64,000 bases of DNA from Mugil cephalus (Eukaryota > Chordata > Actinopteri > Mugiliformes > Mugilidae): positions 22,365,001 through 22,429,000 of the forward strand of contig NC_061779.1 of NCBI RefSeq assembly GCF_022458985.1, written 5' to 3'. The stretch's first letter is position 1, and every line of letters starts with the position of its first letter. The position numbers and the translations under genes were made by a program. Positions 1-64,000 of the stretch are shown piece by piece. The notes beneath the pieces are model-generated. The model worked only from the letters and a program-made list of their open reading frames with translations, was not told where the DNA came from and did not search any database.

Positions 1-229
1 ACTCACAGATAAGTGCGTTGATAAAACCACAGTAGAAAACCCTTCTCGGGGCGCGTTTGCTCCGCCTCAAGAGAGTCTACAACAAACAACGCCGTATTAC
101 CGAGAAATATGTTTTGTGAAAAGGACACGGCAAGAAGAAATTTCGAGAAACCCGTGAATGAACAACCCCCTACTGCCCGTCTTCCCGCGACGATCTGTAG
201 CGTGCTAATTGCTTCGGAACAATGAGTGC

Positions 230-241
230 TGCGCATGCGCA
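230..241. promoter_or_regulatory. NRF-1 palindromic binding site
   Basis: TGCGCATGCGCA is a full match to the NRF-1 consensus YGCGCAYGCGCR and is a perfect palindrome. NRF-1 sites usually lie within about 100 bp of housekeeping transcription starts, often of genes for mitochondrial proteins. No gene start inside the window is close, so the target is probably to the left. Binding is inferred from the motif only. Confidence 0.5.
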
Positions 242-708
242 CGTTTAGCGAATCACGGGAGGGCCACGACACACCTGACACAATGTGCGCAGAGTGGGTG
301 CGCAATCGAATCACCAGTTTCGCACACGTTCGATGTTTTTTGTGGAATACCAAATCAAATAAACTGATGCAGAAAATACTTTAAATAAAATATTTATTGA
401 TATTCTACTCTTCATGTGTAAATCTTTCTCGTAGTTGTTTATTTTAGGAGGACAGCTTAATGCCTGTTGGATGTTCAACTTTACTTGATGGTTGTAGTAC
501 TGGGTCTTGAAGAAGCCTACTTCAAGAGGTTTCAAAATGTTAATCTCTAGATTACATATTTAACCATCGATTAATTTCACTGATATTTACTACTTGTCTT
601 TCTTCTGCCAGGTTCACCTTCTTCGTTTTCATTTGTCTTGTAGGTTATCACTGACAGCTAAAGATACAAAAGATGCAGACCAAAACAAAAAAAAGTGAGA
701 GCAAACTT

Positions 709-714
709 TTTATT
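709..714 (-). terminator. samm50: samm50 poly(A) signal
   Basis: AATAAA on the minus strand, 84 bases past the samm50 stop codon. It is the first canonical hexamer downstream of the stop, so it probably sets a short 3' UTR. Confidence 0.55.
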
Positions 715-797
715 TGAACTATTTCATCACAACAACAATTCTGTACAAGCAATTTCCCCTTCCAATAAAACGTATCTGGCATGAAACAAACATTGTT

Positions 798-3700
798 TCA
801 CAGGAATCTGATTCCTGCTCCAAACTGGAACCCATCACATATCCTGAAAGGAAAGCAGAAAATTTTAAATTGCTATCAAGCCAAACCCAAAATTTGCAGA
901 GGGCGGGAGCAAATGCATTAATACCTAATGCATTTGCTCCCACAACATGTCACCTGAAAGAGTCACTATAATGTTAGCATGCTTGTGCTTATTGTTTGAA
1001 GTGAATTACTTTACAAGGTTCACAGAAAAAGCTGGTACATTGCTGAGTATTTACTGTGCTTGGTCTGTGCTGTTTTTTTTTGTTGTTATTTCTTCACTTA
1101 ACTAACAACAACTAACATTCAGCATCTATATAAAATGATGTTTTGAGTTAACAAATGTATCTTAAATTAGATTCAACTTTATTGTCACTGCATATGTACA
1201 GGTACACACATTTTAAATGTAGTTTAAATGTGTTTTAAGTAAATCTAACAAGTGAAATTCAAAAAAAAAAAATCTACCTAAATCAACCAGCCTTACCTGT
1301 CTCCACTCTGGACTCCCATGGGAATGCAGTAATTAAGCTCCAACCTGGCAATATTCCCCAAACGCAGCACAATACCCAATCCGTATGACCAACGGATGCA
1401 TTCTGCCAATTTCTTCAAATGAGCATGTGGCCCCTCACCTGACGAAAACACAAGAGCACATGTGACCTCAGTGAAACAGAAAATAAGGGAAACTGCAAAT
1501 GTATGCATAAAAATTTGAGCTCTAATTTGCTCAAAGACAAAACCATGAAATTCATACTTGGATAAGATAAAAGTTTCAACTGATCCTATCGTAATTATAA
1601 CATCTTAGTCTTAAATGTCAAGATCGGATCAGTAACACACAAATAACACAGGAGTTAATTTTATTTTGGCTCCAACTGCTCACCATAGTTGAGGTTACAA
1701 AGGTTTCCAGCATTGAGGAAGAAGTGGGTCCTGAAGAGGTCACCGAAGCCTCCCCGGCCTGGCCTGAAGGGTAGAGGGGTGTATAGGTGGAGGCCTCCAG
1801 CCCAGTAGGCCTCTCCTCCCAGGTAGTCACCTGCCATACCAGTAAAGTCAGCGCACTATTCTTCAATCAACAATCAAACTTTAGTGTGGTTAGCAAGCAC
1901 CTAAAAAAAGAAAATCTAAAGTCTCACCTTCACTCTGTGGGCCCATACTATACATACTGAATCCCCGGACACTGGTGGGGCCACCAAGGTAGAACCTACC
2001 AAAATAAATAAATAAATAAATATAACACAAAGAAAAGTTATGAGCTGTCTGTGAATCGCTTAGTTTTAATAACATAGTTTTTATGGCTACAGCTTGTCTA
2101 GTTAAGAGGTTTTTAATCAGTTAGGTATGTTGCAGAGTTAAAGCAGCGTCATGGAGGCACATTGTGTTAGGCAAACAGGTGAATACTGATGCTCTGCAGA
2201 CACGTGGAAGCAAGTTGCTGTAGTTTGGACAGACAAATTCATAATAGTAATATGAATATTTCACATTGTATTTGTCCCAAAATGGGGAAAATTATTTTTC
2301 TGCATTTGACCCATTCATTTGTTGACACAGTAGTGTGTACACTTGGAGCAGTAGGCTGCCACTTGTCTACTGCGCAGGGCGCAGATTGAGGGTTGGGCAT
2401 GAATTTGGCCACCTCACCCACAGTCAGCACTGTCAGCAACAGAGGCAGAAAAGTTTGATCCAATAATATCAATAAAGGATGTGATACAAATACTTTAAGA
2501 TTCAGTGTGACATAACATGTGTAGGGGGTTATGCTGTCGAAGGCATTTATGCCTGTGTTTTGGTGTGTCTGTATCGTTATGCAAGTACGCCACTGAAACA
2601 CTGGGCGGCGACTGGCCAGCTGCGTTGGGTTTCACTTCACACTTCACAAAGTGCCGACTCAAACTGAGTGGCTCACGTTGGAGTTGAACCAAATAAATGC
2701 AGATTAGCTGTCACCGCAGCACAGAAAATAGAGAAGTCGTCTGAGAAGACGGTGTGTATGAGCCTGGACAAAAGAGAACTGTCTTTGGTCACCTGGCTGA
2801 CGAATCACTTGAACAAGGAAATGCATTTCAGACCAATCACAGATGTCACAGTCCATGTCACCACGATGTGTAGTTACACTTTTGGTGCATGTCAGGTTAT
2901 GGCATAGGGTCATACGTAGGAAGTAGGAAGATGCTGTAGCTATGCTGACTAATTGAGGCAGTATGTTAAATCGTGCATTTGACATAATAATGTTATTGGC
3001 CTTTTGCACTGTATTTCCATACCTGTCTGCTATACTTGTTGGCCTGTCACCAATGGGTAGAAGCAAACCGCCCCACAGTGAGGCAGAAAGCACCTGGAGG
3101 AAAAAGTCAAAGCATTCAGTGAAGCTGACTTGTGCAAATCATGACAGTAATAGACATAAGGAAAATGTGTGCCTGAGTAAATAATGACTGTACCATTCAT
3201 TTGTTTCTCATTTAGTTCAATCTTCTGCCAACAGGCCATTTTCACAAATGACTCAGTGCAATGCATAACCGGAAGTCTTTATTTGGCATTTAAGTATTGC
3301 ACATTAATAATATAACACTTGTGTTCTTGCCTGGTAACACAACTTAAAGTAAGCCTGTGTAAGTGCCTTCCACTCCAAAATTTGCAAAATGGTTGAAATG
3401 TAGAACTCTTAATCTCACCGAGTCCCAGAAGAGTGCTTTGTTGAGCTGGATCTCAAAGTCCTCCTTTAGGAAACTGGCATCTCCCCCAGTGTATCCAGCG
3501 AGTTCCTGCACAAACAGAAAACATTAGACTTGTGTACAAGATGAGAGATGTTGTTTTTAGATCTGGAAAGGAACAACAAACCTGATGGATCTTCAACAGA
3601 CCACCTTTCCTCGGGAGGATGGAGGAGTTCCTCGTGTCGATGACCATCGCATGCTGAAAAACAAAATTACTCTATTAACAAACCTGCTGTAAATATCGTT

Positions 3701-6700
3701 TTATTTCTATTCCAAGGAAATCAGTCATTTTCTGCATTTAATAATTTAAATTTACAGTTTGTCATCTTCAACACAATGTTACTGGAATCTGGTTTTCACT
3801 GTAAAATATATAACCGGACAAATACCGAAAGTGAAGACTTCAAGGAGTGGCCGCTCTCCTCCCGGACGGCAAAAGATGCAGTGCGAGCCAGACAGCCCAA
3901 CTCTCTCCACACTCCTTCCCACTTCAGGGTTTGGTTGGTTTTCCACACAGGGAACTGTGAGTGGTGAATTGGTCATAAGACACCATTTCACCATTTTTGC
4001 TTTATTACAGATGTCATTTTTTAAAAAAAAAAAAAAAAAAAAGAGCATACAATACATCAAAAAAGATAGTTGTTGTTTTACAAAAATGTGAATGTCTGCC
4101 AGTACAGTTTTCCCAAAGATGGATTAGTATTTTGCCAAAGACAACTTGTCTATATCAAAGACAAACTATTTCTTTCTTAGGAAAAAGCTAATAACCTACC
4201 AGGACATTTCAATGCTTTGGATGTGCTTTCGTATTAAAATACAACCTAATTGTCTAATTTCACTTGACAAATTCACCACAACTCATTGGAAATAATCATT
4301 TGAACGTATAAAATGTGGAAAAGACAAACGTAAACGCATATTTACGCTCATTTCTGCAGAGATGCCTCGATCCGTCTCCCTCAGTGAACTCCACGGAAAC
4401 TGACCTGTTACTTTGTACACGTTGAGTGAAATACTGTTGAAGTTGAAAGAAGAAAAGAAAAGTCAATATCCTGCTAGGACCCCTTTGCAATTATAAGAAA
4501 CACGCACAACTACTGCATATATTTGTGTCCTTTGTTTCTGAAATGTGCCACGTTGGTTCTCAGTGGTACTTCATAGCCTTCATATGTAAATAAAATGTTT
4601 CTAAAAAACTAAACTCTTTAATGAAGTTTGTCACATCTTACTTGCGTTCAAAGCGTCCTGGTTGAGGTTTGAAGAAGGACAGGCCGTAGGACGTTTCTTT
4701 GGTGCCATAGGAGAACTGGAATGTCACTTTTTCTGCCCGACCAAATACATTGGGTAACTTCAAGCCCAGTACCTGAAATGAAAGAGAATCAATGATCTAA
4801 TCAGGGTTTTCTTAATATTAATATAAACATTAATATAAAACTTCACATGTAAAATACATCAAATGTAAGACAACTTTGTGCACAAACAGATTTGGTTCCA
4901 GGTAAAAAAAAAAACAACAACAACTGAATAAGCAGCTTCATTGAATGAAAGTATCTTGCTGAAATTGGAAATTATTTTTACAGAAGAAACTAGAAAGTCA
5001 TTGTATTGAAGCCACTGTAATGTTGAAACTAGATTAGGTTCAAAACATCTGGTAGCAGATGATGGTAATAAGCTATTATGGCACCCACCATGCTTCCTTC
5101 ATTATTTCCAACCATGGTGTTGTAGCTTCCCGTCATACGTCTCAGCTCTGTGACTTCAAAGGTCACATCGAGGCCGTTAGGAAGAGCATCCTCACCTAAA
5201 GACAAGAAAAAAATAGGCAAACTATTGATGAAATATGTTTAGTCTGAAATAATGCAGCTGAACCAAAATAAATAAATAAATGAATAAATAAATAAAACTT
5301 TATGAATCTGTGAAAATGTCCTGCTCTGATGTGTGTTAAGACTCTCAGTCATCCTGGTCATGGTATAGCCAGTTTCCTAGGGTTAAGCAATAAAATCTGG
5401 TCTGATCTACGTCCCGTAGGTTCAGGCTCAGCTGGCAAAGTAGACTGTTGCAGGGATTTTACCCAGACAAGACACCTAACCCGAAACTGGTGCCCAGTGG
5501 AGTGTGTAAATAGGTGAATGATAAATAACTATTATTTTAGACTATATTGTAATCCTTTCCTGATGACTGCAAACCACTAACTTTAGTCTAGGTATGAAAA
5601 AAAATCTACTTGGACAGTGAATGTCTGAACAATGTCTTCAGCAGGGACAAGAACGGTACTGTGATTGCAATTAGTTAAAAAAAAAAAAACTTTTGTTAGT
5701 TTGAAAGTTAAATGAAGACAATTTTTACATACATAGACACATACAACTGACTTCATTTTTACTGCCACAGTGAATCAAAGTGAATGAAATGAGAATGACG
5801 TGGGCAGAGAACACGCAGTGACTGACAGTACCTCGTGAGGTGTCAATAACAACTTCAACCTTTCTGAAGATACCAAGACGTAGCAGCTTCTGTCGGGCCT
5901 CGTGAGACTTTCGCATCACCTGCACGATAAAATGAACCATGTGTACACGGCCACTCACAACTTGAATAAGTACGAATGAGCCATTTTAACGTGCCCCTAC
6001 ATCAATGAGGTTCTTTGCCTGGAAAACTTCTGAAATTTCATAAGTCAACAGGTCCTCCTTGGTTCTTCCAAGTCCATCTATGTGCACTTTTTGAACTACA
6101 ACCTTTAAAAAGACAGGAAACACAAAAAAAACAACACGATCATAAATGGTTGGATATGAATGGATGGACACAGTCAAACAGCCAAAATAAAATAAGGCAG
6201 TGTTCCACATATAAAACTATTTCAGGTCCAAGCTAAACCATTCCTGCTGAATCTGTGCTGCATTTCAGATTTCATTGTCTATCATACTGCACTAAAATAA
6301 ATCTTACATCCTTATTTTCAAGAACTTCTTGCTTTGGCTCCTCAATTTCTGGAACATCAATATCATCTGGTTGGACTCCCAACTCTGGCCCGTGCATGGG
6401 CAGAGGGTCGAGGCTCTGCAGAACAAAAGGTGAGAAAAAAACATCAAAATCACAATTGCTGATATTGTGAAAAAAGGGAAAACATAATGGCTGTAAGAGA
6501 CACATAATCAGATTAGAGGAATCTTGACTAAAGTATTCAATGACCAAAACCTGTAACTGATTGATTTTTTATAACCCGACTTATCAATTGAGCGTGTTTC
6601 AGATGTACTATACAAGGCACCGTGATGAAGGGAAACAAGTGACAATCCAATCCAAACTTTTAAACCATTCAAAACGTGTTTTGATTCATGACACACTCAT

Positions 6701-7981
6701 CAAATATACACTGATCAGCCATAACATTATGACCAACAGGTCATATCATGGCACTTGTCAGCGGGTGGAATAAATTAGGCAGCAAGTAAACATTTAGTGT
6801 TAGATGTGTTAAAAGCAGGGGAGAGCAATGTTGACAAGGGCCAAGTTGTTGACGCTTGGGTCAAAGCATCTCCAAAACTGCAGCTGTTGTAGCGTTGTCC
6901 CTGTCTGGGGTGGTCAGTCAGTGCTTATTGAAAGTGGTCCAAAGAAGGAAGATCTGTGAACCATCACCAGCGCCACTGATGCACATGAGGAGTGAAAGCT
7001 GAACCGTGTGGTCAGATCTAATTTAAGTTACTGTAGCTCAAATTGTTGTCAAAGTGACTGCAGGCTCGGGTAGAAAGGTGACAGAAAACACAGGGTACCT
7101 CAATTTGCCAACTCCTATCCACTACTGAAACAAACAGAGGAAGAATGCATGGTCTGTTGAGTTACGTTTTCTATTAGTTCACTTGGAAGACTGGACATGT
7201 GTGTATCGCTGATCTTGGGAAGGCATGGCATTAGGATGCAAGGCACGACCCCTTGGCACTGCTGCGGGAGTACGCTTGGTCTGCAGCAACGTTCAGGTGT
7301 TGGTATGTATCAAAGTAACATCAACAGAAATACCACGCACTAGGTTTCTAGAGGAAAATTATATCATGATGAAACACATCACAGGCTGGTGGTTTAAATT
7401 TTGTAGCTGATCGGTGAATACATTAGGATCAAGGGAAATGGTGCATGAGGAAAGAGGGATTAAATACAGTATATGTTCACACCACAGCAGGAAAATGAAA
7501 GGAATGAACAATAAAAAGAGCAAGAGAAAACTAATTAAGAATCAGGGGGAAACTGGGTATAATGCAGACGTTCAAGGCTTTTCACTTTATATGTAAACCC
7601 TTCAGATATGACCTCAGTATTTGTGAAAGCACTGCACTAGAAAATAACGACTAAGTAAGACTGTGTTTACACTAATTACAGAGAGAGCTCTGACGACGAG
7701 ACAGCGTGGGGGCTGCAGCAATACTACAGTGAATAGACACCACTAACATCACGTATTAACATTGAGTCGTGAAGGAAAACGGAAACTACCACTTTTTAGC
7801 CGTAGTAAACGGAATCTCGTGTCAGAGAGCAGCATGCCTGAGCCTCGCTGAATGTACAGCGTTGGCCTTTCCCTTCACAGTAGCCGCTCTGTCAGATAAC
7901 TCACTGAACACACTGAGAGGTCAAAGTCCTAGCTAACACAGTCACTGGACTTTTTCTTACCCTGGCATGGACGGTGCCCAT
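798..7981 (-). CDS. samm50: SAMM50, sorting and assembly machinery 50 kDa subunit
   Basis: Core subunit of the mitochondrial outer-membrane SAM complex, which inserts beta-barrel proteins and contributes to cristae and contact-site structure (known of the family). Fifteen coding exons join in phase: 7961-7981, 6308-6415, 6001-6102, 5832-5919, 5089-5195, 4642-4772, 4346-4433, 3826-3954, 3582-3653, 3419-3505, 3023-3093, 1928-1995, 1684-1830, 1297-1438 and 798-843. The product is 468 residues; human SAMM50 is 469. It starts [17 protein letters not shown], close to human. A POTRA domain spans about 44-124, and the Omp85-type barrel about 150-468. The landmark [17 protein letters not shown] is present. 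The chain ends in FGAGIRFL, a beta-signal-like last strand. The last coding exon is only 46 bases and is invisible as an open frame; it was placed by splice phase and homology. No broken exon was seen. Confidence 0.96.
1165..1212 (-). repeat. LINE 3'-tail-like fragment
   Basis: On the minus strand this reads through GTGACAATAAAGTTGAATC, the common end of teleost CR1/L2-type non-LTR retroelements. It lies in the last intron of samm50. Only the tail is recognisable and the family is uncertain. Confidence 0.35.
2230..2430. repeat. Teleost interspersed repeat fragment (class unsure)
   Basis: It contains a stretch like the common fish repeat with 'CATTTGACCCATTC' followed by a 'GGAGCAGTAGGCTGCC' block. 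It lies in the samm50 intron between the exons at 1928-1995 and 3023-3093. I recognise the pattern but cannot assign the family without a repeat library. Confidence 0.35.
6708..7419 (+). mobile_element. Tc1/mariner relic, internally deleted
   Basis: The left end reads CACTGATCAGCCATAACATT and the right end carries the inverted counterpart AGCTGATCGGTG. Inside, a block around 6880-7080 matches from memory the 5' part of the transposase of the abundant teleost Tc1-like element with these ends (for example AGCTGTTGTAGCGTTGTCCC). About 710 bases remain of roughly 1.3-1.6 kb, and no long transposase frame survives. It sits in intron 1 of samm50 in the opposite orientation. Confidence 0.7.
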
Positions 7982-8097
7982 GCTGAGCTCCGCTTGGTGT
8001 TTTGCCGGTAAATACTACTGAAACTGTGAGTGACAAAAAAGACGAACTAATTTAACCTACAAGTAACCGGAGAAAGGCGAGCAACCTCCGTATAAGG

Positions 8098-8118
8098 AAG
8101 CGGCCATGTCACTTCCTG
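8098..8118 (-). promoter_or_regulatory. samm50: ETS plus YY1 motif pair in samm50 promoter
   Basis: On the minus strand the sequence reads CAGGAAGTGACATGGCCGC: an ETS core (GGAAGTG) followed by a YY1-like ATGGCCGC. It lies about 120 bases upstream of the samm50 start codon. Such pairs often mark TATA-less start sites of housekeeping genes. Function is inferred from motif and position. Confidence 0.4.
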
Positions 8119-8202
8119 GCCACGCCTCCTGCTGCTGCTGCGCGTTCAACATCACAACGCTGCAGAGAAGAGAAACGATCAAATGCACAACACCACGATT
8201 CC

Positions 8203-8318
8203 TTTATTTCCTTTTCACGATTTCTGCTACTACATAATACATTTAAACAACAACGAGACAACAAGACTGTAATGTTTTTGTAACAGACAAAGGGGAAAAC
8301 ATTGTGCTTTGTTTTATT
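8203..8318 (-). terminator. efcab10: efcab10 candidate poly(A) signals
   Basis: Minus-strand AATAAA hexamers lie at 8313-8318 and 8203-8208, roughly 320 and 430 bases past the efcab10 stop. I cannot tell which one is used. Confidence 0.35.
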
Positions 8319-8558
8319 GTTCTTAATCAAAAAAAAAAAAAAAGTAAAAATAAAAATAAATGGATACAGAATATGAAACATTTCCACTGGCAATTTGACC
8401 ATGTTGGATGGCTAAACATTTCCCCATAAGAGCAGCAAAGGGGGACGTATCCTTCAAAACTGAAATAATAGACTGTAGGATATAATGACGTACCAGCAAA
8501 AAAGTTTAGTAGCAACTAAAATATAACATTCTTATATTATAAAATACATTTCTCTACA

Positions 8559-8612
8559 TAACATAACATAACATAACATGACATAACATAACATAACATA
8601 ACATAACATAAC
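8559..8612. repeat. Pentanucleotide microsatellite (ACATA)n
   Basis: About ten near-perfect tandem ACATA units with one variant unit. It starts about 27 bases beyond the efcab10 stop codon, so it is transcribed in the 3' UTR. One reading frame across it stays open as repeated MLCYV, but splice phase shows that frame is not used. Confidence 0.85.
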
Positions 8613-8638
8613 GTTATAACGTGAGTAGAAGGGATCGT

Positions 8639-10166
8639 TCACGATTGTGAATATGTTGCTGAGTATCTCTGGAGACCTTGCATCCTGTAACAGCAAAAAG
8701 AGACAAAAAGTAACCTCACAATATGGCAAATTTAATAATGTTAGTAATTAGTTTCCTGTCAAGCTGCTCTTACCCTTCTGTTTTGAAGGTCTCATGGGTT
8801 ATTTTGTCTTCATTAACACCTTCAGGACATTCATTAATGTCTTTTATGCCCAGTGTGGTTAGAGCTGTATAGGGAAAGAAGCTTTTATGACTATCTGTAT
8901 TAAGTATCATTATTTTCAAAGTAGTATTTCTGTAAAGATGTTATGATTTCCTATAAGATCTTATATGTAATAATTTACAACATAACAATGGATTAACAAA
9001 TAGGCTTACGTTTGACATATTGTAAGTATAATCATCTCAAGATATAGACTGAAAAAAATAAATACCACAAATAAAAACTGATTGATTTGCCAGTATGAAT
9101 AACCTTGTACTTAACTGTACCGACAGTGTGTGCTGTGTCAGTCCCTGTAGCCAAAACAAACAAAGTTTCAAGCACTCACCCTGCTTATATTGAGCAAAAG
9201 TAATGTATTTCTGATTTGCGGGGTCCATTATTCCAAAGACTGTATCCAGGTTTGAGTTGTTGAACAGATTTGGTCCTTTCATACCATTTTGCTGAGAAAT
9301 CTTCAGTTGCTCCAGCTGTTCGATAAGAAACTCCCTGGGATTATCTGAATGAAACAATCAATAACAATGCATCAAAATCATTGTGTTTAACAATGATAGA
9401 GGTGAAATCCTTGAATACCGGTAATTCAGGGAGGAAGGGAGGGACGGAGAGACAGATAGATAGATGATAGATGTTGTCACCTCTTATTGTATGTTTACAA
9501 CCCCTTGTTATTATAATTATATTTTAGGTTATATACCTCTTTTCTATGTCTTACAGAATTATACAGTCAAATGCCATTTTATTAGGATGATCTAGCTAAA
9601 ATGAATTAAGACTATGTACAGTCATGTAGTGAACTCCATAAATTAGGTTTTGTGCAATAGAGCACCACAAAGAATAGCTTAAGGTTGAACCAACGCCGCG
9701 ATTTTGTTTCAACATAACTAATTTACGGATTACAGATTTATTGCTGTGTGACAACATTGAGTTCATTTCACCCAATAAAGAGATTTTCTGCGTGATCCAT
9801 GGATAGTGTGTAACCATTTCCTCATCTTTTCTAGACTCCTCAAGAAGAGTCAAGCAGATGCAGTCCAACAGAGATCCAGTTAAAAAGCTATGGATTTATG
9901 TTAAACCGAAAACTAAAAACAACAGAAACTGTTATTGTGTCATTAGCGCTTCAGACTAGTGAGAGCATTATTTTATATAAGCTAGCAGGCTAACTTTCCC
10001 AAAAAGTAGTTTAGCACAGGATGATAGTGTTTCTTCTGTAACAGACATGAAATAAGCTCTAACCAGGTCTGTAAAAAAAGAGCATGCTGGTCAGGTTGTC
10101 CATCATCTCGATAATTTTGTGTTTCTTCAGATATTCAGCGGCGTCTTTTTCTCTCTGCGTCGCCAT
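8639..10166 (-). CDS. efcab10: EFCAB10, RIIa/Dpy-30-type and degenerate EF-hand protein
   Basis: Small protein of the EFCAB10 family; exact role is poorly known. Four coding exons join in phase: 10064-10166, 9180-9344, 8774-8864 and 8639-8684, giving 134 residues, close to mammalian EFCAB10. Residues 9-49 form an RIIa/Dpy-30-like dimerisation helix pair (AAEYLKKHKIIEMM, then RPDNPREFLIEQLEQLK), a module known from cilia-linked and PKA-anchoring proteins. An EF-hand-like loop at about 75-86 (DPANQKYITFAQ) lacks most calcium ligands, so it probably does not bind calcium. The last exon enters in a frame ending ...SATYSQS and a TGA just before the ACATA microsatellite. An NRF-1 site lies about 60 bases upstream of the ATG. 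Confidence 0.88.
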
Positions 10167-10225
10167 CTTTCCCAGTTAACTTCTGTTTAAGCGCGTTGCT
10201 ATGATACACCGATTTCAACGGTAAA

Positions 10226-10237
10226 TGCGCGTGCGCA
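10226..10237. promoter_or_regulatory. efcab10: NRF-1 binding site at the efcab10 promoter
   Basis: TGCGCGTGCGCA matches the NRF-1 consensus and lies 60 bases upstream of the efcab10 ATG, a typical core-promoter position. uqcc6 ends 670 bases further right on the same strand, so the site most likely serves efcab10. Binding is inferred from the motif. Confidence 0.55.
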
Positions 10238-10723
10238 CCTAGTATATACAGTCAATGGCGCGCACACGTTTTCTTCTCGTATATATCATGTATTTATCTA
10301 TTCTTGTAAAATGTGATCTAGATATTTCCTTTTTTATATATCCAAGAGTGTAAAACTCACTTCTATTGTTTAAATAGATATTTTTGCAAAAAAATGGTAT
10401 GTGACTCTGTATAAAACACCACAGACTGAGTTAACTGAAAAAATTTTAGTTTGATATTTTTAATTTGAAATACATTTTAAAATTATTTTCTGCTTGATGT
10501 AAATCATCAACTCTTAATATGTTTATAATACAGCATAGTTACTTCCTCGACCCCTTGGAAAACACATACACATTCAAAAAGGATAAAGAGATGTATTTAC
10601 AACAGACAAAAATGATTGTGTTGCACATAAGCTCCCTATACTGGAAGGCTAATGGCAACAGTGGTGTTACATTTCATTCGTTGCCTCTTTTTTTCCCATT
10701 AGAACAAGTGCAAACAGAAAATA

Positions 10724-10729
10724 TTTATT
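10724..10729 (-). terminator. uqcc6: uqcc6 poly(A) signal
   Basis: Minus-strand AATAAA about 180 bases past the uqcc6 stop. The short retroposon-like insert at 10748-10810 lies between stop and signal, so it would be part of the 3' UTR. Confidence 0.45.
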
Positions 10730-10731
10730 TC

Positions 10732-10826
10732 GAGATATCCCAGAAGCTCTGCGATAGGATGGCGACCTGTCCAGGGTGAACCCCGCCTCTTGCCCGATGC
10801 CAGCCGGGATGAGATATCCCAGAAGC
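10732..10826. mobile_element. Short retroposon-like insert with 16-bp target-site duplication
   Basis: A perfect 16-base direct repeat, GAGATATCCCAGAAGC, lies at 10732-10747 and 10811-10826. The 63 bases between them include GGCGACCTGTCCAGGGTG and CCCCGCCTCTTGCCCGATG, a widespread teleost repeat motif. This is the structure of a severely truncated retroposed fragment with intact target-site duplication. It lies in the uqcc6 3' UTR. Confidence 0.65.
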
Positions 10827-10905
10827 GATTCCAAGGGAAACTGAAGACGTAGGTGCTGGGAAAATTTGAACATTGTCTGTTGTGGATATCACACAGAGGA
10901 AGTTT

Positions 10906-12206
10906 TCAGTCTGCATTTTCTTGTGATCTAAGCTTCTGTATGGCCGCAGCACCATCTTCTCTGAGTTTGTAGCCTCTCAGTTCTGTCCGAAGCTCACCAG
11001 GTTTTGGTGGGACTTCTGGTATACTCTGAAAAATAAATAGGAAGCACTATTAAACACATATTAAAGATGTAGGACATTTTAACATAAGTCTTCAGTAATG
11101 AATGTGATTGGTTAATTAAATTACCAACAAGTGCACTAGAGGGTCAACAATGAGGCGATCCCCAAAACAGGGATGATTTACAGGTGTAGGCTGCTGACAT
11201 TTCTACCCCATCATTTCTGACTATTTTCGCACGCATTTGGCTAGAGTCAGTATCCCTACTGGTAGCATGGGGCAATACCTGGACTCTACTGGAAGGTTAG
11301 TGGCCAAACAATCAGAAACAGACTTCATGAGGGTGGCCTGAAGGCCTGATGTCCTCAAGTGAGCCCTGTGCCTACTGCTCCTCACCGTGGGGCTCGACTG
11401 GCATTTGCCATAGAACACCACTATCAGCAGGTTCGGCACTGGCGCCCTGTGCTTTTTACAGATGAGAGCAGGTTCACTCTGAGCATGTGACAGATGTGAA
11501 AGGGCCTGGAGAAGCCATTGAGAACATAATGCTGCCTGAAACATCGTTCAACATGACCAGTTTGGTGGTGGGTCAGTGGTGGTCTGGGTATGCATATCCA
11601 TGGAGGGATGAACAGACCTCTACGGGCTAGACAACGACACCCTGAGTGCTATTAGGTATCAGGATGAAATCCTTGGACTCATTGTCAGACCCAGTGCTGA
11701 TGGAGTAGGTCCTAGGTTCGGCCTGGTGCACAACAATGAGATCATGGAGGCAGTTCCTGGAAGATGAAGGAACGGAAACCACTGACTGACCTAAATCCAA
11801 GAGAACACCTCTGAGACATTAGCTTTATGTTAACGTGGCACTCTCATATCTGCAGTGCAGGGACTGAAAAATCTATTGGGAATGCAAGAAAATAAAAGCT
11901 GACTGGACTCAAGTGGACACATGACACACACAATACACAGTGCTAGCAGATATGGCTGCTTCATTGTAGGTGAGGTTTTCTCAAAAACAAGTACTGATCT
12001 TTTTGGCACCCCAAGCTTTTGCAGAGTTGTTTATTGGTTCAATCTACAGAAAACTCAAACCATCAACTGTTTAAAAAGGTTTATTCTCTCTCTCTCACCA
12101 AATCAGGTAGGTAGTATTGGTGGACGACCTGTGCTCCTGCAAACATGGCCAGGACACTGGCTGCAAACAGCCTGCCGTACCGAGGCCAAGGCACACCAGC
12201 TGGCAT
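10906..12206 (-). CDS. uqcc6: UQCC6 (Brawnin), complex III assembly microprotein
   Basis: Homologue of human C12orf73/UQCC6, a roughly 71-residue inner-membrane microprotein needed for respiratory complex III assembly (known of the family). Two coding exons, 12099-12206 and 10906-11025, encode 75 residues. The start MPAGVPWPRYGRLFAASVLA parallels human MPAGVPW...; one transmembrane helix spans about 13-29. After the junction comes SIPEVPPKPGELRTELRGYK, matching the human IPEIPPKRGELKTELLG motif. The C-terminal tail (LREDGAAAIQKLRSQENAD) diverges and is slightly longer. A Tc1-like relic fills much of the intron. Its right neighbour tdg is divergent; human C12orf73 also lies near TDG, which supports the call. 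Confidence 0.92.
11150..11825 (+). mobile_element. Second Tc1/IS630-type transposase relic
   Basis: Plus-strand sequence matches from memory another common teleost Tc1-like transposase. Around 11445 it still reads VLFTDESRFTLS, containing the first catalytic Asp of the DDE triad. Near 11800 the region around the third catalytic residue is recognisable (DLNPREHL, with an Arg where the family has Ile). Large internal deletions and several frame breaks are present, and terminal repeats are not obvious. It lies in the single coding intron of uqcc6. Confidence 0.65.
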
Positions 12207-13729
12207 CTTCACAGACTCAACCTGGACACAAAGATGAGTGCACAAATCTAACAACATCATTAAATCATCTCATAATTCAAATGCGTCTGAAATACTGCAG
12301 CATATTTGTATTGTATATGACACAGAGATTTTATCAACTCTTTTATATATAATTGATTACCTTTATAAACACCTGACCTCAAGCTGTTACTAGAGATAGC
12401 TGCCAAACAATGTCAATTAAAGTTCTTAAATTAAATAGAAATGTTATTCTTAAGGTGATCACGGTCAATCACGGTGAATTAGATTTTCTAGCTAATTAAC
12501 CGTTAAACGTTGGTGCTTTGATACCACAACATGCTAGACTACAATGTACTGTGTGTGTGACCTACACATGAACTACTGTCAAGAAGGCCACTGTCAACAA
12601 TTAGCATTGGGTTAAGAGCTGCAAGTTTAAACGCCTGTAGGACTCACACTTTAAACATGGAACGAAATATAACCTGACATGACGTGAACATGTAAACCCT
12701 TACCTTGTTTATTTCACTGACAAACAGGCAAATGGAAGTAGCATGAAGCCTTTCCCATCATGTAACACAAAATGCTGGTCACTGGGAAGCACCAGCACGT
12801 AGGTTACCGTGTTTAGCTAACACGATTTGAAAAAAAATCGAGAGTTCTCACTCCGCCCTTATTTACTGCTGCTAAGATGTAATGAGAAACATTAGCTTAC
12901 AAAGAGCGTGGTTAAAATGTTTGACACAAGCACACTGGGGAAATAACCCTGTATATTACACAAAGTGTTGTTTGTTTGCTCTTGGTAATTAGGACTTCGA
13001 TTTTTCGCAGTCTGTGTTTATTTTCTAGATGTTTGTAATGTTTCTGCGGAGTGACGAGCGACACCTAAACACACCATCTTCGGCCTCCACTTTCTTCTTC
13101 TACTGAATAAATTTCCGTTGGTGCATTTATATCAACACGCCTTTCGACATCTAGCGGTACTTTTGGTGAACTCACACAATCTGTGTGTAAGGTTCGATAA
13201 ACCTCGGTGTGTTTATAAGAGTTCAGAAATGCTAATTAGTCGGTACTAATTTGTTGATCACATACCAATCGTATAATTAATGTTACAGTCGTTTTATTTT
13301 AAAATGTTAAAAATGTACGAGTCTGACTTGTGCAGTTCGCCCGGAGGCCATGAGGTGGCGGTAAGCTTCCAGTTAACCCGATCAAAGCGAAATGTTGAGC
13401 GTTTAAATGGTCTTTGTTTTGGGAGGTTTCCCTACCCCCCGTTTCCTTATTTGAAAACTAAAGAAAAAAATGTATGACAGGTATGTTACTTTGTTCATTT
13501 CTACTTGTTTTTTGTTCATATAGAGCTCGTTTGCTTTATCAAGACAGCCGTAGGTCTATGTAATGTTGTTAGCTAACCCTTCGTATAGCAGCTTCCGTCC
13601 GTCTTTGTGCCAGCAGTGAGCTGTATGTGCTACGGCTTATATTATATATACATTATATATCATATTACATGCGGCTTGTATCTGGCAACAGAATGAATTT
13701 TAATGCATTGAAATAAGTCAACAGTTAAG
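12207..13729. promoter_or_regulatory. uqcc6 / tdg copy 1 divergent promoter region
   Basis: This 1.5-kb gap separates the start codons of two divergent genes. No other coding exon is seen. A donor-like CAG|GTATGT near 13479 could end an untranslated first exon of tdg copy 1, and an acceptor-like AG lies just before its ATG. Transcription starts cannot be fixed from sequence alone. Confidence 0.4.
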
Positions 13730-16700
13730 ATGGAGGAAAAGCAGTTTACATCACTGACGGTTCCCACGGATTATTTTCAGCAGTGGTGAGTTGGTGCTGG
13801 AGGTGGCAGGAGGTCTCGGGAACTTCTCATGTTATCTCGTCATTTTCATGCATGGTGGAGGAAGAATATAATCATCCGACACATGACATTACCCACTCAA
13901 TATTCAACATTGTAGCAAGTGATAGTGTAAATATGAAGGATTGTAAATATACTGTCAAAAGAGAATGCAATAGGTTTAATTTTTCTCAATGGGAATACAG
14001 GATCATCAATTAGTTATGATGGAAGTTATGGACCATCAACATTTGGTAATTACACAATGTGATTATCATGTTTTATTGTCTTTACCATAGAGATAGTTTG
14101 AAAATTTTAAAGGGACATTTAAATTAAATACAAAAGTGTTCATGTACGTTATCCAGCAGTTATTACACCATTATTTGCTACAGGCCTTATTAAAGCACCT
14201 GCAGTAGCTTGTAGTCGGATCGAATGAATGGTTGTAGCTGTAAAATAAACACATGCTTGATTTCGCATCATCGTATTTGCACAGTCACAAAGTCCTGTTA
14301 AATGTTCGTATACCTTCATTCCATTCTGGTCAAGTAAGTTTCAAAGTGAATATTTGTGGGTGAAGTGAGTGTTTGATGCAATACGCTCAAAAAAAAGAAA
14401 GAAAAAGAAAATAGTTTAGGAGTCAGATTTGTTTAAAAAGCAGTAAACAAAATGCAGAGAATGTGAACCGTTGTGTACCAGTGCATGTATGTTTGTGAGG
14501 ATTGTGTCTTGTGTGCGTAAGTTTTCCTCACCTCGCTTCCTTGCACACCTCACTGAGCCTCATTTCTCCTCGTGTCTGGGCCCTTCTTTCTCTCACCCTC
14601 TTCATTTTTTTTTCTTTCTTTCTTTCCTCACTTTATCAGGTACCAGTCCAGCCAGCAGCACCCCGAGGCGCAGCATGTGATGTCATATCACAACATGGGC
14701 CATTACACGGAGGGTCCTGCGGATGAGCCCGTCATGACGGAGCTGTCTGTCCACAGAGATCCGCCTGTTTACCAGGAGCCTTTTTACCAGAACTACCCTC
14801 AGTTCCCAAATCACTACCAGGAGCAGAACTGGCAGCAGAATTTCAGGGAGCAGCAGCAGCAGCAGCAACAACAACAACAGCAGCAGCAGCAGTATCCTCC
14901 AGTCCTGCACCAGCCACAGCATCAACATACGACGCAGCAGCCGGAGCCAAGTGTTCATCACCAGCTTCAGCCCCCTGGTCCCCCTCAAGGTAATGGAGGA
15001 GTTAATCAATCAGAGTAGTTTTCGTCAAGATGGTTTAATCTTTAATCTTACCTGTTTTCTTTGAGCTCATTAGGAAGAGTGTCATGTTGTCTTATTCTGT
15101 TTGAGAGCAGGCAAATATCCTCAAAACTCATTGCATTAAAACCAGCTTGATGTATAAATATCCCTACGAGTGTATTGTCTGATTTCCTGTCGTTTCCCGT
15201 CAGGATCTGCTAGTTTTGTGTTGTACATTTAGTTACAATATGAAATAGAACTTTCCTAAAAGTACTGTGTTCTGTGGACTGCACTAAAGACTTCTTCTTG
15301 CTGTTTAAAAGAATAAAATACACATCACTCATCTGTTTCCGCCTTGTCCTTTGAGCCGCCGTGACACCTTAACGAGTCTCCCCTCTTGGTCGCAGCCGTG
15401 ACACCAGTGAAGAAGAAGCGAGGTCGACCTCCCAAACAGCAGACTGAGGATGGTGAGACACAGGAGGAGGAGGACGAGGCCGAGGCAGCCAAAAAAGCCA
15501 AGAGGGCTCTCAACCGCTTCAACGGCATGTCGGTGGCCGAAGTCATGGCCAAAACTCTGCCAGATGTTATAACCTACAATCTCGACATATTGATAGTGAG
15601 TTATTTACTGGGAATCTCTTAAGAATGTATAGATTTTTCTTTGTGATTTTTTTTATTTGTAATATGGTTTAGGTTTGAGGAACAAAAAAAAAAAAAATGC
15701 AGTTTTTACATATGTTGTCATGGAAACTGCTCTGTTTTTTCCCCCCTCAGATTGGAATTAACCCAGGACTATTGTCAGCCTACAAAGGACACCATTATCC
15801 AAACCCAGGAAATCACTTCTGTATGTTGAAATTCAATTTCATTATTGACTACAGGGAATACCTGGCAGCACTGTCTTTTCATTACTTCTCCCCTGTCGCA
15901 CCCAGCATGGCTCCATCATTACAAATGTGTGACATAACGTTGTACCTTTCAGTCTGATGAGGTTCAGCCATAAAAAATATGTCTTGGGTTTTAATATTAT
16001 ACGTATCTGTGTACATATCATGTAGAATCAGTGAAGCAAGCTGACCACAGGTAGCACAGTATTCATGAGAACCATCGTTGAGATACTGCTTTTTAGAATA
16101 AGGGCCAGAGATCGTTGAAATCCACACTTTGTTCTTCTGAAATATTACTTTGTACTTTTTTTCTGTGATTTATATCATCTTTTGCATGTATGATGTTCAT
16201 GTTTTATTTAGTATTTGTGGTTAGGCAGGCTGATTCTTGTTCTTTTTGTTTCATCAGCTCACTAAAACCAAGCTTGCACTGGTGTCTGTGCTGACATATT
16301 CCTGTCGATTCAGTGCAGCTTGAGTCTGGACCGTGAGGAAAGTTTAATCTCCACCTATCGTTGTGTGTGCAGGGAAATGTCTGTTTCTGTCTGGTCTGAC
16401 TGACCAACAGCTCAACTACACGCACGACCAGAGTCTGCCTGAGCAATACAGCATCGGCTTCACCAACATGGTGGAAAGGACCACACCCGGCAGCAAGGAC
16501 CTCTCCAGGTAGTAAAAACAAACACTCAATGTGCTGTAAGAAGTAAAAAAATTAGACTTAGGATTTATTTATGGGGCAAGTTCCAACTGATATAATGAAT
16601 ATATACTTCTTCACCAACTGCATAGTCCTACAACCAAGGTGAACAATTTTGAACAAATTTAACTCCACAGATGACGTGTATCCCCACGGGGCTGTTACTG

Positions 16701-18286
16701 ATCTGATCACCACATAAACACATTTAGTTGTTTTATTTTGCGAACTGAAGCCACCGTAGACTACGTCCACACCAGTATCTCTGTCTTTGAGAGTCTTTAT
16801 TTCCGTTCTAACAATCCTGAAAACACATATTTTGAATCGGTCATTGAGGCTGATCAGGGCTGAAATGGGTATTCAAAAGTTTTCTCACAGCTTCAGAAGG
16901 ACCCCCATGGTCGTCCCCACCAGTCACTGGCTGTTTCAAGCCTCACCAGAAAATATAATAGTGCCACTGGAATCTTTGCAAATAACCTGAATATTAGCGT
17001 GGATCCTGTGCCTGTACAGTAAGCATTAGTTGCATGATAAAATGCAGAACAACTCACAGACAATGAGGGCATGAACCCCCTGTAACTATTTATTCATATC
17101 TATATACATTTACATATATATCCATTAAATTAACTCGTGGTAATGGTTCCGTAAAATATTCACATAATAAGAGGAAGAGTATAAGTCAGGGAAGGATACG
17201 CAGAGACTGACAAATCCAGCCAGGAAGCAAACGTCTGTGTCATTGTCTCCAAAAGTCCAACCTGTCCAGACTAAAACTAAAGTGAGGACGGACGGTTTCT
17301 CAGTCTTAAACGGGTCCTAAAGAATAGCATGGATGCTAAATAAATGCTAAAATAAACTTTTGTATCATAAGTGAGCACATAAGTGAGGCCCTGGCCTCTG
17401 CCTGAATCCCAGATCTACTGTATTGTAATACAACGCATCACATGAAAAAAAGAAAGAACAAATTGTTTGCTGTTGAACTTTTTTTTGAATCCTTTTTTTG
17501 TCCCAGTAAGGAGATTCGTGAAGGAGGACGACAGTTACTTGACAAGCTGCAGAAATACAAGCCATTAATAGCAGCTTTTAATGGAAAAGGTAAAAATAAT
17601 TCCTTCAAACATGACACCACTGGATTTCTGTCTGTTCATTGATAAAAGCTCAGCGTGCATTTGGCGGTGACAGTGTTTGTGCATTTTGCAGGTATTTATG
17701 AAATCTTCTGCAAAGAAACCTTTGGTGTGAAGGCCAAGAACCTCGAGTTTGGTCTGCAGCCCTACAAAATCCCAGAGACCGAAACAGTATGTGGAGACAG
17801 AAACTGTGTTGCGTTTGAACCGCGCTCCATTCTGTGGCAAAAATCCTGACAGGGTATTTCCTTTTTCTTAGGTGTGCTACTTAATGCCATCTTCCAGCCC
17901 CCGCTGTGCCCAGTTTCCCCGCGCGCAAGATAAGGTGCATTTCTATATCAAGCTGAAGGAACTGCGAGACCAGATGAAAGGCGTGATACCTCCACAGGAG
18001 GTGCAAGAGACTGAGTACTCCTTCGACCTTCAGCTCGCTAAAGGTAAATAACGTACTCCTATGCAGTCCGACTGACACACCAGGCGTCAGTCGGCTTTTC
18101 CTTGTGTGGCTCAGCCGAACATAAGGATTCGCCTGTCATTGACATTTTACAGTTTTGATCTCTGATGAACTCACTGCTGATGATTTTGATGATTTTGCAG
18201 AGGATGCTAAGAGGATTTCAATCAAAGAGGAGCAGTTGGACCCGGAGTATGAAAGCTGTAGTGGGACGATGCAAGGCAAAGAGTGA
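13730..18286 (+). CDS. tdg: Thymine-DNA glycosylase, tandem copy 1
   Basis: Mismatch-specific uracil/thymine glycosylase; the family removes T or U opposite G, and 5-formyl- and 5-carboxylcytosine, in repair and active demethylation. Nine coding exons join in phase: 13730-13785, 14640-14989, 15396-15595, 15751-15820, 16373-16508, 17507-17589, 17692-17786, 17872-18043 and 18201-18286 (415 residues). The N-terminal tail has 14 glutamines at about 90-103 and an AT-hook (KKKRGRPPK, 141-149). Catalytic motif GINPG has its Asn at 206. [28 protein letters not shown] and the Arg of the penetrating loop (SSPRCAQ) are present. Relative to human there is Ala145 to Ser and Ala274 to Pro (numbers counted from Asn140). 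The sumoylation-type site IKEE is kept (Lys396), but the protein stops 20 residues later and lacks the QWMTQSF tail of copy 2. Confidence 0.95.
14851..14892 (+). repeat. tdg: CAG/CAA repeat encoding polyglutamine
   Basis: Fourteen glutamine codons inside coding exon 2 of tdg copy 1: five CAG, four CAA, five CAG. The CAA interruption should slow repeat-length change. Copy 2 has no equivalent run. Confidence 0.95.
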
Positions 18287-20638
18287 GAAGAGAAAAGAAG
18301 AGGCCGATCTGCTGTAGCACTCAGGTAGCTGCACTGTGATTCAGTTTAATTGAATGGAAATGAAACGGGAGAGTCTGATGTTTCAGCAGCCAAACCACTG
18401 TTCTGATGTTCTAAAGTGATTTGGAAGTCTGATTTAGTCGTTCATATATAACACAGACATAAGTTGAACACATGAGAAACTTTAAAATATTTTAGGGTTG
18501 GTCTATAGCAGTGCACTGACTATAAATCCATCATTATTGTGGTCTCTTGCAGAAAAGGACATTGTAGGCTGGTCAGCAGACAACATCACGTGGAACCACC
18601 ACACCTGGGCAAATCTGCTCAAAAGATACCAAATATCAGCTGAACCAGTAGCACAACACACCAGTGAGGGGAAAAACTAACTCCACAACAGAAGAGAGGC
18701 CGCGCTGTTCCTGAAGCATCACAATGTTACGCACAAGAGAGAAAGTGCCCACGTTTTCTACCACTCGGACTGTGCATGTTTTCTTGGTGTTATTTTTATC
18801 ACAATGTATTTATTGCATTTTGTATGATACGTGTTTCCAGTGACTTATTTTGTATTTTGATAGAATGGTATTTTATGATTTATGGGCTGTATAAATGGAT
18901 AATGGTACTCTGGAATTTCTAATCTGTAAGAACAGAGTTATTAAATCTCTTCTAAAGCTGACGTGTTTACTGTCTCATTGTTTGAGTCGTTCATGTGAAG
19001 CTGCAATGACCTAAGAAAGGACACACGGACACTCACCGGTACTCTGAAAGAATGATTGATGCTTCTTCACCAATAGAAACTAAGTTTTATAATGAAGGAT
19101 TGATTTGTTAGTTGGATGGTTCCGTTATCAACGCTTGGTACATACAGAAAACCACAATTTCGTGAACTGAAATAGTAATAACACAGGGTTGTGGGTGCAT
19201 AGTTGTAGTCTGCACTGGGTTCTATCACTACAAATCATTTAGATATTTGAGAGCAATAATGAATCTCGTTTTCATAAGTGAGGGGTTCACGGTGCAGTTA
19301 TATTTACCCTATCAGAAGTACATGAACAAATGTCCTGTAATGTTGTTATTGACTAACTTGTGACTAACTTTGTGAAGCCTCTTGTTTCTAACGTTGACTT
19401 AATAATGAAAGAAGAAACGCGATCAATAAAACTGGCCCATTTTGAACCCAGTGTTGAAAAATTTAACCCACTTATTACTTTTATTATCCATATTTTGTTT
19501 ATTCTGTTCAAATTCACAAAAGAAGATTTATATTATTGTTACCTTAATCTGTATAACAAAAGTTGTAATCTTTTATTCTTATTCTTGTAGTCACCGGTCA
19601 AATTAAAAACTAAAAAAAACTACCCTACCAATTCAATACTTAAAACCCAACGATCAGCCAATAGAAAACAACCTCACTGAGTTTAAAAGTCGAGCAGCTC
19701 GTACCAATGTTAAAACGGGTGCCTGTCTCTTTTTATGTGTTTGTGGTTTCCTGGCGCAAGTTTAGGTTTTCAGCATAGTCTTTAAACTGTGTATTTTTTA
19801 TTTAGTCAAAAATATATTCAGTGGATGAATATATGTTTTATTGAGTGATTCTTCATGATTGTAGTCAAAGAGGGTTTTCTTAATCCCCCTACGCCTTAGA
19901 CTTGAGCTCTCCCGGTGTCAGAGTTGACCGGCAGGGTTGTCATGTCTTTGTTGCCTCTGTAGCATTTTAATTTTGTGGGTAGAAGTGCGACGTAGATGGA
20001 AAAATAACAGTTATCTTCGGAGAAGAAACTCGCTGTAATCTTGACCCCCAAAAGGTAAGTTTGAGGCTAAAAAGTGCTGTAAATTACGAACAGTGTGTTT
20101 GTTGGAAATCTCAGTGGAAGGGAAACCATTCATCCGTGCTAAGGTAGCTTAGCAGCTAGCTGATGGCTAACATTAGCTGTAGTTGTGGCACGGGCTGTGA
20201 GGAGATGTTAAAAAAAAAGCTATTCGCGTTATCTTCTTGAAACGCGTATTTGAAATGAGATGAGTCTACATCTCGTACCCCAGGCTGCCCCCACTTTGTT
20301 AAAATCAAGCAGCATAGTTTACATCCGTGTTAGCACAGCCGTGGCAGAAGAGAAACGTTTTAGCAGGTGCATTAATATTAATGTATTCGCAGAAAATTAT
20401 CATTGACACACTTTACCAATCGACATATAGTAAATGAAGTTCGCCGTTAGTATGTCATTGTCATCCGAGTTACCCTTTGTTTTGTTTATGTTATGCTTCA
20501 TGTTTTGTTTCCTCTTCAATGCGCTGGCACATGCGTTCATTTTCACACACTTAAATGCCAAAGCACATGTCCATCACCCAGCTATGTGACCTCAACATGC
20601 ATATTGATTTATTTGATAAAGTTAAAACCACCCGTAAG
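18287..20638. other. tdg copy 1 3' UTR, spacer and tdg copy 2 promoter
   Basis: A variant poly(A) signal ATTAAA at 18940-18945 probably ends tdg copy 1. An acceptor-like TCTCTTGCAG before 18551 could feed an alternative last exon, but the frame there matches nothing known. GC-richer sequence near 19900-20060 ends in CAAAAG|GTAAGT, a good donor at 20054/20055, and probably is the untranslated first exon of tdg copy 2. No other gene is seen. Confidence 0.5.
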
Positions 20639-23600
20639 ATGGAAGAAAAGCTGAATGGATCACTGCCTGTTGTCTCCCCGGAGTATCTTCATCAGTGGTG
20701 AGTGTTCGTCCTCACCGCAGCGGCCAAACACGAGTCACAGATCAGATCTGCAGACCTCTGAATGGCAAAGTGCGATGAAATGAAATGAAAGCATGTGCAT
20801 CCATTTACTCTTACACGTGAAGCCTTCATTCTCTAACCATTTGTTCGCCGCGAGTGTTGGTTTTCCATGCCTTATAAAAAATAAGTTATACATTACTCCG
20901 CCAATAGTTGAGTGATCTGTATATATTCCTTTTTGAATCATAGATTATCAGAGGGTCTAAACCTTCAGAATATAATTGGTATATACCATAAAACAGTTGC
21001 CAGATTATCCAGTCATCTCGTTATAGTTATAGCTATAACTCAGTGTAGACTTGCGACAACATAACTGCAGTATGCTCTATTTTCATAAAGATAAATATGC
21101 TCTTATTAATGTTGACCTAGTTGTAAAGAGGTGTTGATTCAAATTTAGGGGTATTTTATGCCTGTAGGTTTGGAGGGTATTGAATTATATTGTTTTATGC
21201 TAAAGACTAAAGTCTGTTTCCCATGTTTAGTGTAACCTTATTGGCTTAAAACTCCACTAACAGCTCCCACAAATGCTGTATCACAAATAAGTTGGACATA
21301 ATAACTGGGTTCTTCTAATTGAAGCTGCTCTTTATAAGGGATCAACAGATTCTCATCACTTATAGGAGAAAGTTGTTTTGATTGATTTATTAATTAATTA
21401 TGCATCACTGCTCATTCAAATGTGGAAAATAGTTACATAAACACAAGAAATTACATTGTTTGCATAACCTTCCAATAAAACATTAACCCCACAACACAAC
21501 ACAAGGCACTGCACTGATTGTTGTATTCGTTCTTACCCATGCTCAGACTTTCAATATTCTTTTCACCCCAGGGTCCAGTCTGCCCGGCAGTTTCAGGCTC
21601 TCCAGGCCCAATATTCAAACTTCGACCCGAACCATCAGTTTCACTACCCAGAGAATCAGCCTGGAGAGGCAGCCATGGCGAACATGGCTAATCCAGAACC
21701 CGAGATGGATCAGATGGAGCCGGCCAACTTGACAAAACGTACTGTGATGCCTTCTGAATGACACATCATAACTGTTTAGAGAATTCACTATTTCTGGGTT
21801 GTGAGCAAGATGACTCGGTCATGAAGTGTTAATTAAATGTCAGTAGTAGTAACAGCTAATGAAAATATTGTAACACGGCATGACACTGGTATTCTTGCTA
21901 CAAAGTACACTTTTGGAGGAATGTGTATATATTTAGCATAGTGAAATTATTTTCAGTTGGACTGTAGTTTGCACAAAAGTCTTATATATGTGAGATGGTG
22001 AAACATGGAATTCATTTGAGTGATATTAAGGCAGTATAACGTATAGAAAGAGTCTCCCACAGCAGTTAAGCAAAGCTCCCAGTGACTCTGCCCAGTCGAG
22101 GTTAAAACACTTCTTATTTCTCTTTGTAGCCCCACCTAAAAAGAGAGGCAGAGCAGCACAACCTAAGGAACCGCAGGCACCCAAACCACCAAAAGTCCCA
22201 AAGGCACCAAAGGCGCCAAAGCCACCCAAGCCACCAAAAGTGCCGAAGGCACCAAAGCCTCCGAAAGACCCAAACGCACCTAAAGCAAAACCAGGACCGA
22301 AGCCCAAGAAGGGTGCAGAGGCTCAGGCTGACGGCAAACAGGAGAAGATTGATGAGAGCTTCAAAAAGGTGAAGAGGAAAGTGGACCGCTTCAAAGGAAT
22401 GTCAGAGGAAGAGGTCATGAAAAAGACTCTACCAGACCTGCTAGACTACAACCTGGACTATGTCATCGTAAGATTACATTTTATGCTGATCAGCAGTGAA
22501 GCCAGAGGCTGTGATATTTGAATGCCTTTAACAAGCATTTGCTTTCAGATTGGTATCAATCCTGGGTTGATGGCAGCTTTCATTGGACGATGGTTTCCTG
22601 GTCCTGGAAATCATTTTTGTAAGTTAAACGCATTAATTCTGATTTGTGTAATTGTACAATATGGGCCCTGTGCTGCTAAAAGTGTTATTATTGTAATGGT
22701 TTTAAGGCATGTGTCACTTAAAGTGCTACAGTCTAATACAACTGCTTTGCAATAAATCCTGCTATAACTTTATGCAGGTTATGTGTTCATTGAATTGTAC
22801 ATTATGTTATACATTACATTATGGAGGATGGAGGATGTAGTTGTGGCGCTGTTGAAATGCAACATGAACTAAGCATTCGAGCCTGAAGGTGCGGTTTATT
22901 GCAGGATTTGGAGTCCATTCATTCTGGGCAAATTTATTTAATAAAGTGTTGGTTCAGTGTACATGTAATTGTTTGACCAGCTTTTATCTTGATTTCAGGG
23001 AAATGCTTGTTTCTTTCTGGATTTACTGAGGAGCAGCTGAACCACATGCACGACACCACCCTTCCTGGAAAGTACAAAATGGGCTTCACCAACATGGTGG
23101 CCCGGGCTACACCGGGGAGCAAAGACCTCAGCAGGTATTATAGACTCCTGGGAAAATTAAACCATGCATCGTTAATTTGGGCCGAAGTAGGGGGAAAATA
23201 TAATAACTGAGCGTAGATTTCATGTTTTTTTGCCACAAGGTTTTTGTTGAAATACTATTGTGTAACGATATTTATTCTGTTTTGTTCTCACCAGTAAAGA
23301 GTTGCGTGAAGGCGGCAAAATTCTTGTAGAGAAGCTGAAGAAGTACAGGCCTCTCATTGCTGTGTTCAATGGAAAATGTAAGCTATTCTCGGCTAATGAG
23401 CAACAATTACAACAAAACCGCTATGTGAAATAAAGCTATACCTTTCTGTTTTTTTTTCCACAGGCATCTATGAAATGTTCTGCAGAGAGCTGTTTGGCAA
23501 AAAGCCACAAAAACTTGAATTTGGTCTGCAGCCACACAAAATCCCCGACTGTGACGTGGTGAGAACTCAAATCTGCTCATTTTAAAGCGATCATTAGACA

Positions 23601-26095
23601 CTATAGATATGTCAAGTGTACAATTCTGTTGAAACAGGTTCTTGTAAAAACAAAATAAGTGGTGAATCATGTCAGAGCAGCTGTGAAACACTGAGGGCTT
23701 CTCCCATGCGTGAAGCCATTCTTTTGTTGATTCGTATGCTGTGAAGCTATTCGTGATTCCAGCTTCACTGATCTGGAGATCTAGCTAAAGAACAGGTACC
23801 CCTGAGCTCATTGCTGTGACCACTGGCTTCACTCTGAGCGTGGTGGTTATTTTGCTGCGTGCTGTTTAGCTTACGGCAACGTTTAGCCAGGTTTGGATGT
23901 GTTTACCACCAGAATAGGGTTACATCTTGCCGTCCTGCCCCACTGTCCAGACAGATGAAGAACAGACAATTGACACATGTTACGTGACTGGTACTCGCCA
24001 GAAAGAGCTGCAGCTCAGCACTTATGGTTAAGTTTGGTACACTTAACGATTGTCTTCCCTGTGTTGCATTTTATTTGTAGTCTGCATCTGAGCAATATCT
24101 TTCAACAGTGAGATGCTGCTGATGGTTTGTGAGCTCTTTGTGGCCTGTGGATCGAACAGATGCAAGAAAAAATAGTCTTGTATAAGAAATTTTACAAGAA
24201 TAGTTGAGATTTATTTGTAGTCAATCAAAGTCGCTTCAGGTGAAGACTGGTGTTTATTACCTTTAATGTGTCACATAGGTTTACAGGCATTACATATGTT
24301 GTCATTTTTAAAATAATGAGGCAAAGGTTCTGATATGATTTACCCTCTCAGCTAACAGGGGTATTCACTCTTTTAATGCCCACTACATGGATGCTCTTTG
24401 ATCCGGAGTCATCACATCGCTCTTCTTCTGAAAATACAAAGTACAATCTATGATTAGTATTAGTTAAATGCCAGCACTGACTCTGCTTTTATTTCTGACA
24501 TGTTCCTACATACAAACTTTCATAACATAAGGCCTGAAAAAGATTTACATAGACTGACCTCAAACTAAATGTGAAGGCTGCCCCTGTTATGTTAATGGAC
24601 GTGATTGCTACATTACATCCAAGCAAAGCTTCAAAAACATTTATCTAACTTACTGGTTAAAAAAAAAAAAAAGAGACGAACGGCACATGAGAAAATGTGA
24701 ATTTTCTGAACCAGCTGTGGATTCTGCCATTAAAGGACTGACCAGTTGTTTCCTCTATACAGGCTCTGTATCTGATGCCTTCGTCCAGTGCTCGCTGTGC
24801 TCAGTTCCCTCGTGCTCAGGACAAAGTCCACTTCTACATCAAACTGAGGGAGCTCAGAGATCAGCTGAAGGGCGTCCGAAGAGTCACTGAGATTGAGGAG
24901 GTTAACTACTCGTTTGACCTTAGTTTGGCTAAAGGTAAGCGGGGCCACGGCTAACTGAGCTTTGTTTAAATTCATGTTATACAGCCTTTATTTATCCGTT
25001 TTACTCACTCAAGGTAGACAATAGCATTACAGGACTATGTTTTTTTTTGTTTGTTTGTTTTTTTAATTTATAGGTGCCATTTGACATTAAAACCTTGTCA
25101 TTAGTTCGGGATGTAAATCCAGGTTTTGTCCTGTTTGGCATTTAGTTTAATCTTCCCTTTTTACATCAACAGAGGATGCTAAGAGGATGGCAATAAAGGA
25201 GGAGCAGTACGATCCTGGTTATGAAGATGCCTATGGCGGAGAATATGTAGCAAGAGGACCCGAAGGAGGCCAGACCGAAGGCCAGACCAACGGTCACTGT
25301 ACATTTTCAACTCCTGAAAACACAGGTAACCACAAACGGTGTTGCAAGTGAGGCCAAGCCTGACTGGAGCACGAGCACCAAAACGCACAGCGAAATGGAA
25401 ACTAATGAAATGCAATAAAAATGTCAGGTCCTGCTGGACTCATATTGTCAGCTAAAATAACTTCTCAGATGGGATAATAACATACTGACATCCATGTACG
25501 TTCAGCTGGTGCTAAAGCTAACAAGTATTTATCAGAGGAAATCAGTACTTCATTGTCCTATATGCTGAACTTCCAAGCATCAAATATTCACATTTTACAC
25601 TTTATCGCATTTTATCTATTATTTTGAATTATTTAAAGAGTGAAACTGTTTGCAATGATAAATACATTCACAATCTTAACAGATGCAGAGTGTTGTCATA
25701 GACTGCACAATCTAATTTGGTTCACATTGCGATAAATGGTTAAATGTGCAGGGTTTCATCAACATGTTACTGAAATCAGCATGAACGTGGTGCTCATCCA
25801 CTGAGGCTCCTGTGTTTCAGTCAGAAACGTCTGGTTTGTTGCTCAGCTGGATCGATCAACATGTTGTTTGGTTGTGTGGAGCCATCAAAACAGACTTTCC
25901 TTTCAACGTTGTTAGCGTCACATCAGCATATTAACACTGCTTCTGTTTGCGCATTCTTTGTCTTCAGAAGGAGCACAGGAGGCGAGCACGTCACAGACGG
26001 CAGAAGGCCAGCTCCCAGACGGACAGTGGATGACCCAGTCCTTTGCAGATCAGATTCCAGACATAAGTGGCGGACCAAAAGACGGCAGCATATGA
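20639..26095 (+). CDS. tdg: Thymine-DNA glycosylase, tandem copy 2
   Basis: Paralogue of the preceding gene with the same order of intron phases. Ten coding exons: 20639-20697, 21572-21738, 22130-22467, 22549-22618, 22999-23134, 23295-23377, 23464-23558, 24763-24934, 25173-25325 and 25968-26095 (466 residues). Residues about 86-137 form a Lys/Pro/Ala-rich tail (repeats such as PKAPKPPK) resembling linker-histone tails. The AT-hook of copy 1 is reduced to KKRGRAA. Catalytic Asn is 192 in IGINPGL. The next motif reads [16 protein letters not shown] where human has [16 protein letters not shown], so human His150-His151-Tyr152 are Arg-Trp-Phe. [16 protein letters not shown] and [16 protein letters not shown] are kept, as is the sumoylation-type IKEE (Lys382). 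The C-terminus keeps [13 protein letters not shown], close to human [13 protein letters not shown]. The upstream half has no detectable break. Confidence 0.95.
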
Positions 26096-27391
26096 TGACG
26101 AGGGCTCCAGACTTCAGCCAGCACATTCATTTACCTCTGTCCGTCGGGTTTTATTTTTTTATTTTTTTATAGTGTCTGAGTGGAATATAAACACGTAGAT
26201 GGACTTTTTAGAATTTTTGCAGGATATTCCTTCTGCACATTCTTTTTTTGTGGTCTTGTAAACGCACGTGATCATCTTCAAGGCAGTCTTTTTAAATATG
26301 TGAAATCAGGGACTTGACAATGATGCTTGACTGTCTTTGGAGGAGGTCATGTATTTAAACATTTGTTTTGCTTTTGTACTGTACGCTACTGCACCGTGAT
26401 GCAGTAAGTGTAAACATTCACGTCTACTGTTCACGCAGTAGATGAAACTCCAGGTATGTGACTGGTGCAGGGTGAGCCTGTGTGATCCTCCGCTTGCAGT
26501 GAGGACTTAGCTAGCATTAATGTTTTACATTCATGGTGCTATGAACTAATGATACAAAGCAATCGCTTGAATAAAAATCCAACTCATCACGAACGTCAGA
26601 GAGCACTTCTGACAAGCCTTTCAATACAATGTTACAGAACTCAAAATGGGTTTATTTTAAACTCTATCTTTTGCTGTTGTTGTTTTATTGTTTTAGGAGT
26701 TTTAGAATAATCTTCTACGTTTATGAAAATGTCATTCACAAGGAATTTTATGAAACGTTTGTCAATTAAAATGTCCTGATGATGCTTTTTCTAAATTGTT
26801 GTTCAGTCTTTGTGAGCATGAGATTTTTATTTTAATTTCTGGAGAAGTAACAACAAAAAGAAACAAGTAACCAGCATACAAAAGAACAAGCAACAACAAG
26901 CACTCATACAGAATGTAACATCACGACGTCAGAGGTAGATTAAAAGATTTGGCAATGCCACAGAGGAACGCATCTTCACATAACTGACTTTAAGTTAAAT
27001 GGACAATAAATATTCATAATCAAAGTATTTGGCAGGCACATTTTAAAGCATTCACTCAATTTCATCAGGCTGTTTTGGTCTGTCTGAACAGAACTATAGT
27101 TTTGGTCATGATCTCAATATATATTTATTTATTTTTTCTTGTTAAATGGATGCAAACACATAAAAAATATATTAATTTAAATGAGTTCACTGCAGCTTAA
27201 GTGCTCAAACTATAGTGGTTATTTGCATCTCTAAATTGTCTTCCTTCTGTCCCGCTCACAGTTGATGGTGTCGTCATTTACTTCCGTGTTTAACGTCACC
27301 TTGCCGCGTGCAGGTGAATCCGTGTCGGTCGAGATGAAGCAGAGCAGGTCCAGGTTACTGTTGCTGTCCCAGTGGAGATGTTTGTTGAAGC
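26096..27391. other. Convergent 3' spacer between tdg copy 2 and the lipase pair
   Basis: AT-rich sequence with no coding signal. A canonical AATAAA at 26570-26575 probably ends tdg copy 2. A minus-strand AATAAA at 27124-27129 could end the downstream patatin-like gene. Nothing else is recognised. Confidence 0.45.
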
Positions 27392-30300
27392 TCAAGATTC
27401 TTCTTGAGGCCAAAGTTGGAATTTCTCTGTCACCTGCTGAGTGGTCACGGCGGCGTGAACCAGAGGACGTGACGCTGCAGATCTGCTCCCGAGACACTCT
27501 GGAAGATGAAAACGAGCCCCAGATTAAGAAGCTGTGATCTTGTGTTCTTGCTAGATCTTATCAGTTTTACAACAGCAAATACTGTATGTAGCAGGAGGCA
27601 TCGTGTGTGTGAAAAGTAACATAACTGCCAAGCCATTGACTGAGATTAAATGAATTGATTTGGTAAAATCAAAGTTAAATAATGTACCTGCTGGAGTGAT
27701 TATCACCTTCGATGTTCCCGGTCTGCTTGCAGAAATTTTCAGACGAAGCCAGCAGTCTGCACACGGCCGCAGATCCAGATAATATCACGCTGTCACAACA
27801 AAACACAATTATTATTATTAAAGTGATGCCACCAAGTGCTGTTCGTTCAAATCCAAGAAAGGAGTGGGATCCCCCTGCACCATGCCTTTGTTTTTACACC
27901 ACTTTACCTTTTGGTGAGTGAGAAGGTCGCCTCCACGGGCAGGATGAGGAGGGTCAGTAAATACATAACCGCTTTCACCAGGAGGAAGTCTGTGCACCAC
28001 GCTGACCAGCTGCCACCATCACGACTGTCCCTGCACGCCTCGCACAACACTAACACACACAGTCACACTGTAGAGATCATCCCACATTATCCACATCCAC
28101 CTCATTTGAGCAAACACTTCTCCAACAACAGAGGTGTTAAATAAAATCGTTATTCATGTTGCAAACCGGCGAGCGACTGGTGATCCAGTCCCTTCTTACC
28201 TCTCTTGATGGCCACTGGGAGGTTCTCTATGACTCTGTGGTCCAGCCACAGATGGTCTTCCTGATGAGGAACATGTCCGTTGAGCATCCTCTTCTTCGTC
28301 CCACAGTCTTCTAGTTGACACAGCTCCTTCACCAGCTCACAACAAGGAGGTTTGGCTCCACCTGCCTCCACCACAACACGGTGGGGGATGCACTGCGCTC
28401 CCCAGTCTAAAACAGACAGGTGACTGATGACCGGTTTCGGTTGAGGCTGACTGACATAAACAAGCAGGTGGTGAAAATGGAAGCGCATACCTCTTTCTTT
28501 CAGGAAACGAAGCGCGTCCATGTAGCCGTTGTGGCAGATTTCAGCCAGCTTCTGTCGAAGCAATGAAAAAATGTTGGATAAACCACATCTGCTCTCAGTT
28601 GGGATTGATCTCCAAGGGATCTGGAAAGGCACCGACCTCGAGCGGAGGAGGGAGGAAGGACGTACAGACACGATGCACGTTGCCGGTGTTGACTTGAATG
28701 CTAACGTTGCCGTAGTGGACGTCAAAGAAGTTGAATGTGCCCTCTCTGGGGCAGATGTCAGTCTCGCCTGAGAACGGGGCCATAGTGATGGTGTTTCTCT
28801 GCTCGAACAGGGGCATGTTGTTGCTCAGAGCTCCGTCCATGTAGAACTGAGAGGAGACAGAAATGACTCAGTCTAGAAGGTGTTTTCAGATGACCACACG
28901 AAAGAGACATTCACAGGTAGACCAAAAAAGCCTTAAAATTTTTACATCATCTCAAATATTATCATGAAATGTTTGTGGATTTTTTTTTTCTGTGTTTCAA
29001 AAGGTGTGGCTGCATTAGAAAGACACAGACAAATACACATCATATTTATTTTGTTGTTGTTACAAGAAGAATTAACAAAACTAAATTCTTGACAGTTTCA
29101 ATATGTCAGTTCTCAACATTGTCAGTATCAAAGTCATCAAATAACAGAGAATGTGTTCAAAACTGAACAAAAAATAAATAGCATTAGTTCGCATTGGCTC
29201 TAATCCTGAGCTCTAATTTTCCCCATGGGCCTTTCACACTGTTGACGGGTAATCTTTGGTTTACACTTTGAAACAGACCTTTTGATAATCCACCACAGAT
29301 TTTCAGTGTGGTTCATATCCGGGGATTGAGCCGGCCACTCTGAGACCTGGATACTGAGCTCCTGAAGCCAAGATCTACTGGCCCTGGATGTGTGGCAAGG
29401 GGCATTATTTTGTTGAAACGTCCAGTTTCGACCTTGATAGAACCGCATGTGGGAAGCAAGTGGGTTTGTAGAATGGCACAATATTTGGCAGAGTTCATTG
29501 CGCCATCACAGACAGTGAGATGACCAACGCCAGCAGCATTCATGCATCCTCAAACCGTGACTCTGCCTCCACCATTTTTGGCAGTAGGTTCTGTACATGC
29601 TGGAGATAAGGCTTCGTCTGGGATTCTACGTACCCTCACATTAGCGGGAGGAAGATAAAGCTGTAAACTGGACTCATCTGACCACAGAATCTTCTTCCAG
29701 TTCCTGACTGTCCAGGTCTTGTGTGCTTGGGCCCAACAACCTCTGTCTCTCATTCATCAAGAGCTTCTTGACAGCCTTGTAGGACATTAAGCCATGCAGC
29801 TGTACACTCGCTGGCTGAGAATCTGTATCTTCAGCTGTGTTTCCTGCATTAGGTTCCTTGTTTTGGTCATTTTTGCCTCTAAAGAACTTTCAAATGTGCT
29901 GGCTTTATACAGAAACAAAGCACGGCAACAGAAAAAAGTGTCTTTTAATAAAAAGCATGACCTCTGGTACCAGTGATCCATTAGTGGATCACTGGTACCA
30001 AAATGACCCAGTACTCAAAATTTCTTATGTTTTTACAATCAATTTTAAGTTTTGTTTGTATTGTTTAGTATTTTGTCTGTAACTAGACTAAAGTGCAATA
30101 TTTCACAAACACATGGGGTGTCTGAAAACTTTTTTCTACCACTGTATGTACACAGGACCTGTTTCAGTGTGCTTTCTCCTATATGTGTGTGTTCTGCTAC
30201 AGTTACTAAGGTCCTACATCACCCAGATTATCATTTTCTGCAAATCTTTAGTTCGGAGTGTCAGTGGAGAGACAAATGTCTCTCTTCAAGTATCACATCT

Positions 30301-31584
30301 TCAAACTTATCGACTTACCACTCCACGGTACGAAGGTGGGATGAAACCACAGTAAACGGGGAAAAAGCAGCTGCACATGAGAACCTGCAAAGGTACAAAA
30401 ATCAAGCCTGACCTCCAGAAGTGAGAAACTGGAGCTTCAGCTCCTGGCATTTTGCTGAACATCAGCGCAGATGATGCGAAGGAACCTGACGTTCACCTGG
30501 ATCAGCTCCTCCCTGCTGTCGAACTCTGACACCAAAACGTTCTCCCCGTCGACCAGTCTGGTGAGGGACACGCAGAGCTTCCCGGAGGCTCGGAGGTGGG
30601 CGTCTTCTGGGAGCTTGACCAGCAGGGAGTCCCGCACGGTCCGCAGCAGACTGAAGGTCGGGTGGAAAACTCCCAGAGTGTGTTTTCTGGCCTCTTTCGC
30701 CGTAGTCAGAACATCAACACATAACTCTTCTGAGGAGAGCAATACAACAAATCAGCGTCTGTGAGGAAGTCAGCCGGGTCACGGCATATCTAACACGAAG
30801 CTATTAAGGTTGTAACATTATCCAAGTACCTGGAAAACAGACACACAAATAACGTTTATCAGAACGTCTTTTAATGTTGTTTGATTATCATCGCTGTGCT
30901 TCAGCGTTTTTACTCTCATTCATTGTCTTGTCTCTGAATACTACATGACCTATGGAATTTGCCCCTCACTATTGCATGAGCTGTGTTGTTTACTCATTCT
31001 ATCATACACGGCACTTGTTTTGAGATAACATATCCTTGACCTCTATGAATAACCAAGTGTGCGACAGAGAAACACCTGTTGTGACATGTCGGATAAAAGT
31101 AGATTAAAGTATTGGATATATTAGCAGTTTAATAGCATAACTGCCTAAGTCATATTTGAACGTTTTCAGAAAACAAGAAAAAAAAACTGTTTTTAGCAAG
31201 CGCATTTTTTGTTTGTTTTTGTTTTTATTGATATTGTAAAAGAAAGATCAGTTTTCAGGATTTTCTTATTGTAGCACTATATAAGAAGAAGACACACTGC
31301 TTTTTATTATCATGGGGAAATCAACCTAAAAACTTTATTAGGTTAATAAGTTCTACAATATGAAGCCAGAGTGACTCACCAATAGGAATCCCCACACACA
31401 GAGCTGCGGCCACAAGACAACCCGAAGACGCCCCGCAGATTTTAGAGGCGCCGTGAACCAGCCACGGGACCCGCTCCAAGATACAGCTCAGAGCTCCCAC
31501 ATAGTAAACACTCCTGAATCCGCAGCCTGCAAAAGAGAGGTTCCACTCCTCGGCCCCGGGAACCATCTTCTCTGACGTTCCCAT
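27392..31584 (-). CDS. Patatin-like lipase, PNPLA2/3 type, downstream tandem copy with divergent C-terminus
   Basis: Family members hydrolyse or transacylate neutral lipids at lipid droplets. Coding exons: 31380-31584, 30497-30729, 30319-30384, 28637-28846, 28491-28551, 28200-28406, 27908-28049, then 27707-27789 and 27392-27498 (last two less certain). The oxyanion motif SFAGCGF, nucleophile motif GASSG and Asp motif YMDGALSNN are intact. The first ATG (31584) gives Ser53 and Asp172; an internal ATG at 31566 with a better Kozak context gives Ser47 and Asp166, as in human PNPLA2/3. Exon 7 keeps the hydrophobic [11 protein letters not shown] stretch. The next exon, homologous to the [16 protein letters not shown] exon of the other copy, is shortened and read out of its ancestral frame, so the tail after about residue 375 is novel or degenerate. 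The donor after exon 4 (GAG|GTCGGT) is weak. Likely active but possibly decaying. Confidence 0.8.
28910..30148 (-). mobile_element. Tc1-like DNA transposon relic with transposase remains
   Basis: Minus-strand open pieces between about 29200 and 29753 are Tc1 transposase: KILWSDESS (first Asp), NNAPCHTS (second Asp changed to Asn) and [16 protein letters not shown] (Glu region). They lie in different frames, so the gene is dead. A right end at about 30113-30148 reads GGTGTCTGAAAACTTTTTTC and then TACCACTGTATG, like a Tc1 terminal repeat. A degraded counterpart may start near 28910 (CAGGTAGACCAAAAAAG). The element sits in intron 3 of the downstream patatin-like gene, same orientation. Confidence 0.75.
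29965..30000. repeat. Perfect 16-bp inverted repeat (hairpin)
   Basis: TGGTACCAGTGATCCA at 29965-29980 and its exact reverse complement at 29985-30000 are separated by TTAG. It lies inside the Tc1 relic, about 110-150 bases from its right terminus. Confidence 0.9.
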
Positions 31585-32886
31585 CAACCGCGAGACTGAC
31601 GAAAGCTCGAAACCGAATCTCTAACCCTGTCTCCCTTCCTATTATCTGGTTCCCTTCAGCACTGAGTCCACCTGTTGTTTTCTCCACTACAACCAAGTAC
31701 TTTGGATGGTGATGACGTAGCATTACACAACATACTAGGCTCAAACGTCACGGTTCAAAATAGAAAACAAACTGGGGACCCCTCACTAAGACCAGCTGAA
31801 TGACATGTGACTCCATTTTCATAACACACTTAACCAGCTCTCTTCTGTTTACAGCAGTGTGGGAGGGACAAGAGGGGCATGGGGACAGCAATAATTTCTG
31901 ATTGGTTCTTGGTCATGGCTGGTTATGGAGAAGTAGGCAGCGTGCCACAGCAAACCAGCCAGTGTTGAATTAGTGAAAGTCAATAAATGAAATGAATAAA
32001 AAAGGTTACATTTAGTACATGCCTGATACTCCTCCCATAATCTTGCTATAGAGCAGAGAAATACAACATTCATTGAAAACGACTCCTTACTCTCTTACTC
32101 TTACAAGTAAATTGACTTACTGTACACTTGTTATTTATATCCCAGTTAGTGTCCTGATTTTGTTTTATTTGTATGCTTGACTAATTACGTCTTTATTTTT
32201 CACAGCTCTCTGAAACCTGAACACTGTGTCATTTCTGTTACACCAACATTTCTTTATGTCTGTCAGAATCAGACAAGAGTCTGGAACCTAGCCCAAGTCT
32301 CACTGGGTGAGAGGCAGGAAACAAAGATCACTTACACTCACAAGAACACCGACAGCACATAGAATCACCATTATCCATTTAACTTAATAGTTGCATTTTA
32401 CTGTTCGGCCACTTGGGGACACCACAGGAAGTCTACCTAAAAATCAAATAATTTGCTTCATTCTGTTCAGCCCCACCTCTAATTCAGACTGCTGTGTCAT
32501 ACGTCAGTTTTTTGAAAATAACTATGTGCTGAAAGTTGGAACAGGACATGAAATGATCTGTGCAGCTGGGGAAAAGGGCAGAGCCAGGTGATGATTCTCT
32601 GAGGGTTTGTCGTGTTGAGCTACACCCCACACATCACATATGATCCCTTAAAACATGCAACAAAGCACTGATCAGTTCAACTTTAATGTGGGAAGATGCT
32701 TATTTTACTTTTCAAAAAGTCTATTAAAAGAAACAAATACATGGTACAAGAAGAAACAACTTTTTATTGGACACAGATGCTCATATCTGGTATTTTCATT
32801 CGCATCCATTTATTCAATATTTTCAATTAAGTGCAAAATAGACTGAACGCAGAAATGGACGCTGACTAATTCTTTGGCTTGAGGTC
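31585..32886. other. Spacer between the tandem patatin-like genes
   Basis: This 1.3-kb stretch holds the promoter of the downstream copy and the 3' UTR of the upstream copy. A minus-strand AATAAA at 32763-32768 is a fair poly(A) candidate for the upstream copy. No additional exon or repeat was recognised. Confidence 0.45.
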
Positions 32887-35800
32887 TCACGATTGCGGAG
32901 GCCCAATATTTCGAAGCCATCCCACAGCCCTGCCCAAAACCGAAGAGCCTCTACCTGCACTTGGAGGTGACGTCACGGGGGCTTCATCAAATTTGGAGGT
33001 GCTGCCGGCAGTGGGGGTATGCGGTGGAGTCAGGGGCATGTGATGAGTCACATTGTGCTTGGCAAAGGTAAAGTCATGGCTGGACGTGGGAGAAGCTTCT
33101 GGACATGCTGTTAAACCGTCCGGGTTTTCACTTCCTTGACTCCACAAGTTCAGGGCTGAAGGCAAGCTCGTAGATCTACGGAGGGGTGATTCACTGGAAA
33201 AAGAAAACGAGTCTGGTTACAAGCTATTTGGATTTCATAGCGCTCTTATGATGCACAGTATATGAGCATGTGGCTGTCCATCACTGAATAATTCCCAACA
33301 GAGTGACTACACACCAGCTTTCCACCGCTAAAATTATGTGGGGTACTTTGGCTCGATTCCAGTCAAGCCACTTTTAATAATAATTACAATTTGCAACGTT
33401 TTGATTTAACGTCGCCATTGAGCTAGCAAAGAGCTATTTGAATTCACAGTCGCATGTGTTTGCTGTGAAGCTAAGGAGGTCAACTCCTTCCAGAAAAGCG
33501 TGGTCTGTTTGGATTGGTCTGCTCCAGCGATCACAGCAGCCACCACTGACTCGAGCTGAAGCCGAGAGCTGAAGCCGATGGTGCTCTACCGGGTAGTAGA
33601 TAGAGGAATTTTGAGGAAGCTTTTCTTTGCATGTTAAACCAGCATACGCCCCATAAAGCAGGTGAGTCATCATTTGGGTGGACGCCAAAAGAAGAATCTC
33701 ATTGTACAGGGAAACATGTTTCTATACAGCGTATGTGACAATAAACTCTTTGAATCTTGGATCTTAAAAAACATTTAATCATCACTCAACAACAATCAAC
33801 AATCATCAATCATCGTTCATGGGAACTGGGGTGGTATCAACATGTGAATCAGATATGTTGGTAACAAGTGAAATATGTTAAACTGCTGAATAAGCTGTTA
33901 CAACATCTTGTGCTGATTGTAGGTAGGTAATAAATGAACCCATTGTGAATGTTCTTTTGTATCTATAAATCAGCGCTCAAGATGTCTACTTCACTTACTC
34001 ATTTGTTCAAAAGAAGATACCTCCTAAACAAATAACTACATGTGCCTGAGATGAAATATCACGTCCGTCACCTGCTCCTTCATAAAGAATTGGAGAGTGT
34101 ATGTTGCACTGCATACCTTTCGCTGTCCTCCGTCTTGTGCTTCAAAGCTTGCTTATAAATCCCTCCAGCCATTCCATAGAGCCAGTTCACGTCCCTCGGC
34201 ACATCTGGAATCCAGTCAACTAGTCTGGAGGGAGCAACGAAACAGTTAGTACATAGAGACACTTGTTGAAAAAAAAATGGCAATTTTTGTGTGTGAATTA
34301 AGGAAGAGGGGAAAGAGAAAATTGTCTAGTTAATTTTCTCCCGTTATGTTGTAAATAATCTACATTTAATACATTTGACTTGAGGGCAAGCTGTAAAAGT
34401 TACTGATGCGTTGCAGCTAAAAATGAAAGTTTTTTCTTTGTGGAGTGAAGAAAATGCTAATCTGAGTCTAACTCTAACCTCTGTTAGTCTGCCTATTAGT
34501 CAGCGCACTCTCTGTTTTTAGAGTAATGTCTTTTTTTTATAAGTGCATTGTCTCTCACGTTTTTTTTTTTTCACTGTTTGTATTGTATTGTTTGTCATTG
34601 CACTGCATGGCTGTCACTGTTACCGCCCTGTCTGCGCCATCTGCACCGTTTGCACGGTTTTTGGGTTGTCTGCATAAGCTTGCACACGCTCACTTTACGC
34701 TTCATGTAGCTCCACGATTCTGGAGGAACGTCCTCTCATCTCACCATGCACTGCACGTGCTATGTGTGGTTTAAATGAAAATACAAACCTCTTTGACTTT
34801 AACGCCGCACACTATCACAAGAAATAATAAATGATTTATCCTCTGTTCTAGCCTCCAGTTTCTGGCATAAACATAACAAAGTTAGTGTTTGATTTGCTGA
34901 TGTTAGTGTGGATGTAGTGGGTGTTGTGAGAATAAATAAAAGCTAGTACTTCTGGGCCAGAGAAGTCACTTTCTTCGGCAGGTACTCTGTCACCTGGGAC
35001 AACAGACCACCAGCAGTGTGCGTCTCTCTGCAGGCCTCACATAGCACTGGCACAAATACAGAGATTTTACAGACACAGTTTTTGCATTTACTGTACTTAC
35101 ACAGAGAGGTAACAAATGTATCAATCGTCTCTTCAGTGACTGTCATTACCCTTCTGAATGTTGAATGGGAGGTTCTCTATGACCTTAGGATCCAACCACA
35201 AGTGATCATCCTCAAGTCTTTGCTCCTCTGCGTTCTCACCAGACTCCTGATCTTCAGCCGGCTTCTTCACCAACTCACAACAAACGAGTCTGGATGAATC
35301 TGTCTCCAGACTTCTGAAGGGGCTCTCCCTGCTGATCAGATCTGTTACACGTGACATTGCACATTAGTTTATTTCAAAGAAAGGGTTTACATCTGTTAGG
35401 AACATTTCCTGGATGATAAATCCTCAGTTTTAGATAAGACAAGATAAGATGTACTTACTTTTACTGATCCTCAAAAGGGAAATTTCGGTTATTCAGTTTA
35501 TATAAATATTCAGTATCTAAAAACGTCCTTACTGTTTTCTTGCAGGAAGCGTAGCGCATCCAAGTAGCCGTTCTGGCAGATTTCAGCTATTGCCTGTCAA
35601 ATCCAAGAACGCTTGATAAGAAAGCAACCTCAGCTCATTCTATACTATATCGCCAGTGTTTACTGGCGAGGGCAAAACAGGATTTCAAAGTCAACTCTGA
35701 TTAAAAAAAGAAACAAGCCATGGTAAACATGGTGGTAAAGCATGCGAAACCTCTGGTGTCAGTGCTGAGCACGGTAGCATTATAGTAACTTCAAAGAGTT

Positions 35801-38181
35801 CAACATTAATAAAACAGTTTCCCAGTGCTGTGCTGTGCAGTCAGGAACAAGGACTCACCTCAGGCTGTGGGGGGAAGAAGGTGCTGGTCACTCTGTACAA
35901 GTTCTCCGAGTTGACCTGGATGCTGACATTGTTGAAGCGCACCTCGTGGAAGTTCAGGACGCTCCCCCTGGGGCAGATGTCACTCTCCCCAGCGTACGCT
36001 GAGAAGGTGATAGTGTTTCTCTGGTGGCAGCGTGGCAGGTTGTCGCTGACGGCACCGTCCACGTAGTGCTGAGCGGATGGGGAAACAGGTTAACGCGACT
36101 CAACAAGTCGTACACACCAGGTCTTGTGAAAATGTAATCATTTGCATGATGTGTGCAGTTTCTAATTATTTGTTACATAAAATCCTTATCTGAGGAGTTC
36201 TGAGGGTAACAGAATGTTGTTAGTGGGGGGTCTTGGTGTCCTATGGGTTGAGGGGAGGGGCCTCTGTGGTCATTCTACAGATACTTCATCAGTTTGGGAT
36301 CTAGTGAATTTGGAGGCCAGGTCAACCAACCCCCCTAAACCATTTGTGTGTGCGTGTGTGTCAGGCTGCATCCTGCTGGGACTGGGTGCTGCCATCAAGA
36401 GGTGTCATTGCTATGGGGGTGGGGAGGCCTGGTTGTGAATGTTGTGGCTGATCGGTGTTCCCAACACAAGAAATTTTAAAATGGAATATTTGTGCACATA
36501 TAAATGTCACTCATAGCTGTAAACTGAACTAAAATAACTGTTGATATTTTGTTATTAGTTAAGTATATGCTGCATGTATTGTATACTGAAATACATTAAA
36601 TTAATTTAGTGTTTCTCTTTTTTTTTTTTTGGTTGACTTTTAATTAAAAAATATATTACATGCACTGTATGGATTTATAGGAAAGATTAAGTACATAAGG
36701 TCTGCATTGGATGTTTGCCTCTTGAAAGCAGCCAGGATGAATCTTCAAGGTGAACCCTTCATTATAACATGTACTCAGTTATGATTCATTTGTGCCTTCA
36801 TCATTTCACTGTCAGCTGCTGTGTTGTTGTTTCAGGCTCCCTGGTTCACTCACCACTCCGCGGTACGTTGGTGGAATAACTCCACAGTAGAAAGGCACGA
36901 AGCAGCTGCACACAAGGGCCTGGAAAAGACAGAGATCGTCGCATATTAGCTGCAGAAACAAATGTGTTCATCCTGATAAATACAACATTATGCTTTTTGA
37001 ATAGGTATGTTGGGTTATCAGCCTGATAACTGAGAAATGAGACAGCCTCGCTGTAAACCCTACGTCCATGAGCTCCTCTCTGCTGTTGAACTCCGACACC
37101 AACACGTTCTTCCCATCAGACACTCTGGTCAGGGACACGCAGAGCTTCCCAGAGGCTCGAACATGAGCGTCTTCTGGGAGCTGCGTCAGCAGAGACTCCC
37201 GCACGGACCCGAGCAAGCTGAACGCTGGGTGCAGGGGCCCCAGTTTGTGCTTCCTGGCGTCTTTGGCCATGGCCATCAAATCCGCACAGCATTTTTCTGC
37301 AAATAGTAATAACACACAGGATCAAACTACAGAATTACAGTACTGCAGTTGACAGCAAGTAACTTAACTTATTTCCCTTTTGCGTACAAGTCAGCTGAAA
37401 AACGGACTTTGAAAATAATTACTCAATTTATGAGTGTCTCTTCTACAGCGTAAGAGATTCTGTCACTGATGCAAGTTAGATTACTGTCTAATCTTATCAT
37501 GTACAGCAGGAGGCAAAAGGTAAAAATATGCCAACATTTACTTTTACTGACAGAGAAGTCTTTTTTTTTTTCAATTCACAGAAATAATCCTGAAGGTGTT
37601 CATATAAAACACAATGCCTAGTGGTACATTGATGAAATAAGGAAATGTATGAGGCTGATATCGGAGGAAGCAGTGATCATATCTAATTAAGTGCACTCAA
37701 TCTGTCATAGCAGGGACACAAGAAACACCTGGTGGAAACACAATTACTAAATCAATATCTTCATCTTAGTGAGGCGAGATTTATCAAGGTGCACTGAAGA
37801 ATGGTGCTGTAGATCTAAGCCGGTTTCCACGTTAAAAAAAAAACAAAAAAAAAAACATATGATTTAAAACTTAAATCATATGTTCGTACTGTTCTTTCGA
37901 AAAAGTGCATTTTCTTTTTCACGAGGCAGCTTTTCAAAATGACACATTTTCTGAACGGAGGTTCACCCAGTCAAGATGAGACGCAACAACTCACCCAGGG
38001 GCATCCCGACGGTGAGAATAGTGGCCATCAGAGCTCCTGCTGAGGCTCCGTAAATTTTCGAAGCGTCTTGAATGAAGCGAGGGAAGCGTTCGAGGATACA
38101 GCTGGCGGCACCAACATAGTACATCCCCATGAAACCGCATCCCGCAAAGGAGATGCTCCACTCTTTCTTCAAATCAAGCAT
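32887..38181 (-). CDS. Patatin-like phospholipase, PNPLA2/3 type, upstream tandem copy
   Basis: Probable triglyceride lipase/transacylase of the adiponutrin-ATGL group, acting at lipid droplets. Nine coding exons in phase: 37995-38181, 37064-37296, 36854-36919, 35859-36068, 35533-35593, 35150-35341, 34950-35046, 34117-34224 and 32887-33193 (486 residues; human PNPLA3 481, PNPLA2 504). [14 protein letters not shown] forms the oxyanion loop, Ser47 lies in GASAG and Asp166 in YVDGAVSDN, the positions used in human PNPLA2 and PNPLA3. Conserved [20 protein letters not shown] and [13 protein letters not shown] follow. The C-terminal half keeps [15 protein letters not shown]. The last exon is Ser/Pro/Thr-rich. 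Its place near samm50 fits pnpla3, but I cannot separate PNPLA2, 3 and 5 by eye. Nothing looks broken. Confidence 0.92.
33665..33775 (+). repeat. LINE 3'-end fragment
   Basis: Contains AAGAATCTCATTGTACAGGG, then GTGACAATAAACTCTTTGAA and a repeated tail GAATCTTGGATCTT. This is the usual 3' end of teleost CR1/L2-like non-LTR elements. It lies in the last intron of the upstream patatin-like gene. Family not assigned. Confidence 0.5.
34540..34803 (+). repeat. LINE 3'-end fragment
   Basis: The segment with TCTGGAGGAACGTCCTCTCA and the ending GAAAATACAAACCTCTTTGA resembles a very common teleost non-LTR retroelement 3' end (consensus with 'CTGGAGGAACG...TGACAATAAA...CTTGACTT'). It is in the intron between the exons at 34117-34224 and 34950-35046. 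Family not assigned. Confidence 0.5.
35433..35500 (-). repeat. LINE 3'-tail fragment
   Basis: On the minus strand it reads AAATTTCCCTTTTGAGGATC, then AGTAAAAGTAAG and TCTTATCTTGTCTTATC. This is like the fish LINE end 'AATTTCCTCTTGGGGATCAATAAAGTATCTATC'. Intronic. Confidence 0.5.
36190..36458 (-). mobile_element. Tc1/mariner relic (GATCAGCC-end family)
   Basis: Its 5' terminal repeat, read on the minus strand, is CACCGATCAGCCACAACATT. The interior includes CTCCAAATTCACTAGATCCC, a decayed version of the transposase stretch encoding WPPNSPDLNP. It aligns by eye with the fragment at 39335-39562 in the opposite orientation. About 270 bases remain. It lies in the intron between the exons at 36854-36919 and 35859-36068. 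Confidence 0.65.
37854..37884. repeat. AT-rich perfect hairpin, 14-bp arms
   Basis: AACATATGATTTAA is followed by a 3-base loop AAC and its exact reverse complement TTAAATCATATGTT. It directly follows an A-rich tract and lies in intron 1 of the upstream patatin-like gene. It may be a foldback repeat end; no family is recognised. Confidence 0.85.
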
Positions 38182-38478
38182 GTTTCCTCGGGTGTATCTC
38201 ACTCCGGCAGCAGTCCAGGAGTAACAGAGACCCCTCGCGGAACTATATGGACGTCATGGAGTGCTGATGTATACGAAGTGCCACCTTCACATGAGCATCC
38301 AAAGGTGACTCTCTTGCGAAAGTTTGTACATTTACAAACTCCTATTGGCTGGTTTATGTCACATGACCGACACACCAGAGTAGCGGCCACTACTAGTTAG
38401 TTTGGTTAAAACCTCTGAGTGGGCGAGGTTGTGTTAAAGCCTTAAAGTTGGCATTTGGACACGTGCTTTTGATTAAAA
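38182..38478. promoter_or_regulatory. Bidirectional promoter: patatin-like gene / 2OG dioxygenase
   Basis: Only 297 bases separate the start codons of two divergent genes, so both promoters must sit here or extend into each other's first exons. No TATA box is obvious. Co-regulation is inferred from the arrangement only. Confidence 0.55.
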
Positions 38479-41397
38479 ATGAGCATCCCAGTGGTGGACT
38501 TTGGTGCCTACAGACTGGATGAGAAGGGTACTACCGAAGAACATCTGCACGAGCTGGGCAAAGCACTGAAAGCAGCCTTTACAGAAGTTGGTTTCGTTTT
38601 CCTGAAGAACTCTGGGATTACTCAGGAGGAGGTGAAATCAGTCTTTTAAAGCCCTCTCTTTTTACTGAGTTTGTGCCCAATTTGGCACAAACTCACAAAC
38701 TTGGAGATGTGTCCTTTCTTCTGTTTGGCCAGGTGGACCGTGTTATGGACATATCGAAGAAATTCTTCCTGCAGCCAGAAGAACTGAAACGGCCCTTCTG
38801 CAGGAGCAGCTTCACCAACAGCCCTAACCACGGCTGGGTGTCACTGGAGACTGAGCGGTAGGAATCACAACACAACAGCAGGAATCATGTCTGCACGACA
38901 GTCGCAACTGGTTTTAAATTCTGCTACATTTCTCTCAGGTTGAATCCACTTCGACCTGGGGACCTGAAGGAGGCATTCAACACTGCGTCTCTTGATCCTG
39001 ACATAGTAACGAACACGTTTGAATATGTACCGTTCATATATTTTCTAGTTAAGGATTTCTTTGTTAAGTTGCATAACTAGCTCAACTGACCGCGGTCATG
39101 TGAATCGATCACGTGACCTGGAAGCTATTGAGCGAAAATGCCAATATTTACATATAAAAAATATTTAGAGATTTAAAATCCAAAAGCGAGGGGTATATCT
39201 CATGCAGCCAATGGAGTAACATGATCCCACACTGATTTTGAGCCAACAGATCAATGTTTTACTCTGTAGCTCTGGGAAGATGGAACCGAGTAACAAATAG
39301 TTCACGCCCCCTCTGGGAAACAAACCAGCGGTAAATACACCAAATTCACTAGATTCCAAACTGATCAAGTATCTGTGGGATGATCCACAGAGGTCCCTCC
39401 CCTCAACCCACTGGACCCAATGACCTCCCCCAACAACATTCTGTTATCAGACACCACAGGACACGCTCAGAAGGCCTGTGTTCGTTCTTTGATAAGTCAC
39501 AACTTTTTTGGAGGATCAGTGGAGACCTACATATTACTAAGTCATAATGTTATATGGGTATAGGCATTAGTCAGGCTCTGTTCTTTTCTCTGCTAGAAAT
39601 GGCCATCATCGGGTGATGTGGCAGGTTTCCAGGAGATCCAGACGTCGTTCTTCCTGCGCTGCAGAGAGCTGAGTCTTCGGGTGCTGAGGGTGATGGCCCT
39701 CGGTCTGGGTCTGGACCCAGAGGTGTTCTTGAGTGCTCACCGTTTAATAGGAAGTATGATCATAGCTTTCATAGCTCTTATAGTGCAGTGGTATAAAATC
39801 AGTGTTGCTGGGGTTCAGGCCGCATGCCCTTTGTTAATAGTTCATTAATCTTAGACATTTTGAACTGTCCAGTCTTTAATTTTTTTTTTTTAAAGGATTC
39901 CTTCACACGAAAAATGACAAAACATCCTACAAAATTATAGAAAAAAAACAAACATCAATAAAATCATAAAGAAATATATTTTATAAAACCTTGAGTCAGA
40001 CAAGGCTTCAAAATACTCATGCAATAGGTAACAAATAAGTTTTGTGTGCAGCTTAAGAGTTAAAGAAAACTGTGCTGCTGTGTCTCTTGTAGCCGATGAG
40101 AACGGCACAACTCTGCGGTCTCTCTACTACCCACTAGTGAACAGTGAGAAGGCAAAGGAAGGCCAGCTGCGCTGTGGAGAGCATTCAGACTACGGCAGCA
40201 TCACTCTGTTGTTCCAGAGCTCTGAAGGTCTGCAGGTAACACCACCTCTGTGCTCACCATTGTGACATATTCTCAACAGGTGCTTGATACTTGGATTAAT
40301 TGTAGGAGTAATATAACACTTGAGCTGTATTTATTTCTTACTACAGCTTCATTTATTTATTTTTTTTACTTCAGCTTAATTTTAAATCTTTCAGGTCCGT
40401 ACACGCTCAGGCGAATTCATCTGTGCCCCCGTTATCCCCGGTGCCGTCCTCATCAACATTGCTGACCTGATGCAGCGCTGGACTGGTGATTACTTGGTCT
40501 CTGTGGTAAGTTACAATACTTAAAAAATAAAATAAAAAATAAAATAAATTCACCTTTCATGATGAGGTCATGAAGTATTGCTTAAAAAAAAAAAAAGGAC
40601 GGGAATGTTTGCACATCAAACAATCAGAACAACTTATTACATTCTCTCTGTACAAGTCTCCGCTATTGTATTTTGAAGATGTCTGTTTGTGAAACATCTA
40701 CCAATACGTGTAAATGGAAAAGTGACTTACCACATAGTTTATTCTTCCACATTTGTGTGTGTGCATGTGTGATAGAGACAGAGGAGGTGAGTTCAGGACA
40801 CAGAGATCTCCAGTTGAATTACCACCATTCTGAACATTAAAATATTCATGAAGGGGGATTTAGGACATGACTGTTGTATGGAACGCCTTTATTTTCACTA
40901 GTGTTAGTATTTTCACTAATGGCCCGTCACATGAGTGAAAGACTAAGTATGTTTTAAATTCATGCCTTGATTTTAATCCTGGAAAATAATGCCTGAAGCT
41001 TGTGTAAAATAGTGATTAAAAATGTATATTTACAACTGATTGTTAGAGAAATGGTGATTTGTGCTGGTGGAAAGGAGTTAAAATACTACATGCATATACT
41101 TTGCACCAATCTTAATTCTCCTGTTATTGGATAACATAACGAATACAATAAGTACAGCTTCCCTGGAACATGGAAAAGAAAAGATCACGGTGTACGATGT
41201 TGTTCTTTTCTCCTCAGCTCCACAGGGTTTTGCTGCCCCCTGTTGGAGACTCCAGCACACGTCAGTCTCTGGCTTTCTTCGTCCAGCCAGATGATGCGGC
41301 TCTGATCACCTGCTATGACGGCTCAAACAAATACCCTCCTGTGACAGCAGGCGCATACCTGACGGAGCGCTTCAACGACTCCTACGGAAGAACCTGA
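38479..41397 (+). CDS. Isopenicillin-N-synthase-like Fe(II)/2-oxoglutarate dioxygenase
   Basis: Member of the soluble 2OG-Fe(II) oxygenase family whose best-known members are plant, fungal and bacterial enzymes (isopenicillin N synthase, gibberellin oxidases). Seven coding exons in phase: 38479-38631, 38733-38857, 38939-39005, 39597-39753, 40093-40235, 40395-40505 and 41218-41397 (311 residues). The N-terminal DIOX_N part starts MSIPVVDFGAYRLDEKG and contains AAFTEVGFVFLKNSGI. Iron ligands are His198 and Asp200 (GEHSDYGSITLLF) and His254 (LHRVLLPP). Arg267-x-Ser269 (TRQSLAFF) is the 2-oxoglutarate-binding RxS motif. FNDSYGRT ends the chain. All key residues are present, so the enzyme should be active; its substrate is unknown to me. 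It is divergent from a lipid-droplet lipase gene. Confidence 0.92.
39335..39562 (+). mobile_element. Tc1/mariner 3' fragment (GATCAGCC-end family)
   Basis: Starts in the block CCAAATTCACTAGATTCC and runs to a degraded 3' end AGTCATAATGTTATATGGG (intact family end: GGTCATAATGTTATGGCTGATC). The 5' half is missing. It lies in the third intron of the dioxygenase gene. Confidence 0.6.
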
Positions 41398-41545
41398 ATC
41401 CACTCCCATCAGCTTGTTCGCCACCAGACCTATCCGCCCTGATTAGCTCACTATACTTTTCAGGGTTTTTAATCATGCTTTTGTCACTTAAGGTCACACG
41501 TGCTTTTAAATGTTCAAAGGTGATTTGAATATGTGTTTTCATGAT

Positions 41546-41551
41546 AATAAA
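41546..41551 (+). terminator. Dioxygenase gene poly(A) signal
   Basis: AATAAA 149 bases past the stop codon, the first canonical hexamer downstream. Confidence 0.55.
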
Positions 41552-42542
41552 TGAGCCAATGTGTATGATTATTATTATTTTTTGTAAATGACACAAACTT
41601 GCAAGTTCATTCACTTTACTGTCAACATTCAGACCTTGAACAACATTTCGGTGCCTACATTACACAGGACATTGGTTGGATACTGTTTGTTTTAAAGGGA
41701 CATGAACGAAATTAGACTGGCAGGCAGGTACATCGGGATCCAGAGTTGTTTTTGTAAGAGGCATAAAAATAATTGATGAATCAACCAATAAATGAATGAA
41801 AATCAATAAATAAATGGACAGTACTTTAAATTAAAAGATGGATCACATAGACACACAAAGCATACACAAACACAAATCACTTTAAAATTCACACAGCTCT
41901 CACTCTAACACCAGCAAAATTAAAAATAAAAATACTAAGAGATTTAAATATGTGTAACTTCATGTGATAATTCCATCCTGCAATCCTCTGACATAGCTTA
42001 TACTGAAGGAAAATGCATTTTATGGGATTATAAAACTTCTTAATGTAAATGTGATTGCATCACTTCTGAAGCTACTCTTCTGACATTATTTTTTTCTGTC
42101 TCTCTTAATCATAAAAATAAATACATTTTCAGAGTATTTCCTGTTGAAGACGATAATCTACAGTGTGCACAAAACAAGACATTCAGTTATCAGGCCAGCA
42201 GCCCTCCCCATTCCACCTCAGAGAACTTCCCACGGAGAACAGAGTCCTTGTTGTGACAAAAGATCAAAAGGACAAAAAAAAAAAAACAAAAGGGCTGATT
42301 GTCCACGTAGAAAACTGGACCGGCTCCACATTTCAAGTCTTGCTCACTCAGCTGATTTGGCCCATAAATGGAAGGGCGTCATTGGCACTAAGTCTGAAGC
42401 ATGAAATCAGAGTTTGTTTTTTTTAATGTTTACACATACTAGATATGTGCTTGGAAAATCCTAAACAACGCAAAAATTCAATCATTAGAATGTAAACGCA
42501 CACGCACATCCACTCATACAGCACACAGAGGGGCGAGGTCTG
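41552..42542. other. Convergent 3' spacer, dioxygenase / nucb2
   Basis: AT-rich, with no coding exon. A minus-strand ATTAAA at 42422-42427 may end nucb2. Nothing else is recognised. Confidence 0.4.
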
Positions 42543-45500
42543 CTAAGAGTGACCTAGCACTGGTACGTCTTGCTGCTGGTGACCAGGGGGCAGTGGTTGA
42601 CTGTTTGCTGGTACGACTGGTGCTGGTTCGCCTCCAGGTACAGGAGCTGCAAAAGAGAGACATATGGAAAGGCATTGGCTCAAAATAAGAGACAAGAGGA
42701 TTTTGAGCGTGAACAGTGATAAATTATAAACCTGTCATTGTACACTTGAAAAATAAATGTGGAGAAAAAAAATCCCATTTGTGCATTCATAAAAAAGAAC
42801 TGCATTTTGACATGTGTCCATTCACATTCAGGAATTAGGATACTGACAGTGCATTTGTACTCATAAATTCTGTAGTGTGGGAAATTTAGTATATTCTAGT
42901 ATTAAGAGTTACAGTATCTATAACTCCCATCTTAATAAACAGGTCTACGAGAAATCTTGGAAAAGGGGACATTCTTATTTGAATTCCTCATGAAAGAGGA
43001 ATACTAAGTGGCTCAGTCCTGTTTTTCTTATTTAAATTGAAATTAATCACTGAAACTTTATACTTACGATTTCCAACAGTTTTCGCATTATCAGCTTTCA
43101 ACCTCTCCATTTCTTCCATTGCCTGAGTAGAGAAAGAAGGACAGAAAATATTACAGCGACATAGGAGCTGGGAGCTCTGCTCAGTTTATTATAACATCTA
43201 AATATCTCACAAGCTGTAAGCAACTTTATTTGTCATGAGCCACGATAAAAAATAGCTTAATCTCTGTTCTGTTTGTTTTGACCAGCCCACTTCTTATCAA
43301 ACTTGGCAGTCGTCACTGGAAGTGAGTGTGTACAGAGTGTACAGAACTATTGCAAGTGGTGCAATAGAACAAGGCAGCCATTGTTTCACAATTCAGCCAC
43401 TAATTAATTCCATCCACAGAAAAATGACTGATCAGAAATTGAAATATTGATTATGGGATGGATTGCTTTATTGTGAGCATCAGAAACTACTGAGGGAGGA
43501 AGTACTTATTTCTGATTGTATTTCACCTGCTTTAGCCCCAACTTCTGAGCATTCAGTTCTTCTTGTTTTCTTTCGAGATCCTCCCTCTGCTTCTGCAGCT
43601 CCACTGACTTCTCGTTGATGTCGCTTTCCTCGTTGGCCAGTTGCATTTCGTACTCCCTCAGCTCCTCCTCGGTGTAAAAGGGGTTTTGATCTATGGTCTA
43701 TGGAGGCAAGAGCTGCATGTGAGCTTGAGTTAAATGACGTAGTGAATGTAATGAATAATAGTTGTACATCTCTGACAATAAAGCCGCTATCCAAGACTAA
43801 AATAATAGAGAGTTTGTTGAAGTTTTGACATAATAAACATTGAGGTACCTCCCACTCGTCTTTATCGTTGAAGCCCTCCTTCTTAGTGGCTGCCATGAAC
43901 TCGCTCAGCGACACGAGTCTGTCCTTATTGGTGTCTACCTGAACATCAACACATGACACAGCTTTGATAACATTTGACTTCCAGATTCATCATTGGCATA
44001 CCTGCAACAGTTTGCACTGTTTTTCCCATCTGAACAAGTCTGTGTACGTTTGTCACATCATATTGTGGAATGCTGTGTGGATCAATATCAATCCACATCC
44101 CACATGGCTGTGTGGATGGATTCCCCTTTAATCCTTTGCTTAAATTAATGGTAATCTTGATGACGTCTCAATGGTAGATGTTAAGGTCTAGACTGAATCT
44201 TTTAAGGGATAACTGTGTAACTTCCAGAGCCTGCTCACATCCACCAGCTCTGTATTAATAACAAGGTTTTTCTGTGGGGGCTCACCTCGTTCATAACGTG
44301 CTCTCTCATACGCAGCCTCTCTTCCTCCATCTCGACCATGTCATCCTCTTCATTTTCAGGGTTGTACACCTTCTCCAGCTTGAAGAAACACAGCAATTAT
44401 TCCTCTGAGGCTTCTTTGGTTATATTTTTAAACTATCTGCAGAGCTAGATATAAGAATAAATAATTACCTCTTTAGTGAAGAGAGCTTCAAGCTCACTCT
44501 CATCAAAGAAGCCATCCCCATTGCTGTCTGCAACACAAAACAAATGTCTGGAACTAACATATTGCATCCATATTGGTAGGCTATGAAGCCTGTCACTGCT
44601 AGTTGTCATATGTTAAAGATAGATTACACTGCAACTACAGTATATTTAAACTAAACTTATTCTTGGCTAATTGAGACACTTTCTGGTTACCATGCATTTT
44701 GAAGAATGTCTTGGGATCAAAGTCCTCTGGGTCCAAACCATCTGCCTCCTGCCATACCTCTTTCAGTTGGTCCTCACTGCCCTGCACACATGCACACACA
44801 CAAACACAGATGCAGGTGTCAAAACTGATTATTTTTCTTCATTATTCTACTTTACTAGGAGTTTGAATCTTCATTGTGTGGCTTATACACAGTATTATTA
44901 AACCTTTCATATACATTTAAATAAAACTAATTCAATTGACAACAGAATAGAGAATTCTTCTTTGTGCTACTGCAGTCTCTATTACCATATTTAATGGACC
45001 TCATTACAGTGTGTGTCTTACAGGGTGGTTAATTTTGGGATGGTCGGCATGTTTCTTCTTCATCTCCTCATAGTGCTGCTCTTCCTTCTTGCGGTCTTCC
45101 TCGTTCATGTGCTTCAGGCGCTCCCTCCTCTCGTGCTCCTTCATCATCTCGTACTTCTTGAACTCATCGTGGTGGTCCTTGTCAAAGTTCTCCAGGTCTT
45201 TGGTGGCCTATGGATTGAAAACAAAACATGAAACAGGAAATGTGTTGCACAGTTTTGTCGACCATACTGGAAGCAATTCATTCAGTCCACCACAACACCT
45301 GTAGTTGCACCATAGAGGAAGTATTTATCTGACTGAATTTTAGCCTTAGCTCCTCCAGTATTCTAGACAAGATGTCGGACCAGTTAGCGCCATCGACACC
45401 ATGCTTTTATGTTAAGCTCATGCAATATAAATAACATGAATTGTAAAGTGTTGGGTACTGACCAAGTACTAATATACCTTCCACCTGCACTACAAAACCA

Positions 45501-47797
45501 GCGAGCAGCAGCCTTGATCGTAACACTGAGTAATGACCACAAAGTTTACCTCATATTTCAGCAATTTGTTGGCACACTGGTGTATTTGAGTAGTGATAAG
45601 AATCTACAACCCGTTGTTTGCATTTGTAAAGCTGAAGCATAAATCATTCTGACTGCTGGTGTTTTAATTGGTACAGTGTTCACTTGAATACTATATACAT
45701 TTGATTGCCCCCAAAGTAGTTCAGTAAGGTAAAGTAAAGTTCAGTCAAGGCCTGAATCTGTGAATCTGAAACCATCATTTTGGACTGGAACTTGTGGGTA
45801 AATTCTGTATTTTACCACGCCCCATGTATTCACTTTTTGTCATTAGTATGAGTATATTACGGTAGACTCACAATCAAAGAAAGCACTCATTTGTCACACA
45901 TAGTAAATACGTGACATGATACATGTCTGACATACCTGACTAGCTGACAGAGTACATATGTGGGTGGGCTTAAGAAACACGGCTCGGTGTTTGATATTTA
46001 GAATTCTATTACGGCACATTCCCACTAATGAAAGCAATTCTAGACGCTCAAGTGTTGTTTACTGTGTATGCCTATGACTGCCATTCAGGTAATACAAGAA
46101 ACTTCACTAGGCTACACGCAAACAGTGCAGAGGAACATTATCAGCATAAGTAGATGACTTCACTCATCACTGATAACCGTGTGAGGCTGCCATATGCATG
46201 TGTACCGATTGGATAAGGTTGTCCAGGTCCTCCACCTCGAATGTGTCTGGGTTCATATGGTTGAGGTGTTCAAACTGTTTCAGCAGGGCCTGGTGGTCCA
46301 CTGCATGTCCTGCACGGAAAGGAGTAATGATTCGTTTTATTTAAATCAGACCAAAGGTTTCATGAATTGAAACAAAGAATTCAATTCAAATTTATTGTAT
46401 TCTGGATAATAGAGAATTATTCAAGAATTTCGTCATTTAATTAAATGCTGGCAACTAAATAAATATAAATGCGTTTCTGTTTTTAAAAGCTTGTAAGCCA
46501 TGACTTGAACTCGTATTCTTAATCTTTCATGCAGTAGTTCCTACTACAGAGCAGAAGTCACTGTTACATGAAGTGAACAGAGTATTACACCAATTTATTG
46601 TGCAACATCCTGTCGGGTGGTCATCCCCATTTGATGATGACCCAACTGCTGACTTGTGTTCCACAACTCACACTGTACTGTGCACACGTCCCTCAGTGTC
46701 TCGTCAGTATGACATGCCAGATACTCACCATTTCCTTCCTGAATGTCATGTTTGGCTTTGATGAGCATCCTCAGTCTGTTCATCTCCTCCCTCTTCAGCT
46801 CATCCAGCTTAGTCCGAAAATTGTGGTGGACAAAGTCCAACTCTTTGGAAAGTTTGCCTTGCTGCGAGCAGAATGTCAACACACTAGAGTCATTGAAAGT
46901 GCACATGTTACAAAATGGGCAGCTTTGTAGTGTAATATGTACCTTGATGTCGTCCATATTGGTGTTTTTTAGCTTTTCTCTAAAGTGTGGATCTTTCTCG
47001 AGGTACTCAATGACTTCTCTGAGGTAGCGGTCATAATGCAGCCCGGTATCCTGAAAGATACAGCCATTTAACAAAAACACACGATCGACTGGTTAATGTC
47101 TACCATTAACTAGGGTCATTAATGAAAACTATTTACTTAGCCCTTGCTAATGCTGCCGTTGTTTGTATATCCTTTGGCCTTTTACCCACAAATGAAACAG
47201 CTCAGTTTGAGATGCTGGAGGCCCACACAGTTTCGCTGTTTTGATGACTCATATGTTTATAGGGAACATAGAACGAAAAATCATCTAACTGATTTTGAAC
47301 TTGAATACACATCAACAATGTGTCTACACATGTGGACTTGGATGTCTTCATTTCTTTCATTTGTTCATCAGTCAGAAAGAGTGGGTCTAAACAAGCCATT
47401 CAGGTTTGTAGCATATGTCACCATAAGAGGACAGGCCATGCCCCCAGGTGGTTAAACATGTTAAGTCTAACTCGTTATCAGCTGTATTTGTTCTCATGCC
47501 TCATTGTCACCGGTGTAACCATGGCCAGGGAAACATGTTTGAGAAGCAGCAGCTTATTTTCGCTCAAAGCTACGAGAGAGAGAGCATATTACACGTCTTA
47601 AAAAGGCGTTTAATACAGAATCTTAAACTGTGATGTTCTTGCATAGGGTCCGTCTGACTCACAGCGCTCTTGGGTGGCTCCAGTTCCTCCGCCTCAGGCT
47701 TCTTTTGGGCCTTGTCCACACTGATAGGCACTGACTGGATACACAGCCATAAACTCAGCAGGACCAGCCCACATTGGGCTGAGCCTTTACTCCTCAT
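42543..47797 (-). CDS. nucb2: Nucleobindin-2 (nesfatin-1 precursor)
   Basis: Secreted/Golgi calcium- and DNA-binding protein; the N-terminal part is the satiety peptide nesfatin-1 in vertebrates. Twelve coding exons in phase: 47663-47797, 46943-47050, 46729-46861, 46206-46309, 45022-45207, 44691-44781, 44469-44527, 44286-44378, 43849-43938, 43527-43697, 43068-43122 and 42543-42646 (442 residues). Residues 1-22 are a signal peptide and the mature protein starts [11 protein letters not shown]. The nesfatin-1 equivalent is 23-103, followed by Lys104-Arg105, a prohormone-convertase site. EF-hand loops are [12 protein letters not shown] (253-264) and [12 protein letters not shown] (305-316). A heptad coiled coil covers about 330-391. 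The tail is Pro/Gln-rich. NUCB2 rather than NUCB1 is supported by [18 protein letters not shown] and by the neighbouring pik3c2a, its neighbour in human. Whether this is fish copy a or b cannot be told. Confidence 0.94.
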
Positions 47798-48481
47798 CGT
47801 CTGGTTGGGTGAGGGCTACAGACACAAAAACACACAAAACTGATATTAATAGTGTTGTGTATATTGTGGCAAATCTATGGCAAACAGCATCCACAGCCAA
47901 TACAGGGCGGACAGGTGCTTTATCCTTGTTAAGACAACACCCTCAATTTGTACAAGTACTGCAAAAGGGATAACAGCTCCACCTGAAAACAGTATGGGGA
48001 TGAGGTTATGCAAATTAGTCCTAATCTCACAACCAACCACTTGACAAGTGCTATGCAACACACGTGCTGGGTGGATAAAGACTCCTAAAGTAGGCTTTGC
48101 TGTAAAATACTTCCTCTGCCTTATAACTTGAAGCCTGTAACAGAGTGATGACGGACCAAGTGTTAAAGAGCAGGTTGCTTTGTGGTGCTCGCATGGTGGC
48201 TAATTCAATGTCCCACAGATGTAGAAAAGCCACAAAACTAGGCTCATTTTTCAAGTAAATTTCCTTAATAAATTACAGTTTGTGCAAAACAACACTTACT
48301 TGTAGAGTATCGCTTACTTTGAGCCCCTCTCTTTACTCTTCGAAGATGCTTTCACCGTTTAGTGATCCTCAGCGTGCCTGAGCCTCACCGGACGGACCTT
48401 GTTTATAGCTGTCATTTGCCTACCACCAACAAGCCTCCTATGACCACAACCTACAGAAAAAGGTTGTGTTCACCATGGTAA

Positions 48482-48559
48482 CGCCCCGCCCCTGACCGCT
48501 CTCATTGGACGGAGAGAGTTCACGTTCCGAGTGAAACAGTCGCGTTGAGCGCTGATTGG
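48482..48559 (-). promoter_or_regulatory. nucb2: nucb2 promoter: GC box and two CCAAT boxes
   Basis: CGCCCCGCCCC (GC box) lies at 48482-48492. Two CCAAT boxes on the minus strand (ATTGG as written) lie at 48504-48508 and 48555-48559, spaced 51 bases. All are about 700 bases upstream of the nucb2 ATG, leaving room for an untranslated first exon. Motif-based call. Confidence 0.45.
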
Positions 48560-51500
48560 ACGCTGCACCCGTCACTCAGGAAGTATCGACTTCAGACCGT
48601 GGATTAAGGTGCGTTGAGTCTAACTGTACGTGGCGTTCAGTCAACCCCCGGTCGAAGGCGGAGTTAATGTTTATATCTAACAAAAAATCTCATCATTCAT
48701 AATTTAAAACGTGCTCAGTTATATGTTTATATTAACAAAAGCGCAAGGCTGTTAAATTAACCAAGAAGGCAGAAGTTTAAAAATTATTTAAATTGAATCC
48801 ATCGAATCATATAGGCGGTGGGGTGGTGGGGTGGTGTAGTGGTTGTAGTCAGAAGTCGTTATTGCCTGTGTCACATATGCATTATACAGTATCGCACAGT
48901 GAAATTGGGAGGAGCAGACTGTTGACTTGTATCTTGAATGCAATAATTGCACAAATCATAAATGGAGGAATGGCAGCAGAAGAAGAAACAGTTAGGTCTT
49001 TCATTTTTACTGAAAGTACCAGCAACACTGTAAAAATACTAAAAGACCTGTGTTCAAAATATTTAGTAAGCAAATTATGTAAAAATGCATGAACTACTTG
49101 CAACATTGCACTACCACCACTATTACAAACTAGCATGTAACCAGTAACCCTGACTGTTAAATACATGTAATGAATGTATGAAGTACTTCTATAACAACAC
49201 ATCAGAGCATCTGTGTTATTATAGAGTAATTATGGTATTTTTATTACTTTGGTTAGTGTTTAACATTTCCCTCACGTATGGTAAAGTTAAAATAATCAGT
49301 GGCAGAAAATTATTTAAAGGATAGTTGACAGAATTATACATTTGATAAACTGTCAGAAAAAAAAACAGAATTTAAAGTTGCATACCAATAGGAAAAAAAG
49401 ATACTTGCAAATTGCCTGCAGTGAAACATCTGCTCACAATTCTTTATGTAAACCTAAATGGAAAGTAAAAATATTATTTTAGGTAAAGAATTGCAATCAG
49501 CAACTGACTTAAGAAAAAATACAGCAGGAATCAGAAAATGTTCATTACCACCTGTCATTGATACACTAATATGTATTGAATTATGGTGTTACAATGCCAA
49601 TGCTGACACAATAAACTGCATTTTAAAGTTGACTTGTGATGTTGTAATGCTGACTGATGTACGTTTATGTCCCTCCTGGACGCTCAGAAACGCATTAATT
49701 TGGACACCGGCCCCTTTGATCCACACGGTGGCGCTGCTGCCCCGTTTAATCCCACCAGAGGCCAGACGGGAGAGCAGAAAGGCGATGAGACCGTATCCAA
49801 CCAAAAACTCCAACCAACCACCTCAACAGGAACTGACGTCCCCTCCGTGCAAGTGGATGGAAAAATGCAGCTGCAGGATAAATGGCTCCAAACACCGCAC
49901 TGCTGAAAGGTGGGAAACAAACCTTTTTTTACAGCACTTGTCCGCATGTAAAAGTTTTAGCTCATAGTTGTCTGAAATTAGCTGTTGCGACTTCGTGCCG
50001 TCCGACCATTTCCCGTTTGAAAAAAGCTGCATTTCTTCCTTGTTGTGGATAGTTGGCAGCACCAAAGCACTTAGTTGCCGGAGTACTTTTAAATTATTAA
50101 ATCCGTGTCCCTCACAGTAGGCAGTAGCCGTGTTAAGTTGTCGGTGTTTGGCTAATTTCACTCTGCTTTTGGCTTCTGTGTGCGAATTCTTGATTTACTG
50201 TGTGTACAGATTTAGCAGGTTTAGCGGCTAACTTAGCCTCCAACAAAGTCAAAAGTTACAAAAAACCATGAACAAAAGTGCTAAGAAGTGGCACTTGATC
50301 GGGCTAACCGGCTTAGTTAGCGAGGTTAGTCTCCTACAGTCGTTAAAAGTCTCACATATCTAATTTAAACATCGAGTTAGTTCCTATTTTAAGATGCGCC
50401 TAGAAACCACTAAAGGTTTGTGACTTGTTGACAATACGCGACACATCATTTGTTGTCAGGTGGGCATCAGCCGAAAGCTTAGCCGAGCCCTACACACGTA
50501 TCACGTAAACTCGTTAAAAAATAAAAGTTGTGTTAGCAAATCGACTGAATTGCTGGGATAGCACAGTGTGTACCGCACCGTAGCGCTGAGACCAAGATTG
50601 AAGCAAGCTAACCACACTTGTTAGCTACACGCAGTGGTTTCCCCGAAGTTATTCTAGTAAAAGTCAAAGTTAGCAGAAACCATGAGCATCGTATACCCCG
50701 AGTGACTAGTCACTAGTCCTCTTCACGTACAGACCGAGCTGTCTCTGCCCTGAACACAGCGACAATTCAAACCGAATGGCCGCTGCTTGTGTCTGCAAAT
50801 GTGTTCAGGCAAAGGACTTACAGTTTATTAGGTCACTTTACATACATGTGTTATGGTTGATATGTGAGTTAACCACAGTTGCTGCACAGTTTGCTGTACA
50901 ATATTCTGGCTAACGCCTTCAACATTTGAGACGTCAGCTTCCTGCAACACAGCCCCGTTAGTGTTTTTGTTTTGTTTTATTGACTCAATGCTCTGCATAG
51001 CTTCTTCACTGGTCATAGATGAGAAAAACAGAAAGAGTGCTTGCTGCGACTTTAGAGACACAGAACACATCTTGAAAATCTGTAAATCAGACCTGGTTAC
51101 TTATTTTCCTTTTTAAAGATGCTGTGCTGTACTTTGGTCAGCTGCACAGTGTACTGCTAACATCTGCACTTTTGACAAGTTACTGGTTGGAAAACGTTCT
51201 AAGCGTCTGTCTGAATTCTGTGTGAGTGCAACCTCCGATCAGGCAGGGCTTTGAGATTCGAAAGGTACCAAATAAGTCCAGATTTTGTTTGGAAAATGAA
51301 TGCTTTTGATGGTACAGTTATGGAAAAAAAAGGTTGAATGTTTTTTAAATGTCTGTGAATAAATAATAATAATAATATATAAAAAAAAAAACAAGCGTAT
51401 GAAGTACATGCAATATGTGATAGCGACTTGAAGGCCAAATTCAGTTAAAATGGCACTTATTGAACTAATATTGGGTTGGTGGGTTTGCTACAACGTCGGA

Positions 51501-53243
51501 TAAAATAACTGAAAATTCACCAGCCTCAGCCAATGTGATTTTTCTGTCTTTAAGCCTTTTCAGGGCTGTTGTCGTCTGAATACTTAAACGGTACTAATGC
51601 CATGCTCAAATGTCAAATTAAAGTCTTAAAGGCTTGAGGAGCTGCCATCCTTTGCCACAGAGAGGGGGGACAGAGTATGCAGTATTTGTCTTGGCCTTTT
51701 AAGTGGCCTTTTATGACAATTTTTATGTCCCTCTTTGCTGTATAAGGGCTTCGAGCATATGGCGATATTGACTCAGGATCCTTTGTATTTGCAAAGGTTT
51801 TCGTCGGTTTAGTGTAATTTTGTGATTTGATCCATTATCCTTTACTCGGTTGGACTATGGGATAGATCTTACCAATTTGCAATGGTTTACAGTGCGCTAA
51901 GGTTGAGAATACTAAGGCTTAAGAAGGCTTTCTCAGATAGGCCCAGTGTTTACACAAAGAATCAGGAAGTAGCTACTGTTTCGGTTAACTGGGTTCAGTG
52001 TGTTAACGTTGACATTTAGAAGTTAATGGGTTCTCCTCATTTGGTTTATGCCTTTAAATACTTGGCTGCAGTCTGTTAGTGTGTTTACTGTGTGTGCAAG
52101 AGTAGTGATAGTCAGGTAAACTTTCAGAGCGCTGGGTTGAAATCGTGACACAGAAGATGAAGAGTGTGCTTTAAACATGCCTTTAGTTCCCCCAAGTTGT
52201 TTTCGTGTCACAGTTGGCAAGTTCCACTGGTCAAATGCTCAATGAGTGCAGCCACACTGTCACTGCCTGCTGGTGTTCGCACAGCTGATAAGACAATCTT
52301 GGGCCATGGCGCTAACATAATGGTAACAGAGGGAGAGAAAGCCCGAGGAAGAGAGCTACCCATCGGGCTGTTTAGCATGCCAAATTCCTCAGCTGCACAA
52401 TAGTGCTAGGCTAGCCTGAGCCCCAGCACAGCCAGCCTTCTCCACCACAATGGGAGGGGAAGCTCAGGAGAGGCCAGTGACGCCTGGGGAGAGAAGGAAC
52501 TCACTCAACCCTGGGGCTGTGATCGTCCGATGAATGGTTGCTTTGAGTAGGCGCCTTGTCATTTTAGGATCACAAAACAGTCTTTGCTGCTGATGTTTTT
52601 CTGATGTTATAGTCGTGGGATACTCTTGGCTCCACTCTGGTGTTGTAGGCTTACCATAAATAGTTTGCATGGTTCAAAAATGGAAGATTCCATTGTTTGG
52701 GGGCATGATTTTGAGATGATGATGATGATGATGATGAGACTTGGGTTATGTTTTCCTGCACCTTAAGTTAACTCCGTGTTGATAAAAGGGGTGAGTCATA
52801 TATGTCCCCTCCTTGTGCAATTGTTTGATTTAGTCGTTTTATTTTTGGTATGTGGTCAGTCGGCCTGCTCGGTTAAACACGTGACCTCAAGGGTGCGCAA
52901 CATGAAAGTAAACAAATAAAGGAGCACTCGCTATAAATGCTGGTAATGCTGGTGATGTATCGTCAGCTATGTGACCTAAATTGATGCCCTTGACCCCAAG
53001 CAGGCACATGTAATTATTGACTTTGTATATGTCACAAATCAATAAGTCAGTTATTCAATAAGCAATCAAAGTATGCCTAGAGCAACGAGCTCTAGAGAAA
53101 CTTCTTTGTTATCGCTTTGGCCCCTTGGGTGACTAATTGCACGTCTGATGTAATAATCTTTTACTCTGTCTTAATAACTCTGACTTTATTTCATCAGCTC
53201 TTGATGCAAATCATTCAAAATGTTGTTTTGCTTTTTCTTCCAG
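48560..53243 (+). other. pik3c2a: pik3c2a upstream region, probable untranslated exon and first intron
   Basis: GC-richer sequence near 49660-50040 looks like a promoter or 5' UTR zone, with a donor candidate GAAAG|GTGGGA at 49909/49910. An acceptor TTTTTCTTCCAG precedes 53244. Between them lies ordinary intron-like DNA with a (GAT)n run near 52719-52737. No coding exon is seen in the nucb2-pik3c2a gap. Confidence 0.4.
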
Positions 53244-53325
53244 GTGTTTAAAGCCTTGTGTCACAACTCTTTGGGCCACACTGACTTAAAAACCGTTGTA
53301 CTTATGGCACCTTCCACTTGACAAA

Positions 53326-56300
53326 ATGGCCCAGATATCAAGTGGTAATGGGTTCAAGCTGGATGTCCCTCAGGCAAAGGGGGTCGTGGGTAAAGAGGAA
53401 GCCCTGCGCATGGAAGAAGAGGCCTTGGCAAAATTGAGAAGGGACAAGAGACACACTTTTTCAACTTCACCATCCTCATCTCCCTCTGGGGCGTCTTTAT
53501 CCTCTTCAAAACCAAAACCATCTAAATCTACCACTACTGCTCCTCAACCTGCTCCCTCAGCTAACAGATCAGACAAGGACCTCATTGTCTTCCCAGAGAC
53601 CAAGAAACAGGCAGAGCAGGACAAGTTCAGGGATATTGATGTGGACAAGCTCACCAATGAAGAACTTGAAAGGCTCCTACTTGATGAAAACTTTGGGGCC
53701 GACAGCAAAGTGTCCCGCCCCTCGTCTCTGCTGGGGTTCAACCTGAGCGCCTCGTACCCTGGAGGCCATGCCTGTAGCTCCTCTCCTTTCCAGAGCAGCC
53801 AGTGGTCGTCAGTTCTGTCCACCCCGTCTAGTTCCAGTGTCTCCACTCCAACCCATCAGCCGGCCCCCATGTTTCCCTCTGCTCCATTTCCCAAACCAGG
53901 CACATTTCAGAATGGTTTCACTCCAGCCATATCGCCATTCATGACCCTGCCGGCGCAGCAGTCGCCGTTCATGCCGTTCACCCCCATCCAGCCTGCTGCC
54001 GCCATGGTCTTCCCGCAGCCAACTGTCGACCCGCAGATGGCCAAACTGTTTGACAAGATTGCCAGCACCTCAGAATACTTGAAGAATGGCAGATCGGCCA
54101 GCACTGACTTGGATTCCTCTCAAGCAAATCCAGCCACAGCCTCTCTGGCACCCAACCCACCGCCGCAACAACCAGAAGTAACGGAGTCTTCTCGCATCAG
54201 CTGCTTTGAGTGGCTGGATCTGGACCCGCTTACAAAGCGTAAAACTGAGAACGAGGAAGCAGCCCTGGCAGCGGGAGGTACTGCGCAGGCACAAGCAGGA
54301 GCTCCTGCAGGTGATCCCTGGGACGCTGTGCTCGAGACCGAAGGGAACAGCAGCAGTAGTAGTCGCACCCCCCCACTGGAGGGGAAGGATTCTCCGTCGG
54401 GTCGTCCACAGGCCAGGAGGCCATCATCGGGAGCGGCCGTCACTAGGAGTCACTCCCTCAACATCCCAGGGCACAAGCCAAACAATCAGGTAGGAAGAAG
54501 GTGTCGTCATTATGAAAATGATGCTGTCAGACATTTAGATGTCAGGACGTCTGCAAAGATTTTTCACATTTCACCTTTTCCTATATCAGCCTTGTTCAAT
54601 ACACAGAGATGTCCTGCACGAATAGTCAATTATTTGCCAAAGAAAGAACAGTTGTACTTATTTTACATCAAATGTTTTTTGTTTTTTTTTGCTGCTTTGT
54701 GCGTCTCTATACTGTCAGGTTAATTTCAATTGAATCTGGTCAGTTAGACACAGCTGTTAAACTGAACCATCATGCACCTGAGAGGTAAACAAGCTGCCTC
54801 CATGGCTGTGCATTGCATACCTGCAATCACGCACTACAGCATGAATGATAAAATAAAACTCCCAAAACAAATGACCATGAGCAGAGTTTAGCCGATGATG
54901 GTAAATCTTCCCGTGCAGCCAAAACAGCCGTCAGCGTCTCGATCGCATCTGAACGTGTGTTCCTCATTCTTTCACCAGAACACGCTAAACATCCTCTTTA
55001 CGTCTGCTCCCTCCAATTAAGCGTTTGGCTGTGGTGAGCTGCCCACCGTTTCACCCCGCAATTTATCCCCGGCCACATTTTGTGATTAATTTTGCCGCGC
55101 CACGCAGGAGGGTTCTCATTTCTTCGAATTCAATATTTAGGGCATTCATTTGGGACAGTGCCGTGGGGCGAGAGGCATGGTGGATGTTGTTGCCTCTACA
55201 TTTTGTTTCCGTGTCAACTGAGCAACCATCTGTCATTTGGCTGGTGGCTCTGAAACGGAGTGAAGAGACGAGGCCAGCGTTTCGGCGTAGAGCACGACGG
55301 TCAGACCGAGGCCTGCCAGACATGTATAAACTTACAATACAACAATACTCACTGGAGTTCTCATTCTATTGTTGCATTGCGTTAACACTAAAAAAAAAAA
55401 AATCAGTCTGATTTTCAAGGTCCAAACAAGCACTTCTGTTGGACATTGTGTCCCTTTTTTTTTGCGCGGTTTTCAAGGCGCCCACTTCCTGCTCATTGTG
55501 TTTAAATGTGTCATGACCAAACAAATGTCCTCTGTGGCATGTTTCGTACAGCAGGGTGACAATTAGCCTCTCAGCTCTGCACAACCCCTTTATTTCCAAA
55601 ATCCCCCATTGTTGCGGGAAATCCTGGAAATTTGACACAATGTAAACAAAAATAATTCAAAAACGTTGTGGGAAAAGATCATAAACAAGGGGAGGAAAGA
55701 GCAGTCTCAGTATACTGTTCAGGTATTTTTGCAGTCCATGTGTGGGACTGTGCAGACATATACTTTACTTCTCAACACCCAGCTGTTTCTTCCAGGGTTG
55801 AAAATTCTCATTTTCCTTGAAAAGATCAAGCGTTGCTTGTTTGCTCTTGGCTGTATGTTATGGCTGGGGTCGAGCGTGTGTTTGTTGGGGAGACTACTGT
55901 TTCGTGGAGCTGTTTTTGCCCAGCATTTGTCACATTTGTCTCGTCATACTCTCACTTTCTTATCTGCACGCCTGACGTCTGCAGTCTTTGTGAGGTTTTG
56001 ATGGTATGTGTGTTAGCTCGCTTCCCATGTCCCATCTGCTTGCCTGGTAGTCGCCGCCCATGTTGTTATAAACATGAACAGGCCTGCACAGGTCCCCTGT
56101 GCCCTACAGCAGCAACAGAATGACCCAACACATCACCCTCACTCGCTGTGCTAACTCCAATCTTATTTAGACGTTTAGATGGAGAAGACGTTTTTAATCT
56201 TGTGGCATGTCGCACTTTGAGCAACTGTGCTACACCTCTTTTATTTGCTTAACAATAAAGTCTACTAGTAGGTTGTGGGGGAAGGTTTTATTGATATGAC

Positions 56301-59300
56301 GCTGTTGCTTACAATGTACAGCTTGTAAAAATGGCAGTTTGACACAAAAAAAGTATCTTACGGTTACATAAGAACAAGCATACAGAAATTAAAGTACATT
56401 TTAAACCACACAGGAGCTACTCAGCCACTGAATACTGAACACAACAAGTGAAAGATGGTCCACAGATGGTTTACAGTGACAACACAGCGCGATGGCCTGA
56501 CAGCGAAGGGGATGTCCAGGTTTGGCCTGGTTGTGTTAGTCCGGATTAGACAGATATCATTAAGTGGACTATTGTTCAATATATACGAGTTTGAAAAGTG
56601 TCATAAAGACTTAATAGTGCATTAACAAAGAAAGTGGTTGAGTCCATTTTAATAGTGTTACAAAAAATAAAACCCAACAACATATAAAAGGCCAACGTGT
56701 GGTTAGTGTGAACTTGATTATTATGTTAATAACCTGTTTTAAAAAATTGTTGTTGACATACTGTTATTAAATTAATATTAAGATCATCGACATTTTCATA
56801 ACAGCTTCCAATCAGTAAGTACCTGTGGTGACAACAGACATCAACGACGCATTTCGTAGCGAACAGAGCCTGTGCTGTTCTGCTCATCACCCTGGTGTTG
56901 AGTTGCCTCCCAGACAACAGACACCTTTTAATCCTTGCTTTAAATATTAATGATATTTTCCTTCGACTGCACATCAACATATATATTAATAGGCTACTTA
57001 AAGTTGCATTGTTGTTGGAAGTTGACTAAGTCTGTACAAGCCACATGAGTAATCTTGCTACTTTTGCAAAACACATCTCCATGACTAGACATAGCAAACA
57101 TCAGACATCACCAGGAAGTACTACATGTTTTTTTGTCGTTGCGCTTCATTGCAGTTACATGTTCAGTGCGACAGTTGCGACGGGAGACATTATGTTTTGG
57201 GGTTGTCCGCTTGTATGTCTGAGATGTCCATATGCCGGTAATCTCTCAAACACGTCGACTTATTTTCCTCATATTTAGCACAAACCTCCACTGGCACTAG
57301 TTTTCAAAGTAATTATGACTTTATGAAAACAAACTAAATGATATTTTTTCCCCCCAATAGCATCATTTCTGAGATGAGTGGCTGCCTGTTAGTCGCTCTG
57401 AACTTGTCAAGCCTTGTTGTGGTTGGCAAGAATGTACTGTAAGATCTAGTAGTGTGGGCACAGAGGTGTATGATGGAACAAATGAGTGCAGACTTAAATG
57501 CTAAGTCAGAACCAAGCTATCTGCCTATGAAGTCTGCCCCTCTTCCTCTCTGCCTCACGTTCTTGTCTTTACGTGTGTTATTTGTTTTGTCCTCCTCTGT
57601 CCTTTAAACTCCTCCTTCAGACTTCACATTGTCTATCACGACTTGCCTGGATGTCACTAGTCACCTTTGTCACTTGACTACTTTCTTCCCACCTTTCCCC
57701 TTCTTTCCATAGTTTGCAGCCTTTTAAAGAAATGACTTCTGCGGTACCTGGCTGCTAATCCTTTGCTTTGGCCTTTGGAAGTAAAACTCTAGGTCGGTGG
57801 TAATCAGCAGCCAAACAAATATCTCTATCTCCAGTGCAGTCGTCACGCCTCACGGCACCAGTGACTTTTCAAACCTTGCTCTCACGGTTTGCAAAGCAGC
57901 AGCACACAAATTGAGTGCATCATTGACCACATGTTTCCAAGTCTAGTTTGAAGCAACGCACATTATTTTTACTTGTCTTCACACGTATTCCAAGAAGTGC
58001 ATTAACACTTGTGTCATATGTAGGCATCCATTGTCTAAATTAAATATGGCCACAAAGTTCTCTACAGAGAACTGTACACAAAACCATGAAGCAGTCTCTT
58101 GGTAAAATTGAATGATTAGTCAAATTCTAGTTTTATTAATGTAACACTGATGATGGCCACTCTGGGCGTTGTTAACGGAAATTAGATTAAATTCTGGTGA
58201 AGCAGTGTGAAAACACACACTGAAGTGCTTTGTTTGCCCGTTTGGTTGAGCATGTGAATGCCTGTTTTTTCTTGAACCGCTTTTTAAAATTGACCTGCAG
58301 GCTGATTTTTGTCTTAATTGACCATTTTTTATCTCAACATGTGTTATTCAAGATCACTGTGTGGGTGAAACTGAAAACCTACACTACCCAACCTACACGC
58401 TATACATTTTTTTTTTCTCAGCCTCCACAGACTTAAAGACCTCCACATGCCTCACACCTCCACACCACGGCACCTCAGACCATTTTCTTTTATTGTCATC
58501 TAATTACACCTTATACACGGATTTGAGATGCTGCGGCATAATGACGCTCCGGCTAAGCTGGAAGATGCTTCAGAGCAGGGATGTGACATGGATTCCTGTT
58601 AAATGTGTGACTCAGTGGCCAAACAGCTCCGTGTCTCCTAACCTTTAACACTGTTTACTGGCTGAAAACAGGAGAAGTGCTGTGTAAGATGAAGTGAGGA
58701 AACAGGTAGAAACCAGCTACTAATACACACAATAAAAACCTTGCTATAACGAGTGTTGAGGGAAGTTGAGGTAATGTTTATGTGAAGGCTCTTGCGTTAG
58801 TTATGTTGTCTCTGTAATGACAGTCTCCGTTTTATCTCCCGTTTGTTCACTAAAACACATTTTAGACGTTAGTCACTTCCTTAATGAAAGAAGAAGTACA
58901 TTTGTGCTTTCTGGGCAGTTGGTTCCTCTGATATAAACCTTGCAGCTTCTCACAGGCACTTAGTCGCCAAAGTGGCCAGTTTAGCTGACGCGAGCTACTT
59001 CATATTCACAAGACATCAGAATCAGTCAATATCCTGCCCGTAAGCGTCAGGAGGAGCATGGAAGCACCACGCTGCATTTCCTAATGTATCTTGTAAAATG
59101 AAGTCTGGACTGCTCGAAGTTCAGTCTTACGAGTTATTTACATGCCGAGTGTTTAAATTCCTCAACATTTTCCTGTCTCACACAAGCTACTGTTTGATTT
59201 AGACGATCATTTTAACTAGGTCGGTGTTAAGTTGCTGTACAGCTTCTCGATCAGATCTCAACAGGCGCGTTGACAGTTTTAGTGCAGGTTTATTGCTGTC

Positions 59301-60512
59301 ATTGTGAGGTTATAGTCATTTGTCTACTGTCTAGTGTGTATTGTAACTCGATACTGATGCTGAGCATGGAATTACCACCACAGTTGTGGTTGTCGCTGGC
59401 ATTTCGCTTCTGCCACAGCGATCCCTCTAGTGTTTGTGTCCCATTTGAGACTGTTCCTCAACCTCACCTTGTTGCCGTCTCTAAAACTCTAGAGACACTG
59501 TAACTGTTTTTGCAAAAGTGTTTCTAGACGTTTTTCATGCCTGAGCTTGTATCTCAACAGAAAGCTTAAAAGGCCTTTGAGAGACTGGGGGTGGAAGCCA
59601 CTAGCCACTGACATTTTGAAGTCAAAGGGAAGTTGCTTTATCTGGTAGATTGATGATGGATGAGCATTTCCACTGTGCTCAATATTTTAAGTTAGTTCAA
59701 TATTTATTCATTTTTATAGCAGACTCAAGTGGCTATTCAACAAACTGCAGTTTTCTGCACATTTATGTTTTTTCACAAGGCAACAAAAGTGGGTTTTTGT
59801 TGCTGGAGGTCTGCCTGCTGAAATGGACAAAATAGATAAAACTGAAGCCCACTTGTACAAACTTTGTTTCATAGTTTTTAAATTTAAACCAATTCAGGTG
59901 AGTTCTAGTCCCAATATCCCCCGCCGACAACAATTTGGCGATTGCAACATTCAGAATTCATTCTCACCGTCGACATGTAATGCTCGGCCAGTCAGAGGAA
60001 TTTGAGTGATGATGGGCAGAATAGTAGTTGTAATGTAGCTGTACATTGTCTGAGCACCTCTGACTTAATTTGTTTCCAACAAAATGGCTACTGTTGGAGA
60101 AGTGAGATGTTTAGATCCTGCTATTGCATCTTTTATAAAAGATTGATTAAAAATATGTACTAGATCACATTACAGAAAACACCCACAACACACTTGTTTT
60201 AGTTTTGCCTAATTCCATCCACTAGCATGAAGGAGGTGGAGCTTATGACCTGTGCTGCATCCAGCCACAAGGGGGAGCTCCACATTCTTTGGCTTTACTT
60301 TAAAGAGCCGTCATGGTATCCGTTTAGTTCGTGGAATATGCTCTATGCGTGACTCAAATTCTGGTAAGAACTGATTCTGACTACACAACGCTAATTGAAG
60401 ACTGGAATTAAAGTTAATAAGTTAACATTTTCATCTCCAATTTGGCCTCTAGTTGCTATACTAAAATACTGCAGCCCTGGTTGCTGTATCTGTTGTCTTT
60501 ATGTACCTGTTG

Positions 60513-60610
<98 letters not shown>

Positions 60611-63600
60611 ACCACAGCTGAAGAGCAGATTTTTAAAATCTTTTGTCTCCATCCAGTAGGTCTCAATGGTTGCATAATAGTTCATCTCAGTCAGCCATAA
60701 GTCCAAAAACTTCTTCCCCAGCAAAATAGCACAAATAGTTATACATCTGTGTCATTTCAGGACTCACATGTTTATGTCTCACTTTGGACCAGAATGTGGC
60801 CGGTTAAGAAATGTAGACATGAATCCAGCCAATATAGATATTTGTGAGGACGGTTATATAAGAGCTCTCGGTAGGTTTTGGAAAGTGTGAAAAAAATAAC
60901 ATTTTGACAAGTTCCAGTGTCTAGTCTGTTTAGAAGTATGGAAAAATGCATCAAGGAAATCCATCATTAGAAAGCGGGAAGACATTCACATCAATTTTGA
61001 GTTTTGGATTTAAGTTCCGTGACTCAGACTAAGAAGAATTCTTGAAATCACTGCCTGTAGCTGTAGTTTGTGTATAATTGTGCCTGCTCCGTTTGACATA
61101 TACGCCACCGTACTCTACATGACCCTGAAGACCAGTCACCGTAATCTTCCTTTTTCTTGTACAATGTGTTCCTGGTATTAGATTCGACATTGTGACACAC
61201 AGGCAGAGAGATGTTGAAAGTTCAGTCGACGTGTGAATCATTTGAATCCGTTCCCATGACTTCAGACACCAGGAGCTCCGCGTCCGGCACCGACAAAATC
61301 GATAGAGTGAAACAAAGACGAGCCTGTCCTACTGTACAGTCTGTGCACTGTGTGTGTGCGTGCGTGTGTGTGTGTGTGTGCGCTCTCTAGTGTGACGATC
61401 TGTTAAACACAACCTCATTGGGTTATCTTTCCGTGTTTGTTTTTGCTGAAGCATTCCTGACTCCACACATAAACACTTCTGATGTGCTCTGCTGTTTTCC
61501 TTCCGCACTTTTGCTCTCTCGCCTTCTTTGATCCATTTCTTAGTCTCTCACCCTCTTTTTTTTGTTTTCTGTGCCTCCTACCCTATTTCTACCCTCTCTG
61601 TTTATCTGTTTATCTGTTTTTCTCTCCTCAGCCAGGTTCGTCTACATATTTGGAAAGCGTTAATCATGATAATTAAGTATCTGTCTTCTAAAAGAACCAA
61701 TACTTACTTGCTCAGTCTCTAACAGTATTTTGTACAAATAAAAGCTTATGACACATTTTCTGCTTTCCAGATATAGAGAAATATGTTGAGAGTATTGATT
61801 GCTAACTAAAACATTTTCAGCTCACGAAGTCTACCAGTCACCTTTGTCTCAAAAAGTATTTTTTTGAGGTGGAAAACATGCAGCCAGAAACTTTGTTTCT
61901 TCTGTCCCTTGCTGGGAGATGCAGGTGGTTTGGTTTCAGGCTATGGCCTCCTTTCCAAGCTCCAGGCTGCCCAGAGATTTCTTGGTCTCCCGGTGTTAAG
62001 TCAGGCCAGCTCACTGCTTTGAACTGAAGGCCTTTGCACAGTTCTAGTCTAAAATATATCTCGGGTGAACCTGCTGGATTTTGTAACACATATAGTGAGG
62101 GTTGGTATTTTTGGTTTAAATTGTTTTGGCATATGCCTTTATGGATTATTACCGAAGGCAAGAACCAAGTGGCAGGGAGAAATAGAACTTTATCAAGAGG
62201 CTTGGATGAAATCAAGTCAAAATGATGTTCTGGTTATGTGCTATGGCTTAAGCCTTAGGCCACCATGGCACCTAGAAGGGGTTTATGAGGGGCAGGTGTT
62301 TTGTGCAGAGCAGAAACAAGTTAATTATTTAGTGACTCAGTGGAGAATATTAATTTGCAGTCATACAGTAATTGTTTTAAATGTTTCTTTTATAGTATTT
62401 AAAGCTACAGTAATGAAATGTCAGATTTTATTTTTTTAGGCCAAGGTCTAGCAGCGTGGATTGTAAAGCCGCAGCCAGTCTTAAAGGGCAGAGACGTGAT
62501 ACTGTATCTCAGTGATATTAAAACCGCTAAATGTTTATCAGTTTATAATGTGGATTATCACCAGTGATACCAGTGAGTGTTAAAAACACCGAATGTTTCC
62601 AAGGAAAATAAAGACGATATGTTCTGCAGATGATTTGACATTTTGAAGAACTGGTCATCCAAAGCAAGAATTATTTTTATTACTTTTTCTTTTTTTTTTT
62701 TTAAAGGAAGTGCCAAAGTTAAGTTGACCTGACTCTTATCAAGCTGCAGAAAAGTGTTTCTTGTTATCCAGTTTTGTTGTCATTGGGCTGAGCAGGCGTG
62801 CTCATCAAAATCTACCAGGTGTAATTATTATCCAGACATTCTGTACATTTCTTTGATCCCTTTTCTCCTCTCGTTCGCCGGCCTTCACGCCTCTTTATCC
62901 GTCACCGGGAATGATGTCAGAGTTTTCCAAGCCATGACTGAGCACTTTTACAGACAGCTCAGTGTCCGGCACAGGAAGGGGCGGGGCCCTTTCACTTCTC
63001 ATTTCCTGTGCCACAGGAAGCACATTCCTCAGCCGCTGGCAGTCAGACATCAGTAAAAAGCCGAGTGTAACTGTGAGTTCCCGGCAACGGGCCAGCCTCC
63101 AGGAATCTCTTAGAGCGGTTCCCGAGGGAGCTGGCTCAGGATCTGTGTGTGTGAGCGAGAGAGATCGAGACAGATTTATAGCTCTTTCAACTCAGTTTTT
63201 AAATGTTAATAATAGATTTGAAGGAAATATTTTCTCTGTCCGCGATGAAACCTTTTCTGGTGTTCTGGAATGCATCAGAGACGCAGTCTTATTCAAAATC
63301 TTGGCTTAAATTAACAAACTAATAAAAATGCAAAATTAGCCCTGTGTCACAATTTAATAGACAATGGCAATAAAACAGCAGGAGACCAATGGTTTTTTGT
63401 CAGGCCTTTGTTCTCGCTGACACGTTTATTCACTGTGTTAGATTCATAGCTCTGAGGGGTTTTTAATAAGTCTCAGCCCACTCAACAACGCACCGAACAC
63501 CAATCACCACAAAGACACGTCGTCCAACTTTTACATCACTTTAACAGCAGCATCCAAGACCATACGCTGCCAGTGGCTTCCTCTGTGTCTGGTTACTCAT

Positions 63601-63743
63601 GTATTATTCTAGACCCCTGACTCTGTGACTATTTTCCTCCTGTAGGACAAGGGAAAAGGAAAAGGTTTGGTGAAGAATGTCGCTCTGGAGGAACAGGATG
63701 CTCAGAACCTGGAGATTGTTGCCTTCTGTGAAGACGTAGCAGC
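53326..63743 (+). CDS. pik3c2a: PI 3-kinase C2 domain-containing alpha, N-terminal part (continues off window)
   Basis: Class II phosphoinositide 3-kinase that makes PI(3,4)P2 and PI3P in clathrin-mediated endocytosis and ciliary traffic (known of the family). Two coding exons are visible: 53326-54489 (388 codons; the exon itself probably begins at 53244) and 63646-63743, which ends in phase 2 at a GTAAGA donor. The start MAQISSGNGFKLDVPQAK parallels human MAQISSNSGFKE. Other matches are KEEALRMEEEALAKL, DIDVDKLTNEELERLLLDE, MAKLFDKIASTSEYLKNG, FEWLDLDPLTK and DPWDAVL. This is only the disordered regulatory N-terminus (clathrin-binding region); the Ras-binding, C2, helical, kinase and PX domains lie to the right. 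Serine- and proline-rich segments are longer than in human. Confidence 0.94.
60518..60609. repeat. (CT)n microsatellite, about 46 units
   Basis: An essentially uninterrupted CT run of about 92 bases in the large pik3c2a intron. The two long open frames over it (poly Leu-Ser and poly Arg-Glu) are artefacts of the repeat. Confidence 0.97.
61351..61382. repeat. (TG)n microsatellite
   Basis: About 32 bases of alternating TG with a few CG units, in the large pik3c2a intron. Confidence 0.8.
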
Positions 63744-64000
63744 GTAAGATCCTTCCTGTTGACTTGAAAATAAACTTCTCCTTCGACTGCTATTGGATTT
63801 CTTTGCTCCTTTATAATAATTCTCATATAAACGTCGAACCGGCATTTAACTTGGTCACAAGCTCACACTAAGTAGGTTGCACACGTTTTACCTGGGGGAG
63901 CACTTTGTTTATTTTCATCTTAGTTTTACAGCATCAACTGCGTCTCCTTCAGGTTTACTGAACTCAAAACATTATATATAGGCAAGAATAGTAATAGCTA

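What the first reader, a model, noticed from the sequence alone, without database searches (positions are those of the whole stretch)
15751..22618. Tandem glycosylases differ at the active-site residues that set base choice
Both copies keep the catalytic Asn of GINPG. Next to it, copy 2 reads [15 protein letters not shown] where human TDG reads [15 protein letters not shown], so human His150-His151-Tyr152 become Arg-Trp-Phe. Copy 1 keeps GHHY but has Ala145 to Ser, plus Ala274 to Pro beside the DNA-penetrating Arg275. Human numbers are counted from Asn140. Ala145 and His151 are, as I recall, the two residues reported to hold down activity on G:T pairs, and Tyr152 lines the base pocket. The duplicates may therefore have split the family's jobs (T versus U, or 5fC/5caC).
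Basis: partly seen in the sequence, partly recalled or inferred. Interest (0 to 1): 0.75.

Follow-up and report, generated by a model that had tools for sequence, protein, structure and literature searches.

The report
Duplicated fish TDG, one remodelled pocket
A fish genome carries the known side-by-side pair of thymine DNA glycosylase genes, and one of them has an unusual base pocket that could change which damaged or demethylation bases it removes, though nothing here shows that it does.

Summary
The residue readings are correct. Two open TDG genes lie in tandem on the + strand (exons found at 14640-18286 and 21572-26095); no third was found in this 635-Mb genome. Copy 2 has His150-His151-Tyr152 changed to Arg-Trp-Phe, plus Y147F and K148I; copy 1 has A145S and A274P.

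The pair is not new: its neighbours match the published teleost tdga/tdgb tandem pair (PMC6976628, passages), copy 2 on the pik3c2a side.

'Split jobs' is half supported. A145S was made in human TDG without changing specificity, and Ala274 contacts DNA by its main chain, so copy 1 should choose bases like human TDG. Only copy 2, chiefly H151W, is a real candidate for altered choice.

No other fish TDG could be fetched, so whether RWF is fixed in tdgb is untested.

The parts
14640..14989 (+). copy 1 (tdga by position) N-terminal exon, Gln-rich, with a run of 14 Gln; first ATG exon not located
   Evidence: opens in frame into the next exon
15396..15595 (+). copy 1 exon with KKKRGRPPK (AT-hook-like, recalled motif) and an acidic stretch just before the core
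15751..15820 (+). copy 1 exon with [22 protein letters not shown] (Asn140, Ser145, His150-His151-Tyr152)
16373..16508 (+). copy 1 exon with Asn191 ([16 protein letters not shown])
17507..17589 (+). copy 1 exon with Asn230; C233G at its 3' junction
17692..17786 (+). copy 1 exon
17872..18043 (+). copy 1 exon with the DNA-penetrating loop [10 protein letters not shown] (A274P, Arg275 kept)
18201..18286 (+). copy 1 last exon: IKEE (SUMO-type site, recalled motif) then stop; no counterpart of copy 2's last exon found in the window at E up to 1
21572..21738 (+). copy 2 (tdgb by position) N-terminal exon; first ATG exon not located
22130..22467 (+). copy 2 exon with Lys/Pro repeats and [19 protein letters not shown] before the core
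22549..22618 (+). copy 2 exon with [22 protein letters not shown] (Asn140, Ala145, Arg150-Trp151-Phe152)
22999..23134 (+). copy 2 exon with Asn191 ([16 protein letters not shown])
23295..23377 (+). copy 2 exon with Asn230
23464..23558 (+). copy 2 exon
24763..24934 (+). copy 2 exon with [10 protein letters not shown] (Ala274, Arg275)
25173..25325 (+). copy 2 exon with IKEE (SUMO-type site, recalled motif)
25968..26095 (+). copy 2 last exon ([14 protein letters not shown]), no counterpart found for copy 1

Best explanation
This is the old teleost tdga-tdgb tandem pair, both copies open and under net purifying selection. Both should work as TDG does: the Arg275 loop flips the base out, the base enters the pocket, and Asn140 positions the water that cuts the glycosidic bond. 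Copy 1 (tdga by position) keeps a human-like pocket and should show human-like base choice, but with a weaker hold on DNA because the stretch just before its core is acidic and its C-terminal tail is short. Copy 2 (tdgb by position) keeps the catalytic set, the basic pre-core stretch and the long tail, but Trp151 replaces a His that lines the pocket, so it should be active with a shifted balance among T, U and oxidised C. If jobs are split, the split lies in copy 2's pocket plus the tails, not in both pockets. Shown: gene models, residues, charges, neighbours, two genes found. Inferred: every statement on activity.
For: Open spliced frames with equal core exon lengths 70/136/83/95/172. Whole-genome search with the copy 2 core: 10 of 11 matches lie in these two genes, the 11th has E 3.1. 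Gene order: an Omp85 (SAMM50-type) exon over the curated cut-off at window 1676-1834 on the - strand, one of two in the genome; EFCAB10 at 9.0 kb and nucleobindin at 46.6 kb; a PI3K Ras-binding exon 4.8 kb past the window end. Published order pik3c2a-tdgb-tdga-samm50 (PMC6976628, passages); stickleback list Pik3c2a, Tdg.1, Tdg.2, Nucb2b, Samm50 (PMC4880927, one passage). Core dN 0.22, dS 1.4 by LWL85. Asn140, Asn157, Asn191, Asn230, Ser271-273 and Arg275 kept in both. A145S neutral in human TDG. Human residues 82-110 raise G:T excision from 0.039 to 0.22 per min (PMC9800633, passages) and are needed to condense nucleosome arrays (PMC7969020, passages); the 26 residues before Phe111 carry net +6 in human, -4 in copy 1, +2 in copy 2.
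Against: No activity, expression or structure was measured here. tdga/tdgb names rest on position, not on a tree. Splice sites were picked by hand. NG86 could not give a dS and YN00 failed, so dN/dS is rough. Copy 1 is not acidic throughout: the 39 residues of that exon before RFNGM, with KKKRGRPPK, have 10 Lys/Arg and 9 Asp/Glu. E. coli Mug has Pro-Phe at 151-152 and still cuts G:U and G:5caC, so loss of His151 need not change 5caC. Putting HHY back into copy 2 raises the family profile score by only 8.6 bits of 325. Liu et al. call the functional sites highly conserved in all tdg sequences they analysed.
Confidence: 0.62

Rival explanations
1. Division of labour by base: one copy serves T/U repair and the other 5fC/5caC demethylation, set by the pocket residues of both copies. 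(The rivals are not mutually exclusive.)
For: Mutations at Ala145 and His151 loosen human TDG. The His151 side chain contacts N4 of 5caC (PMC3488261), a contact Trp cannot make in the same way. Five copy-2-only changes cluster in residues 147-152.
Against: A145S is neutral in human TDG. Asn191, essential for caC excision (PMC9800633), is kept in both copies. Mug lacks His151 yet cuts 5caC.
Confidence: 0.2
2. Expression split: the two enzymes do the same chemistry but are used in different tissues and stages; RWF drifted under relaxed constraint.
For: In trout testes tdga peaks in late spermatogenesis while tdgb does not change, and tdgb is high at the start of ontogenesis; in ovary all tdg copies behave alike (PMC6976628, passages). 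The same paper calls the functional sites highly conserved. The RWF triplet costs little under the family profile.
Against: In the 23 whole codons of the GINPG exon, 11 differ silently and 8 by replacement, and 5 of those 8 are the residues 147-152 of copy 2: the patch changed while the rest of the exon was held.
Confidence: 0.3
3. Private oddity: RWF is a recent change of this species, an allele, or an assembly error.
For: No other fish TDG could be examined. No held paper text contains the three peptides searched, though alignments in figures are not text.
Against: The three codons differ from copy 1 by two, three and one bases inside an open frame with clean splice sites, which a sequencing slip would hardly give.
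Confidence: 0.15

Closest known systems
Teleost tdga/tdgb (zebrafish tdg.1/tdg.2)
   Same: Side-by-side TDG pair with pik3c2a on one side and samm50 on the other
   Different: The passages seen report conserved functional sites and do not mention an R-W-F pocket or an acidic pre-core stretch; the alignment figure of that paper (S9) was not readable here, so this is no proof of absence
Human TDG
   Same: Core identical at 142 (copy 1) and 138 (copy 2) of 187 residues; Asn140, Asn157, Asn191, Asn230, Arg275 kept
   Different: Copy 1: A145S, G154N, C233G, A274P, acidic pre-core stretch, short C tail. Copy 2: Y147F, K148I, H150R, H151W, Y152F, Lys/Pro repeats
E. coli Mug
   Same: Ser at 145 (as copy 1) and Phe at 152 (as copy 2)
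   Different: Pro at 151, Lys in place of Asn191, no long tails; G:T activity not detected or extremely low

Membership tests
TDG/Mug family (UDG superfamily family 2, number recalled) | GINPG motif with catalytic Asn140 | tested here: met
   both copies
TDG/Mug family (UDG superfamily family 2, number recalled) | Homology over the whole core to solved TDG | tested here: met
   copy 2 against human TDG chains, best E 3.5e-116; copy 1 core 142 of 187 identical to human without gaps
TDG/Mug family (UDG superfamily family 2, number recalled) | NCBIfam TDG model TIGR00584 at its curated cut-off | tested here: inconclusive
   E 5.8e-114 and 2.1e-118, but 381.1 and 395.7 bits lie under the cut-off 402.6; the scanned proteins lacked the N-terminal exon, and the human core alone passes with 420.7 against 324.0 and 324.7 for the fish cores
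TDG/Mug family (UDG superfamily family 2, number recalled) | Penetrating loop with Arg275 | tested here: met
   SSSPRCAQ in copy 1, SSSARCAQ in copy 2
Vertebrate TDG | Asn157, Asn191 and Asn230 pocket residues | tested here: met
Vertebrate TDG | His151-Tyr152 in the pocket (as in human; not a feature of the wider family, Mug has Pro-Phe) | tested here: inconclusive
   met in copy 1, not met in copy 2 (Trp-Phe)
Vertebrate TDG | Basic stretch just before the core (human 82-110) | tested here: inconclusive
   net charge of 26 residues: human +6, copy 2 +2, copy 1 -4
Teleost tdga/tdgb pair | Tandem position between pik3c2a and samm50 | tested here: met
   Omp85 exon at window 1676-1834, EFCAB10 and nucleobindin, PI3K Ras-binding exon past the window end, the weakest of six in the genome but over the cut-off. 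The large exon at 53.3 kb is called PIK3C2A from recall; Pfam and PDB searches of it found nothing
Teleost tdga/tdgb pair | Copies fall in the tdga and tdgb clades of a tree | not testable with these tools
   no other fish TDG sequence could be fetched
TDG | Excises T, U, 5fC and 5caC opposite G | not testable with these tools
   needs enzyme assays

The most novel reading that the evidence does not exclude
In this fish's clade, or in all teleosts, tdgb carries a fixed tryptophan at pocket position 151 that re-tunes base choice, for example favouring U and 5fC over T and 5caC or relaxing the brake on thymine, while tdga keeps human-like choice but has lost the basic DNA-condensing stretch, so that fish run two TDGs that differ both in chemistry and in how they meet chromatin.
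Probability: 0.25. Interest if true: 0.7.

Novelty: new variant of a known kind. Interest (0 to 1): 0.42.

Why it matters
In mammals one essential TDG must both repair G:T mismatches and finish TET-driven demethylation. A fish pair with one natural pocket variant and one natural tail variant would let those roles be taken apart genetically, and H151W would be a natural test of a residue that restrains TDG on normal thymine. It also shows that a summary such as 'functional sites are conserved' can hide changes in a pocket.

Tried and rejected
Relatives from outside. Two scans of viral contigs gave no relative (15 and 39 pattern matches, none confirmed). The one genome-contig scan gave 3 confirmed relatives among 90 pattern matches: two Brevibacterium proteins with Thr at 145 and A-P-F at 150-152, and a remote Omnitrophota protein that reads Ala at 145 and Q-Y-Y at 150-152 (two of the three were in the alignment).

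Papers. A text search for three peptides of this motif found 0 papers. Held papers on His151 or Ala145 mutants were sought; H151W by name with TDG found 0. The 2012 PNAS study of A145 and H151 (recalled) and Coey 2016 are not held. PMC4627079 held none of the residues searched, apart from a reference title.

Structure prediction was not tried, because the spliced proteins are not read letter for letter from the DNA, which that tool asks for. PDB searches with the exon taken for PIK3C2A and with a piece taken for SAMM50 found nothing.

Considered and rejected: pseudogene (frames and splice sites open); a third TDG copy (none found, though that search works exon by exon and scores only the best candidates, and the PF03167 search missed even the window's own TDG exons); mutually exclusive exons (the two GINPG exons lie in separate genes).
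Full report
What is there. The window lies in a 634.8-Mb genome of 24 contigs. Two TDG genes sit head to tail on the + strand. I rebuilt them exon by exon at hand-picked GT-AG sites: copy 1 from 14640 to 18286 (8 exons found) and copy 2 from 21572 to 26095 (9 exons found). The first ATG exon of neither copy was located. The five exons that code the core are 70, 136, 83, 95 and 172 bases in both copies, and the spliced frames stay open to a stop. A whole-genome search with the copy 2 core gave 11 matches: 10 are exons of these two genes and the last has E 3.1. No third TDG gene was found; the search works exon by exon and could miss a remote one.

The residue claims hold. Against the human chain, numbered from Asn140, copy 2 has Y147F, K148I, H150R, H151W and Y152F, and copy 1 has A145S and A274P. 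The RWF codons differ from copy 1 by two, three and one bases. The five changes in residues 147-152 are 5 of the 24 changes seen in copy 2 only, a cluster with a chance near 0.018 if sites were exchangeable, tested after it had been noticed. Counting all 49 copy-2 changes the test gives 0.44, and copy 1 has a cluster of its own at 302-307 (0.021). The clustering is therefore weak evidence; the point is which residues changed.

It is a known pair. Liu et al. [quoted passage not shown] Zebrafish tdg.1 and tdg.2 are named in a 2018 review that found no functional data on them (PMC5869911, passages). Here copy 1 faces an Omp85 (SAMM50-type) exon at window 1676-1834 and EFCAB10. Copy 2 faces patatin-like genes and nucleobindin and then a PI3K Ras-binding exon 4.8 kb past the window end; the large exon at 53.3 kb is called PIK3C2A from recall only (searches found nothing). 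A stickleback gene list has the same neighbours (PMC4880927, one passage). By position copy 1 is tdga and copy 2 tdgb; no tree was possible. Core dN 0.22 and dS 1.4 (LWL85) fit an old, constrained pair; NG86 gave no dS and YN00 failed, so the figure is rough.

What the changes should do. Copy 1: A145S was made in human TDG and did not affect specificity (PMC3488261, passages), in line with an older study cited there. Ala274 binds the orphan guanine by its main-chain carbonyl, which proline has too. So copy 1 should choose bases like human TDG. Copy 2: Tyr152 stacks on the base; Phe keeps the ring, and Mug has Phe there. His151 points into the pocket and its side chain contacts N4 of 5caC. H151A/Q and A145G let human TDG act on normal A:T sites (PMC5363859, one sentence), and A145G raises G:T activity in a CpG context from 0.067 to 9.0 per min (PMC10552547, table in passage). 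H151W with TDG was found in 0 held papers. So H151W is the change that could shift base choice, direction unknown. Against a simple loss of 5caC activity: Asn191, essential for caC excision, is kept, and Mug with Pro at 151 still cuts G:5caC. Under the TIGR00584 profile, putting HHY back gains copy 2 8.6 bits (324.7 to 333.3), His150 alone 4.4, His151 alone 3.5, Tyr152 alone 0.6, and Tyr147-Lys148 6.0; copy 1 gains 0.1 with Ala145 and 2.7 with Ala274.

The 26 residues before Phe111 carry net charge +6 in human TDG, +2 in copy 2 and -4 in copy 1. In human TDG, residues 82-110 raise G:T activity from 0.039 to 0.22 per min and G:U from 1.26 to 3.15 (PMC9800633, table in passage), and their basic side chains are needed to condense nucleosome arrays, with the C-terminal tail opposing this (PMC7969020, passages). 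Copy 2 has Lys/Pro repeats upstream (27 Lys/Arg against 8 Asp/Glu in the 85 residues of that exon before the core start) and a long tail. Copy 1 has a Gln-rich N-terminus and an early stop, and no counterpart of copy 2's last exon was found. It is not acidic throughout: with KKKRGRPPK, the 39 residues before RFNGM hold 10 basic and 9 acidic residues. Whatever the pockets do, the two proteins should meet chromatin differently. Trout data show that the two genes also differ in expression in testis and early embryo, though not in ovary.

Verdict. Observation confirmed; interpretation partly supported. The pair is known, copy 1's pocket changes are probably neutral, and copy 2's H151W plus the tail differences are what remains to be tested. 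Whether RWF is a fixed tdgb trait decides the interest, and the collections open here could not answer it.

Noticed in passing
own genome C8:13847354-13867972 (loci L001-L003): Three uracil-DNA-glycosylase-superfamily loci in tandem within about 20 kb, each match with one stop inside, as an intron would give. A frame of L002 matches solved uracil-DNA glycosylase (UNG-type) chains, best E 1.1e-42; L001 and L003 were not tested this way. Tandem UNG copies would be worth a look.
   Followed up: partly
14851-14892: Run of 14 Gln codons in the N-terminal exon of copy 1.
   Followed up: no
22165-22282: Lys/Pro repeats ([10 protein letters not shown] type) in copy 2; human TDG's disordered basic N-terminus has been likened to the tail of histone H1 (PMC7969020, passages).
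   Followed up: partly
31324-31620 and 37966-38253, - strand: Two frames with patatin-like phospholipase starts (PF01734), suggesting a tandem pair of PNPLA-like genes beside the TDG pair.
   Followed up: no
60518-60609: Perfect dinucleotide (CT/AG) repeat of about 92 bases.
   Followed up: no
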